Positions 1 through 64,000 of a stretch of 64,000 nt of DNA are shown here, one piece after another. Position 1 is the stretch's first letter. Each line of letters starts with the position of its first letter. The notes under the pieces are model-generated. The model was not told where the DNA came from and did not search any database. It worked only from the letters and a program-made list of their open reading frames with translations. Both the position numbers and the translations under genes were made by a program. Source of the DNA: Pyrrhoderma lamaoense (Eukaryota; Basidiomycota; Agaricomycetes; Hymenochaetales; Hymenochaetaceae); assembly GCA_002794735.1 (NCBI GenBank), contig NBAZ01000001.1, forward strand, positions 2,232,001-2,296,000. The letters are read 5' to 3'.

Positions 1-1
1 A

Positions 2-1341
2 CTTTTTGCAACAGACATCGAAGAAAATGGTGTACGACTTCGATTGACAGTTGTCGACACCCCTGGCTTTGGGGACTTCGTCAATAATGAGGATAGGTGA
101 TTCTTACGGAACATCTAGTGTACTACAAAATACTAAGACCCTGTTCCACATAGTTGGAAACCGATCGTGGAGAATATTGAATCACGTTTCGATGCTTACC
201 TTGAACAGGAGAATCGTGTTAACCGTCAAAAGATTGTGGATAACCGTGTGCATGCTTGCTTGTACTTCATTCAGCCTACGGGTCATTCGTGCGTCAACTG
301 ACTCTTCATCCCTTATCTCAGATAGCTAATCTTCCTGCAGGTTGAAGCAGATTGACATTGAATTCATGCGTCGGCTTCACACGAAGGTCAACTTGATTCC
401 TATCATTGCTAAGGCTGATACTCTGACCGATGAGGAGATTGCATCCTTCAAAGCACGAGTAAGCCAGGGTGTCTTGGACTCCGCCGATAGCGTCTCACCA
501 CGTTCTTTGTTCATAGGTTCTCAATGATATTGCTTATCACAAAATTCATATATTTGAAGCACCTACATACGAAAATGAAGACGAAGAGGCACTTGCCGAA
601 CAGGAGGAAATTGCAGTATGTACTAAACAAGACACTTATCAACACTACATTCATAATGAACTTCATGATCACACAGAGCAAAATTCCATTCGCTATTGTC
701 GGTTCAAATCAAATAGTTCAAACGCCGGATGGGCGCCAAGTCCGTGGACGTGCGTATCCTTGGGGTGTTATTGAAGTTGATAACGAGGAACACTGTGACT
801 TCGTTAAACTCCGCCAAATGCTCATTAGGACATACATGGAAGAACTACGGGAGCACACTAACTCGCACCTCTATGAAGCCTACCGAAGCGAGAAACTTTT
901 GGGAATGGGTGTTGCCCAGGATTCTAGCGTCTTCAAGGAAATAAAGTATGTGATTTCATTAATATATCAAGATCATCTAGTTTATCTTACTTTTTCGCTA
1001 CTTTAAATTAGCCCGGCTCTCAAGATGCAAGAAGAACGTACCCTACATGAAGCGAAACTTGCGAAGATGGAAGCTGAGATGAACCTAGTGTTCCAACAGA
1101 AGGTCGCAGAGAAGGAATCTAAGCTCAAGCAGTCTGAGGAGGAATTATATGCCAGGCACAGGGAAATGAAAGAGGCTCTGGACAAGCAGAGACTGGAACT
1201 GGAAGACAAGAAGAAGCGTATCGAGAGCGGCCGTCCCCTCACTCCCGAAAATGCAAAGGTAAGAGTGTTTCATGTTCCCTCGTACCTATCAATTGCTCAT
1301 CGTTTCCTCAGACGAAGAGGAACCGATTCCTGCGCACGTAA
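2..1341 (+). CDS. CDC3: Septin, Cdc3/AspB type (5' partial)
   Basis: GTP-binding septin that assembles into filaments at the division site. The window begins inside the GTPase domain. Exons fit 2-96, 154-288, 341-458, 517-615, 677-945, 1012-1258 and 1312-1341, all with GT-AG introns of 52-66 nt. Visible motifs are the G3 motif (VVDTPGFGD), the G4 motif (AKADTLT), the septin-unique region ([20 protein letters not shown]) and a C-terminal coiled coil ending in RPLTPENAK and a short basic tail. The long coiled coil and the phrase [11 protein letters not shown] match the Cdc3/AspB (SEPT7-like) class rather than Cdc10, 11 or 12. The N-terminus with the P-loop lies outside the window. The family call is secure; the subclass is very likely. 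Confidence 0.93.
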
Positions 1342-1892
1342 GTGTGCTGCCGGCGGCGCGCGACAATTGCACATTTACCCCCCCTTTTTCTATCATATCC
1401 TTTTTTTCGACTTCTGTTTTCGATTTTTGAGATTCCACTTCTGTTTGAGTCGTATGATATTCCCCTTTAAGCATCTTGCTTGACTTTTAGTCGTCCACTC
1501 CTTATTCCTTGCGTAACGAACTTTTTCGGTCCCCCCAACGATACCTGTTTTATTTTTCTGTCATTTTATTGCTCGTTTAGTGGAGTTTCTGTCTTGTGCC
1601 TAGGGTTGGCGGATTTAATGACTTATTCCAATTAACTAGTTTTTGGAGTGATAGCTTGATAACTTGAAATCTAGTCTCAGTTCATACTACTATTGATATT
1701 ATAGGTATCACTCATACTAGGCAAGGAGAAGACTGAAATAGGCGTGGTGATATGCAGAGTATTAACACAAGTGACTATGATACAAGACAGGATAGCGTGA
1801 CAAAAAAAACATCTATGTGGTTTGTACACTGTCCGAGATGCAAAAGGTGACAAAATTGAGAATCACAAGAAAGGAGGAGGGGAAGAACGAAT
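1342..1892. other. Convergent intergenic region
   Basis: This stretch lies between the 3' ends of the septin gene (+) and the INCENP gene (-). It is T-rich on the + strand just after the septin stop, as expected for 3' UTR sequence. No gene or repeat is visible. Confidence 0.6.
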
Positions 1893-4800
1893 CTATTTTT
1901 TGTATCCCATCCTGCGGGCATATTCGCGTTCTTCATGCGCCGTAAGTTCATCAGTTCCTGCCCAATTCGCTGAGCTTGTCCTCGCTCGGAAGCGACTTGA
2001 ACGTGTTTTAAATAGCTCTTCCATCTTGAGGGGTTTAATCGCACCGAATATGTCATCAGGATCAACTGTGCTCTGGCTTTGAAGAGCCTCACGTAATGCA
2101 GGAGATTGGGCCCAATTCGGTAGAGCACGTTTACGATTCTCATCATCTGAATCATAGTATTCGCTATCAATATCTGGTAGTTCGATGGATTCTGAAGGGA
2201 CTGCGGGGGAGGCATCGTAATCGTGGGCTTATCTTCTAACTGGGCCTGATAACGTGCTTGCATTTGAGACTGCGCTGTGTCTTTGGCCTTTGCGTTGTTT
2301 TTCGATGCTAGCCCGGCTTTTTGCTCACTTGCATTTGGCAAAGCTAACTTGGACGCCGAGGATTGAGCAACAGAGGTACTGGGCTGCTTAACGATTCTGG
2401 ACGGTAAAGCTGACTGGCTAGACGTTGCGTTAGTACTAGTAAGTTTCCCTAACTTTGAAGCCGCAGTATCCTTAGAGGGAGGCTTCTTAAGATCTGTCTT
2501 CGGTTCAGCTTTCTTTTCTGTCTCTGTATTTACTCTCTTCTTAGTTTGCTCCTCCTCCATCTGAGTTAGCTATTGAGAGATAAGTTATTGAAAGAAATAT
2601 ACATTGAGAGTAAAAGTGACCAACCTTCTTTCCTGGCTGCTTGAGCATCCGTTTCTCAGTGACATCCTCTTTTTCTTTCTCTCGCCTCCATCGCTCCGCT
2701 TCTTCCTTTGCAAGTTTCTCTTCCCTTGCTCTGTCTTCATCAGCTTTCTTCTGGGCAACCTGTTGGCGCCTAGCCTCCATTTCCTTGAGCCTATTCGCCT
2801 TCTTGTCCGCTTCTTCTTGTTGCTAATGCGAGTTTTTTTGTGTTAGATTTTGTCTACATTGCTATCACAGAGATTTAAATTTATTATTACCTTTTTAGCA
2901 GCAGCAGCTGCGAGTTGGATACTCTTAACGGGCTCCTTTCCTTTCTTGTTGCTACCCAGAACACTCGACATAAGACGGGTTGCTGTGTTGAAGAAACCAC
3001 CAGTCGTAGCTTGGTTCCCCATTTGTGAGTGAGCTACTTTGATTTGTTGAGACTGGAAAAATATTTAATAGCTAAGTTATCATCCAGTTAAATGGATCAA
3101 TGTTAAGCACTTACAGGTGTCTCAACTGCTGGCGCAACTATCCGTGTATTAATGACATCTTCTTCAATGTCCATATCCTCGCCCTCATCGGTAAAGTCCG
3201 CCTCGCCCATAGATTGGTCTTCCGTAATCTGTCTTCTTGCGTCTTCAACCTCCTCATTCCTAGCCTCAATAGAGCGCTTCTTAGTTGGGATAGGATGGGA
3301 CATCTCAAGAGAACTCCTTCCACCACTACCACTACGAACGCTCCGGGTGGGTGCTGTACTCCAAGTCATACTGTCATCTTTCATCCCTACAACTGGAGTC
3401 CATGTTTCTCCGAACTTCTCGTCAAGATGCCAGCTCTCATCTGCACTTGTATCAGCGCCTAGCGTTTCGGTATTTAGGCCTAAGGTTTTTGTTTGTTGTT
3501 GAAAGGAACATCATGATCGCTGAAATCCGTGTCCTGAGTTGACGGCACCCAGTGAGGCATGTCATGGTCAAAGATAGGATCTGCATAAGTGGACTGAGTA
3601 GAGTATATAGTTGAGTGAGCAGAAAGCGGCTGTGGGGCACGAGAAGGTGCAACAGGCTGGGCCTCAACCTTCGTGAATGCCTGGTTCATTGATGGTGGTT
3701 TGAACGTCGTTAAGTTTTTCGACATCAGTGCATTAGGATTAGTGAAAACAGGTGTTCTGGCCCTCGGTGGCGAAGGAGCAGGCTTATTTGATATGGCTTT
3801 ATTCATTTCAACAGAAGGAGCGGAGGCAGCATCCTTCGGGGTTGGAATACACGCCCATATTCACCTAGTTTCATTAGACCTGGGTTTTGCGACTTAGCCG
3901 GTTCGGTATTGGTAGGTCCCTTCTTGAGTTCAGCTGCCTCTTGGGATTCAGGAACCTGATTATCCAATGGTGGTGGGACAAAAATAGGCGCTTTGAGTTT
4001 GTCTGGTTCTCTAGAAGGCTGGGGAGCAGGGCCGCGGACAATCCAACCTTCGGCAGCATTTCGTTCTGCCACTTTTGCTTCAGCAGCAGCTCTTGCTTCA
4101 GCGAGAGCAGTTGCCGCAGCGCCTCCTAGAGATTTTCCAGAGCTCTTTACTGCTCTGAAACCAGCGACCGTCTTCTTGAGTTTATTTATCATACCATCTG
4201 AGCCTTCATCTTCCTCGTCACCGTGTATATCATGGTCCACAATAGCAACTGTATCATCCTCTTGCGCTCGTAGACGCCCAAATAGATGTTTATCTTGTTC
4301 TTTCAGCATGGAGAGTATTGGTGATGTCTCTGTAATCTTCGACATCTTTTGTGTCCTTCCCGGATCATCTGCAAGAGGAATAGGGTGTTCATCGCGAGCA
4401 TGACCTAACATTTCTCCACTTTTACGCTTGTTGCCAAAAGGAACATGAGATGAAGTTTGGATAGAGGGAAGGGCATTCGCTTTCTTTGAATTCTCTTCCA
4501 AGGCTTTCGCTTCTCTTGCCTTTACTAGCCAAGAAGTTCGTGAAGCCGTTGGGTTCGACTTCTGCGTCGCATATGCTCCTGCGGAAGATGGCTCTCGTGG
4601 TTTTCGCACCGATTTTCGGAGAGGAGAAGGGGGGCCAAGAGTGGGATACTGAGGATGTCCTGGTTTTCGACTGGGTTCATCTGCGTGAACCTCTTGTGTG
4701 GAGGCTCAATTGGGGTCTTGATTGGAGTGCCCGAATTAATAGGTGCTTCGGTTTCATTGTTGTGGTGTGAGACCTCAGGCATCGCCCGATGGTCGCTAGT

Positions 4801-5863
4801 TGTAGCATCTAAGTCTTGTCTTCCTGTCGAGTCTGCGGTATTAGGAGAGGAGTTTTGAAGTGTTTCAGCAGAGTTGAATGTCGTAGTAAAGTTAGTCGTT
4901 TGAGTAAAGTCGTCAATATCCATGACTGCCATCATATCAATACTTGGCGGTGTTTTCGTTGGCTTTGAGGCTTTAAATTTGCTATAAGATGCCTTCGACT
5001 GCTCTTCCTTGCCTAATGCTTCGTCCGTTCGTGATTTGACAAGCGAACTCCTACTTCTTTCGGCGGCTTCATCAGCCTCTTCGATTATCGAGAGCTCGGG
5101 ATGAGCAGAATTGGGAATGGGCGTTAGATGTGACTTATGTGAGTTTGAAGCAGTAAGGACATTATATTCTCGTGCTCCTAATGCCTCTGAGTCCTCGAGC
5201 GACGTCACTAAACGATCGACTGTTTCTTCTTCTTGCACCTTTTCAGCATCAATATCAACAGTATTTAGTTTCGGGGTTACAGCCGTTTCGGCTTCAGATA
5301 TGTTCTTCTTTGATACGAGCTTATCTACTTCGGACGCATCTAGTATTGACTCATTTCCTTCATGGTCGACGTTGATTGAGATTGTTTTGATTGCAAGAGG
5401 GCTTTATGAAAGGCATTAACCGGGGTAGAGTTGGCTAAAGGTGCGGCATTCTCCTTATTGAAGTCCTCATCCTACAGCTTCGTGTAAGTGGAGTTATGGT
5501 ACTTATATATGGACATGCGTACATCTAGATCCATTGTTATAATACTCTTGGCTTTGTTTGCCGCTGATATTGCTGCTCTAGTCTTTCGAGGAACATCCCG
5601 TTTTCGACCAGGTGTTTTGACAAGCTCAATAAATGGACTTTACAAGTATTATAAGTACAAGGTGCATCGAAATTTCACGCTATTTTAACTCACTCATGCC
5701 TTGGACCGGCTAGAATACTGTCAAGGTAGTCTTCAAGAAACATGTATCCGTCATTTTGAATCTGATCTTCAAGAAACTGACGACCTGGATCGTTCGCCAT
5801 AGTAGTCCGTATTGTAGATACCCATGTCATTACTCCTGAACGGGAGGAAGTTGCTCCCGCCAT
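1893..5863 (-). CDS. INCENP: Inner centromere protein (INCENP/Sli15/Pic1)
   Basis: Scaffold of the chromosomal passenger complex; the IN-box binds and activates Aurora kinase. The start at 5863 opens MAGATSSRSGVM, followed by a short helix (FLEDQIQNDGYMFLEDYLDS) that fits the N-terminal part that binds Survivin and Borealin. A long disordered middle follows, then a charged Glu/Lys/Arg helix (about 2560-2822) like the INCENP single-alpha-helix. The C-terminal IN-box (about 1893-2200) contains ELPDIDSEYYDSDDE, NWAQSPALREAL and RTSSANWAGT, with the TSS activation motif. Exons run about 5863-5694, 5624-5523, 5471-3115, 3052-2892, 2823-2624 and 2561-1893, the last split by a 53-nt intron at 2201-2253. 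The large exon needs about four single-base corrections (near 3486, 3838, 4700 and 5403) to stay in frame. Confidence 0.9.
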
Positions 5864-6018
5864 ATCAAGAAAGGATTAAGAAAAGCAAGAAGTGGCAAAA
5901 TGGGAGGCTCAACCACACTACCATAGGCGAACAGCGTGACCAGACGCGTACCTCTACGTGACCGCGAAAGGTCTTATGCATGCAGTACATCACTGCACTT
6001 TTAAGTATAATTTGTATC

Positions 6019-6090
6019 TCGGATATGGTGTAACGGCTAACATTGCCGCCTCTCACGCGGCAGCTCGGGGTTCGATTCCCCGTATCCGAA
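6019..6090 (+). tRNA. tRNA-Glu (anticodon CUC)
   Basis: A complete 72-nt cloverleaf without intron. The 7-bp acceptor stem pairs TCGGATA with TATCCGA. The anticodon stem GCCGC/GCGGC carries the loop CTCTCAC, giving anticodon CTC (Glu, GAG). The T arm contains GGGGTTCGATTCCCC, a 5-bp stem with a canonical loop. The D arm contains the A-box-like TGGTGTAACGGCTAACA. The gene sits between the divergent 5' end of INCENP and the CON-6 gene. Confidence 0.95.
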
Positions 6091-6719
6091 TCATTTATTA
6101 CTACTAGAATGATTTAGAATTTGGTTCATTTTTAATGAAAATAGAGACTTCTTTTCAAGCACTAGTAGCAGTCATACTACTAGTCTAGTCTTACTTATGT
6201 GTGCAATTTTTTTCAAAACGGTTTGTCTGGCTATTAAGCAAAGATAGTACATTCCAAAATCTGTTTTAGATGCTCTTCTCGTTTGAAGTTTCTTCACTCG
6301 ATTCCGGGTTCAGATCGATGACATATGCCATGCAATGAGACATTATCTCTACCAGTAGCAGACGATACACCCGATCCGCAAGGCTACGGAAGCTCCATAG
6401 TCTCCTTTGACTCTACAGTGATTTGATGGAATCACCTGAAAATTAATGCTGGTTAGCCGACTTTTAAGAGGTGATTCAGGCTTTCCGTTGTCATTTCATA
6501 TAAGACATGCTCCTAGCCCTACCCTCATTCAAAACCAGGCTAGCCCGACGATATGATGCAATACTTTACATATACCATGTTCAACCCATGACGAATATCA
6601 TACGCATTTCATCAGGTTCACAGGGTATATAAACTTACCTTCCAAAACTACATCGTTTTCCATCTTCCCTTCTACCACTTCGTCAACCCACCTTTACCAA
6701 TTTAAATACACTCTCAGTC
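6091..6719. promoter_or_regulatory. Upstream region of CON-6 with TATA box
   Basis: No gene is visible between the tRNA and CON-6. A TATA box (TATATAAA, 6626-6633) lies about 90 nt upstream of the CON-6 ATG. It is followed by a C/T-rich leader (CATCTTCCCTTCTACC and similar), the usual arrangement for a strongly regulated fungal gene. Confidence 0.55.
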
Positions 6720-7145
6720 ATGGCAGCTAACATTGGAAATGTATGATGTCCAGTTTGAATGTATCTTATATGACCGCTAACATTTTCCCATTCTCAGGTC
6801 GCTGGAGGCCACAGTAAGCTTTCCGATAAAGTTTGAATGGGCCGATGTAACTTTTTATTCTCTTAGAGGCAAACATCTCCAACCCGAAAACCTCCAACGA
6901 AGCCAAGGAACACTCTCGTCAGGTCCTTGACGAACTTGAAAGCAGTGGCGAGCTTCAGGAAAATGCCTCCGCTAGAGACACCGAGAAGAACACGAACAAT
7001 GTTCTTGGTGGCCACAAGGTAGTAATTTAAGAATACAAAAAGACCGATACTGATATGATTCTAGGCCACTCTCAAGAACCCTAACGTCTCCGAAGAAGCC
7101 AAGCAGCACTCGCGTCAATTCCTCGAAGAACACGACGAGGATTAA
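6720..7145 (+). CDS. CON-6 family (conidiation-specific protein 6)
   Basis: Small hydrophilic protein of the CON-6 family, first known from Neurospora conidiation and common in filamentous fungi; molecular function unknown. Four exons fit: 6720-6740, 6798-6813 (only 16 nt), 6867-7018 and 7065-7145, giving 89 residues. Two copies of the family repeat are visible: ANISNPKTSNEAKEHSRQVL and LKNPNVSEEAKQHSRQFLEE, each preceded by GGHKA. The protein ends EEHDED. The lengths and phases close exactly, so the model is firm. Confidence 0.93.
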
Positions 7146-7604
7146 TTGAACGATATTCTTCGTAGCGTTTGTACCGTTACTCAAAGAATTGATTCCATTT
7201 GTATTATAAAGCGATCGTGACATGTAAATAAATACTATTAGCTTCTGTCAAAGAAATGCATCAGCACACACTTCAAGTAAAATGACGTTCTGGATGACGC
7301 TTCGAACTCCTGTTTGGGGAACGATTAGAAGTGAGATTGCAGATCAAAATTGACCTTAAAATAGTTATATAAAAAACGATACTCCTCGGTTCTTGCCGTC
7401 GTCTTGAAGTATGTAGTTATAAACTACATACCATTTTTGATGAACTACAGTTTTGAACTGCGAAGTCTTTAACATACCCAAAGCGAGTCTCGAACCATAA
7501 GAAATAACTAGTTTAATCACTAGTTTTCGAAAACAATTCAGCAAAATGCAGGATTCTGGAAAAGGTTAAAACAGAGGTGCATATTATGATCAGAAGATAA
7601 AGAA
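7146..7604. other. Convergent spacer with a short perfect hairpin
   Basis: This spacer lies between the ends of CON-6 (+) and RPB8 (-). At 7409-7431 there is a perfect inverted repeat, arms GTATGTAGTT and AACTACATAC with a 3-nt loop. A short direct repeat AACTAGTTTAATCACTAGTTT lies near 7506. No gene is visible. Confidence 0.5.
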
Positions 7605-8257
7605 CTACTGCCGCATAAGTAGATACACAGGATCGCCAAGTACAATTCCAGTCATATGTCGATATGACCCGGTCAATGTCATTAACAAGCCACCAAATGA
7701 GATGTAAGCCGTCCTAAAATCAGTCATTCATCAGAAATCTTTGATAGTAGCCTATCATGTGGGTGAAAACATACACAATTTCAGCCGTCCCACCGTCAAA
7801 TTTATACACCTGTTCGATTCTGTGTTAAATTAACAACCACATCTTTAAACATTCACCTCACCCTTCCGTACATAACATAATCATATTCTTCTTCTAAACC
7901 TCTTCTACCTTTACCATCAGGGCGCCAAGTATGAGTATCCTTTTCTTCGTCCGCGTCTCCATTTGCGATACCTTCCCCAGTACGTACTAACGAAGAAGCG
8001 AGAGCGAGTGAGAAGCTTTGGCCGTCTTTTAAAGGGTACAGCTCGATGTTATAGTCAAGCGTCAGATCCATATCATAATTTGAGGAATGGGCAAAGAGGC
8101 GAGAAACTTGCAACATGCAATATGATGGTTAGCTATAGAAGTCCAGTGCTTGAGTGCGCTTTTTATCCATACCTCTATCAAATTTCTTGCCATCCTTGTC
8201 AATTCCGTTGATCGTGAAGAGGTCGTCAAAAACAATATTTGAACTAGTTGCGGTCAT
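7605..8257 (-). CDS. RPB8: RNA polymerases I, II and III subunit RPB8 (ABC14.5)
   Basis: Shared small subunit of the three nuclear RNA polymerases. The start at 8257 gives MTATSSNIVFDDLFTINGID, then DKDGKKFDRVSRLFAHS, YDMDLTLDYNIELYPL, FSLALASSL, EYDYVMYGRVYKFDGG and AYISFGGLLMTLTG, all hallmarks of the RPB8 OB-fold. Four exons: 8257-8173, 8106 to about 7863, a short third exon around 7780-7814, and 7713-7605. A spacer separates it from the end of MMM1, which lies on the same strand upstream. Confidence 0.95.
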
Positions 8258-8480
8258 CGCATTGGGATGGTCTGCTGTGGTGTGTACGAGAAGACAAGTC
8301 TTAGTTCTTAGTCTATCTATGAGTTTTGTTTTTGAAAATGTCGATCAGGATGTTTTTGTGGTATATATTACGTCATCCAAATCAAATTTTTTGAGAAATA
8401 AAAACAGAAGTCGGATACACATCAAACGGTGACAAAACATTAATGAGTACAGTAATAATACGATTGACATTCTATACGTG

Positions 8481-9592
8481 TTAAATTCCATTAGCTCTTA
8501 TGAACTCATCCTTCGCCTCTAACTCTTCTTTTACATCCTTGACTGTAGTAAGCCAGGCATTACTACTTTCCAAGTCCCTCTCTCGGTAAGGATTCGTCGC
8601 ACTTGAGCTTGAATCAGTTCATGAAGTTTGGGTACATCGGAAAGTTTTGCTCGACTTCCCATGAGAGATGTAGTATTGAGCTCCAGCGTGAAGTTCGGTT
8701 GGAGAGAGATGGTAAGTGTTGGGTTAACTGAAAGAGGATCAGGAGGTGTGAGAATAACCTATATTTAAGTTAGTTATGTCGTTTATGATAGTATATGACC
8801 ATTAGCTTACAGATGAAGAAAATACAGACAGAGATACGTTGAGCGTGACTGGAAGACGAACGAAAAACGATACAGGATAGTGAAACAAAACGGAAGTCGA
8901 GAGAGAAACAGACACCGTGTCAATATATGTCATATCGAATACTGCTTGCTGCTCAACATGATTAGACTAATACTATGGACAATGATAGCTGATACCCACA
9001 TCTGGTTCCTTGGTTTTGACGTTTCTGTTTTTGATTTTTGTGTTTGATATTCGAGGTGCGGAAGCCCTAAGTCACTGAAAGTATACGATAGGGTCCTTGT
9101 TGTGAAGCGATTAGTTACTGTAGTTTTTTGTAGATAGACGATACATACGACGAAATTCTGGGGCCGAACTTTGTTAGCGAAGCGTTCTATTCTTCGACGA
9201 GCTATTTCATCTCCTTCTGGACCTGGAAGGTCGTCTCTTAGCTTTGTTCTGTATGTTTCCACAACCTGGACGCGACATAAGAATACATCATTAGAAGAAG
9301 GGAATAATCTCACCTGTCTAAGTATAAGGTTAAACCATGCTGTAGACTCCAGATTATCATCTAATTCTAAATCATTGTTTGGATAAGAAGCCCTTTGTTT
9401 CGGTTGCCGTTCCTTATCAAAAGATGCAGTAGTAAAAGACAGTGGAGATTGGGACTCCAAAGGACTTGAATCCAGAAAAAGGTACTTCAGAATAAAATAA
9501 AGCAGTAAAAGAATGGAGAGTTGCCCAAGAACTAAGCCTTGCGTGAAGGTCGGTGTTAAGGAGAAGATGTAGTTCGTGCCCATGGTCGACAA
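8481..9592 (-). CDS. MMM1: ERMES subunit Mmm1 (ER-mitochondria tether, SMP domain)
   Basis: ER-anchored subunit of the ERMES complex; its SMP domain moves phospholipids between ER and mitochondria. A short luminal segment (FTQGLVLGQLS) and one transmembrane helix (ILLLLYFILKYLFL) start near residue 17. The SMP domain follows: WFNLIL, YRTKLRDDLPGPEGDEIARR, RPQNFVDPI, TVSVSLSTSVLFHYP, then LNTTSLMGSRAKLSDVP and RGTWKVVMPG. Two frame breaks spoil the reading. One is near 9078-9080 (DPIVYF to SDLGLP), where one T too many fits. The other is near 8550 (MPG to TTVKDVKEEL), where one base is missing. If the second break is real, the protein would stop at 8531 instead of 8481. Confidence 0.88.
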
Positions 9593-9905
9593 GATGGCAA
9601 ATTGAACAAAGTTGTTAATGGCAACTTTGTATTCTAGTATCGTCGCCGCCTCACCATAGAACCGAGTCGTCGTGTTGCCAACAACCTAGAAAATCCGAGG
9701 TTGCCTTCTCACCTCAAAGTGATGATGAGCCGCCTCTTCGCATATTCACGGGCTTGGGTACGCGTGTGTAGCACGCAAATTACGCATGTCGATCATCGTA
9801 GTCGCGGCAGACGATTTGCAATCAAACTTCGATCCTAAAAAATTGAGGCAGGCAAACTTGTATGCTCGTTAGAGTATATGCAATTTTCCATATAGCATAA
9901 CCAGA
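9593..9905. promoter_or_regulatory. Divergent promoter region MMM1 / TTL-like gene
   Basis: A 313-nt spacer between two divergently transcribed starts, so it probably carries both promoters. No clear TATA box or other element could be assigned. Confidence 0.4.
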
Positions 9906-11403
9906 ATGACAATGACAGCTTTTGTTAGTTGGCCTGGCGCACCGTTAACCGAGTCACTAGTCCTTCGGTCTCTTTCTAGGATCTCGCCGGCACCTACTAT
10001 TATCTCTTCACTAGTTTCCAATGCTACTAGACCATTACTACAATGGTCGACATATGATGCTATTGAACACGAATTGACTGCTTCAGAACCCGACTCAATT
10101 TTATCATCATCATATGTTATCAGGAAGGCATTAATAAGAAAACATTTCTTGCATCGATGTATCACTGCGTATACAACCAAAAATCCAGAATCGGTTCTAC
10201 ATCTTTCGGTTCCTAAGACGTGGGACATAGAGATCGCATTTGCGGATGAACTTGATGATGCGATGTGGGCCGATGAACTCTGGGAGCTCGGAGAAGAACT
10301 CCAAAATGGTAGTGATAAATGGTTTATACTAAAGCCTGGCATGGCAGATCGTGGGATGGGGATCCGTCTGTTCAATAGTAAAGAAGCTCTGGAAAAGATC
10401 TTCCAGGATTTTGAAGAAGACGAAGACGAAAAGGGTGACGATTTGGAGAATGAGACTAATGTAGTAACCTCTCAGCTACGACACTTTGTGATTCAGGTGA
10501 ACCATTATATTTTATCGATTGAAATTGTTTAATAAACTTTTTTTCGATTCAAATAATAGGAATATGCACCCAATCCCGTACTTCTAGACCCGAGGAGAGT
10601 TATAACGACTTCTGGAAATGGTGCTGAAACTGTATCCGATGACTTAGAAGGGCATAAGGCAGGTTCCACTTTACTAATACCATTTTGAGACAAAACTTAG
10701 GAGCTAATTTAGTTCCATCTCCGAGCATACTGTGTAGCTTCTGGGGCACTTTCAGTTTATCTCTATCCTAGAGTGCTTGCACTGTTTTCTTCTGAGCCAT
10801 ACAACTCTCCATCCGAGGCTGAAGGTGACTCGAAGGACCTCGATCTTCGCCCTCACTTAACAAATACTTGTCTTCAAGGGGAATCTGGGGAACAGTATGT
10901 CTATCTTCTAGACGAGCTTGTGGACCTTGACATACTATCCGGACCTCAAAATAAAGAAGATAAGATCTCAAATGACGATATTGAAGCTCTCAAAGGTCAG
11001 ATGTCTGAGGTTCTTGCTGAAACATTCAAGGCAGCAGTGCAGATGCCTGTTCACTTTCAAGTATGTGTTTATCATTGATTCTGATATAAGTCATCTACTT
11101 ATTCTCGTCTTAAACTTCCCGAAGCCTTTACCAAACGCCTTTGAACTCTTTGGAGTAGATTTCTTAGTTGTTCATAGCGAGACAAACAACGTTCATGAAC
11201 CAAAGTTTCAAGTGAAACTACTCGAGATAAATGCAGAGCCAGCGATAGAAATGACAGGATCAAGGTTAAAGTGGATACTTGAAGACCTGTTTGATGCAAT
11301 GGAAAGAACATGTGTAAAGCCCTTTTTTGTGAACATCGAATACTTAAATTCATCCGTAGAAACATGTGAACTACGAAAGTGCTTAGATATAAAGTTACGC
11401 TGA
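9906..11403 (+). CDS. Tubulin-tyrosine ligase family protein (Pby1-like TTL domain)
   Basis: ATP-grasp enzyme of the TTL family; members ligate tyrosine, glutamate or glycine to tubulin, but the substrate here is unknown. Motifs in order are KPGMADRGMGIRLF (ATP-binding loop), RHFVIQEYAPNPVLLD, HLRAYCVASG, RPHLTNTCLQ, FELFGVDFLV and LLEINAEPAIEMTG (metal and ATP ligands), ending RKCLDIKLR. Exons 9906-10496, 10560-10658, 10713-11060 and 11125-11403 give 438 residues, all introns in phase 0. The second intron uses GC instead of GT at its donor. Yeast Pby1 has a similar TTL domain fused to SurE; no SurE domain is present here. Confidence 0.88.
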
Positions 11404-11622
11404 GTTTTTCACCAACAGGAAATATAAATGTATCGCTCAGTTATATAGATATATTCTTTATTGTTGAAAGTCAGAAAATAGATGATGATGAAAACTATGG
11501 ATCGGCATATGACGTCGTATTTACCGCATATGATCGATTTGATGATCTACATGTATCTAAGAAGTTAGTTTATAGATACATCTTACAACTACCCTTCTTT
11601 GCGAGTAACTTTTAGAATAAAC

Positions 11623-12421
11623 ATGCCATGGCAGAAAGAATTTACTCTTCAGCGGAGAGCAAAAGGCTGCCACTTGGTGACCGACGAAGTCCTAAATCAA
11701 ATTAGACCTGGTTTATCAGGTGTAAAGGTCAGCTAAGATCTTCTCAGCCCTCCAAGCAGATTGATTCATCCAATAGCTAGGTTGGAATTCTATATCTATT
11801 TGTGTATGTCCGCTGCTGCTGTACCTACAGTGAATTTTAAGAGCATTATATAGGAAACATACGTCCTGCGGTATTACAGTCAATGAAAATTATGACCCGG
11901 GTGAGTCTCAGTATAAAACAACGGCCCGCAACTTTCTGATGATTGTAAATTATCTCTAAAGATGTAAGAAAAGGTATGCAGGATACATCTTGAGAGCATT
12001 CATTGTATATCGACTTCCCACTCCCCAAGACATGGATATGGCTCTCGATAAGATTGTTCCCGAAAGTCTCAACTGGCAACACACTGATGAAGGTCCTGAG
12101 TAAGTAGCGTCTTCATTGTGATTTGGTTTTGAAAAGATGGTTGATAGAGTCCAACAGTGATTCGTGCGTTATAACTATGATGATAACTGAAATCTCAGCT
12201 CATATCATAATAGAGTATCTCATACGAAGTCATCAGTGATAGGGACGTCACTGCAGATACCAATTACTGATGGTAGATTGAATTTAGGTACCTGGCAAGG
12301 TTTGAAATGATTCACCCCCTCCTCTATTCTCTTTTCTCATGGTTTATTTTGATAAGGGATATACCTCACCGAGTTCCGGTACTCCTCTCATTCGAGACAG
12401 TTTGTCGCCACCATCCTGTGA
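11623..12421 (+). CDS. YjbQ/UPF0047 family protein in eight small exons
   Basis: A conserved YjbQ/UPF0047 protein of 137 residues; some bacterial members have weak thiamine-phosphate synthase activity, and the true role is unsettled. No single reading frame covers it. Exons are 11623-11727, 11781-11803 (23 nt), 11854-11900, 11962-11973 (12 nt), 12030-12099, 12158-12163 (6 nt), 12214-12299 and 12357-12421, with introns of 50-61 nt. They add up to 138 codons. Joined, they show the family signatures [69 protein letters not shown] and a final ATIL. The expected conserved His and Asp/Glu residues are present. Confidence 0.9.
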
Positions 12422-13143
12422 GTTTCATTACTTTTTGAGAAGCCAGTCTTATGTGTTTACTAGAACTTTCTCTGTTAGACCTTGAACTGTATGTCCATAT
12501 CCTATGCATGTAATGCGGGACTTGGCCGGCAGTCGATTCGTGGCTGTTTGCCGCCGTCCACGAAGTAGACCGCTCCGGTAGTTAGTGTTATATTCAGTGC
12601 GGAACTCGGGCAACTCGGGGCTCAGCTTGGTTCACCTGCTTGTAGTATTCCCTGTTGTGATAATAAGAAATCTTGTGTATAGATTCGTAGAAGATTTACT
12701 GTAGGGTTTATTAGATAAAAGGATACCAGATAGAAGACCGCTTCTATTAGTCCGTCTATCATCATACTCGTTTCAAGTTAGTGAAGTAGAATAGATTTAC
12801 TCAGAAAATTATAACGCTTTCTGAGTCGGATAGTAGTTTTAATATTCCGAAGGATGTCGTGAGTATATTCCATTTGGAGGGAAAAAATAGAGGTCGAGAC
12901 AGGGACTACGGTATCTTTGGCAGCAGACTGAGGAGACTCTGCAACGGTGATCGCCGGAAATTTCTGAACCTGATCGAGGTTACTAACGTGCGTTTCGTAC
13001 TTAATTTCCACTTCTTTACATCTTCCGTCTCGCGGGGAAAACTCTACCCTGCTCTTATTCCTCTAGTCCACTCTCCTGACGCTCTCCTTAGCTGTATATT
13101 GTATCTCTATCTGTGTTGATTAGTATTCTCTGAAAAGCTTAAT
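12422..13143. other. Intergenic region upstream of Zn2Cys6 regulator 1
   Basis: About 720 nt between the YjbQ stop and the ATG of the regulator. It contains a C/T-rich stretch (13016-13090) that fits a leader. I see no gene, tRNA or repeat. Confidence 0.5.
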
Positions 13144-16127
13144 ATGCCTCGTGCTGCGTCATCTACTCCAGCACTTCGTCGGAATCAAGTCCGTAATTTG
13201 TCAAGCAATCTCGTGCATGCGCTAATTAGCATTGAGACAGGCCTGTCGTCCGTGTCGAAAGAAAAAGCTGGTATGGATATACCACTACGCTATGATACCT
13301 TTGACGAATATTCAAAATCTTGTGTTATCATAAGAAATGTGATGCTGCAAGACCACATTGTGGCCAATGTGTTAAGCATTGGCTAGGAATCACAGCAGTC
13401 CCTGCTCCAGAGGGTTACGCGTAGGTCCCAATTTTAGCTCATTCTTATAATTAAATGTCCACTGACTACTAATCTAGCCATGTAGGATTATATCAATGCC
13501 CGCATAAGTTGTTTTCTTATTGAAACCATTTCTTAGCCCTCAGAACCGTTGTGTACATTTGATCCCCAAGAGAATTTGAGATTAGCAGATAGTGAAAACC
13601 CGATCGAGAAGATTAGAAAGCTAGAAGAAGAAATAGGTGATCCTTTGTCCCCATTTACGAGACTTACTATTGGTTTCTGATTTCCCCATACTACATATAT
13701 CTAGACGAGTTAAAACGACAACTTAAGGAAGCCGGTATAGCGAATTCTCCTCCTTCAAGTGAACATTCTAGTGGGCCGCAGCACAACTCAGAGGGCCGTC
13801 GTTTCTCTGCATTGACGCCTGCATCCTACATATCGACCTCTCCTGATCAGGCTCTGCCTCGTCCCGATATATCACTTCCTAGAGCCGGCTTGAATGTTGC
13901 TCAGTCCCTCCGAGGTGGAAGTCCGGGCTCTAGACCTCGTAGTAACAATTCCTCCCCGAATTGGTTTCGCATCCGGATGATCTCTTAACTTTGTTCGCGT
14001 TTGGTTGGAACCCTGATCTTCCTGACCCTGCTGAGATGAAATATCTGTTTGTGCTCCTACTACTTACTTGGTGTGAATACTGAAACCGAGCAATTGGCTT
14101 AGTATCGAAGTATTTTTTGCTTGTGATCCTTGTGGATCGCGTATTCTGCACAAGCCATCTTTTATGGCTTCTATGGATTACTCGCCTAAAGACCACCGAT
14201 TCCCTCACTCAGCGATTTTACATGCCATCGTAAGCTAGCTTTCTTGATACAGAGCTGATACAGCTGAGGAAAATAATGTATAGTGCACATCGGCATCTCG
14301 GTGGACAGGAAAAAAATACTTCATGACTCCGGATGGAATCCGTCGTGACACCTTCGCTGGTAGGTCATACATTGATATGATATATATTGTCCTTGTCGGT
14401 CTAGAGGCGCTAAATATGATCAAATGAAAGAATATCACGCAGGAAAAACGAGACAATACATCGATAGGACAATGGCCAGTGGTGCAGATATCTTCAGTGT
14501 ACTACAAGCGTGCATAATATTGTCTTGGTATTTTTATGCTGAAGGCAGATGGGTTGAAGTTTGGATTTTCTCTGGGTTTCAAACTCGAGTTGCTGTACCA
14601 CTGCGTCTGAACTACAAGGGAACATTTTCTTCAAGTGGCACTGGCTCTCCGGGGCTTACCTGCCTCCTCCAAGGGATCCCAAAGAACTTGAAATGCGTAG
14701 GCGAACATGGTGGATGTCTGTAGTGCTAGATCGAGTGGTTTCTGTTGGAGGATGGTTACATGGTGTTGAATACAGACATATAGCAACTGAGCTTCCTCTT
14801 CGACGAGATGACTTTGAGAACGATGTAAGTGACACATACAGAATTTCGTGTTGAAGTTGACTGACAATCTATAAAGGCACCCCTGAGTAACCCTCAGAAC
14901 TTACACTCGGAAAACTTCTATACGACTCATTTTCCTCAGTACACAGACTCGTTCTTATTGTTCATTAAAGCGGTCATGCTTTTTGGACAAGTCACTGACT
15001 TCAATACAGAACTGGGGCTTAAATATGACCTCTCAAATACTTGTGCTCCTCTCCAGTTAGCTTTCCATTTATTGCATTACACTCCTATGATACTAACACT
15101 CTCCATAGCAACCCAGCTTTCCATTATCTCGATAAACTTGTTGCGAGAGACTTCCTTGGAAGTCTACCACCCGGATACAATGGAACATCATACATCGAAT
15201 TAGATCATATAGACACCGATTTACTTATGGTTCACTTGATCCCTCATGCGTAAGTTTATGTTTACTACATTATCATTGTATTTGACATTTTCTTCGCAAC
15301 AGTGCTTCTATAACCCTTCATAATCCGTTCCTGGACTTTAATGATCTTAGTTCCCTGTCTACAACCCGCTGTATTCAAGCTGCCGATGCAATTCTAGATA
15401 TTTATTATACTCTCACAAAGGCGCTCTTACTCTACCGATGCAAACGTTCCCTCATCTTCTCAAATTACACCCATTTGCTACAGTAAGTTCTGGATGTATT
15501 GTTAAGTACTAAAGACCTAAAATTATGTTCTTCGGCCAGATCTGTTGGTATCTTTCGGCGGTCGTAAAGGTACAAATGTGCAAATTTATGATTGATAGGA
15601 ATGAAATTAATGAGGAAATTCGTATCTGGGGGGAAATCAATGCCATGAGGTCGTGCATTCATTATGTTGCCTTCTCTAAGCTAAAACACTAATAAGCTGT
15701 GCCTAGACATGCGATGCTTGACTACGGAGCAATTTCTCCCATAGGAAGTAAGTATAGAATAAACTTTACTATCCCACACTCGACTCAGCTAAACAATTCA
15801 ATAGCTCGACAAGAGAGGCTTCTTCAGACGCTAATGTCTGAGATCGTACGATCTACCTCTCAAGCCCAGCCACTTGATATCTCTGTTAGCTCACGACTTT
15901 ATCCCCATTCATACAAGAGTGCATTCTTGCAGGATACAAGTGGTGCACCACTACCAACAGGACCTCCCGATGTATTTGGGTCAACAGAATCATCCCCTCT
16001 AGGGCTGGCACCAATGCATACGCACTTACATCCTCAAGCGACTTGGATATCAGGGCACTCTGATTTACCCCAGTCTCATTCTCAATCTCCACAGTCTCAA
16101 TCTTCATCTGGGTCATTTTTACCTTAG
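13144..16127 (+). CDS. Zn2Cys6 fungal transcription factor 1 (fungal_trans domain)
   Basis: DNA-binding regulator, target unknown. Early exons are 13144-13188, 13241-13270, 13335-13420, 13478-13481 (4 nt) and 13537-13636. Spliced, they give the binuclear zinc cluster ACRPCRKKKLKCDAARPHCGQC. The sixth Cys (EPLC) lies about 23 residues after the fifth, instead of the usual 6-9. A leucine-zipper-like linker follows (IEKIRKLEEEI). The fungal_trans domain (PF04082) includes LLTLFAFGWNPDLPDP, FFACDPCGSRILHKPSF, VEVWIFSGFQTRVA, RRRTWWMSVVLDRVVS and IATELPLRRDDFE. The C-terminus is Ser/Gln/Pro-rich. Two single-base breaks at 13954-13957 (C4) and 14651-14654 (G4) are most likely assembly errors. It is a paralogue of the regulator at 19364-22701. 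Confidence 0.9.
13478..13481 (+). other. 4-nt microexon in Zn2Cys6 regulator 1
   Basis: CCAT lies between an acceptor (TACTAATCTAG) and a donor (GTAGGA). The flanking introns are 57 nt (13421-13477) and 55 nt (13482-13536), the normal size here. Including it carries the frame from EGYA into PSEPLC, the sixth zinc ligand. Without it the exon at 13537 is read out of frame and soon hits a stop. Confidence 0.8.
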
Positions 16128-16402
16128 CTCTACTGTATCATGGATGAAAATATCGTATTACCCCCTTTGCTTCCTTCTTGTTTTATGGACTTTGCTGTAA
16201 ACTTACACTGATGCACGTTTTACCCTTTTTGATGTATTAAACCTCCAATGTTTTCTTATAATTTTTCTTTCCCATATTTAAGGGGAATAACAGGACAATC
16301 TAAATAGCATTACAATATTAACTACGTACATAGAAACCGATGACATTAGTGCTGCAACAATAGAAGTACATGAGGTATTTGAAGTACTCTAGTCGAATAT
16401 GG
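16128..16402. other. Convergent spacer
   Basis: Short spacer between the stop of regulator 1 (+) and the stop of CPSF30 (-). Only 3' UTR-like T-rich sequence is seen. Confidence 0.5.
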
Positions 16403-17519
16403 CTAATCCTCATTTCCACCAAATCTTCTAGTATTCATTCGTTCAACCCCTCCACGGTAACCTGGTACATTCCTATTCCAACAATGATTGGCATAATGCC
16501 CTTTTTCTCCGCACTTTAATGACACCATTATTAATGAATATGAAATCAGGGTAGAAAACTCAAAGTACAAACCTTAAAGCATAAGACATCATCGAGGTTC
16601 CTTCTCACACCACCAGGGAAACCAGTTTGAACGGCAAAATTCGTCTGTGTTGACTGTACTCCTGAGTTACGATCAAAGTCCGCATACCTACCATAGCCTG
16701 GAGGAGGAGGACCTAGGTCTTTTGTGATGGTGCTGAGGGAGGCTCATAATCCTTTGGTTGTGGTAGGTCTGGTTTTGGACTTCCGAAATGTCAGGCCTAT
16801 GTATTATTATCAAAGTTGCTGTAGTATATACTCACTGTCCACGCGTGCACTCTGGACCTAAAGGACAGAACCCCGTCAGGTAATTCTGACATACAACTCG
16901 TCTTACATGTTTTCGAGGACATTGAGGCCCTGAATAATGTCAATAAGATCGTACTTTAAGCTTCGTATAGGAGTACTCACCTAGTTTACAGAAGCCACGT
17001 TTGTAGTCCGGACATTCTATCCTCTTTTCCTTCGGGTGTGCGTACAAACACTCGTCACCTGCCTGACAGTAGCCAAACTTTGCGTACCACCAACATTCCG
17101 GCATTCGTCTTAGATTATATTCATGCAAGAACTCGCATGCGTCCCCTTTCTTACACAGGCCTCGAAGCCAGTGCTTACAGACGGTTGAAACTTTTTCACG
17201 ATCTCTTGGGTTAGCTGAGTTTGCAGCCAGCTGTTTGGGGGTTGAAAGTTGTGCGCTGATGGATTTGTGTGCCGTAATGGACAATGTAAAGGTCCTAAAG
17301 GGCAGCCAGCTTGTGTCAGTGATAGACGGCATATCTGATCATCTTTATGACATTGAAAGGTCAGTCTTGGTACTTCAAGTAAACTTAGAGCTAGATACCT
17401 GTATCGAGCTTGAGTCCAATAGTAGTTTTAATGAAGTCTTCAGCAACGAGATTAATCTGATGAAACTGGGGACGTATTATATCCCTAAGGACGGATGGAC
17501 CAGCTAAAGGATCTTGCAT
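16403..17519 (-). CDS. YTH1: mRNA 3'-end processing factor CPSF30/Yth1
   Basis: Zinc-finger subunit of the cleavage and polyadenylation factor; binds the AAUAAA region of pre-mRNA. The start at 17519 gives [20 protein letters not shown]. Five CCCH fingers follow: [69 protein letters not shown] with its continuation, and [19 protein letters not shown]. The last His is completed only after splicing. A C-terminal CCHC zinc knuckle ([14 protein letters not shown]) is present, as in animal CPSF4 and unlike budding-yeast Yth1. Two single-base breaks, at 16720-16723 (T4 on +) and 17237-17241 (G5 on +), interrupt the frame; no GT-AG intron can explain them. Confidence 0.93.
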
Positions 17520-17783
17520 TGTTTGTAATACTACTACTACTAGTACTCGTGGTTTGAGAACAAAGTTCTGGTGTACCTCAACTCGTACTGACGCTTCCTT
17601 ACAATATCTTCTCACGTGAGCATCTCAGACAAATTCACATATGGAAAACTCAAAATACGATCTCAACGGAATTAAAATTGTATAAATCAATCCCATCTAT
17701 CCCCAAACAACAACAACAACAGCAAGATATGACAGAAAATTATTTAAAGTACATTATGTATATACAATACAGTCACTTAACTA

Positions 17784-18991
17784 CTACCACCAACCAAGGA
17801 CACATACTTCCCAATCCAGATGTCTAAGTCTTTCGACAGCTTGTTGTACTTCTTCGTACCAGTTTAGTGACGGCCCTTCACCTCTTGAAACTGTAATAAA
17901 GTAGACATCATTGAACGGCGTTTCAGAGGAAGCCAACGGTCTCCGATCAATCTGTCTGACTGGGATCTGTATTTGTGAAATCATTTCAACCAGTCCTGAT
18001 GGGTCTGGTGAAACAGAAGTCGTCCTGTAAACTCTAAGAAGTGCTTTCTTTCTTTCGGCATTGGTTGTATGATTAGGCGTTGCCGTTGTTACGAAAAACC
18101 TAGTATAATTATCTAAAACCAGTTAGAATAGATCTTCAAATTCCCCTACTCATAGAGAGAGGAGCGGAGGTCCCAGAGAAACTAACTGGTGTCATTTTGG
18201 ATCCCTTTTCTGAGAACTTTAAGCCTTGGAAAGACTTTTGTACAGACTTCTGAACAGACGGCGGCACTGTTCCGACAAAACTTCTCATCTAAAATAGCTT
18301 CTGCCGCTGCGGCAGTAGACGAGGTTTTCATACGAGTGGCATTAGGCAAGAAGGTGCTAAAAAAGGAGCTACATTGTCCTAAAGCCTATTTATAGCCCGA
18401 CCGGTTTGTGATATGAAAACAGGGTCAAGATACTGGATTAGAAAATGGAATTCAGCTCACCTGTTCGTGACTGAAAATATGTTTGATGTCGTCTAGACTG
18501 GTACCTTCGACTACAAGTAGACAGTGTTGTATTTGGAAGGTGATTTCTTCGGTTATGTACACACTCTTCCCTACCTCTGGATCTCGGAGTAAATCATAAG
18601 TCTCGATAACTGGTCCGAAAATCGAGTTTTCCTTGGGAATCACAGCATAAGTGGCTTCAGTGGGTATTGTGTGAAATACGTCTTCAAGTTGATTGTAATT
18701 TCAATGATTATTGTTGTTAATACCAAGAGCCCGGAAGCTGAAACGATGTGAATTCAAACCTGCAATTGTACTTTTCCCTATGTATCTCGCGGATTCTCCA
18801 TAGCGATCAAAAGCCACCTAAAAGTAGAAACCTATCAGATCAGTATGAGTAATCCACAAGAAGAAGAAAAATTAGACTAGTGACAACCTGGTGGGAATAA
18901 GTTCCTTCTGGTCCCAGGTAAGCAATAGTGGTTTTAAACCATTTGTCTGAGTAATACTTGGCTGTACGGAGATATGATTGGTAGTTGTCAT
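17784..18991 (-). CDS. PHA2: Prephenate dehydratase (phenylalanine biosynthesis)
   Basis: Converts prephenate to phenylpyruvate, the last step before phenylalanine. The catalytic domain shows TIAYLGPEGTYSHQ, AVIPKENSIFGPVIETYDLL, LLVVEGTSLDDIKHIFSHEQ, GQCSSF, TSSTAAAAEAI and the catalytic motif NYTRFFV. A C-terminal ACT regulatory domain follows (GLVEMISQIQIPVRQIDRRP to DWEVCVLGWW). The start at 18991 (MTTTNHISVQPSITQTNGLK) is one base out of frame with the LGPEG motif. One extra A in the run at 18932-18935 (T4 on +) would join them. A different upstream start with another intron is possible. Confidence 0.92.
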
Positions 18992-19363
18992 GAAACTCTT
19001 CTGCTCTTTTAATTCGGGTGGCACGCGACTTGGAGGCAGCAAAGAAAAGGTTTTATACACAGAAAGTCACTTCGTTTTTGGCTTGTGGTGATGGAACAAG
19101 TTGAAAACACTACTTTTCAATTTTATACAAATTGGATCTTAGCGGCCGCATTCAATATGTCAACTAAGAAACATGATACACAACTATCGCGTTTTTTTAT
19201 TCACTATCATTATATTCACTCGCAAAGACATTTTCCAATAGATCTATAGTATTTGTACATATTCGTAATACAAAAAAAGCATCAGCAGAACTAACACATA
19301 GCAAATGACCAAGCCTGAGATGATAATAAAAAAGGAAACTATTCAAAATCACTACCAGAAAGA
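18992..19363. other. Spacer between prephenate dehydratase and regulator 2
   Basis: This AT-rich stretch holds the promoter of the prephenate dehydratase gene and the 3' end of regulator 2, both on the minus strand. An isolated GCGGCCGC octamer sits at about 19142. No gene is visible. Confidence 0.45.
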
Positions 19364-22300
19364 TTACATGATAGCTTCCGTTCCACCAAGTCCCAAAAGA
19401 AGTTCCAAGCTATTTTCAGATCCACAAATATGTTCCATCGAAAGAGTCGGGAATTCAGCAATCTTTGGAGGTGTTTGAGCTTTCTGGAAATTAGGAAGGA
19501 TCACTGGATCCAAAATTCCAACGGATTGAAGAACAATGTCATCCAGCATTTTGGCGTAGCGATCTGATAAGATATATATCAGGGGGTTTTATAATAAATA
19601 ATTAAAATGAAAAATCCTTACAGGCTAAAGGTAAGCGGAGGCCAATTTTTGCAAGGGCAATTCTAACTCAAAATCACATTAGTTCCAACGTTAATCGCAA
19701 TTATAACCCCTTGACTAACCGGATATATTCAAGCTCAGTTCGATATGTTACCGCCTGATTATGATCACCTATGGCCCTTGCCTCTTGTAAGAAACGGGTA
19801 AGGACTCTCCCACACATGAAAAACGCGAACTAAGGCAGCCTCAAGATCAATGAATGGCCTAATTAAACTAATTTTATGGCTTACAGAACAGAAATTATCT
19901 AATAAGGTTAAGTCAAAGCTAGTAGCCCAAATTTTGTAAAGTTGATCTAGTACCGCTCGAGCGGCTTCAAGAATTCTTGCTGCGGATATACAACCTTGTC
20001 TTTTGATGTCGACATGGGGATCATGAAGAAGAATTTGTGCACTGAAAAAAAATAAGCATTCTTTGAAATACTCCAAGGAAATGATAGAAACAAACATATT
20101 TGGTGCGAGAATCGCTAGAAGTAGATGGATATCCACGACACCATCGCGCGTAGTATCTCGTAGACCTCTTGGGAAGCTGGGGACAAATGACTGAACTAGA
20201 TTGTCAATTTCCTTGAAACCATAGGTTTCTCTGGGATCGATATACTGCGCTGAAGAGGAATGTTCAACATTATGGACGGTGATTGGTGACACCATAGCTG
20301 GTTCTCCAGCATAGTTTTTTGCCCGGAATCGTAGATTGAAGGTTTTGACACGAGACATAAGCTAGTATGGATTACAATAAGTCAAGGTTTCAACAAAACC
20401 TATAGTGAATGAATACTTACGATCGAAGATTTGATATATAAAACCCATGAATCTGTTTGCTCAGGGGGGTGATTAAGTAGCATGTCAGGGCTATGTGCCC
20501 ATTGTCTATTTCGGGGGGAACAAGTATCTAATAAGAACTATTAGTCACATGTCCCTTGCTCTCACAGAAGTGATAAGGTTAGGAGGATACGAACCCCTGA
20601 TTCAAACAAATCGGCCCGAACAGGTAAGAGTTGTGAGATATCCTGGTCGTCCAAAGACATAGCCCAACCATTTCCTGAGTACATCGTCAGTCATATAGGA
20701 TGTCTACTTTCAAGTTTAACTTACCACTTGAGTACAATCTTTCAGTAGCGTAAGTAAGCCTTGATAATAAGTTAGAATAAGAGCTTTAAAATTCTAGAGG
20801 ATCTCGTTCTACCAAAAAGTATTTCGTCGAGTTTCATCTTCAATTACAGTGCGTGCGGGAGCAATAATAGATGGTGCTCGAAGGGATTTAGATATTGAAT
20901 GAAAAGGTGGGCACATATTCAAACCCAGAGGGATCAGATATCTATAAAACTAGATTAGTTTACTGATTATCTATGGCAGTAGAAGTTTGTCGACCTCATA
21001 GCTTTTCCAGTAGTCAGGAACATCTAGCAAAGAATGTTATGAGTACGTCGTATAATAGAAAAATAGTCAATTCGAGCATTTACGTCTGCCCATCTAAAAC
21101 AAGAAACTCATAAGAATCATGTAGCCACGAGAAAATTGTAGATACCTACTTAGCATGCCCATGGTAGAACATAGTTAGTACTGTCAGAGCTGTATACAGG
21201 ATATGTTAGTATTGTATAGTAGGTGCTTAACAGCTGCCGATCATCTCAAACCTTGTTGGCATTCGAACAGCCGTTCCCCGAGAGATGTGCTTTCTTCTAT
21301 GGCAGCAACAGCGAACTTGGCATGAATTTCTCCAAAGGAATCCGGTAAAGCTTTCCGACGTTTATAGGCATTTTGGAATAAATCGTCTAGCAAGAATAAC
21401 TGGCTTTAGAATTTTATGGATAACGGAGATATTAATGCCTAATACCTGCTGGTGTTTCAGCGAAATTGGGTAAGGGGGCGGGAGCAACAGCAGCAGTATA
21501 AAAACTTCCGACGGCACATATGGCGTGTAAAATACCTAGATTAGATTATTCACATGAATATAAACTATCTCCCATATGGGAATAGTGTTAAGCGTACCGA
21601 TATGAGGGAAGTTGATATGCCCAGGAGGATAAGACAGAGACGTTAGAAAAGTAGGAGGGTGGAATAATTTTCCAGCATGGGGATGAAATGAGAAGAAACT
21701 TTCTACCCTAGATCAAAAAAGTATCAGATGATAAACTCGTTCAGTTGATCTGAACGGATTATCTCTCACAAATGTTGAAGTAAATCCACTGTAGGCAGAT
21801 TATGAGGCCAGTTAGGCCAAAGAACTTGCGTAGCACGGTTCGGCTCGGTGGACGGCTCTCCGACTCCTCCGGAACAAATACCCGAGATTCCGTTCAACGG
21901 AGGTGTACTTATAGGAGAGATATGAGCTGGAATTAGTGGCGATTGGTTGTTGAGTGGATATACGTTCGAATATGGAGAAACCACTGTGCTTAATGAAGGA
22001 CGCGAACCAATTAAGTTGGTAGGGGTATTAGGGGAGGAAGAAGCAGAGGCGCCTGTGAATGAGGTGTTCACGGAAGGATTCCTCTGCGTCTCTTCCTTTT
22101 GTCGTAAGAGCTCTTCTAGCTCACCTGGCGGAAGCTGATGCTTCAGCGAACGAAGACCTCAGAAGACAAGATGCTCACTTATTCGATTTTCCAACCTTTC
22201 ATATCTGTTCTTTGGGGCGGCATGAGGTTGAGATCCATTTTCTGACACTTCATCAAAGGTGCATTCTAAAGGCGGGGGCTCAACGCCCGGAGGAGTATGT

Positions 22301-22701
22301 GATACTGAATTCTTATGCGAACGGACACAAGTGCTGCATGGCCTGCGTGCATCGCTGATTATACAAAAAGAAATGAAATAAGTACTTGTCAGATTACAGT
22401 AAGTTCTCGGGGACGGGGATCGGGCTAGACAAACCATTTCTGCCGATCCCGAGGTCACATATTCAATTCTCGCGGGTCAGGGAGGTTATAAGTACCAGAG
22501 AGACTGGCTGTGACTTACGAGCTTTCTACGTCGACACTGGTGGCAGGCCTGGGTTTTGCGAAAAATTCAGTGTTTGCGAATAGTATCTGTCTGTTGTCTG
22601 GCGAGCAGACACTCGGTGCTTACCTGATTTCGTTTGAGGATCGGTGCAGGACCAAAGTCTCCGTTTATGCCGGTCACAGACGCAGATACCGCCTTGGGCA
22701 T
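19364..22701 (-). CDS. Zn2Cys6 fungal transcription factor 2 (fungal_trans domain)
   Basis: Regulator of the same family as the one at 13144-16127. A start at 22701 (MPKAVSASVTGINGDFGPAP) leads to KRNQ|ACHQCRRRKL|K. Introns fall after RNQ and after KL, exactly as in regulator 1. A 5-nt microexon (22435-22439) and the exon from 22354 complete KCDARRPCSTC. The sixth Cys (LECTFD) comes about 21 residues later. Further on are a linker helix (YERLENRISE), VLWPNWPHNLP, an HPAGKLFHPPTF-like segment (about 21600-21700) and FNLRFRAKNYAGEPAM, all typical of fungal_trans regulators, ending LLLGLGGTEAIM. The many small exons between 20400 and 21750 were not all resolved, and an upstream exon may add N-terminal residues. 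Confidence 0.87.
22435..22439 (-). other. 5-nt microexon in Zn2Cys6 regulator 2
   Basis: AAATG (minus strand) is bounded by CGGCAG and GTTTGT. The flanking introns are 22440-22518 and 22355-22434 (79 and 80 nt). It supplies Lys and two bases of the third zinc-ligand Cys codon, joining CRRRKL to CDARRPC. Without it the zinc cluster cannot be formed. Confidence 0.82.
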
Positions 22702-23048
22702 ACTAGAAGATTCAGAAGGCTTGGTTGGCGTTGAACTAGTCTGTATGCCTCAACAAAAAACAGTCTTCGTCTGCGTGATATAGGTGATTGGGCGCTTCAA
22801 GCTGACCTGCCATTCGAGTACACAGTATTACCGACAATGCCGATCAAATTACCAACTGCATTCACTCTCTCATCTACACAAAAAGTACAATGTACATGTA
22901 CACAATGCATGCATTTGAAACACAGAACAGGAAGAAGAAATTGTATTTCACACAAAAATTTGTAACTTCCCCGGTCCGACTCCTCTTACTATCTTCGCAA
23001 ACTACAAGTGATAAAAAAAAAGACATTGTACAATACCAATTCTTCCTA
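22702..23048. other. Spacer between regulator 2 and importin alpha
   Basis: Upstream sequence of regulator 2 and the 3' end of importin alpha, both minus strand. It could hold a further 5' exon of the regulator (possible ATG near 22818). Nothing else is visible. Confidence 0.4.
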
Positions 23049-24968
23049 TTACTGCCCAAAACTAAACCCACCCTGTGGTGCGGCAACATTCGAGAACTAG
23101 AAAGTCGAAATTAGCCTCATCAAACTTGACAGTAAATTTCCATTCGTGTCACTCACCTCAAACTGTCCAGATGCATCAACGGCAGCGGGCGCAATATTTG
23201 CATCTTCGTCATCATCAGCGAAGTATTTATCCATGATGCTGAACGATTTTTTATAGATTTCAAGGTTATCATGTTGCTGTAAGTTGTGGATCATATGCAT
23301 GCCTCCACACTCCTCAACATAGCGAGCATATTGGTTCATCGCTCCTGGCCCAGCGTTTTGCTTATCCATCTCACCAACTTTCAGAATATTATCAAGACCA
23401 TCAAGTGCTACCTGAATGATCTTGTTATCCATAGCTTGTAGCAAATCGCAGAGTGGCTTTATACACCCTTGACTGACTAGGTAACGAATTTGGGAAGGTT
23501 CCTGAAGACCACCAGAAGTTGCATTAGAGATGGCCCAACAAGCCTCCTTCCTTGTCTTAAAGTCTGCATTCTGAAGTATGTTAATGAGTGGTGGTATGAT
23601 GTTGGCATCAATAACGGCTTGAATCTGATGAGGAGATCCGGCCGTGATATTAGAAATAGTCCAACATGCTTCCTTTCTGATACCGTCTTTTGGAGAAGAA
23701 AGAAGAGATAACAATGCCGGGAGAGCTCCAGAAGCAATCACTACCTGGGTTTGTAAATCATCACCGGTGACAATGTTTCCAACAGAACGAAGCGCAGGTG
23801 TTTGAACAGAAGTTGAGCTATGCATGAGGAGATCAACCAGCCTCCGGCAGACTCCAGACTCAATGACAGCTTGGATCTTATCATTTGAACCGTCCGATAA
23901 GTAAGAAATAGCCCAGCATGCATCAATTAGTACTTCGTCGTCGAGAGAATATATAAGCTTGGTTAAAACAGTTAAAGCGGGAGAAATCTAAGTAAGATGT
24001 TTACATTAGCATTAAAAAATTCTGGATTGGAGAAAGTAGGATAAGTAGTAATATCGTACCAGCTCCCAGTCTGGTTGAGGATTCTTTCCTCTGCAAAAGT
24101 TGCTTAATGTCCAGGTCGCGTTCCTCAACATGCTTATTTTGTGGTTTTCGCTAAGAAGAGCAAGGAGGGGTCGAAGGGCACCTTGCTGAAGGACATAATC
24201 CCGGCAATGAGGACTGTCACCTGCAATGTTCCCTAAAGCCCAGACGGCCTGCTCGCGTACATCGAGAACAGGGGACGAAAGAAGGTTAATGAACTCAGGA
24301 ACAGCACCAGCTTTGATCACAACCTGGGTGTGGTCTGCGGTACCGGATGCAATGTTAGTCAAAGCCCACGCAGCCTCAAACTGTGAGATAGATTCTATTA
24401 GTAAAGTATCCAAGTGAGAGGAGCTTAGTCAAGCTGACCTGAAGCATGGAGTGGCCCCCTCTAAGAAATTCAACAAATCGTGGAACCACATTGCATTCGA
24501 TGACTTTTTCGATTGGGGGATTTTTCTCCTTCGATAAGAGCTTACGGAACTTTGTAGTGGCATCCAATTGACGATCAGGATCATTTGAGAAAACACCACT
24601 GACAAGCTCGTCTGCAAGCTATATTTTTCAACAAGTTTGTAAGATAAAATAACGCATATATAAAGGAGACGAATACAAACGGGCGCTTCCCAGTTGCTAG
24701 TGCTAGCTTCGTCATCTGAATCCGGACCAGCAGATGGAAGGAAATTTCTTCTCTTGGTTATGTTCTCTTCTCTCTTCTGGCGTCTAATCTCTACTTGCTG
24801 TTCCTCTCTACGGCGTCGAAGCTCATCCTGTTTGAAACCAGCTTTGTTCTTGAAGTCTAAAAATTGTGTAGAGAGGATATTGAAATAGAAGATCAAAAAC
24901 TGTTATCGATGGCTATCAGGATGGAAGCACCCACTTGCTCTACGATGTTCCATGGATCGAGTATCCAT
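23049..24968 (-). CDS. SRP1: Importin subunit alpha (karyopherin alpha, Srp1)
   Basis: Adaptor that binds classical nuclear localisation signals and delivers cargo to importin beta. The start at 24968 gives [10 protein letters not shown]. The importin-beta-binding domain is Arg/Lys-rich ([28 protein letters not shown]). Ten armadillo repeats follow, with the NLS-groove pattern [65 protein letters not shown] and [14 protein letters not shown]. The last intron (GTGAGT to TTTCTAG) is needed to reach the usual C-terminus [15 protein letters not shown] at 23049; reading through gives a spurious tail. Confidence 0.97.
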
Positions 24969-25156
24969 GTTGCTGTTGTATTATTATAGTCAGTTGTGTG
25001 GATGTGAGTGCGAGATAGAAAAGAAGAGCGCGTTTGGTTGATGGCGCGTTAAGGGCAAGGGGGTGGGAAACTTGTATCCAATTGTCAATTGTCTTTGACG
25101 ATGAACGCACGCGTGACTCTAGTCACCCCTGCTTCAGGCCACCACCTGTTTATGCT
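24969..25156. promoter_or_regulatory. Divergent promoter region SRP1 / LSM5
   Basis: Only 188 nt separate the two divergent ATGs, so the promoter is probably shared. No TATA box is evident. Confidence 0.45.
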
Positions 25157-25652
25157 ATGGCTTCTCAAGTATTACCTCTAGGTGATTTCTACGCGATAAT
25201 TACACACACATGTCTATTCTGAAACAACTTACCAAGAGCTCATTGACACATGTATCGGTTCCCGTATTTGGGTAATAATGAAGAATGATCGTGAATTCAC
25301 TGGAACACTTCTAGGATTTGATGACTTCGTCAGTGAGTAATAACATCTAAAGCTTAATTATGGTTATAGAAGCTCATTATATGCGCTCTAATACCAAGAT
25401 ATGGTTTTAGATGATGTCACGGAATAGTGGGACACTCCCTTTGTCTTGAAATGTAACTTTTCCTAATTAATTGAGTCCTTTGATATAGCGAGACTACTCC
25501 ACAAGGGCGTAAAGCAACAAAGCTGAGACAGACTCTCTTAAATGGAAACAACATCTGCATGGTATGCTAGCTTATGTTATTGTAGTTTCCCTTCGATCAC
25601 ATATAAACTTTTCCAGCTTGTCCCAGGAAGTACTGGTCCTGAGAGCTCATGA
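25157..25652 (+). CDS. LSM5: U6 snRNA-associated Sm-like protein LSm5
   Basis: Subunit of the LSm1-7 (mRNA decay) and LSm2-8 (U6 snRNP) rings. Five exons, 25157-25181, 25237-25332, 25399-25426, 25489-25561 and 25617-25652, sum to 86 codons. The protein shows the Sm1 motif (IGSRIWVIMKNDREFTGTL, LGFDDFVNMVLDDV) and Sm2 motif (LLNGNNICMLVPG), ending STGPESS. The length and the YETTPQGRK loop match LSm5. A second ATG at 25152 is out of frame. Confidence 0.97.
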
Positions 25653-26098
25653 CCTACATTCATTGTTCTGCTAATGAATCACTCTTTTCCTGACCTGGGG
25701 GTATAATTCTCATATTCACATATCTTTTCCGATTACGAAAAATGGGCACTATGACTTGACTTTGCATCTCTCGTTTTTGATTTTTGACCTCAATTTTAGA
25801 TTCTTCCCGATGTCTCAGCATACACTAAAATAAAATTCCTTTTCAAGTGTCTCGTATCATCTCTTTATGTATCGTCAAATGTGATATGTAGCAATTACAA
25901 CATTCTCATCAGGATCGAAGGAGTATAAAAGTAATTGAAAGTGCAGAACAATTGAGTATTCGTACTTAGATCAAGAAATATATAAAGAGTGCAGGTCACG
26001 TGTAAATGAGAAAAAGGAAATAGAGGACCGCTCAACTTTTGACTTAACGAATTATCGCTCTGTCAGTAGTCGTAAGGGACTCGTGCTCTAGTTCAAAG
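25653..26098. other. Spacer between LSM5 and MRPS16
   Basis: LSM5 3' UTR followed by the promoter of the next gene, both plus strand. The sequence is AT-rich; nothing specific is visible. Confidence 0.45.
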
Positions 26099-26499
26099 AT
26101 GGTTGTTCGAATCCGCTTTTCTATGCATGGCCCTCGAAACAACAAGCTGTTCCATATAGTTGCCATAAACTCAAAGCAACGACGAGATGCGAAACCAATC
26201 GAGACGCTTGGAATTTACCGTCCTAAACTCGACCTAAGCAAGGACTCAAAAGCGAAAACAGTGGAATGGAGTGCTGCACGGATAAAATACTGGCTTGGTG
26301 TTGGTGCTCAGCCTAGTAAATCTGCGGTCAAGCTTTTTACTATGGTACGTTCATACGTGAATTTGGAAGATCGCTTGTTCTGCTTCTAATCCCTTGTGTA
26401 ATCTTTTAGGGCGGAATTATCCCTCCCGACTCGAAATACCATACATCAAAGCTACCTATACAATCACCCACCTCATCACCCACGCCTGCCACTTCATAG
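26099..26499 (+). CDS. MRPS16: Mitochondrial small ribosomal subunit protein bS16m
   Basis: Ribosomal protein S16 homologue, 111 residues in two exons (26099-26344, 26410-26499). It starts MVVRIRFSMHGPRNNKLFHI, then VAINSKQRRDAKPIETLGIY, RIKYWLGVGAQPS and SAVKLFTMGGIIPPDS, the conserved S16 core. The length and the Ser/Thr/Pro tail are usual for fungal bS16m. The convergent neighbour is the acyl-CoA-binding protein. Confidence 0.95.
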
Positions 26500-26729
26500 T
26501 CATGTTTACATGTTTCGAGTTAAAACGCTCTCCTGATTTCCGGTGGGTCATACATCCGAGAGTCATCGTTTAGATCATATTCTATGGGAAACATCATCTG
26601 TAACTATACAATTTTTATCTAATTCTATATTACTATACATATTACATATCAATTATCCAAAAAACAACGGAATCATACACACGAATGGGGTGTCAGAGAA
26701 AACCTCGGAGAGAGTCCACAGTATCAGTC

Positions 26730-27651
26730 TCATTCGGTCTTTGAGCGGTTGCTTAATATCGATACAATGTACTCGTGTTGAGCTTCCCGAGCGAGGTCAA
26801 TTGCAGAGAATCCGTCCCCGTCCTGTGTAGATCGTTATTTGAATGTTTTTGACTTCTTAAAGCCGCAGAGAAGTCAGGGTCTTTTTCGTACCTTCACACC
26901 TGGGTCTGCTCCATTTTTTACTAGCAATTCGACTACGTCCGCATGTCCCCGATCACAGGCAAGGTGAAGAGCAGTAAAACCCTTGGTAAAACCATTCTTT
27001 AGAATACGAACAATAGCGCACTTCAAACGCAAATTCAAACAACTTACATATTCATCAAGTTCATCTAATTCAATGTTAGGATGACTCTCTATGAGTGCTT
27101 GTAATCTCTTTGTATCTCCGTTAACAGAAAGACCGTGTATTGAATCCTCAAATTCATCTTCATCACTGGTCTTTTGTAAGGTACTGACATAGTTACCCAA
27201 TCCACCACCTCCACTACTTCCTTCGTCATCAGAATCCTGTTCTAAGAGTTCTTCTGCAGTAGCATCATCCTTAGATTTTTGTTTAGAAGGTTCACTTGCT
27301 TCTACTTCTGGAGTCCATCCCAGGCTGCGAGCAATGTCTATGTAACGAGCTTCAGCTTCAGCCTCCTTCCCTTTCCATTCCTGGCCTACAGCCTTCCACG
27401 AATCCCACTTCGCTCTATCAGTAGGCGAGAATATGGAAGGTCTGGAGGACTGGGGCTCGGGTCCCACTGTTAAAATTTTGTATAAACCATATAGCTAGAC
27501 ACAAAAGATGACATCAGGTCCTAAATATAAAAAATGGGTGACGATCAACCTCAAGTTTTGTAGTGTTGGGAGTGCTGGCCAAGCTCGTTGCGTTAGACAA
27601 GAAGGCCGCAGCGTTTTTAAATGCCAGAGAGGTTGTGTATGAAGTAGTCAT
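26730..27651 (-). CDS. Acyl-CoA-binding protein with ankyrin repeats (ACBD6-like)
   Basis: Cytosolic or nuclear binder of long-chain acyl-CoA. The N-terminal ACBP domain, split over introns, gives KLELYGLYKILTVG, RPSIFSPTDRAKWDSWKAVG and RYIDIARSLGW, matching the acyl-CoA-contacting Tyr/Lys pattern. An acidic linker follows (EELLEQDSDDEGSSGGGG), then ankyrin repeats (GFTALHLACDRGHADVVELL, VKNGADPGVKDGDGFSAIDL, AREAQHEYIVSIL). The combination is that of ACBD6. The start at 27651 is MTTSYTTSLAFKNAAAF. The stop at 26730 follows NRSKTE. Confidence 0.92.
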
Positions 27652-27837
27652 TTATGTGTGATGTGCAAAAACTTTAAATTGTGGATAGGAATAAGGTGAG
27701 AAAAGTTGAGTGTGTATGCTTAAAATTATGGTGTTCATCCCCTTTTTAGGGTAGCTCAGAAGTGACAACATGTGAAAATGAAAGAGTCTATAAGATCTTG
27801 GATGGTATAAAATAAAACATCATGCAACAATAGATAT

Positions 27838-29308
27838 CTACACCAGACCAGCATCCTTCATAGCCTATAGAAGTTGGAGAGATTCATTAAAAATTGTGTC
27901 CATCATCAATTAAAATTATTGACTTACCATCAACATCGTTGCACCAATCTTAGCTGGACTGTCGGTGACGAGTGCACCGGCTTTCTCCAAGGCGGCGACC
28001 TTATCCGAAGCTTTGCCTAGGTTACTAGTTAGCTATTTCTCAGTATGAAAATCTAGATCAGTCTTCACCTTTTCCACCTGAGATAATGGCACCAGCGTGT
28101 CCCATTCGCCTTCCTGGAGGCGCTGTTCGTCCAGCGATGAACGCCACGACAGGCTTCGGGTTCGCACGTGTCTTGTTATACTTCTCTAAGTATTCTGCAG
28201 CTTCTTCCTCCATAGAACCACCGATTTCACCAATGAGAACGATACCTAAGTTATACGACGTTCATACAACTAGATAAGAGTGAGGCATATATAAAGAAAT
28301 GTACGAACCCTCAGTTTCAGGATGGTCAAGGAAAACCTTGAGAACATCAACATGTTGAGTACCGGGGAAGGGATCTCCTCCAATACCAACACACAGAGTT
28401 TGACCAAGACCAACATCGGTAGTTTGAGCAACAGCTTCGTAGGTCAGAGTCCCTGAACGTGACACGATACCTTATAAAATACCTCATAATGAGAGATTTT
28501 CTGTGATGTAGACTACACACTATTTACCGATTTTTCCAGGCTTGTGGATGTGGCCCGGCTGGATACCCATCTTACATCCAAGAGGGTTGATGATACCAGG
28601 ACAATTAGGCCCAACGAGACGAGATTTTGACTGACTCTTCAGAGCTGACATGACCTGCCAATAGGATGTCAGATACACGAATACACTCGTTTCTTAGGTT
28701 TTCCAACAACGTACTTTGATTTCGTCAGCCTGAGGGATACCCTCAGTGATACAGACAATGAGCCCAATCTCATTTTCAATGGCCTCAATGATAGCATCAG
28801 CTGCGGAAGGAGGGGGGACGTAGAGGACGGTAGCATCGGGTTGAGTCTCCCTTACAGCCTATTGGTAAAAAGATGAGTTCCTGCGCTTTAATGTTGAGAA
28901 CCATCTATGATGAGTACCTCCTTAACAGAGCCGAATACTGGAAGGCCCAAGTGAGTCTGGCCAGCTTTCTTCGGCGAGACACCTCCGACCATGTTTGTGC
29001 CATACGCCAACGCCTCTTTGACGTGGAATGTACCCTATGTTACGATGAGCACAGGAAGATTAGGAAAACAGCTAAGTACTGCTGCTTACGGTTTTCCCAG
29101 TAAAACCCTGGCACAGGACCTTTGTGTCCTTGTTGATCAATAAGTTGCGTACCGTGTCATCGTAAGAGAACCGTGCGGACGAACTGGAGAACGATCTCAC
29201 GGAGGCTAGATAAGACGTTGCTGAGTGTGACGACGAAGAAGATTAGCTTGTCGACAACACTGGGGACTCACCGTTCTTTGCGAAAGACTGAACGGTACGT
29301 CTATACAT
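27838..29308 (-). CDS. LSC1: Succinyl-CoA ligase alpha subunit, mitochondrial
   Basis: TCA-cycle enzyme subunit, succinyl-CoA + NDP + Pi to succinate + NTP + CoA. The start at 29308 gives a presequence ([12 protein letters not shown], then [16 protein letters not shown]). The CoA-binding fold shows [43 protein letters not shown] and [12 protein letters not shown]. The ligase domain has the phosphohistidine loop in [15 protein letters not shown]. Seven or so exons separated by introns of about 50-70 nt. It ends MKDAGLV. Confidence 0.96.
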
Positions 29309-29674
29309 AATAATATAGCTTACGGGATGAGATGAAGGAAACTTGGAGTTTATAAAATAATGGACGCAACTGTTTTTCAACACCTCTTTTGGCGCGTCTT
29401 CACGGCAATTACCGGTCAACTGTGAATATCCGTTCACTTCTCTCTCAATGCATCCGACTACTCGGAGCTCCGTCAAGGAGCGCATCGTGCGCAGGTAATG
29501 CGCCTAAAACTCTGCTCGTTTCACTCATGATTTTTTCACTTTAATCAAAATAACTATCTTCTTCCTATTGGACAACTTTGCTTTAACTACCTATTGTAAC
29601 CTACTTACCTGTCATTAGACTGCCGTTTTTTTGACCACTAACACAACCATAAAATATCTCTACTCTACAATACT
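29309..29674. other. Spacer between LSC1 and MTR10
   Basis: Promoter of LSC1 and 3' end of MTR10, both minus strand. C/T-rich on the + strand around 29560-29680. No gene is visible. Confidence 0.4.
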
Positions 29675-32600
29675 CTACTCATGGTCGAGGGGTGCCGCGC
29701 GACGTCGGTCTTTCGTACGTGCACAGAACCTGTGGAATGTAGTCAACGCCTTTTTGACCTTGTCAAATTCGCTTCGGGTGATATAACTACAAAAAAGGAC
29801 CAATCAGCAAAGAAGATCTCGTAGAATAATGGGAAGATGATCCATGTCGATCACTAACGATGTAAATTCTTCCATCAACTGTTGTTTTGCAGGTCCATAC
29901 GCAGCAGCCATTGGGACAGTGTTGATTGCTTCTGAGAGCCATGCAAGGAGAGGTTGAGGAGTCAAAACAGCCAGTAGACGGAAGATGGTCACGACCAGTG
30001 GGACGGACTCTTCCGGAAAGTCGTTCACTAAACCATTAAGAAGATTAGTGGTCAACTGCTGGCCCTCGGTATTAAAGACTTCGCGGATTGCAGCGGAATA
30101 TATCGGGAACTTCGGAGGTGGGTTTCTGAACGAGGGATCAAGTGAATCATGTGAGACGAGCCCTCGAATAATATCGAGAGCTGCGTAGACTACGTCGGAG
30201 TGCAGTAGAGTCATAGATGCGATCGTGATGCGCACCGCCATCGGAAATGCGGGGGAATCTAGTAGGATATCTGGCCTCTTTTCGAGCATATCGAAAATCA
30301 TGCGCAAATAATCTTCAAGAACTAGATACAATATAAACTCTCGATCCTTGGAGAGAAAACTTTAAACATACCATCAGGATATCACGCATCTCCTTTTGCT
30401 GTAGGAGCAAAACCATTTTATTAGTTGAACGTTCATAAACGTCCTTAATTGCGGCCCATATATCTGTACTATCTTCCTCTCCATATAAATATATCGCCTT
30501 TCCAGCTATCCAAACGTAGCTTGCGAATCCGGTTGACTCAAATTGAACAGACATCCTAGCGATTATCGAAGGAACTACAGGCAGCGCCACCGAAGAGAAT
30601 AATCTCAATCCAGCACGGATAACCCGGGTGGTACGCTCGGTGATGTCATAATGAGTTCCAAACTTAGCTAGAACAGTATCAAGCATCGACCAGGCTTCCT
30701 GACAGCTTCTGGTACAAGTTTCTGGGAGTTCCTCTCCAAATGTATCAACGATACGCAGCATAGCCTCAATATTTTCAAGACCATCTTTACGCCATATCAG
30801 TCGGTTTTCGGTAGTATGACGATTTATGAAACCCTACCTGCGATATCATTGAGCTCCTGCTTTGTAGCAACACCATTTACCCCTGTAGTTTGACGGAAGA
30901 TCTTGTTCATAATGTCGCCAACAAACGTCTGCAATGACCGAGCGGCTTGCTCCATTGGCATTGCTGAGATTACATGTGCTACTGCTTCGTGGAGTCTCAT
31001 TCGGTCATCTTGATGCAGTTTGCTATCGACGCTGTTCAAGAACGAATGGAGTTGGGGGAGGAAAGGTATCATGTCCTATATTTTTCAATGATTCAATATT
31101 ACTTAGAAATAGAAGATAGAATTTGTTAAGTGAACGACAATGACAGAGTGCTTACCTTTTTACAATCAATACAGAGATAAACCATGGCCTGACTTGCGGC
31201 AGCAGATACCTCACTATCGGGATTTGAGAAGCCGCTTGAGATGAATTGTAATTGGAAGGGGATATAAGTAGGATGGCGTCCAGTCCAGGGTGTATATCTT
31301 GACATCACTAGAATCGCCGTGTAACGAACCCGGGGATGTTCAGGAAGTGAGGGCATGAGATCCATAATCTTCGGTATTATTTTATCGTCTGACGAATCTA
31401 TTTCTGCACCCATTGCTCGTAATGAAAACAGTAATGCTTCAATCTCTTGCCAAGAAACAGCCACATTTGACAACGATCGGGTTAAAGCAGAGTATACCTC
31501 CGTGAGACAGCTTTCTGATCCCAAGACAAAGCAACAATCCTTAAGGGTATCACCCATGACATGCCTGAATCCCCGAAAATCGTCTGCCTCCTGAGGGGTC
31601 ATTTTCTCAGGATTTTCTGGATAATGGAGATGCTTGATCATTACAGCCATAAGAGACTTGTATGCTTCCTGGAATAGGGGAGAAACAGATGGCTTCTTTC
31701 CAATGCTGAACGCCAGCCTCTGCCAGAACACAAATGTTACAGGGACGACATCCAAATCATTGTAAGCTGAGCATTCACCGATTGCCTCAACAATAGGGAA
31801 AAATGTCTCTGGGTGTTGCAGGATAAGCATTCTGTAGACCTCCCCAGCTTCACTAAAGATTTTAGCTAATCCTTTGACCTTATCTGGATCATCTTTTGAA
31901 AGCTCAATCTTGGGTTTAAGCTGTACCAGCTTAGGAACAATTTCTTGTATAACTGCCATATTGTCGTCAATTTCCTGAGTTTCGTGAATAACCTCGCATA
32001 AAACATCGACGGCTGCATCAAACAAAGGCTCAGAGTCAAGAGCTTCGAATGCAAAATTCAGGAGAGGTGTCTCTGCAACCATTGTAGGGCTTATTTCACC
32101 CGCTATCACCCAATTTCTCAGGCAATAGAATATTTGAGATTGAAGCTGAGGCGTAACTCCTGTCAAGGTGTAAAGTTATGGGAATGTAGTGATAAAGTAT
32201 AGAACTCACCTTGAGCAGTAATATACATGGTCAAGAGCTTAGCGATCTGGGGGGCATTAGCAGTTAGTAATTTGGATGCTCCCGTTCTGTAGTCTTCCGG
32301 CTGAGTTGTAAAACATGAGAACGATGAGTATCAACTACAACATTGTGTCTACTACTCACTGACACCGGGATCCTTGAGTTACTATCAATTTCTTCCGGAA
32401 GGACTGTAAGAAACTCGAGAAGGGTGGAAACCGTAGCTGGATTATGACCCAGTCTGTCGATCATACTTTGAACTGCAGAGTCCTGCCAATCTGGGTACTG
32501 AAGCGCAAGACCGGAGAGGGCAAGGCTCAACTGCGTGATGATCGTCCTTGGGCTATTAGTAGAGCTCTCTAATGCGGTAATAAGTGTATCTCGAAGAGAA

Positions 32601-32961
32601 GGAAAGAAAGATTGGTCCAGTTGGCTGAGATCATAAACCACCTTTGACATTGAGTGTATGCGGTCAGACGTGGCGACAAGAGCATAAATCATATCATACC
32701 TTTGACCTAAATGTCTGCGAAGCAAACAGTTTCGCTACTATCGGTGACTGTGGATCGAGAAGAAGGACATTACACGTCGCCCACGCCTCATTCTGAGTTT
32801 CGTCTGAGTTAGCCAAAGTTTCGTGGACCTGACCATTAGGCGAAAGTATTTACGGAATGTTGGAAATCTTGGAGCCATGCATTTGCTTCTTTGAATGCAG
32901 CACGGTTTCCAGGTTTATTTAATGCCTCAAGTGCTGAGAGGACAGCTTGTACATCAGCCAT
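29675..32961 (-). CDS. MTR10: Importin of the MTR10/transportin-3 family
   Basis: HEAT-repeat nuclear import receptor; yeast Mtr10 imports the mRNA-binding protein Npl3, and human TNPO3 imports SR proteins. The start at 32961 reads MADVQAVLSALEALNKPGNR, then NEAWATCNVLLLD, FASQTFRSKV, ITQLSLALSGLALQYPDWQD, EFLTVLPEE and continuous HEAT helices to the C-terminus. The last intron (donor GTTAGT near 29853, acceptor TTTGTAG) leads to YITRSEFDKVKKALTTFHRF and the basic tail RTKDRRRAAPLDHE. The divergent neighbour is the unknown gene at 33455. Confidence 0.93.
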
Positions 32962-33454
32962 AACAGTGAAAGGTAGATAAAAGGATGTGAAAGTGAAGCG
33001 TCTATACAAGATTGGAAGGAATTGAATTAAAGGGGATTTACACGTGACCTTATACAATAAAGTTCATTAAATACAATAACGTTCATTAAGTGAAAACCCC
33101 TTTGAAGAGGAATTGGTAAGTGCGGCGTAGACTCGCAAAGTGGGCAAAGGACTCTCCATCTCTTAGAAGACTGTCTTTTTTAATTCCCTTTTCCTTCGAT
33201 GGAAAAGCTTCGAATGCACAGTGCAAAATAGATAAATGAGGAAGAGTCTCATACTGGGGAGCTACAAACTAGTTTGATTAGTCAGGGATATACTATACAT
33301 TAGTTAATAGTTTTCACTTCAGTGTTGTTTTGTAAAAGTCGCAGATTCGGCTCCGTCGGCTGAAATTGTACTTCTAATCACTTCAAACAACACTTCAAAC
33401 AAACTCTCTTTTTTGATACGGCTCTTTTGTATATTCTTGATAACGAGGAGCAAA
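32962..33454. promoter_or_regulatory. Divergent promoter region MTR10 / unknown gene
   Basis: About 490 nt between two divergent starts. AT-rich; a short direct repeat (AAAGTTCATTAA... AACGTTCATTAA) lies at 33059-33091. No TATA box could be assigned. Confidence 0.4.
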
Positions 33455-35204
33455 ATGTCTCGTATTGCAGAAAAATTGAAAACCCCCATTGGGCCTTTCA
33501 ACGTCTCAACTATCATTTGTGATCGAAGTCAAACTCATACTGACCTAGGTCTAACTAATGTCAAGTTTCAACAGGGAGGTAATCCGATTGGGTAAGTTCG
33601 AGGAAATTATATATTTTAGATTTCTACATCTAGAAAAAAAAACTTACTGAGAATGTCTCACAAGCTTAGATATGATAGAAGATCGTGATGCCAGGAAAAA
33701 TGGGCTTGTTCATTTCAAAGGCGAACTTATTGTAGACGACGTAGATCTATTAACTGAAACCGGTTATCGTTATATCTATCGTGAACTAGAGCAACGGCTT
33801 CCAATTGTTTTTCAAGCTCCCAATTTCTCATTATCTAATTTTCTCGACAAGAACACAGTCAGAGTTATAATAATTGGAACACTATTGTTTGAACCCTTGA
33901 AACTTGATGGTGCGTATATTTATCAATACAGATTATAATTGTCCTCTTACATAGAAAAGTATTACGTAGTTGGCGGCTTACCAAAATTGGTCGCACGAGA
34001 TGAGTAAGCATACATTTCTGATCATTCTTGGAGCCACCAATAAAGCAACCACAAAACACCAGAGAACTGCGGACAGATTACGGATTTCTTGTCTTGTCTC
34101 TGCATTGTAGTACATACGAGCTTTCAAGACTCTACCTTTCAAGATACCACATTTGGCGTACAATTTTGGCTATAAGCAAAGAAAGCCACAGAGCTGAGGA
34201 ATTGCGTACTCCGAAGTGGCTTGTATCCGCCTATATCAAGTACAATAACAAACTAGAAAGGCCACTTAACCACACTAGCCGTCCTTTGGATCGTGTGGAA
34301 ATATACAAGACTATTGGGCCTCACGTAACTTGGATCAAGGAGAAAATCAGAAGAGAAGGTATAAAACCACTGAACTCACTAGAGTGGGATTTGTTTTGCA
34401 AAAAGATGGGGCGGTATAGGAATAGGAATATAGATGAAAACGACTGTGATGAAATAGAGGAACAATGGTCTGAGGTCGAGTCTTCGGATGATGAAGAGAG
34501 TATTCCTCAAGAAGAAGGACGATTCGACATAAGCAGAGCAGAGAACTTCGCTCATACTGTATGTGACTCTAATTTCATCTCTAGTATTCTGGCGATGGGG
34601 ATTTATATACTTTCCTTCTATAGTACAGGGAAGTACGCGATGAAGCTGGTAGCCTAGAGATCTCCCCAGCTGACGATTATGAAGAAGAAGAGATTACGGA
34701 TCCTTCTATCCTAGAAGTGGTTCCCATATCTCTTATGGACCAAGCCCCACGTTTCCCAGCAACTAGTCCTTGGGAATGTACCGACCCTTCCTGCTCCTAT
34801 ACTATAAACCTCCATAACCCATCAGCCGATAACTTGATTGGGCTGAGTAGAAATGACATAAATTTCATTCGTTCACTCAAATGGGATCCTGGAAACTCAC
34901 GTATTGTCACCCTTTTTAATAGCATGGTCGAAGCGCACTTTCATGACCATCTAAAAGAGGCTGGGGTGCGTTTATTAGTATTCTATGAAGGAGATATAGA
35001 CGTCTTTGGTCGTCGTAGGATCATAAAGAAAGAGATCACGGGCCCTGGACAGATCACCGAGGAGATTGAGAAGAACATGAGTGGTGTGAGTAATTCCCGT
35101 TCTTGACCTCAATTGCATCTTTGACTTATTTTGAATAGATTAAAATGGAGTGGAAGCAACCTCGGAACCACCTGCCAGCTTTTCATCATCTCCATGAAAA
35201 CTGA
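33455..35204 (+). CDS. Conserved-looking protein of unknown function
   Basis: I do not recognise this protein. Exons fit 33455-33591, 33665-33909, then around 33975-34001, 34032-34557, 34626-35092 and 35148-35204. It starts MSRIAEKLKTPIGPFNVSTI, has a conserved-looking central part (LVHFKGELIVDDVDLLTETG), a charged acidic segment (IEEQWSEVESSDDEES), and a C-terminal part WECTDPSCSYTINL followed about 50 residues later by MVEAHFHDHL. That spacing (C-x4-C ... H-x4-H) could form an atypical zinc site. No signal peptide or membrane segment is evident. Codon use and intron size resemble the neighbours. Confidence 0.7.
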
Positions 35205-35460
35205 CAAGGGGATAATATTCTATGATACCTTGTATACTAACACTCGATTCCGATTTCATTTTCTATCTTTGTATATCTCATGAGTATTTTCTTTCTGATG
35301 AGCCATAAAGGAGATGCTATTTTATTCTCATTTTAGTGTACGAAATATACATTGGACCTATTGTTACATACTAATACAAATAATGCAATGCAATGCAGAA
35401 ACAAAACCAATTTTGAAACATCTAAGAAAAAAAAGGATAATCATAACCTCTCTGCTTCGT
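35205..35460. other. Convergent spacer
   Basis: 3' ends of the unknown gene (+) and HSP104 (-). AT-rich, no feature seen. Confidence 0.4.
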
Positions 35461-38453
35461 TTAGTCCATTTCTTCGATTTCAATTTCATCATCTTCCCAG
35501 TCTACGTCCATAGAGCTTTGAGAACGCTCGTGATTCGGCACGATATATAGTCGGTTGTGAGGACCATCGAACTCGACGTTGACCATCTCACCGTCACGAA
35601 TTGCGTTCTCCAAGATGAGAATTGATAATGGATTGAGCAATTCTTGTTGAACTGCCCTATTAAGTGGTCGAGCACCATAAATTGGAGAATAACCGATAGC
35701 AGCCAAGTAATTCTTCGCTTCCTCATTGACATTGAGCACCATCTTCCGTTCATTCAAGCGTTCTTGGACTTCCTTGAGACGGATGTCAACGATCTTGGTA
35801 ATGTTACGGCGCGAAAGTGAACGGAAGATAACAACTTCATCTATACGGTTGATGAACTCTGGCGGGAAGTGGGCTTGAATGGCTCCCATCACAAGCGTAC
35901 GTGTCTCGGGTTTCACAGGCCCGTCACCCATGTCGTTGAGATAGGCAGCACCAAGATTGGAAGTCATGATAATCACGGTGTTGCGGAAGTCGACAACACG
36001 GCCTTGTCCGTCTGTAAGTCGCCCATCGTCGAGAACTTGTAGGAAAAGTGTAACAAATTCGCGTGATGCTTTCTCTATCTCATCAATGAGTACGATAGAG
36101 TATGGCTTGCGACGAATGTATTCCGTAAGTTGCCCTCCGGAATCATGACCGATATAACCTGGTGGAGCACCAATAAGTCTTGATATGGAGTGTTTCTCAG
36201 AGTACTCAGTTGCATCGATCCGAATCATCGCATCTGGAGAGTCAAACAGAATCGTTGCGAGTGTCTTGCTGAGCAAGGTCTTTCCAGTACCGGAAGGACC
36301 TGCAAACAAGAAGCTAGCAATGGGACGCTGTGCATTGGCAAGTCCACTCCTTGAGAGTCGGATGGCGTTTGCAACTGCCTTGACTGCTTCCGGTTGCCCA
36401 ACAACGCTTTCAGAAAGTGTTTTTTCCATCTACAAACAGTAATTTAGTATTCAACTTGTACTTGTGTATAATATAGAACCACTCACTCTTAACAGCTTAT
36501 CCTTTTCAGTGGACATTAACCTAGTGACTGGGATAGATGTCCACCTAGCAACAATCTCTGCTATCTGCTCTGGGGTAACAGTATCGGTTCCGCCTCCCCT
36601 GGCAAGATCTTCTTCCGCTTTTTTAGCTTCTAGCATTGCAAGCTTCTGCTGTAAATCAGGGAGAGCATAGTAACGTAGGTCAGATGCGGTTGCTAGATCA
36701 TATCTATAAAAAAACGGATCAGCTACATTGTTTCATAAGAAAACAAAGGGGCCTACTAACCTCCTCTCGGCGTCATCTGCTTTGGCTTTCAGTTCATCTA
36801 TACGACGACGCACTTCTGTGATCGCATCTCCACGCTTTTTCTCATTCTCGTATGCTGCTTTGAGCGGGCCTAACTGCTCCTCAACGTCTGCGATTGCTTT
36901 GCGAGCTACAGCAAGGCGTTCTTTACTAGCCTCGTCTTTCTCTCGCTCGAGTGCGTGAATTTCGACTTCCAGCTCGAGCTTACGACGCTCAAGCTTGTCA
37001 ATTGCTTCTGGTGCAGTCTCCCGAGTCACACGGACGCTAGCGCAAGCTTCGTCTACCAAGTCGATGGCAGCGTCAGGTAATCTCCTTGAAGTGAGATAGC
37101 GGTGAGCCAATTGAGCAGCACTGATGAGGGCACCGTCGAGAATGCGAACACCATGATGAACTTCGTATTTTTCCCGAACACCACGGAGAATAGAAATCGT
37201 CTCAGCAACAGTTGGCTCGTTAACAATTACTTGAGCGAAACGACGTTCAAGAGCAGCATCCTTCTCCACATACTTTCGGTACTCTGCTAAGGTAGTGGCA
37301 CCAATACAACGTAGTTTTCCACGAGCTAATAATGGTTTAAAGAGATTAGCTGGAAAAAATAATGTTAGTCAAAAACTCATAATTTGATAAATAGCATAAA
37401 TGCCTTACCTGCATCCATTCCGCCACCTTCGCTACCGTTTCCTGCCATGATCAAATGAAGCTCATCAATGAACAAGATGACACCCGGTCCTTCTTCTGCA
37501 GCTTTCTCGACTTCATTTAGTACGGCTTTGACACGTTCCTCGTATTCTCCCTTGTATTTGGCACCCGCCATCAAGGCACCCATATCGAGACTATAGAGTC
37601 TGCAGAATAGAGAGGCAGGGACATCACGCTTCACGATTCGTTGAGCGAGACCTTCTGCAATAGCCGTCTTTCCTACACCGGGCTCTCCGATAAGAACAGG
37701 GTTATTCTTAGTTCTTCTACAAAGAATACGAATAACCCGACGAATTTCATTGTCTCGACCTATTACTGGGTCGATTTTACCCTCCTCCGCAAGTGCTGTC
37801 AGATCTACCGCATATTTTTGGAGAGCATCAAAGCCCTGTTCTGCGTTCTTATTGTCGACGCGGCGGTCACCTCGGAGTTGCTGGATTGAGGTCTTCAATG
37901 CGGCCTCTGTTAACGATGCCTCTTTAAGGACAGTAGATATAGAGGGATCCTTAATCAACGCGAGTAGAAGGTGATCTTGAGCAATGTATGTATCATGCAT
38001 AGTCTTTTGGATAGACTGTGCTTCTCGAATGACCTTGAGAGCAGCGGTCGATAAGGAGACATCTTCTGGAGGGGGATCTTGAGTTGGGAGGCGGACAATG
38101 AGTTTTTGGAGACCACGATTGACGAGTTGCTAAAAGAGGGGATGTGTCAGGAGAGATTGTCTATCGATTGTATGGTCGAAGAAACTGGCTTACCGTTTCG
38201 CCTCCACATTTTTGAATGACTGAAGAGAAAAGTGATTGAGCTTGCTTCCCTTCACCAGCTCCGTCGTTTAATAAGACAGAAGCTATATGAGCAGGATGGA
38301 CCTGTGCGTTTGAATAGTCCTTTGCAAGCTGGATTGCAGCAGCAATGTTTTGCTGTAAGAAATGAATGTTGAAGATAAGTGTTCGAAGTACTAGTTGACG
38401 TTATTGAATCAATGGCATACCTGAGCTTTGTCGGTAAAGTTAAAGTCTGCCAT
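35461..38453 (-). CDS. HSP104: Heat-shock protein Hsp104 (ClpB-type disaggregase)
   Basis: Hexameric AAA+ machine that pulls proteins out of aggregates with Hsp70. The start at 38453 is [11 protein letters not shown], with no mitochondrial presequence, so this is cytosolic/nuclear Hsp104 rather than Hsp78. In order: Clp_N repeats; NBD1 with Walker [17 protein letters not shown] and Walker [10 protein letters not shown]; the coiled-coil middle domain (about 36733-37000); NBD2 with [12 protein letters not shown] and [11 protein letters not shown], plus [15 protein letters not shown] and [10 protein letters not shown]. The acidic tail [11 protein letters not shown] resembles that of Hsp104. The upstream region carries a TATA box. 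Confidence 0.97.
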
Positions 38454-39148
38454 GATGAATGGCTAAGGTTGTAGAGTGATGAGATGATGAGGATGATCTT
38501 TCGTGGGTATAATAACAATGACTTGAAACTAGGCTCATCCTGGGGCTGTTACTTATATAGTTTCGAATGGGATGGCAATTTGCTAGAACAGTATAGAAGT
38601 AATGACGTATCTGGAATATACCGGACCCTCCCGGACAGTGGCAGTGCACCCCTTAATTGGGCCAAGCATCGAGTACTTTCCAATTCTTACTATTTGTATT
38701 TCCCGAGCTTACAAGACTCCACACTCTCCGAGTGCTGCCAGATATCATAGTAATGATGAGGGAATACTATGCTATCACATTATATTATAATTATTAATAT
38801 AATTTAATAATATCGGTTGCTCAGTGTGCGTGTGTGTGTTGTATTACATAAACACTGTGAATGTACCGCAACGCCAGTGCCAGTGCTAGTTATATCATAT
38901 ATGATCACGTTGAAAGCGTATAGAGAACGAGATAAAAGGGCCAGTCCAACTTGGCTGTGTCTTTGAATGAGCTGTATTCGTCCAGAGATACTTGAAATGG
39001 ATCGTGTGCGCGGAACTGTCACTGTATCGCTAAAAATGAGTAACGTCACGTCACGCCCTGTAGGGCCACACAACGCACACGGACAACGACATCAACACTG
39101 ACTCGATCGTATACTCGCTCTTTCGTTTTTTCTGTATCCTATGCCATT
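38454..39148. promoter_or_regulatory. Divergent promoter region HSP104 / DCP2
   Basis: A 695-nt spacer. On the minus strand TATATAAG (38552-38559) lies about 100 nt upstream of the HSP104 ATG. A stress-response-element core (CCCCT on +, 38649-38653) lies further upstream. Several TTC/GAA triplets at 38559-38615 are irregularly spaced and do not form a convincing heat-shock element. Near 38780-38810 the DNA is almost pure A/T. Confidence 0.45.
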
Positions 39149-41724
39149 ATGGCTTCATCTTCATCATCTTCCTCTCCAGAAATACCCCATGTTACCTCAA
39201 CTTTCGACTCTTCCTTCTTTGCTCAGGCTTCCCTCGACGATGTTCTTGAAGATCTCTCAACGTGAGCCCGTTTAGACATATCCATCTCCATCCGCTGATT
39301 TAACAGATCCCTCCTACTAGTCGCTTTATCATGAATCTTCCTGATCAAGAATTAGCCTCAAAGGAAAGACTTTGCTTCCAGGTTGAGCAAGCGTAAGCCT
39401 TTAGAATAATATAGTCTTGTCGTCTGCCCTAACGTTTCTCGTAACCCCTCAGACATTGGTACTATGAGGATTTCATGCGGGAAGTCAACCCCAAATTACC
39501 CACTCTCCCTCTAAAGAAGTTTTCTTTATTACTTTTCAACTCTTCACCACTGCTTCGTCAGTGGGCCACGGAACATGAACAACTATTTAATACCTTTATG
39601 CATTACAAAGTCCGCGTTCCAGTATGTGGCGCAATAATGCTAAACGATAAATGGGATAAGGTATTGGGCATCACTAGTTTCTTTGACTAGCGCATATCTC
39701 TTATTGTATCTCTCTTTCCAGTGCATCTTAGTTAAAGGTTGGAAGTCCTCTGCGGGTTGGGGGTTTCCAAAGGGAAAAATAAACCAAGACGAACCCTCTC
39801 ACGAATGCGCCGCTCGTGAGGTAGGTGCATCCATCGTTTCTAATAGGATGAAATTTCTGACAGCCAGATACTCAGGTTGCAGAGGAAACTGGCTTTAATT
39901 TATCATCACTCATTCGCCCAGAGGATTTTATTGAATTAACAATAAGGGAACAAAGGATCACGCTATTTATTGTCGGAGGGATCCCAGAAGACTATCCTTT
40001 CCAGACCAGAACGAGGAAAGAGATTAGTGTAAGAACGCATCTTGTGTATTCTACTTTAGTTGTCTTATTTTTTCGCTATTCTCAACAGAAGATAGAATGG
40101 TTCAAGTTGGCCGATCTCCCGGGATGGAAAAAGGGAAAGCAAGTACCAGGAAAATTCTATTTGATTTCCCCATTCATCCCGTAAGCTCTTTTCTTAAAGT
40201 ATTTGTATACTAGACTTCACTTAGCATCTTTATTCTAGTACACTCAAGGAGTTCATTAAGGCAAATAAACCTGGCAAGCGTCGCCAGAATCGGCGAAAAA
40301 GTGGGGGCTCAAACCCAGCCGACCTTTCAATACAGACAGATCTCGAAGGTGGATCTGAAACTGTTGATGGTGGGGACACTCAGGAGCCCGTGTACAGCGC
40401 TGTTAGCCTTGATCGTGATGTTCATGGGTATAGTTCCTCTTCAGTAGACAATGGAGAACCACAAACCCCTTCTCCCCAGTCAACGGAAGCTCAACCGGTG
40501 GTGACTGGAGGGACTGAGGAAGCGAATGCTTCAATGGATCCTCACTTTGCCCGTCTCTTGAATGGCCTTTCACTATCAGCGAGTAAACCACTAACGAATG
40601 GTCAGACCGAAGCTCGACCGACATCTGTAACACCTACTGCAGCAAAAAAGAAGCTTTCAACGTCTGGAGAGGAGAAGAAAATTGCAACAAAGTCTCCAGT
40701 CATTCCAAAGGATATCATTCGTTCCTTGTCTCCCATCGTGCAAGCATCTGTAAATAATCAGCAACCAGTACTAAACATGCAAAGTCTGCTGTCTAATTCA
40801 AATGCGACAAATGCTTCTCTGGTTGGCAGACCACAAACGGCTTTCCCTTTATCATCTGTTCCATCCTTGAATGGAAATACGAGCGACCGTCTCGCAAAGC
40901 ATCTGGCCCTTTTGGAATCGGTTGCTCAGGAAGCTGCCACAAAGTCTCCTGCAGTTGCCCATCGACAATCTGTTTCCATCAACCCAACAGTGTCATCCCA
41001 AGTTCTATCTTCTGATGCCCATGGAATCGCGAGTCATAACCTTCCATCTACCACGGGACACTTGGGTCCTCAGGCAGCTCTGCCTTCGCTAATGAGGCCT
41101 ATACCTCCGGTAGATGACGCTTTTACTGTGCGACCTATGACTAGTCAAGCCGTTTTCCCTCCTATCCCTGCCCGTCGCCATGGACCAAATATGAGTATAC
41201 ATCAAGGTTCACTTCTATCGATTTTGAGTGGGTCTGGTCCCGCTCCGTCGACAAATGGACCTAATCCTATCTCATTCAGGGGATTACCTCCTTACGTATC
41301 AAACAAAGCAAATAATAACGGTTTGAACACACTATCCTTGCCTCCTGTTGGTATGACTGCAGGTAATAGTCATGGGAGTATACAGATAACTTCCCCTCTC
41401 AGAGCGAGACCACCTCCGATTGGGCCCTATCCAGTGCATAATGTCCCTCCTACTGCACCCCTCGTACATAATCATGCACATGTTCATCACCAGCCTCTTC
41501 CTCAATCCCAAACCCATGGACAGCCCCAGATAACTCCTTTTGGGGCGAGTGGGCTGCCAATGATGGGTTCCATGGCTCCTAGACAACAACCCGCTGTGTC
41601 TAATTCAGCAAATTTACTGTCCCTTTTAAATTCAAGACCAACACCTTCTGCAACCTCTAAGTTACAAACGGACATTACACGCCCTAATTATCCGACTGGC
41701 AACTCTGCTGCCCCAATCCATTGA
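39149..41724 (+). CDS. DCP2: mRNA-decapping enzyme Dcp2
   Basis: Nudix hydrolase that removes the m7G cap during 5'-3' mRNA decay. The start at 39149 is [19 protein letters not shown]. The N-terminal Dcp1-binding helices follow ([35 protein letters not shown]). The Nudix fold has [32 protein letters not shown] and the Nudix box running G(K)[15 protein letters not shown] / AEETGF across an intron, with the catalytic Glu residues present. Box B is [14 protein letters not shown] long disordered Ser/Pro/Asn-rich tail (one exon, 40240-41724) is typical of fungal Dcp2 and usually carries Edc3-binding leucine motifs (LLSLLNSRP is a candidate). Confidence 0.96.
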
Positions 41725-41915
41725 TCCATAATATTGATGTATCATGCATATTGGTATTCAAGCATAGATGATGATTTGTTTATTGCTTTTCATTGTGATC
41801 ACATATTGCATGCCATTTTCTTCATGTTTATGTTTTCTTTTTTCTTTTTTCTTTCATGTTGTGGCTAGGTAGTGCTAATCTTCTCTCCCTGATTGCTCTT
41901 TTCTGTCATCTTTAT

Positions 41916-41979
<64 letters not shown>

Positions 41980-43127
41980 ATTAAACTTAACATCCCTGGC
42001 AAGTATGCCATACAAATGCCAGATCTGGTTTAGTTTTTCGCCGGTCAAATATGTATTTTTTTTTCATTCCATTTTCCAATGTCTGTCTCCTTTTCCCTTT
42101 CCCATCCCTTTCCATCTTGATTTTCTCTCATGAACATGATTCAGTTCTACGCGTCTTGCTTCTTTGCCTGAACGAGATTGTTTTGGCTCTGGAAGAACTG
42201 TGGCTCCCAGTCAGCTTCTCCGTTCTATCTCCCTATCTTTTCCGTCTGCATGTTTCATCCATAAGATCCATATAACTAACTTTTCACTTCCTTACTTCCT
42301 TTTCATTGGTCTATACTTTTACGCGTATGATCTCAGAACACCAACCTCGCATCTCTTTCATTGACTATTACGTGTTTCCATATATCAATTTGCTCTTGCT
42401 CGTCGATAACGCAACTCATTCACTCTCACTCTCTATATCTCTCTCTTCCCAACCCCAACCCCAACCGCTTCCCTCCTCTCATTCACCCTCCCTCTTCCCT
42501 TGCCTTTTCGAATCCAGTATTATTCACACCTGTGTAGTTTTGTAGTAACTGTTCTGCTTTTAAACCAAGATGATGAAGACTTATATATAGGTCATCCTTA
42601 TACACTTACTGTAACTTAGTTTAACGCCCTAGAGCACGTCTCATGACGTATTTAAATGGTTAAACGTGCGTGATGTAAAGAATTCATGAGTGAGACAGGA
42701 GAAGAAGTCATTTCAAAAACTGAATAGAGACGGAGAGAAGGGGAGCGAATCAGATGTTATATAAAAGAGGGAAAAAGAGGACTGTGTTACCTAAGCAGCG
42801 GAATGGCGTCGGAGCACGAGACGAAGAGGAAATAATTTAATTTGAGACCTTTTTTTTTCGTTTTCCCTTTCTTTTCTTTTCCTTTCCCTTTCTCTTGACT
42901 CTGTCTACCAGAGCCAGCACCGACCTGTGTCTCTCCTTCGATGGACAGCTGTTAACGCTCGTTCAACTCTTTCTCATCTAGTTCTTACTTCTTTCTCCCC
43001 TCCCTTCTACTCTCTCTCCTCGCATAGAATCACCGTCTGTTTCCCTCTCTGTGTATTCACTGTAAAGCTTTTTCTTGCCAACCAGCAAACTGTTCATATC
43101 CGGTCGTAGTTTCCCCTCAAAACAGCC
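41725..43127. other. Pyrimidine-rich intergenic region DCP2 - PRPP synthetase
   Basis: About 1.4 kb of C/T-rich + strand sequence: the DCP2 3' UTR and then the promoter and leader of the PRPP synthetase gene. It contains a long CT microsatellite and a short CCAACC-type repeat (42450-42470). I see no further gene. Confidence 0.5.
41923..41975 (+). repeat. (CT)n microsatellite
   Basis: About 26 uninterrupted CT units in the 3' flank of DCP2. It is the longest simple repeat in the window and is likely to vary in length between strains. Confidence 0.95.
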
Positions 43128-44701
43128 ATGCTTGCTTCTGGAGGTCTGAAACTTTTTTCGGGTATGAGCATCTTTTCAAAACTCTTTCTCATATGGCGAG
43201 CTATATGCTAACAATCTTTTACTAGGGACGAGCCATCCTGAGCTCGCAGAGATTATTGCTCGTCGGTATGTGTAACTTGCCACCTTGCTCCACAGGTCCA
43301 CAGGTTTAAATGACTAACATGTACACGCTCATAACCTCATGACCCTATACACGATAATCACAATATGATCATTACATTATTTCCTCTCTCCCATCATAAT
43401 GTTCAATCATTACGCCTCTCCCTCTCATCTTTCAAAATACGTTTCCCCCCCCCCCCTTCAGTCTTGGCATCCCCGTTTCGAAAGCGGAAGTGACGTGCAA
43501 CGGAATTGGCGAGACGTCAGTGAGGATCGCAGAGTCTGTACGCGAAGATGATGTCTACATCGTGAACACTGGTTGTGGAGAAATCAATCGTTCTCTGATG
43601 GAGATGTGTATTATGATCCATGCGTGCAAGATTGCAAGCGCGAAAAGAATCACGGCTGTGTTGCCGTTGTTTCCGTATGCGAGACAGGACAAGAAGGATA
43701 AGAGCCGAGCGCCCATTACTGCCAAGTTGGTAGCTAACATGCTACAGAAGAGTGGTTGTGATCATGTTATTGTGAGTTTTCATTCTCTCTTGTGATGTTC
43801 TTGTAGATGAGGTCGGGGAGGAGCACGCGAGGGCACGGTGTATGCGCAGTCCGAGATAAGATATTGATTTGCTATCGATTATTTTTTTAGACGATGGACT
43901 TGCATGCGTCGCAAATCCAAGGATTTTTTGATGTACCCGTTGATAAGTGAGTTATTACAAGTACGGTACTCATCGAGACGTCTTCTGATATCGCTTTCTT
44001 CCTTCTGTTTTCATTTTACCAACATAAAGCGTAAGTGGTACTTGAAAAGAAGTCTCCCTTTTAGCTCAATATGGGTGCACGTGCGTGGCTGACTTCTTCC
44101 TTGGGACAGTTATATGCGGAACCGTCAGCGATACAGTACATCAAAAATCACTTTAGTTTGGATGATATCGTTATTGTGAGTCCAGATGCGGGTGGGGCGA
44201 AGCGGTACGTAGAGCCAGATTGAGTTGCGATCGGGTAAACGGAGAATTAATATTGATAACTACGAGGACAGAGCAACGTCGATCGCGGATCGGTTAGGAG
44301 TTGACTTTGCACTGTTCCACAAGGAAAGAAAAAAGGCAAACGAAGTGTCGCGGATGGTGTTGGTTGGAAACGCAAAGGACAAGACGGCGATACTTGTGGA
44401 TGATATGGCGGATACGTGCGGGACGCTTATTCTTGCTGCTGAGCAATTGACGGAAGCTGGAGCGAAGAAGGTGTATGCGATTGTTACGCACGGGATTCTT
44501 AGTGGGAAAGCACTCGAGCGACTGGAGACGTCTACGTTAGAGAAGGTGATTGTGACGAACACTATACCGCAGAGTGAGAATCAAGAGAAGTGTAAGAAGA
44601 TTGAGGTGATTGATGTTGGGATAGTGCTGGGCGAGGTCATCCGACGGTCACACTATGGGGAGAGTGTGAGCCGACTGTTCTATGAGGCAGTGACATGGTA
44701 A
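43128..44701 (+). CDS. PRS: Ribose-phosphate pyrophosphokinase (PRPP synthetase)
   Basis: Makes PRPP from ribose 5-phosphate and ATP for nucleotide, His and Trp synthesis. Exons 43128-43161, 43226-43265, 43462-43771, 43891-43946, 44030 (1 nt), 44110-44204 and 44272-44701 sum to exactly 322 codons (321 aa; family about 318-320). Motifs: [36 protein letters not shown], the flexible-loop and metal site [42 protein letters not shown] and the PRPP-binding loop [12 protein letters not shown]. The conserved PVDNLYAEP segment is obtained only with the 1-nt exon, or with one added base. Confidence 0.97.
44030..44030 (+). other. Candidate single-nucleotide exon in PRPP synthetase
   Basis: A single C between a complete acceptor (pyrimidine tract, TTACCAAC branch site, ATAAAG) and a perfect donor (GTAAGT). 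The upstream intron 43947-44029 (83 nt) starts GTGAGT. The downstream intron 44031-44109 (79 nt) has a CTGAC branch site and ends GGGACAG. The C completes the Asn codon (AA+C) of PVDNLYAEP and restores the frame. The alternative is one 163-nt intron plus a missing base. Confidence 0.7.
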
Positions 44702-45578
44702 TAATAATTCATTAATGAATATAATAATATGAATCTGTTCTTGTTGTTCCAACTATGATGTTAGAACTACAGTGCATGAGAAGACCTTGACGAGGACTAG
44801 CACCAAGTCCAGAACGGAAGTAACTTACATAATCCAGATGCGGGCCGTGACAGATCAAGGCTAAATTAGACTCGCCTTTCCTGTTTCCATCTTTTTGTAC
44901 TTTTTTTTTTCATTTTTCATTTTACTTTTTTATTTTATTTTTTCCACACAGTCTAACATTTCCTTATCTGTACATGTCCCTCCACTACTACGACTACTAG
45001 TCTCTCCTTACCCTTTATCCCTCTTTCCTCGTCTTCTTTCTTCTGCTTGTCATCATCATCTCTCGCCGTTCGACAACCCTCTCGACTTTTCTCCTCGCCA
45101 TCGTCCCAGACGACGACAAGCAAGTCCCCTATCGCTCCCCGAGCAAACATCCAACTCCGCTAGCGGCTTTTGCTCCAGATCAGCGCGCGTTTCTAGATCT
45201 CCTCTGTGGGCCCCCGGGGACCGTGACATTAAGTAACAGCCACAAGCCGAATCGACTCTTCTGTCTCGCCTCTCACATCTCTCTTCTCTTCCTCATCGTC
45301 GTCCTCGACGCTACTCCTCTTGACTCTTGACTCTCATCGTCCGCTCCTCTTCTTCACCAGTCTGTCAGTCGATTTCTCTTTCTCTCTCTTCACCCAAATA
45401 TCTCTCCCAAGCACCCCTTGACTTCCTGATACTTCCCTCTTTCTTCAGTATATTCATCCCTTAATCTTTTTATCAGTTCCATTTTCCATGTCATATTAGC
45501 TCCTTTTTGCCTCGGTTTCGCACTTTCTCTCGCTCGTCTTCTTCCCACTCCTAGGGCGATGCTGCTCACCCCAGTATC
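44702..45578. promoter_or_regulatory. Pyrimidine-rich upstream region of the kinase gene
   Basis: From about 44880 to 45560 the + strand is strongly C/T-rich, as in many basidiomycete promoters and leaders. No TATA box or gene is visible. Confidence 0.45.
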
Positions 45579-48500
45579 ATGTATACATCCCAAACCCATG
45601 TCCAGCACGCGCATCATCCACCAATCCCAAATAATCACCCGCACCATCATGGACACAACTCCCAGTACCAGCAACATTCTTCCTCAAATCACAGACCATC
45701 CGCAGCTGCGGCGGCACCAAAGGAGCCTACCGTTGTCAATGCAATTCCCTCAATCGTCGTCAGTGGCAATAAACTCATACACGGCGACGCTCAGTCCAGT
45801 AAGTACCCCCTCCCAATATTTTTTTCCATTATACCGGCAAATATTCCCTACCTCCTTCCAATATGCGCATCTTGCGTAGCCGACTGACTACCCGATGTTT
45901 CTTCCTTCTTTCTTTTTCATATTATGTTTTATTTCTTCCCTGTGTATTCATTCGCTTCCCCCCCTAAATAATCCAATTAGGTTCCCAGCGCTCTTATACT
46001 CCAATCAAAGTCGTCGGTGATGGTTCGTTCGGCACCGTTTGGCTCGTTGACTGGCACTCACAATTGCCTCCGAATACACCCTTGTCTCCCATGCAATGTG
46101 GAGCGGGAGCTCGTCCCGATTGGCATGGAAAGAGGCTCGTCGCTCTGAAGAGAATGAAAAAGCGTTGGGAAGGTGGGTGGGATGAATGCAGAAAATTAAA
46201 AGAATTAGAGGTGCGCCATCTGTCAACTTTAGACACGTATTTGTTTCGAAATATTGCTTATTTCTTTACACTGACATCTTATTCAAATTTCCACTAATGA
46301 CTAGTCCTTACGTGCCATTCCATTTCATCCTAATATTATCCCATTATACGATTTCTTTCTGTTACCCGCTTCGAAGGAGTTATATTTCGTGTTCGAATCT
46401 ATGGAGGGAAATCTTTATCAACTAATAAAGTCGAGGAAGGGGAGACCACTTGCCGGGGGATTAGTCTCATGTATTTTTCGTCAGGTGGTGTCAGGCCTGC
46501 ATCACATACATGCGAATGGCTACTTTCACCGTGACATGAAACCGGAGAATTTACTAGTTACGACTACAGGTCTTTTTGACTATCGGAACGTTTCGCCGGT
46601 TGCCCCACCACATGCACCTGCTGAAAGAGACGTTGTCGTTATCGTAAAACTAGCCGATTTCGGTCTTGCTCGTGAAACGAAGAGTAAGCCTCCTTATACG
46701 GAGTATGTCTCTACGCGATGGTACCGTGCGCCCGAGGTGTTGTTACGAAGTAGAGACTATTCAAATCCTGTAGATCTTTGGGCGTTGGGAACTATCATGG
46801 CGGAACTGATCAATTTGAAGCCGCTGTTCCCCGGAGGGACAGAGGTTGACCAAGTGGCTCGAATATGTGAGATATTGGGTGATCCGTCTGATGAGTATGG
46901 TGTAGATGTCCGGGGTGCTTATAATGGAGGTGGAAAGTGGATTCGTGGAATAAAAATGGCTCGTGCCGTGGGCTATCAGTTTCCAAAGGTGTGTTATTTT
47001 GTTCTACCTCCATGACAGTTCCGATATCTGTATACTGAAAACTTTTCCTTCTCCCTCCCCACCTCTCGTTCCTCAGCTACGCCCCGTCACCTTTCACACT
47101 CTTTTTGATCGCAATATTCCATACAGCCTGATTGAATGTATAGCTGACTTATTAAAGTATGATCCTGACATACGGTTAACGAGTCGACAATGTTTGGAAC
47201 ACCGGTATATTCTGGAAACAATCCCAGGAAATATCCCACCTGGTCCACAAGTTCCATCACAAATTGACACTACCTATCTTACAGCCGTTAAGCCCACTCC
47301 AAGCATGACTTCCCTGTCTCCTCGGCCTATGCCGTCTTCTCACTCAAACGCCCCTGCTCATGTCAAACCCGCCTTTAATGGAAATTCTCACGCTCATAGG
47401 AAGCCGTTTTTCCCTGCAGACCAAAATGGTACTGTGCCGCGTCAAATGGCTGCTTCGCCAGATCCACTTGATTCGCTACAGTTACAAAATGATGGGAGTC
47501 TCTCCTCACATTATTCCGCCGTTTCGAGCTCTGTGCATACGGGCGCAAACCACATCACAGAGATCTATACGAATGGCACCACACATGTTCAGAATGGAGA
47601 TTCAGAGGCTATGGAGGTCTCACCTTCGTCACCTTCAAGTAGTAATCCTCACCAACAGAATCACTCTTCGGATCCCCAACCTATGGATATTTCTTCGCCA
47701 TCAGCAACGGAGCCGAATAAGCGACTTCCACCTTCGGATCAGCAATTTTCACCTCCGGTTATTCAATCTTCACCCAGCGGTTCGAGGCTCAAATTGTTTA
47801 GTAAGAAGCCTAGTATGTGGGGGAGAGCTATGTTTGGAAATGGGGACAAGGTTCAACATAATACACTTCCACCTGTAGATGAGTTGAATGTTGCGTCTTC
47901 CTCATCTACACCCTCGTTGAATCAATCGTCAACTGCGGAGAGTAAATCGCTATCAGAGTTGTCACCAAACGGTGCTGAACCAATCGTAATCGAGCCACCA
48001 CCAGTAGACGCAAAGTCAAGAAAGAAGGAGGCTGAACGTGTTGCATTAGAAGCCGAGAAGGCAAGGCGTGCGTTGGCTGAGAAACGTAGCCGAGATCAGG
48101 CCCGGGCTGTTATGCAGAAGCGGAGTCAAATGATCAAGCAGAAGAACGGTGAATTCGAGTGGGAAGCTGCAAGTCCTGCACATTTTGCAACGTTGCATAA
48201 ATCAAAGCCTAAACAACGCTCAGGGATGCCTCAAGCATCTTCATCGTCTGCGACGATCAATGCTGCTGGCGGCCGGTTTAGAGGTTCAAATGAAGGAGCA
48301 AATGGTTCTGAGTATGATAATTATCGAGAAGCTGAACATCGAACCAAAGCTCGGAGGAGAGATATGGATGATGATCACTCGATGTCTTCCTCAGATCTTC
48401 AAAGTGTTGGGAGACTATCTGTTATGTCGTTTGCGACTGTTGAGAGTGACCCTCTTTCTCAGAGATTACGACATAGACCCAGTCTCTTTGGTATCCATCG

Positions 48501-49094
48501 TATGCAGTCGAGTTCGTCACTAAGAACTTCGTTTGGCGATGATTATTCTCTCTCAGCACGTTCCTCTAATTCTCCTTCTTACGAACAGCAATTAGCAAGC
48601 GACTTCGATTCTAGAGCGTCCATGTCTTCTTACGAAGCGGCACGCTCATCAATGTCCGAAGCGAGCTCACCTTTACCGATGCATTCGCTGTCTTTATCAA
48701 GTCCTCAGCAGCAGCAACAGATTCTTGGTCGACAACAGTATTTTACGTTACCGGTACCGGTTTCCGCTGTGCAGCAGCATCCACCATTCAGAGCACCTAC
48801 ACCGAGTAGTCCGTATGAGTATGGTCAGTATGGGCAGATCCAGCCCCAACCGCCTAGTCCGGCAATTGCCCCTCATTCCGCTATCAATCCAATATTCAAA
48901 GTTGTAAGTGATTCTTAGTGGATGAGTTATATATGTAGAGTATATGAAAGCTTATTCTTTTCTGAAATAAATTTTCTATAAAGCCTCCATTGCCTACTCA
49001 GCCGGATTCTGGACATAGTCCTTTACCGCCGTTCTCGCAACTGGAATCAATAGCTGAACCTTTAGCTCCAATAGGACAGACTGACGAATCCTGA
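45579..49094 (+). CDS. Ime2/Crk1-type protein kinase (RCK/MAK family)
   Basis: Ser/Thr kinase of the Ime2 (meiosis) / Ustilago Crk1 / mammalian MAK-ICK group. Exons 45579-45798, 45981-46210, 46305-46988, 47077-48903 and 48984-49094 give 1023 residues. After a His/Pro/Gln-rich N-terminus come the glycine loop VVGDGSFGTVW, the catalytic Lys in LVALKRMKK, HRDMKPENLL, DFGLA, and the activation segment TEYVSTRWYRAPEVL with the T-x-Y dual phosphorylation site typical of RCK kinases. DLWALGTIMAEL follows. The catalytic domain has an insertion between the glycine loop and the Lys and another before DFG. The tail of about 550 residues is Ser/Pro-rich with a charged helix (SRKKEAERVALEAEKARRAL). Confidence 0.93.
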
Positions 49095-51395
49095 CAGCGC
49101 TCACGTTCCTTTGCTTTTTTTGCTTACTCCTCACCCTCTCCCTACTTCTCGTTATCTATGCTCTCTCGCCTGCTACTCTTCCTATTCTTCAACTTCTCTC
49201 TGTTCTAGTTCGTCCACCAATTTCTTTTTGTTCAAGCATCTATTAATCGCATAGGCAATCATTCTCTTCTCCTCCTTTCCGTCTGCTTTCTTCGTTTCAC
49301 TTCATTGTTTCATCTTTTTTTTCTCGTTTCTTTTCGCATGGAATTCCTTCCTGCCCATCTTATTTTTTTCTCCTTTGGTATTATTATCTGCTTCCTTTGC
49401 TTTCTATCTCTCGGTATACTTACCTTACTTCTCACCAGCCATATTTTTTCCGTTTGGAGATGGTTATGTGTGATTTTTTTAAACCTTTGCTCTGCTGTTA
49501 TGAGTTTTCCGCCGTTTCTTCTCTCCCTTTCTCCTCCTTACATCCTCTTCCTCCCCGTCTTGTTCCGTTTTCTAACAGTTCTCCCTTTCTCAACTCCTAT
49601 TTTTCCGCACCCGTTTACATTTTAGCTGTTTATATGCAAACAATGGACTTGTTCTATACTTGCAATACGGACGCTCATCTACTCCTGTTCTTACTTACTC
49701 ATAGCAAGCTTCAACCCTCCTCCCCACGCATACACACGTACTCTACCTTGTTCCCCTTACCCTCCCCTCCACCTAAGTATCCATCTTACTTTCCGAACAT
49801 TCCCCTCTCCTTTCAGTCACGGCGGATCTCTATAGCTCACGAAAGCAAAAAACGTAGTAACAGGCAAATAATGTATTATTATTCTCACCACCTCATTTCC
49901 CCCTCCCTCTCTCCCTCTTTTTCTCTTTCTCTCCATTCAACAACTCCCTCCTCCCCTTTTATGAATAATCTACATACTACCCTCTTCTCTCTTTTCTCTT
50001 CGCTCCTTTTTGTTTGTTCTCTTTTGTTAGACAAAAAAAAACTCGGGGTTTTTTTTATCTTTAAGTCTAACTGGTTAGCAACTGTCCTTTCTTTTCTTCC
50101 TTTCTTTCAATTTCCTATCTCTCTTATACTCGTTATCTCTACTTTGTCCTTCTCTCTCATATCCCCCTCACCTGTCGTCTCTCTTCCTCTCTCTCTCTCT
50201 GTCTCTGTCTCTCTCTGTCTCTCTCTCTCACTTTGTCTCCCTCCCGCTTTTTTTCCGCCTTGAGGTGAATGGAATGTATATAAAGTAATAGTAATACATT
50301 GTAGGTCTTAGGCTGATCCGAGTTTCCTAGAGAAAGAGAGAGAGGTGAGAGAAGAGAGGTGAGTCTGGTAACAAATACAAGGCATTACCATGAGGAAGGG
50401 ACATGGAAGAAGTCGGGTAATCCGAGATGATTTGGGGGGGCTGGGGGAAAGAAGGGAGATGTATAGGGAATGACGTTTTCCAATGACGCAGCTCAATCTC
50501 TGTAGAATCTAAGCTAGCGGTAGTGATAATAACCCGAGATAGGATCAGTACCTACTATATATAGTAAAAAGACTACTAGGATTTTGTTTCAGGAGTTAGG
50601 GAAAAAAAGCTTTAGTGTGTGCGCTATTTCTTATTTTTTTTTTTTCTTTGTGTTGAGTCTTCACACCTTCGGGTAGGTGGGTTAGGTCTAGAGAGATTCT
50701 AATTTTATTCTTGATTTTACTTTCTTTTTGTGAATTACATGAACTCTTATGAACGGGTTTTACTAGTGATCATCTTAGAAATGGACATGTAGATTCCGAC
50801 ATCCCAACAACTTGACATAGACATAAAAAAAAACAATGTGACATTTTTCATACATTGAAACAATGCTCCCCCCTTTTTTTTTAAGGAAAAAAAAATTCTT
50901 TGTCACATTCTAATATCCGTCTCTTGAAACACACGTGAAAAATCATAGAGATACTACGGTAGATATGACAAGTAAAATGATAGATAAGCTTTATTTTTTT
51001 TCCTGAGCTAAAATCAGATTATACATATATGATATAATATAATCAATGATTATCATGTAAAGTACTTTTTTTTCGCAGGCGTGTAAGTCATCTTACCGTG
51101 TACTCAAAAGTCTAAAGATGGCTACAAAAAAAATTGGCTATTTAACCAATCTTTTTTTTTCTTTTCTTTTTCTGATCTCTGTCTTTCGCATTGGAATAAG
51201 CCAATTGACCACCCCCCCAAAAAAAAAAAGAAAACTAAGAGGGAATCAATACATTTCGGATGTTTATAAATCAAGTTAGACTGGATAAACGGCGGCACCT
51301 CGCGCCCTTCTAGATCTTTCCAGATCTTTCCCAGATGTAGTATATTGCACCGCTAAACTGTATTAATGATGTATTTCCCTTCTACAGAGTTAGGT
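49095..51395. other. 2.3-kb non-coding region, pyrimidine-rich then A/T-tract-rich
   Basis: From 49100 to about 50265 the + strand is almost entirely pyrimidine-rich, with TCTC/TCTG runs near 50183-50230. From 50580 to 51240 it contains many T8-T10 and A8-A11 tracts. Open frames here are low-complexity and not convincing genes. This is the longest gene-free stretch in the window and may be a long 3' UTR of the kinase or a non-coding RNA. Confidence 0.5.
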
Positions 51396-52749
51396 CTAGT
51401 GATGGTGGTGCGGAACTTGTTGGTATCGGATTCCACTATTTGATGGATGAAGTAAGTGGAAATGACGCGAAAAGAGATGAATGGAGTAAAGATGCAACAT
51501 CGAAAGGGATAAAGTTATTTGAAGATAGGAGGCAAGATAGAGTTAATTAATTATTTGTTTGTTCGTCAGTATCCATGCTCGTCTGCAGTGTAGAATATAG
51601 AAAAAAGTAGTACAAGGTGAAGAAAATGGGGAAACGGGAAAGACAAAAAGCCGGAAGTCTGGACTCACCAATAACTGAGAGTTACGATTCAGAGAAGTGA
51701 AAAAGAAAATTTTTTGATTGTCAAGGCGAGAAATGTATGCATGTTCAGATCGAGGGCAATCGTAAAATTGGTGGATAGATAGATCGAGCAAAGGAAAAAA
51801 AATTATCGTGTCGGTGGTGTTGTGATCGAAAGGGAAATGTCCGGAAACATGAATGCAAGAGAACAGAATAGGGAAAACGTTAGTAAATTGCCGAGATTTG
51901 TGTTTAGTGAAGAGAAAGGGATGGATGGCAGATACGTGATGACGATGCTACTGACCCACAAGGCTTCGGTTTCGGCTGATCCTATAGTTGGGTAAAAGAC
52001 GTTATTAGAAGGTTGGAAGTTGAGCGTGTGACTAGAGCCTAAAAACTACTCACGAGGTTGATGAACACCTTCGGATGACCGAGGGGCCCTTTGCCTAATC
52101 ATCACCGATGATTTTCATTATCGTCACCATGCCCACATTCAGTAAAAGGCGAGACCCCAAGCACCCCAGGCAGGATTGAATCAATCAAGTACAGTCAAAA
52201 GGGTTCCACGGATAAAAGTGTTTAACCATACGCCAAGACCCACGTAACAGGACACATACAAATCAAGGTTAAATCAAGAGTCAGAAGTCAGTCAGCATGC
52301 CAGGCTTGTTGATAGATGGATAGGGAAAAAGAAGCAGAGGCAGGTGTGTGTCTAGAAAAAATTTAGGAACTAGCGAAAGGAAGTACTAGGGAGCAAAGGG
52401 GGAACAGTCCAATCCATCGAAACTCACCGCCGTCACAAACTGCGATCCGACCATTGACCATGCGAATCGGCTCTTGTGCGACGAGCTCCATTGCACTCAA
52501 TGGTTGGGGTTGAAACTCTAGATTAGTTTGTTCAAAGCGAGCATCTTGGTATACCACTGAACGTGCTTGCTGGTTCGTCGACCAAGTTTGAGGGTAATTT
52601 GGGGATTGTTTTGCTGTTGAAAGAGATGTTCCACTTGCTTCTGCAGCCGGTGTGGGGACCGAAGGTGAAGCAGAAGATGTCGATGACGCTCTTGTTGCAA
52701 TTGTTACAGCACGTCCAGCCCGGACAGCAGTCCTGCTAAGCTTATACAT
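51396..52749 (-). CDS. NDUFS6: NADH:ubiquinone oxidoreductase 13 kDa subunit (NDUFS6)
   Basis: Zinc-binding accessory subunit of mitochondrial complex I. Exons 52749-52428, 52094-52054, 51981-51956, 51674-51669 (6 nt) and 51435-51396 total exactly 145 codons. A mitochondrial presequence (MYKLSRTAVRAGRAVTIATR) is followed by NYPQTWSTNQQ, RFEQTNLEFQPQPLSAMELV, AQEPIRMVNGRIAVCDGG, GPLGHPKVFINL, and then PKPCGYCGIRYQQVPHHHH. The Cys/His zinc ligands are complete only when the 6-nt exon is included. An upstream in-frame ATG (MYSATM) at 52764 is an alternative start. Confidence 0.95.
51669..51674 (-). other. 6-nt microexon in NDUFS6
   Basis: TTATTG (minus strand) lies between CTCTCAG and GTGAGTCC. 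It encodes the Tyr and most of the Cys of GYCG. The flanking introns are 281 nt (51675-51955) and 233 nt (51436-51668), much longer than others in the window. The phases match only this way: GG|T TAT TG|T GGA. Confidence 0.85.
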
Positions 52750-52987
52750 GGTCGCTGAGTACATATTGGTGTTCAAACGGTGAAGGTCCATTAGTTCTCC
52801 GAATTCCCTAATTTGGAGACGTCGATCACTGACAAATGCATTATCTATCAACTTGAAGTATCACTATATTTGCAATCCATTTTTCAGCTTTTATGTGCAT
52901 TACTATTATCCAATGAGGCTTCTTATATTTGTACAAAGAAAGTGTATGATATAGCTAGCTACGACGCCACAATAGTGCCCAAAGTGC

Positions 52988-54927
52988 CTATGAATCCCTG
53001 TCAGTGAACACACTCCTAAGCCACTTCCATCGGGCCTTTGACCTTACTCGTCGGCACCGTTCTTCCACTGGATCGGTTCTAGGTAGCCCAGAATCATGTC
53101 TTCTATGCTCGTCATCAACATCATTCTCACTAACAGTCCGGCGCATAGTCGCCCTTTGCACAATACCTCGTAAGCCATTTATACGTCGCTTAGGGACAAT
53201 GGCAAATCCAGGGCTAACAGGCGACAAACCGATGCTGAACCCGCCTCCGGGGAGAGGAGGGGCCGCAGTGTCAGTAGGGTGAAGAAGAGAGAATCGGCGA
53301 CGGCGCCTGCTCGAGGAAGTTGATGGTGAGAGGGTGAGTGAATGTGAAAGACGTTCATAATTGCCATCAGTCCCGGACGTTGACGGGAATGTCATGGTAT
53401 GTTGTGAAGCGTGTGGCGGTGATAAAGAAAAGCGGGCAATTCCAGATTCCGAGACTGTGGATTCTAGGCTCATGGGAGAATACAAAGGAGAGGGATAACT
53501 CTCCGATATAACTGGAATTTGTGAATCTTCCTCGATGCCATCATCCCCTTCTTGCCATGTTCCCACATCTACACGACCGCTTCCAGCGTGAAAAGACACT
53601 AGCCAAACCCCGCCCAAAAGAATTACCATTCCCAAGGAGACAAGAGATAAATTTAGTGCTGAAAGGAGAGCAAATTGGTTAAAGTATACAAGGCCATTGA
53701 CAATTGAAGATAAATTATAGAAGCAAAATGCAACTAGTCAAACGTAAACATGAGCATTCTATTACTCATGTAAATTGGAGTAAACTTACGTGGACAAACA
53801 ATGGTTGGATCAGCATAAACAAGACTCTTCTGTAAGTACCACAGTTGAAGGAGGGCGAATGCAATTAGCCCCACCAAAAGCATCCAGGCTTCCCACCTCC
53901 AGAACTGGTTTTTACCTCCAATCGTTAGTATGAGAAGTTCCACCCCACTCTTTGCGAAGAGTAGGCACATCCCACTAAGAATACCAGATACAGAAGCAAA
54001 TGATACGGCGAGAAGAAGACGAGTTCGAGCTATTTTCGGGTCATTAGATATTGTTGGGGTACTTGACCGGGTTAGCAAGGGTTTCCGGTCGAGTAACGGA
54101 GTCTCCTCTGTAGCAAGAATTACATGGGAAGGGGGAGGAGCAACCGCAGGGGTATAGTCGAGTGTCGAGGGCTTGGAGACAGAGGAGGGGTCTCCAAAGG
54201 ACTGGGTATGTTTCGTGCTAATGAGAATTCGGTGATATGTGTCTGAGGAAGCGATATTTTGTGAATAAAACAAAACATTCACAATCACATTGATGAATTA
54301 CTCACGGCTACTAAACAGAGTAATACTGCTACTCCTAAAATAGAGAAGTAGGCAATAAAGGCAGGTCGTTCAAATAAAAGAAGGAGGTCCTCAAGAGAAT
54401 GTGTAGGTTCTGGTACAATGCCAAAAATTGCAATAAGAACGGCACCACCAGCTATGAGGATGGTCCCGAGAAGCATCCAGAGAGAAAACACATCTCCTAG
54501 CTGATGATGAAGATTAATCACGTTGATCGTTTAGTAGGACGAGATAGAGTAATTATTTTTCTACATACCAGAAGTCGTGCAAAGAATGCATTCCATAAAA
54601 GAGAGACAGCGCCTAGTGGCGCAAGTATGACTACGGGGAGTGATGCAATCTGGAATAGAGAGCCTAGTACATTTGATGAAATAAAAATCGCAAAACCAAG
54701 AAGCCAGAGTCTGTGAGATGCTTCAGCATACTTGCTTCTAGAAAGTAACAAGGGATTACATACGGTCGACGATGGTCAGCACGTTGGTCAGCTTCTGCTA
54801 ACTGTTGGTTAAGGACGTGACTCTTCCGTTGGATGGTGAGACCAAGGGACTGAACAAAGGATGCAAGAAGGCCGACTACGATGCCCCAAGTTATGGACAG
54901 CTGAGCGTCGGCATCTGCTTCATGCAT
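52988..54927 (-). CDS. NIPA-type magnesium transporter (DUF803)
   Basis: Multi-pass membrane protein of the NIPA family (drug/metabolite transporter superfamily), implicated in Mg2+ transport. The start at 54927 is MHEADADAQLSITWGIVVGL. Recognisable helices include ASFVQSLGLTIQRKS, LWLLGFAIFISSNVLGSLFQ, LPVVILAPLGAVSLLWNAFF, ILIAGGAVLIAIFG, SFASVSGILSGMCLLFAKS, MLLVGLIAFALLQLWYLQKS and NLSLVSLGMVILLGGVWLVS, about nine in all. A Ser-rich cytosolic tail of about 190 residues follows. At least five exons. The family call is good; the transported ion is inferred. Confidence 0.88.
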
Positions 54928-55898
54928 GCCGGTCTAGTAGTATACGGTTCAATAGCTCGTTATTTGTCTCTGCTTTACGCCCGTCGGGTTCCGCTTGAGC
55001 CTGACGACGATTGAGCACGCGACACATATGCCAAATATAGAAAGTACTTAATCGGCACGCAGCAAGGGCAAAGTACAAACAAATGCACACAAAGGGTGTC
55101 TTCAGGACTTAAGTACTATAGACTAGTCGTCTCCGTATTATATACAAAAGGCTATCAAGTCCGTTTATGAAAATGAACTGAAACAGATAGATTTCATCTG
55201 ATGTTCTGGATTCACCGTGAGGGTCATCATTATGAAAGATAGGACACTCATAAACCGGAGACATTCTTCTTACGGAAGCAACCTTTTTTCTTGTAACCTT
55301 GCATTTCCTCCCATCATTAACAAAATGAGAAACTTAAAATGATATCATCTAAAGATGTCCATTTCATGTTTTTCTAAACTTATGTATTCCCGCGTGGTTT
55401 CTGAGGACCAGAACTCTTCTCCAGAGAAAAGTACGATAACGGTAAGCGAACGCATATAATTTGCCACCGGTCCCCCAGATGAAGAAGTCGGAGACCACGA
55501 GGATCGGTGTGGGTGCAACCTAGCGACGGCTCGATGTTCTTGCTATTCTATTAGAAATCTCTCTGATAGTAAAGCAAGGGGTCATTAAACTTACTTTTCT
55601 ATGGCCAAGTGAGGAACACCCGAAATCCGCTAAAATGATCGAATAAAATACCCGCTCAGGCTCTGCCCAACAGTTCCTTTCACCCCCGGGTCCCTCGTCT
55701 CTAGTGGTCTTACAGTGAGCGGCGAGCAGCAAGTTGCAGAAGTAGCAGACTACGGGAGAAGGTAGACTCTTCTTATATACATCCTACAGATATTTGTCGG
55801 TTGCCCTGTTTCGTTGGGACATACACACGGTCCCTAAGGTACCGGCAAAGTAAACAGACCAGAAGCCGTCAAATTAGAAAAACTAATTGCATACAAAA
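54928..55898. promoter_or_regulatory. Divergent intergenic region NIPA / DENN gene
   Basis: About 970 nt between divergent starts. It probably holds both promoters. A possible small minus-strand coding exon (55364-55515) is listed separately; no other feature is visible. Confidence 0.35.
55364..55515 (-). CDS. Possible small membrane-protein exon, unknown
   Basis: After an acceptor (CGTCGCTAG) an open frame reads VAPTPILVVSDFFIWGTGGK, then LYAFAYRYRTFLWRRVLVLR, ending HAGIHKFRKT. An upstream exon is possible (ISGVPHLAIEK before GTAAGT at about 55595). The aromatic and basic pattern looks like a short membrane protein. I found no convincing ATG exon and do not recognise it, so it may be chance. 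Confidence 0.3.
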
Positions 55899-58800
55899 AT
55901 GAGACCAAGTACCTATCTTACTGCGTCTCCCCAGCACCAGGAAGGTGTAAATCAACACCCATCTGCAGAGAGTGCAGGCAAATCTACTCGTCAGATATCG
56001 TCAGTTCTTGCCGCCTGGACTGCACCAAACGGACCCATATCGGAGCGTCCGGAGGACGACCTTGGCGAGGAAGTTAAGTCAGTCGTTTCAGCGCATTCTC
56101 GTCGAACACATAAACGTGAAGGCTCAGAACTAACCAGTACGTGACAATTTGATCTGGTGTTGGGAAATCAAAAAGCTAATCACCGCTTTTCGTGCCTCCT
56201 CTTCATTCATCTTTTCTTCTCTCCCCCTTTTTCACTCTTTCAGTCGCGGCTGCTTTGTCTCCTCCAAATCAGCTTACTCACGTACCACGAAGGGATAAAG
56301 CTGCTCAGGTTCTTGGGATTCCACACCGTAGTTCTATGGAGCCTATTCCAATTCGCAAAAGGTCTTCAATCATGTCCACTCGTTCAACAGGAAATGTCCC
56401 ACAATCGCCTTCTCATGCTCCGACTTTACCGCTAGGTACGCAATCTTGAGTCGTTTCGAATTATAAATTCTGTATATCTGCACCCGAGTTCGCGTAGATA
56501 GTAACAACTTGAACCTTAATCCTTCTAGCCTCACTCTACGTTGTCTCTGGTCTTCCGAAAAGGCCACAAACATGGACTTTAGCAGACCCAGATGCAGTGC
56601 AGGGGTTGAATCATACCGAAGGTGCAGTAAACCGGTGGTGGAGAGCAGAAGTACTTGGCAGTACTGTCAGTCCTGGCGTAGGGGGCGGCAAAAAGAAAAA
56701 AGTCGTGAAGGGTCACAATACTCATACTGAAATCTCCAAGGGACCTGGAGCACTGTCAAAACAAGAAACAGCTAAGATGCTGAGTAAAGCTCTCAAAGTA
56801 AGTGACTATTACAAAAGGATGCAGATATAACTTGACAGGCCTAATTATAAATATCCTCCTTACAGCTTTCATTTCCCCGTGAAGTAGAAATCATTGCGTC
56901 TACTCTTCAACCAGCTTCCACTGTACATACATTTACTTTCACACTCCCTGCTCCGAGCACCCCTCTTGCCCCTCCTTCTACAATTGGATTATCAGCCTTT
57001 CGAAACTCTGTTCTTTCTGCATCAACAGGGGGTGATAACCGTTTTTCAAATGCTCTCTCTTCTTATGGGACCTTCCCTTACTCTTATGCCGATGCTAATG
57101 CGCGTCCTTCATCTGCGTACCTCGGTCCGAGCAGTATCTCTGCGCTTGATACTTCAACTGTTAATCAAACTACTTCCCCTGATCTCGGCGGTGCGGGAAC
57201 AGAGGGACGCGGTGCAGGGAGCGTCACATATCATGGCCTGTGCTTAACAGTTTGGTCTCATGCAGATGCCGAACGAAGTTCCGCTATTCGTAGAACTCTT
57301 GAATCTGTTCGCTCGCGAAAGGAGTCAGCCCAAAGTCTTCTAGCTTCAAGGATAAAATCACTCAGATCAGACATGCCAACAACTGATCCGGCTAATCTTG
57401 CGCGCCGCAGTGTCCGTAGTGCGCGAAAAGGTCCTTGGAGTGTTGCTGATGGTGAAACTGACGGTGAATCCGAAATTGGTGATGCTGTCAGTGAAAGCGA
57501 ATTCGAGGTTGCTAGCTCCGCTCACGGCCTGGGGAGTCCACTCTTTTTCTTACTGGAGATACTGTATTCTGGTTACCCTATGCTCTCAGTAAGCATTTCA
57601 TTGTGAATTACGATGATCTTTTTTTATTAAATGAACTCCCGTTAGCTCTTGTTTCAAGGCATCCGATTTATGATCTGATGCGTGACTATTTAACACTCTC
57701 TTGGGCCCGTTTTAGCAAGGATGTGGCTTCTCATACACTTCAGATATCTAAGATTCTATCACACCCGGCCCCTCGCGCAGGAGATATAGTAAGACTTGAT
57801 GCTTCTCCCAAAGAAGGTGGTGACAAAGGGGATGGAAGCCTTGAAGTTGTAGCTCGATTCCCAGGAGGTCTAGATTTCGGAAGAGGTCTTGTAGACATCA
57901 ATGTGCGTGAAAAGCTCTGTTTTTAATGTTTCATGCAAATGGACTCATGAATCATTTTATCAGTTCACGATGTGGCCATTGTTCAAGTGTCTTAACATTG
58001 ATAATATCTTGTCTATATGCGAAATTGCACTGGCTCCAACTGGTCGGATTCTTTTCTTCTCCAGACATCCAGCAATGCTTGGGGTACGTAATGTTCAATA
58101 TGTATTTTAGAAGCACCCTCTTACATTTTTGTTAGATTGCAGTAGCTACTATCAAGTATCTAGTCGAGCTGCGGGGCTGGAACGGTATCGCTCTACCTTC
58201 AGTCCATGCCAGAGATGCCAAAATATACATTGAGGATCCCGGTCCATGGATTATCGGCTTGGCTGCTGAGATGCGCTACGCAATTCGGCCTCCGCCAGAA
58301 GTTTGTATCTGTGATCTGTAAGTGTGTTCCTTATTATCTCCACGGAAAATCGATTTAATAAAATCTTTCTCTAGTGATATCAACTATCTCAATTGTGTGG
58401 CACCTCCCCCTGGATGCCTTTCGGTAAAGCAACAAAGAGACAGATATAGGCAGAAACTACTGGCTGCATTTGGCGAATATTACCATCCAGATCATTCGGT
58501 GCCAATGTAAGAAGATTCTTTATTTCGAATGGAAAATTTTTGCAACTGATAACACATTTTCTAGTGAATTCAAGGAGGCTTTCCCAGCGGGACGATTCCG
58601 GCCAATATGTAAAATACAAGCCAAGCGTGGTGCATCATCATCTGTTGTTGCAGAGAGTGTGAAAGCTCCTGAGTGGTGGCACTCAACGAAGATTATACAA
58701 GCTTTCGATTCTGTGTTACAGGATAAGGTGAGAGAAATCCCGTGTTCTTTGCCGAGAAGTATTCCTCAACTAGCTTCTGGGTAGGTCAAGAAGCCTTCAT

Positions 58801-60311
58801 TCTTCAAGCGTATCTCTCCCTTCGGTAGCTATAAACGCCCTCCGCGTCTGAGTGGTGCAGAGCAACAGATCCAGAGCTCCATCCGCAAACGTGCCACTGC
58901 ATTTGTTGACGCTCGTGATGACTTGGAAACAAAGATCGGTCGACTTTCAAGACGTCTTAACTTCTTGATGACCGAGTCAGATCTCTGGCGTGAGAAGTTC
59001 ATCTCGTTCGAACAATTCGCCGAAAAATTGAGCAGCGAAGCGAATGACCTGCGTTCCAAGATTAACAAAGAACAACGTGAGAGCAAGCGTCTCACTGGGC
59101 TTGTGTCTCTCACAGCTGCAGAAAAGCTTAAGCTTGAAGCTCAATTGTCTGAGACGGAACATGCTCACAGAAACGCGATGATTGAACTTGAAAATATGCG
59201 CATGGCTATGGAGAAGATGGAGGAGGAACGTGAACAGCTTGTCGCTGAAGTAGAAGCACAGATTGAGAAAGCATTGCTTTCTATGACAATGTCTATTGAG
59301 ATGAGTGACTCCGATGAGGGCTCGAATCTTGAGGGCCAGTCTAGACCATCTTCGAAGATGAGTTCAAGGCCAAACTCCAAGATGGGATCAAGACGTTCTA
59401 GCAATGCTACTCGCTCTCCACCTCGCACGATGAGCATTGATTCAGCTACCTTAGCTGGAACAGCTGAGAATGAGGAACTTGCCCGTGATTCCTTGGAATC
59501 TTCAGTAATCCCTGAGGAAGAGGAGGAAGGGGATGCATCTCCTCCGGAGCCAGTCAACAACATCGATGCTTCCGAGCCTGCTGTAGACCGATCTCAAGAT
59601 GCGATGGTTGCCGTTGATGAAGGCATTCACCAGAACAGCGATAGAATCGCGCAGTCCGTGATGCAAATCCAACAGAAAGTTAGTTTGCTACCTGATTATA
59701 TCTTCTAATCGAATAATAATTTCTTTCTCATTTAGCTGGAAGCCTTAGCGAATACTCGTGGTCCTTACTGGCGTCCTTCTATGGATAGTGAGACCGAAGG
59801 AAGCGATCGCGAACGTTTGAAAACTGGTCGTTCACTTGCTTTAGAGAGCTTTTCAAACAGAACACGCAGCAACACAGTTTCCTCTTCACAGACAACTACT
59901 CGAAACACAAAGCCAAAAGCACACACTGGGAAGCGCGACAAATCAATGACACCTAAAGCCGTCGGATCTCCCGCAAAGGCAAAATCGGACTATGAAACAA
60001 CTATTCCGAATAGCCCGATCTCCCCAAGTGCACTAAGCCCAACTGCGACGTTTACCTCGACCCCCTCGGTCACAGTAGCTCCAACGGAAGATTCAGACAC
60101 CGACTTCCAAAGTGCTTACTCTGCAAGTCCACATGAAAGTCCTCGTGAAAGTTACTGCGACTCCGAAGAACCTATTATACGCGAAGCCAACAGCGGCTTT
60201 AACCTTGAAGAGCCCCCATCCTTAGTTCCTCATTTGAGGGACCGAGTCTCTAGTGTTGCAACTGAGAAAGGCAACGATCACCTGTACACTACTTCCTCAA
60301 TTCATGCCTAG
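55899..60311 (+). CDS. DENN-domain protein (probable Rab guanine exchange factor)
   Basis: DENN proteins activate Rab GTPases in membrane traffic. The start at 55899 is MRPSTYLTASPQHQEG, then a disordered region and the uDENN part (LYVVSGLPKRPQTWTLADPD, LSFPREVEIIASTL, YHGLCLTVWSHADAERSS). The cDENN/dDENN part has FWLPYALTLVSRHPIYDLM, ALAPTGRILFFSRHPAMLGI, KYLVELRGWNGIALPSVHAR and GPWIIGLAAEM. A coiled coil (about 58920-59280) and a Ser-rich tail end the protein at SSIHA. One base appears to be missing in the G4 run at 57531-57534, where the frame must shift to reach ESTLFLTGDTVFWLP. The overall layout resembles fungal DENN proteins of about 1,300 residues. Confidence 0.9.
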
Positions 60312-60643
60312 GTTATCTCCCCTCTGATTTGTATGCTTAAAGTCAACTTTTTCTTCATTTACGCTATTTATCCGTTTTTATTGCCGTGCATGCACATTGC
60401 GCAAGACACCCCTTTAAGCTGTGTTTCTATCCTAATTTCTGCTTTTTCTCTTAGCGTGCTCGAATGTTGCATTTGGTAGATCCGACCTCTGATCATATGC
60501 ACTAACTTTTTCGTACTTTCTTTTCGTTCCATCATTCGTTTTTTCACTACTGCTTTTCTACACTTATAATGCTATACATATTACTTGGAATCCGGATACA
60601 ATGGTATAGATAGTTGAATAAACAAGACTTTCTTGAGTAATTT
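60312..60643. other. Convergent spacer
   Basis: 3' flanks of the DENN gene (+) and VPS13 (-). T-rich on the + strand, no gene visible. Confidence 0.45.
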
Positions 60644-63600
60644 CTATCGTTCGAGGCGACGCTTTGCGTTAAATGTAATCACCACTGACTTCACTTGTTC
60701 GAAAAACCAGTCTTTTGACCCAGGATCTTGAATAACAACAAATTTATCATATTCCTTCCCGCTTTTGCTGACAAATCGTATGCCAGTATGTTCGCCCTGA
60801 ACACCTTGAATTCTTGTGAATGGCATATCCCATATAACCTTAAGATCCCTAGAGGTAAATGAGATAACCCTTGTATCCGTTAGCAGTATGACATTGTCAG
60901 TCCCGGGAAGTACTGAGATATTCATGAGATTCAAATCTTCTAGTAGGAGAAATGGAACACACCGATATGCGATATATAATAGTCATTTCTGTATCTACCC
61001 TCTTGTAGATCCTTCATCCAAGATTGACCCTGATACGTTTTGCCAGATTAATCGACATGTCATCTGTAAACTGAAAAGCAAAGACGTACTAATGCTTTGG
61101 ACGGTGAATAAGGTTCTAATACACCATCAACAGGTACGTGTCGAGGCTTCCTGACACGATCTCTCTGAGGAGCATCAAACACTGTTGTTGTGTTTCGTAT
61201 GCCTTCGCTGACATTAGCTGCGAGATCAAACACCCCGACAACTGGCTTCGTAACAGCTCTAAATCAAAATTCGTTAGAAAGTTATGAAAAATTGGCATAG
61301 AGGGAATAGCTACCCGACTAAGCCTTTACCCATTCCCTTGAAAAATCCTAAAGCACCTTCTGCATCGGCTCCTTCAATCGGTTTCATCTAGGGAGAGTCT
61401 AAGATAAGATAAACATCGCATCTGTTATAGTTGCGCTACATACCACGACTCCTTCAACACCACTAGCTAAACTATGAGCGAGCGCTTCTGCCCCAGAAGT
61501 AACCCCAATGCTATATAATAGTCAACCATGATATGTCGTAAGAGAACAAATGGAATGGCGTACAGGGCATGACGAGGCTTATTCCGACGCAGATTCATTC
61601 TTCGTCTCGCCTGAAAGTCCTCGTCCAAGGTAGCAGCACTTAGCCCTGTTCATAGTTTCTGTGAGTCAAAGAAGTTACGTAGTATATAACTATAGGTACC
61701 TTTTCCGAAGCTAGAGGTAACCTTTGTTACACTGTCTGAGAGTCCAAATATAGTTTTCTTGGCAAAACTAGCCGCTCCCTGAAGAAAAAAGTGAGATAAC
61801 AATTGCTGTTACTTCGATTGAGCGAACTACCTTAGCTAACCCAATTCCCAATTCTCCACTTCCATGTTGGACTACACCATGCCAAGGTTCGTAGAAGATA
61901 TCTCGCACGCCGGAACTGACATTTGTGAATAGCCCAACAGGGTTCCCGATGAAATCGGCGGATCCTAAGACACGATAAATCTGACCTAGAACTTCTCGTC
62001 GATAATGATATATGATTCTAGCTTGTAGTTCGGGTAGCGTAAGACGGATGTCGGATACTGCGAGAGCATTGAGTTGTAATTCGATTCCTTCGACGTTAGC
62101 TAACATCATCGTAAGAGCGTTGAGAACAACAGCCAAAGGGTTTCTCGTGGACATCCTGAGATAAGGTTAAAACAGGCGTCTATACTCGGAAGTATAAATT
62201 GCTACATACGCCTGAGTTTCATTACCAGAAGTTGCCATATTTCGAACGAAAGAAACAGACAAAACAATTGGTTGCAACTCTAATACTTCGAAATAGACAT
62301 CTTGTCCACTCGTGTGGGGGTTGGTTCTGGGATCTGGCCTCCATTACGAATAAGAACGCTGCAATAGTAATAAATGTTTTAATGTTTTAAATTGCTGATG
62401 TTTTGAGTTAAAAAAATCCATACTTTTCGGTATTTGATTCCCAGCTCACACCTTCCAGCCTCGTAAGATCTAAGATTGCATACAAGAACGCCTCATCTAT
62501 CTCTACAGTGATTGCTTGTAGAAGTAACGACGCATATTTCACGAACATCAAACCATGAGCTAAACGTAGATCAATAAGGGCTATGTGAAATCAATATTGT
62601 TATAGACGAACCTTTGTCGTTCAGGATAATCACAGAGGCATGAACAGTTGGAAGCGTGCCAAGACTCCTTGCTTCCTTCTTTAGAGGAGTGGGCTGTAAC
62701 AGAACTGGGAAGAAAGCATCTTGAAGCTGATTGTCAATCTGTAATGTTCCCAATTCCACATTCATTGATTGAGCGACAGGACTATTGGTGTACTCGAATT
62801 TCAGGTTTTGTACTGATAGATAGACCACTTCAACTAGTTTCTTATCCATTAGGGAGATACCAAGTCCTTTAAGATCTACACTGATGGCAATATTTGGCGG
62901 TACTTCTTCTTGAATGGCCTCAAACTCTTGCGTCGATGCAATAGAGCTTTCCGTGTTCCTACGTCTAGGCTTGTACACACTCGTCTCCTCCCTATAATCT
63001 GTGATAGATAGAAGTTGAGAGGGACCTTCCGCCCTTACATCGAAGGATAAAGTGCCTGCATTATGCTATAAACATCCGGGTTAATCATCATGGTTTGATT
63101 TTGCTTATAATTTTCGAGCACACCTTGAACGGTGGAAGGACACCTATCTCCATGATATCGATCCTTTGAGATCTCTTATTACAACTCAGGAAGATCTTCT
63201 TCTTCTTCATCGCTGGATAATCCCAAGCGTATGGTTTCCGTGTTCCAGGCTCAACTGTGTAAATGTAGTCACTCTCGGGCCTCTCATGAGCTTCATCCTA
63301 TCAAATGATAAATGTATCGTTTTACTTGATTTTCAAACCGGAACACTTACGATTTGGCCGAAAGTAATAGCAAAGCTCGATTTATTTTCGATTAAAAACG
63401 GCCATGGTCCAGTGTGAGGTTTAAGAGTTAAAAATATAGTAGCTTGATCAAGGACGATATCTACGACGACCAGATGCCTCTCCATACGTGATGATGATCC
63501 AGCTGGTCGCATAGGAACGTAGATAGATCCGATAGCTTCCATATCTATAGGAGATGACCTGAAAAATAGGGTATATTGAGATGGGATCTGATTAAATTGC

Positions 63601-64000
63601 TGTAAATTAACAAACCATTGTGCATCGAGACCCGGGTAAGCGATGGTCAATAATCTACGATCATTACCTTTAAATGTTAACAATGCTGAACGAGCCCCAG
63701 CCTGTAGCTCCGATTGTCCCAATGGCGCTGCACCAACCTCTCGGAATGTTATAGGACACGACAGTTTATTACAAACAATAAATCTTGGAGTAAGCTCTAT
63801 GACTTTTGAAAGTTTATATTTTCCCGATCCCTCCGACCAAGAGAGTCCTAGATGGATTTCGGCCTTGTTATTGGTGTGTGGCATCACCATAGACACCTCG
63901 GCGCTTGGAGCGTCAAATCGAATCACCTTTAATGGACCCAAAGTTAGCTGTAAGTCTCTAATATTCAGCTTGAGTTCCGAACCTGGGACCAGGTAGATTC
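60644..64000 (-). CDS. VPS13: VPS13 lipid-transfer protein, C-terminal part (5' partial)
   Basis: Bridge-like lipid transporter at organelle contacts. The window holds the C-terminal third; the N-terminal chorein part lies beyond 64000. Present are part of the VAB/SHR-BD region (PLKVIRFDAPSAEVSMVMPH, RFIVCNKLSCPITFREVG, KPHTGPWPFLIENKSSFAIT), the VPS13_C region (LPELQARIIYHYRREVLGQI, YRVLGSADFIGNPVGLFTNV, GVRDIFYEPWHGV, GLAKGAASFAKKTIFGLSDS, GLVGAVTKPVVGVFDLAANV) and the C-terminal PH-like domain (VILLTDTRVISFTSRDLKVI, FEQVKSVVITFNAKRRLER). At least nine exons with short introns. Confidence 0.95.

Follow-up and report, generated by a model that had tools for sequence, protein, structure and literature searches.

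A predicted one-nucleotide exon at the Asn-147 codon of a basidiomycete PRPP synthetase gene

The PRPP synthetase (PRS) gene at 43128-44701, on the plus strand of the window (the whole 64,000-nt stretch of DNA analysed here), very probably contains an exon of a single nucleotide. The predicted exon is C44030. Flanked by two U2-type introns, one of 83 nt and the other of 79 nt, it would complete codon Asn-147 as its third base, AA-C (Table 1). One coding base lies here between an acceptor AG and a donor GT and is needed to hold the reading frame, as in a single-nucleotide exon. Support for this reading comes from homologues, in which Asn was found in 121 of 122 transcript-like sequences and a fault resembling a one-base error was found in tens of separately annotated genomes.

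Table 1. Parts of the PRS gene, in positions of the window
Feature	Position	Strand	Basis and remarks
Exon 1, start codon at 43128	43128-43161	+	Translation aligns to relatives
Exon 2	43226-43265	+	Preceded by intron 43162-43225
Exon 3	43462-43771	+	Preceded by intron 43266-43461 (196 nt)
Exon 4, ending in PVD + AA	43891-43946	+	Preceded by intron 43772-43890
Intron 4, 83 nt	43947-44029	+	Donor GTGAGT, weak acceptor ATAAAG; candidate branch site CTGAT (A 43988)
Single-base exon (predicted): C, completing the Asn-147 codon as its third base	44030-44030	+	Sole scheme of 506 in-frame schemes to restore VPVDNLYAEP; homologue fingerprint
Intron 5, 79 nt	44031-44109	+	Donor GTAAGT, acceptor GGACAG; candidate branch site CTGAC (A 44092)
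Exon following C44030, first residues LYAEP	44110-44204	+	Homology and scheme enumeration
Last coding exon, stop codon 44699-44701	44272-44701	+	Preceded by intron 44205-44271

Spliced through C44030, the gene encodes 321 residues plus a stop, and three PRPP synthetase Pfam domains (Pribosyltran_N, Pribosyl_synth and Pribosyltran) were detected at full length and above cut-off. Among the best 120 homologues, Schizopora, Phellopilus, Sanghuangporus and Rickenella are some of the best named relatives (84-87% identity), pointing to a Hymenochaetales-like basidiomycete. Alignment to human PRPS1 scored 442 bits and was ungapped at the junction, placing Asn-147 opposite PRPS1 Asn-144. The accessible text of one report includes PRPS1 N144S among relapse-specific leukaemia mutations (PMC7403961), a listing consistent with the importance of this residue. 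The same genome assembly (30.65 Mb in 72 contigs) carries a diverged second PRPP synthetase gene on the minus strand of another contig (G000:C7:152932-153918). This paralogue lacks an intron at the Asn codon, where the reverse strand, read by eye, gives GAT AAC TTG. Elsewhere in the PRS gene, intron 2 is about three times the median intron length and has a C run towards the 3' end, and the reading frame continues across it with no added base. Downstream, a plus-strand protein kinase gene was placed at 45575-49094, with outer limits set by a rough gene finder only; a Pkinase domain (PF00069, E 3.4e-40) was recognized in its exon at 46305-46988. At about 41890-41990 lies a long simple repeat, rich in TC, which open frames read as serine-leucine runs.

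Exon 4 ends in GTTGATAA, followed by GTGAGT (43946/43947), and the next large exon starts with TTATATGCG at 44110, where the junction reads GGGACAG/TTATAT (44109/44110). Joining GATAA to TTATAT leaves the transcript lacking one base needed for the conserved PVDNLYAEP; with C44030 omitted and all 163 nt removed, the frame shifts and a stop follows after 169 residues. A sequence-only reading had claimed this off-by-one join, which we confirmed, and had placed the letters around 43946, 44030 and 44110 correctly, including the lone C within ATAAAG/C/GTAAGT. We then enumerated every scheme that kept the frame, allowing donors of GT or GC, acceptors of AG, introns no shorter than 40 nt and a middle exon of no more than 60 nt. 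VPVDNLYAEP was restored by none of the 17 single-intron schemes and by one of the 489 with two introns, namely introns 4 and 5 around C44030. The earlier proposal that 83 nt + C + 79 nt yields PVDNLYAEP and a frame of 322 codons thus describes the only such scheme among 506. By splice-site score this scheme ranked third of the 489, and the top two destroy conserved residues; it is the conserved peptide, not the splice sites, that singles it out.

Site quality was judged with a small gene finder trained on 264 kb around the window, and percentiles refer to its 237 predicted introns with flanking exons of at least 60 nt (median length 61 nt), a set that probably still contains some false long introns. 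Each flanking intron has a usable donor, branch candidate, acceptor and length. The GTGAGT and GTAAGT donors of introns 4 and 5 fell at the 60th and 68th percentiles, and the lengths of 83, 79 and 163 nt at the 83rd, 80th and 92nd. The sequence-only reading had named the GTAAGT donor that follows the C, and also a CTGAC branch site in the second half, where the candidate lies 17 nt from its own AG (median for CTRAC, 18). It went too far in calling the inner acceptor full, as ATAAAG/C has A at -3 and is weak (5th percentile). The outer acceptor GGACAG/T is modest (14th percentile), and both are stronger than the acceptor at 44271 (0.8th percentile), which homology demands. In intron 4, the A of CTGAT is 41 nt from the AG and is followed by a tract of 76% pyrimidine, with no AG between CTGAT and 44028-44029; it is a better branch candidate than TTACCAAC, which sits very near the AG. 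When both strands of the 264 kb were scanned, an AG-C/T-GT arrangement at least 45 nt from both ends, with donor and acceptor scores as good, occurred in 31 of 75,382 segments each 163 nt long (4.1e-4). The self-trained gene finder itself missed the one-nucleotide scheme, choosing the acceptor at 44156 and dropping 16 residues, and fused PRS with the next gene. Introns 4 and 5 share only matches of 9 nt and 7 nt and so show no trace of having arisen by recent duplication.

To compare the junction across homologues, we took the best 120 of 7429 and split them by source label. Rows with a jgi and/or lgn label only were termed transcript-like; these are mostly contigs of 1-2 kb with an uninterrupted frame, which we infer to be transcripts, and the lgn label we take to denote assemblies of read archives. 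Among these best 120, 39 of the 45 ncbi-labelled rows were abnormal at the junction and 6 read PVDNLYAEP or PVDNLFAEP. The abnormal rows comprised 23 with VDK directly before LYAEP or LFAEP, one VDKCYAEP, four VDKW, five without VDN, two VDNVSD and four in which other residues were inserted or replaced. Of the six plain-Asn rows, two (P0012 and P0023) also carry the lgn label; the six may reflect correct annotation or intron loss, which look alike in these data. The Laccaria bicolor model, too, has VDN here. Transcript-like rows among the same 120 had Asn in 74 of 75 cases and Ser in one (P0050), and the split between annotated and transcript-like rows gave a Fisher p of 1.4e-25 (5.3e-24 with Ser counted as abnormal).

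Two further searches extended the comparison. A probe carrying Lys-147, and therefore Lys-biased by design, added 54 proteins: Lys stood in all 18 added Agaricomycete genome models and Asn in all 32 transcript-like sequences, as well as in a fluke, a fish (uniref only) and two Wallemia models. A search from Wallemia added 41 more, in which all three Agaricomycete models were abnormal, all 15 transcript-like sequences and a Culex protein had Asn, and the 22 Tremellomycete rows (3 with an nr label only) divided into 13 abnormal and 9 Asn. Across the 215 proteins listed, annotated rows numbered 73 abnormal and 20 Asn and the 122 transcript-like rows 121 Asn and one Ser, although each of the three lists holds a best 120 and the counts are not database-wide rates. 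The Agaricomycete annotated rows alone stood at 60 abnormal versus 6 Asn among those listed, and VDN was missing from none of the 122 transcript-like sequences (121 PVDN, one PVDS). At the DNA level, the junction FFDVPVDAA/GTRNG had no match in the genome_contigs and viral_contigs scans, and a related-locus search returned no fungal locus, its hits being 15 from bacteria (42-46% identity) and 2 on viral contigs (43%).

Closely matched pairs localize the disagreement to this codon. K147N is the single difference, over 320 residues, between the Pleurotus ostreatus model and a transcript-like sequence, and it is the sole difference in a Postia pair too; from their near-identity, each pair appears to come from one species. 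In Cryptococcus neoformans, P0184 differs from the transcript-like P0177 only in having KHCC for N; two C. deneoformans models are identical apart from 10 residues inserted at the Asn codon; and C. gattii P0191 differs from C. deuterogattii P0179 only in VDN. The Cryptococcus and Kwoniella models (P0178-P0211) also disagree among themselves at the Asn codon, with VDN absent, KHCC, or inserts of 10-13 residues, and splicing there may be unusual as well. The abnormal rows P0184 and P0191 are also lgn-labelled, and given this label a real non-Asn isoform may exist in Cryptococcus. Some Tremellomycete inserts (C. deneoformans JEC21, Kwoniella shandongensis) cannot be simply decoded as a one-base exon; the anomalies in this class are less clear than those across Agaricomycetes, and we claim no one-nucleotide exon for it.

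Some forms of the abnormal models can be reproduced from the window. If a cDNA reading GATAAC/TTATAT is forced onto GATAA/GT...CAG/TTATAT, the C has to be aligned with either the donor G or the acceptor G and the codon becomes AAG, so that a one-base deficit squeezed into one intron produces the Lys-for-Asn seen in the models. In our enumeration Lys arose in the window from one intron with either GT-CA or TG-AG ends, and loss of VDN arose from a donor at 43939, the GT of the Val codon. The VDKW, VDKY and VDKC models would fit a donor 4 nt downstream, and the VDNVSD models would fit read-through of the lone base into a GTAAGT-like donor; retention of intron 5 in the window begins N-V-S. The oddities of Leucocoprinus and Macrolepiota have no simple decoding from a one-base deficit.

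Assembly error is an unlikely cause of the deficit. Its specific form, in which a sequencing or assembly slip lost a base beside the acceptor and the true gene has one intron of 163 or 164 nt (AA/.../C-TTA), we consider very improbable. A single missing base would mend the frame equally well, and long introns do exist here (196 and 119 nt within PRS, and 8% of the 237 predicted introns at 163 nt or longer). Against this, the same codon is troubled in most ncbi-labelled homologues from other species among the best 120 (39 of 45), the flanking exons are otherwise conserved and in frame, and the well-placed AG-C-GTAAGT would have to be a chance event (4e-4). Even less probable is a single intron with non-canonical GT-CA or TG-AG ends and a genuine Lys-147. 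Many public models do carry it, with VDK before LYAEP or LFAEP in 23 of the 45 ncbi-labelled models among the best 120 and in all 18 from the Lys-probe search, yet VDK is present in 0 of 122 transcript-like sequences (121 Asn, 1 Ser), pairs resembling a single species differ by K147N alone, and both human PRPS1 and the fungus's own paralogue have Asn. A cDNA sequence of GATAACTTATAT would be incompatible with Lys-147.

Use of the donor GTTGAT at 43939 with the acceptor ending at 44109 would give an in-frame protein of 318 residues that works without V-D-N, and 5 of the 45 ncbi-labelled models among the best 120 lack VDN. This donor is at the 0.8th percentile, however, and none of the 122 transcript-like sequences lacks VDN; we give the arrangement as slight a chance as Lys-147, and a cDNA holding GTTGATAAC would be incompatible with it. 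The least probable alternative is a stwintron, a nested pair whose internal intron interrupts one of the splice sites of the external one, leaving no exonic base between them. Such pairs have been described in fungi, and the adjacency of introns 4 and 5 brings them to mind. Introns 4 and 5, however, each possess a full set of sites, and if the entire 163 nt is removed the frame is lost and translation stops after 169 residues. The one-nucleotide exon would in turn be at odds with GATGTACCC/TTATAT as the main spliced join.

If C44030 is an exon, its acceptor (ATAAAG/C) and donor (C/GTAAGT) overlap, and two spliceosomes could not use both together. The introns would therefore have to be removed stepwise, each recognized across the intron (intron definition). 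Either order would be chemically workable; we lean towards the downstream intron leaving first, since its three signals (donor, branch site CTGAC, acceptor) are collectively the stronger ones, after which the upstream intron would face a normal exon starting CTTATAT. When the C is skipped, when intron 4, intron 5 or both are retained, or when the acceptor at 44064 is used, a stop is met no more than 22 codons from the junction. These five mis-spliced forms would yield no enzyme and would likely be fed to nonsense-mediated decay. The 17 frame-keeping single-intron schemes escape an early stop, and each harms conserved residues.

One-nucleotide exons are a known kind, and the sequence-only view that they are almost unknown, with one Arabidopsis case, overstated their rarity. 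Judging by the accessible text of the reports cited here, the exon of Arabidopsis APC11 was proven by fusion constructs (PMC4674806), 1-nt microexons of APC11 and VPS55 are conserved across land plants and have RNA-seq and RT-PCR support (PMC8831610), a one-nucleotide exon in Fusarium CYP621A is described by its authors as the first fungal case (PMC12940212), and a placozoan mitochondrial case has been reported (PMC5436844). The PRS arrangement resembles APC11 in having one frame-essential coding base between two U2 introns, missed by annotation; APC11 differs as a plant gene with an intervening stretch of 422 nt (PMC4674806), and the basidiomycete PRS case is a prediction. For APC11, Guo and Liu argued for stepwise, intron-defined removal, and they cite potato invertase, where the second intron is removed first (PMC4674806). 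PRS shares with the VPS55 and APC11 microexons a strong GTRAGT donor after the lone base and absence from reference annotation, whereas those exons are in plants and in genes unrelated to PRS (PMC8831610). The Fusarium exon is a G forming the middle base of a Gly codon in an ascomycete P450, seen in SRA reads (PMC12940212), in contrast to the C at the third base of an Asn codon in a basidiomycete core enzyme, with a signature across many orders. Stwintrons and recursive ratchet-point splicing, as far as the available descriptions go, share the juxtaposed acceptor and donor and stepwise removal; they keep no coding base, unlike the PRS mRNA, which would keep one. In two Cryptococcus genome papers, in the text available, 'microexon' occurs once each and denotes a mapping option. 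We found no report of a one-nucleotide exon in PRPP synthetase in the literature on single-nucleotide exons, fungal or basidiomycete microexons and PRPP synthetase introns and exons, in a coverage that mostly excludes subscription journals. As far as searched, the basidiomycete case, the core gene, the breadth of the signature and the widespread misannotation are new.

The spread of the signature suggests that the arrangement goes back to the ancestor of Agaricomycetes or earlier, and it is probably ancient and widely missed. Loss of the base, or of a single intron, would disrupt the frame of an essential gene, which may be why the arrangement has persisted. We raise more tentatively the combined proposal that the exon has been kept since before Agaricomycetes, perhaps before the Agaricomycotina radiation, and acts as a splicing checkpoint setting PRPP supply, and we doubt that both parts hold. 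The checkpoint idea arises because the protein would be cut short if the C were skipped or either intron were retained, and it is weakened because 17 single-intron schemes keep the frame, so that not every mis-splice stops early.

If the prediction is true, the smallest possible exon would be deeply conserved in an essential gene of culturable fungi, and both the recognition of a one-base exon and the order of intron removal would become testable. Dozens of public basidiomycete PRPP synthetase records would then carry a false Lys-147, deletion or insert, and disagreement between genome model and transcript at one codon beside an intron would offer a rule for finding more such exons. If kept since before the Agaricomycetes or Agaricomycotina radiation, the PRS exon would be among the oldest known one-nucleotide exons in fungi.
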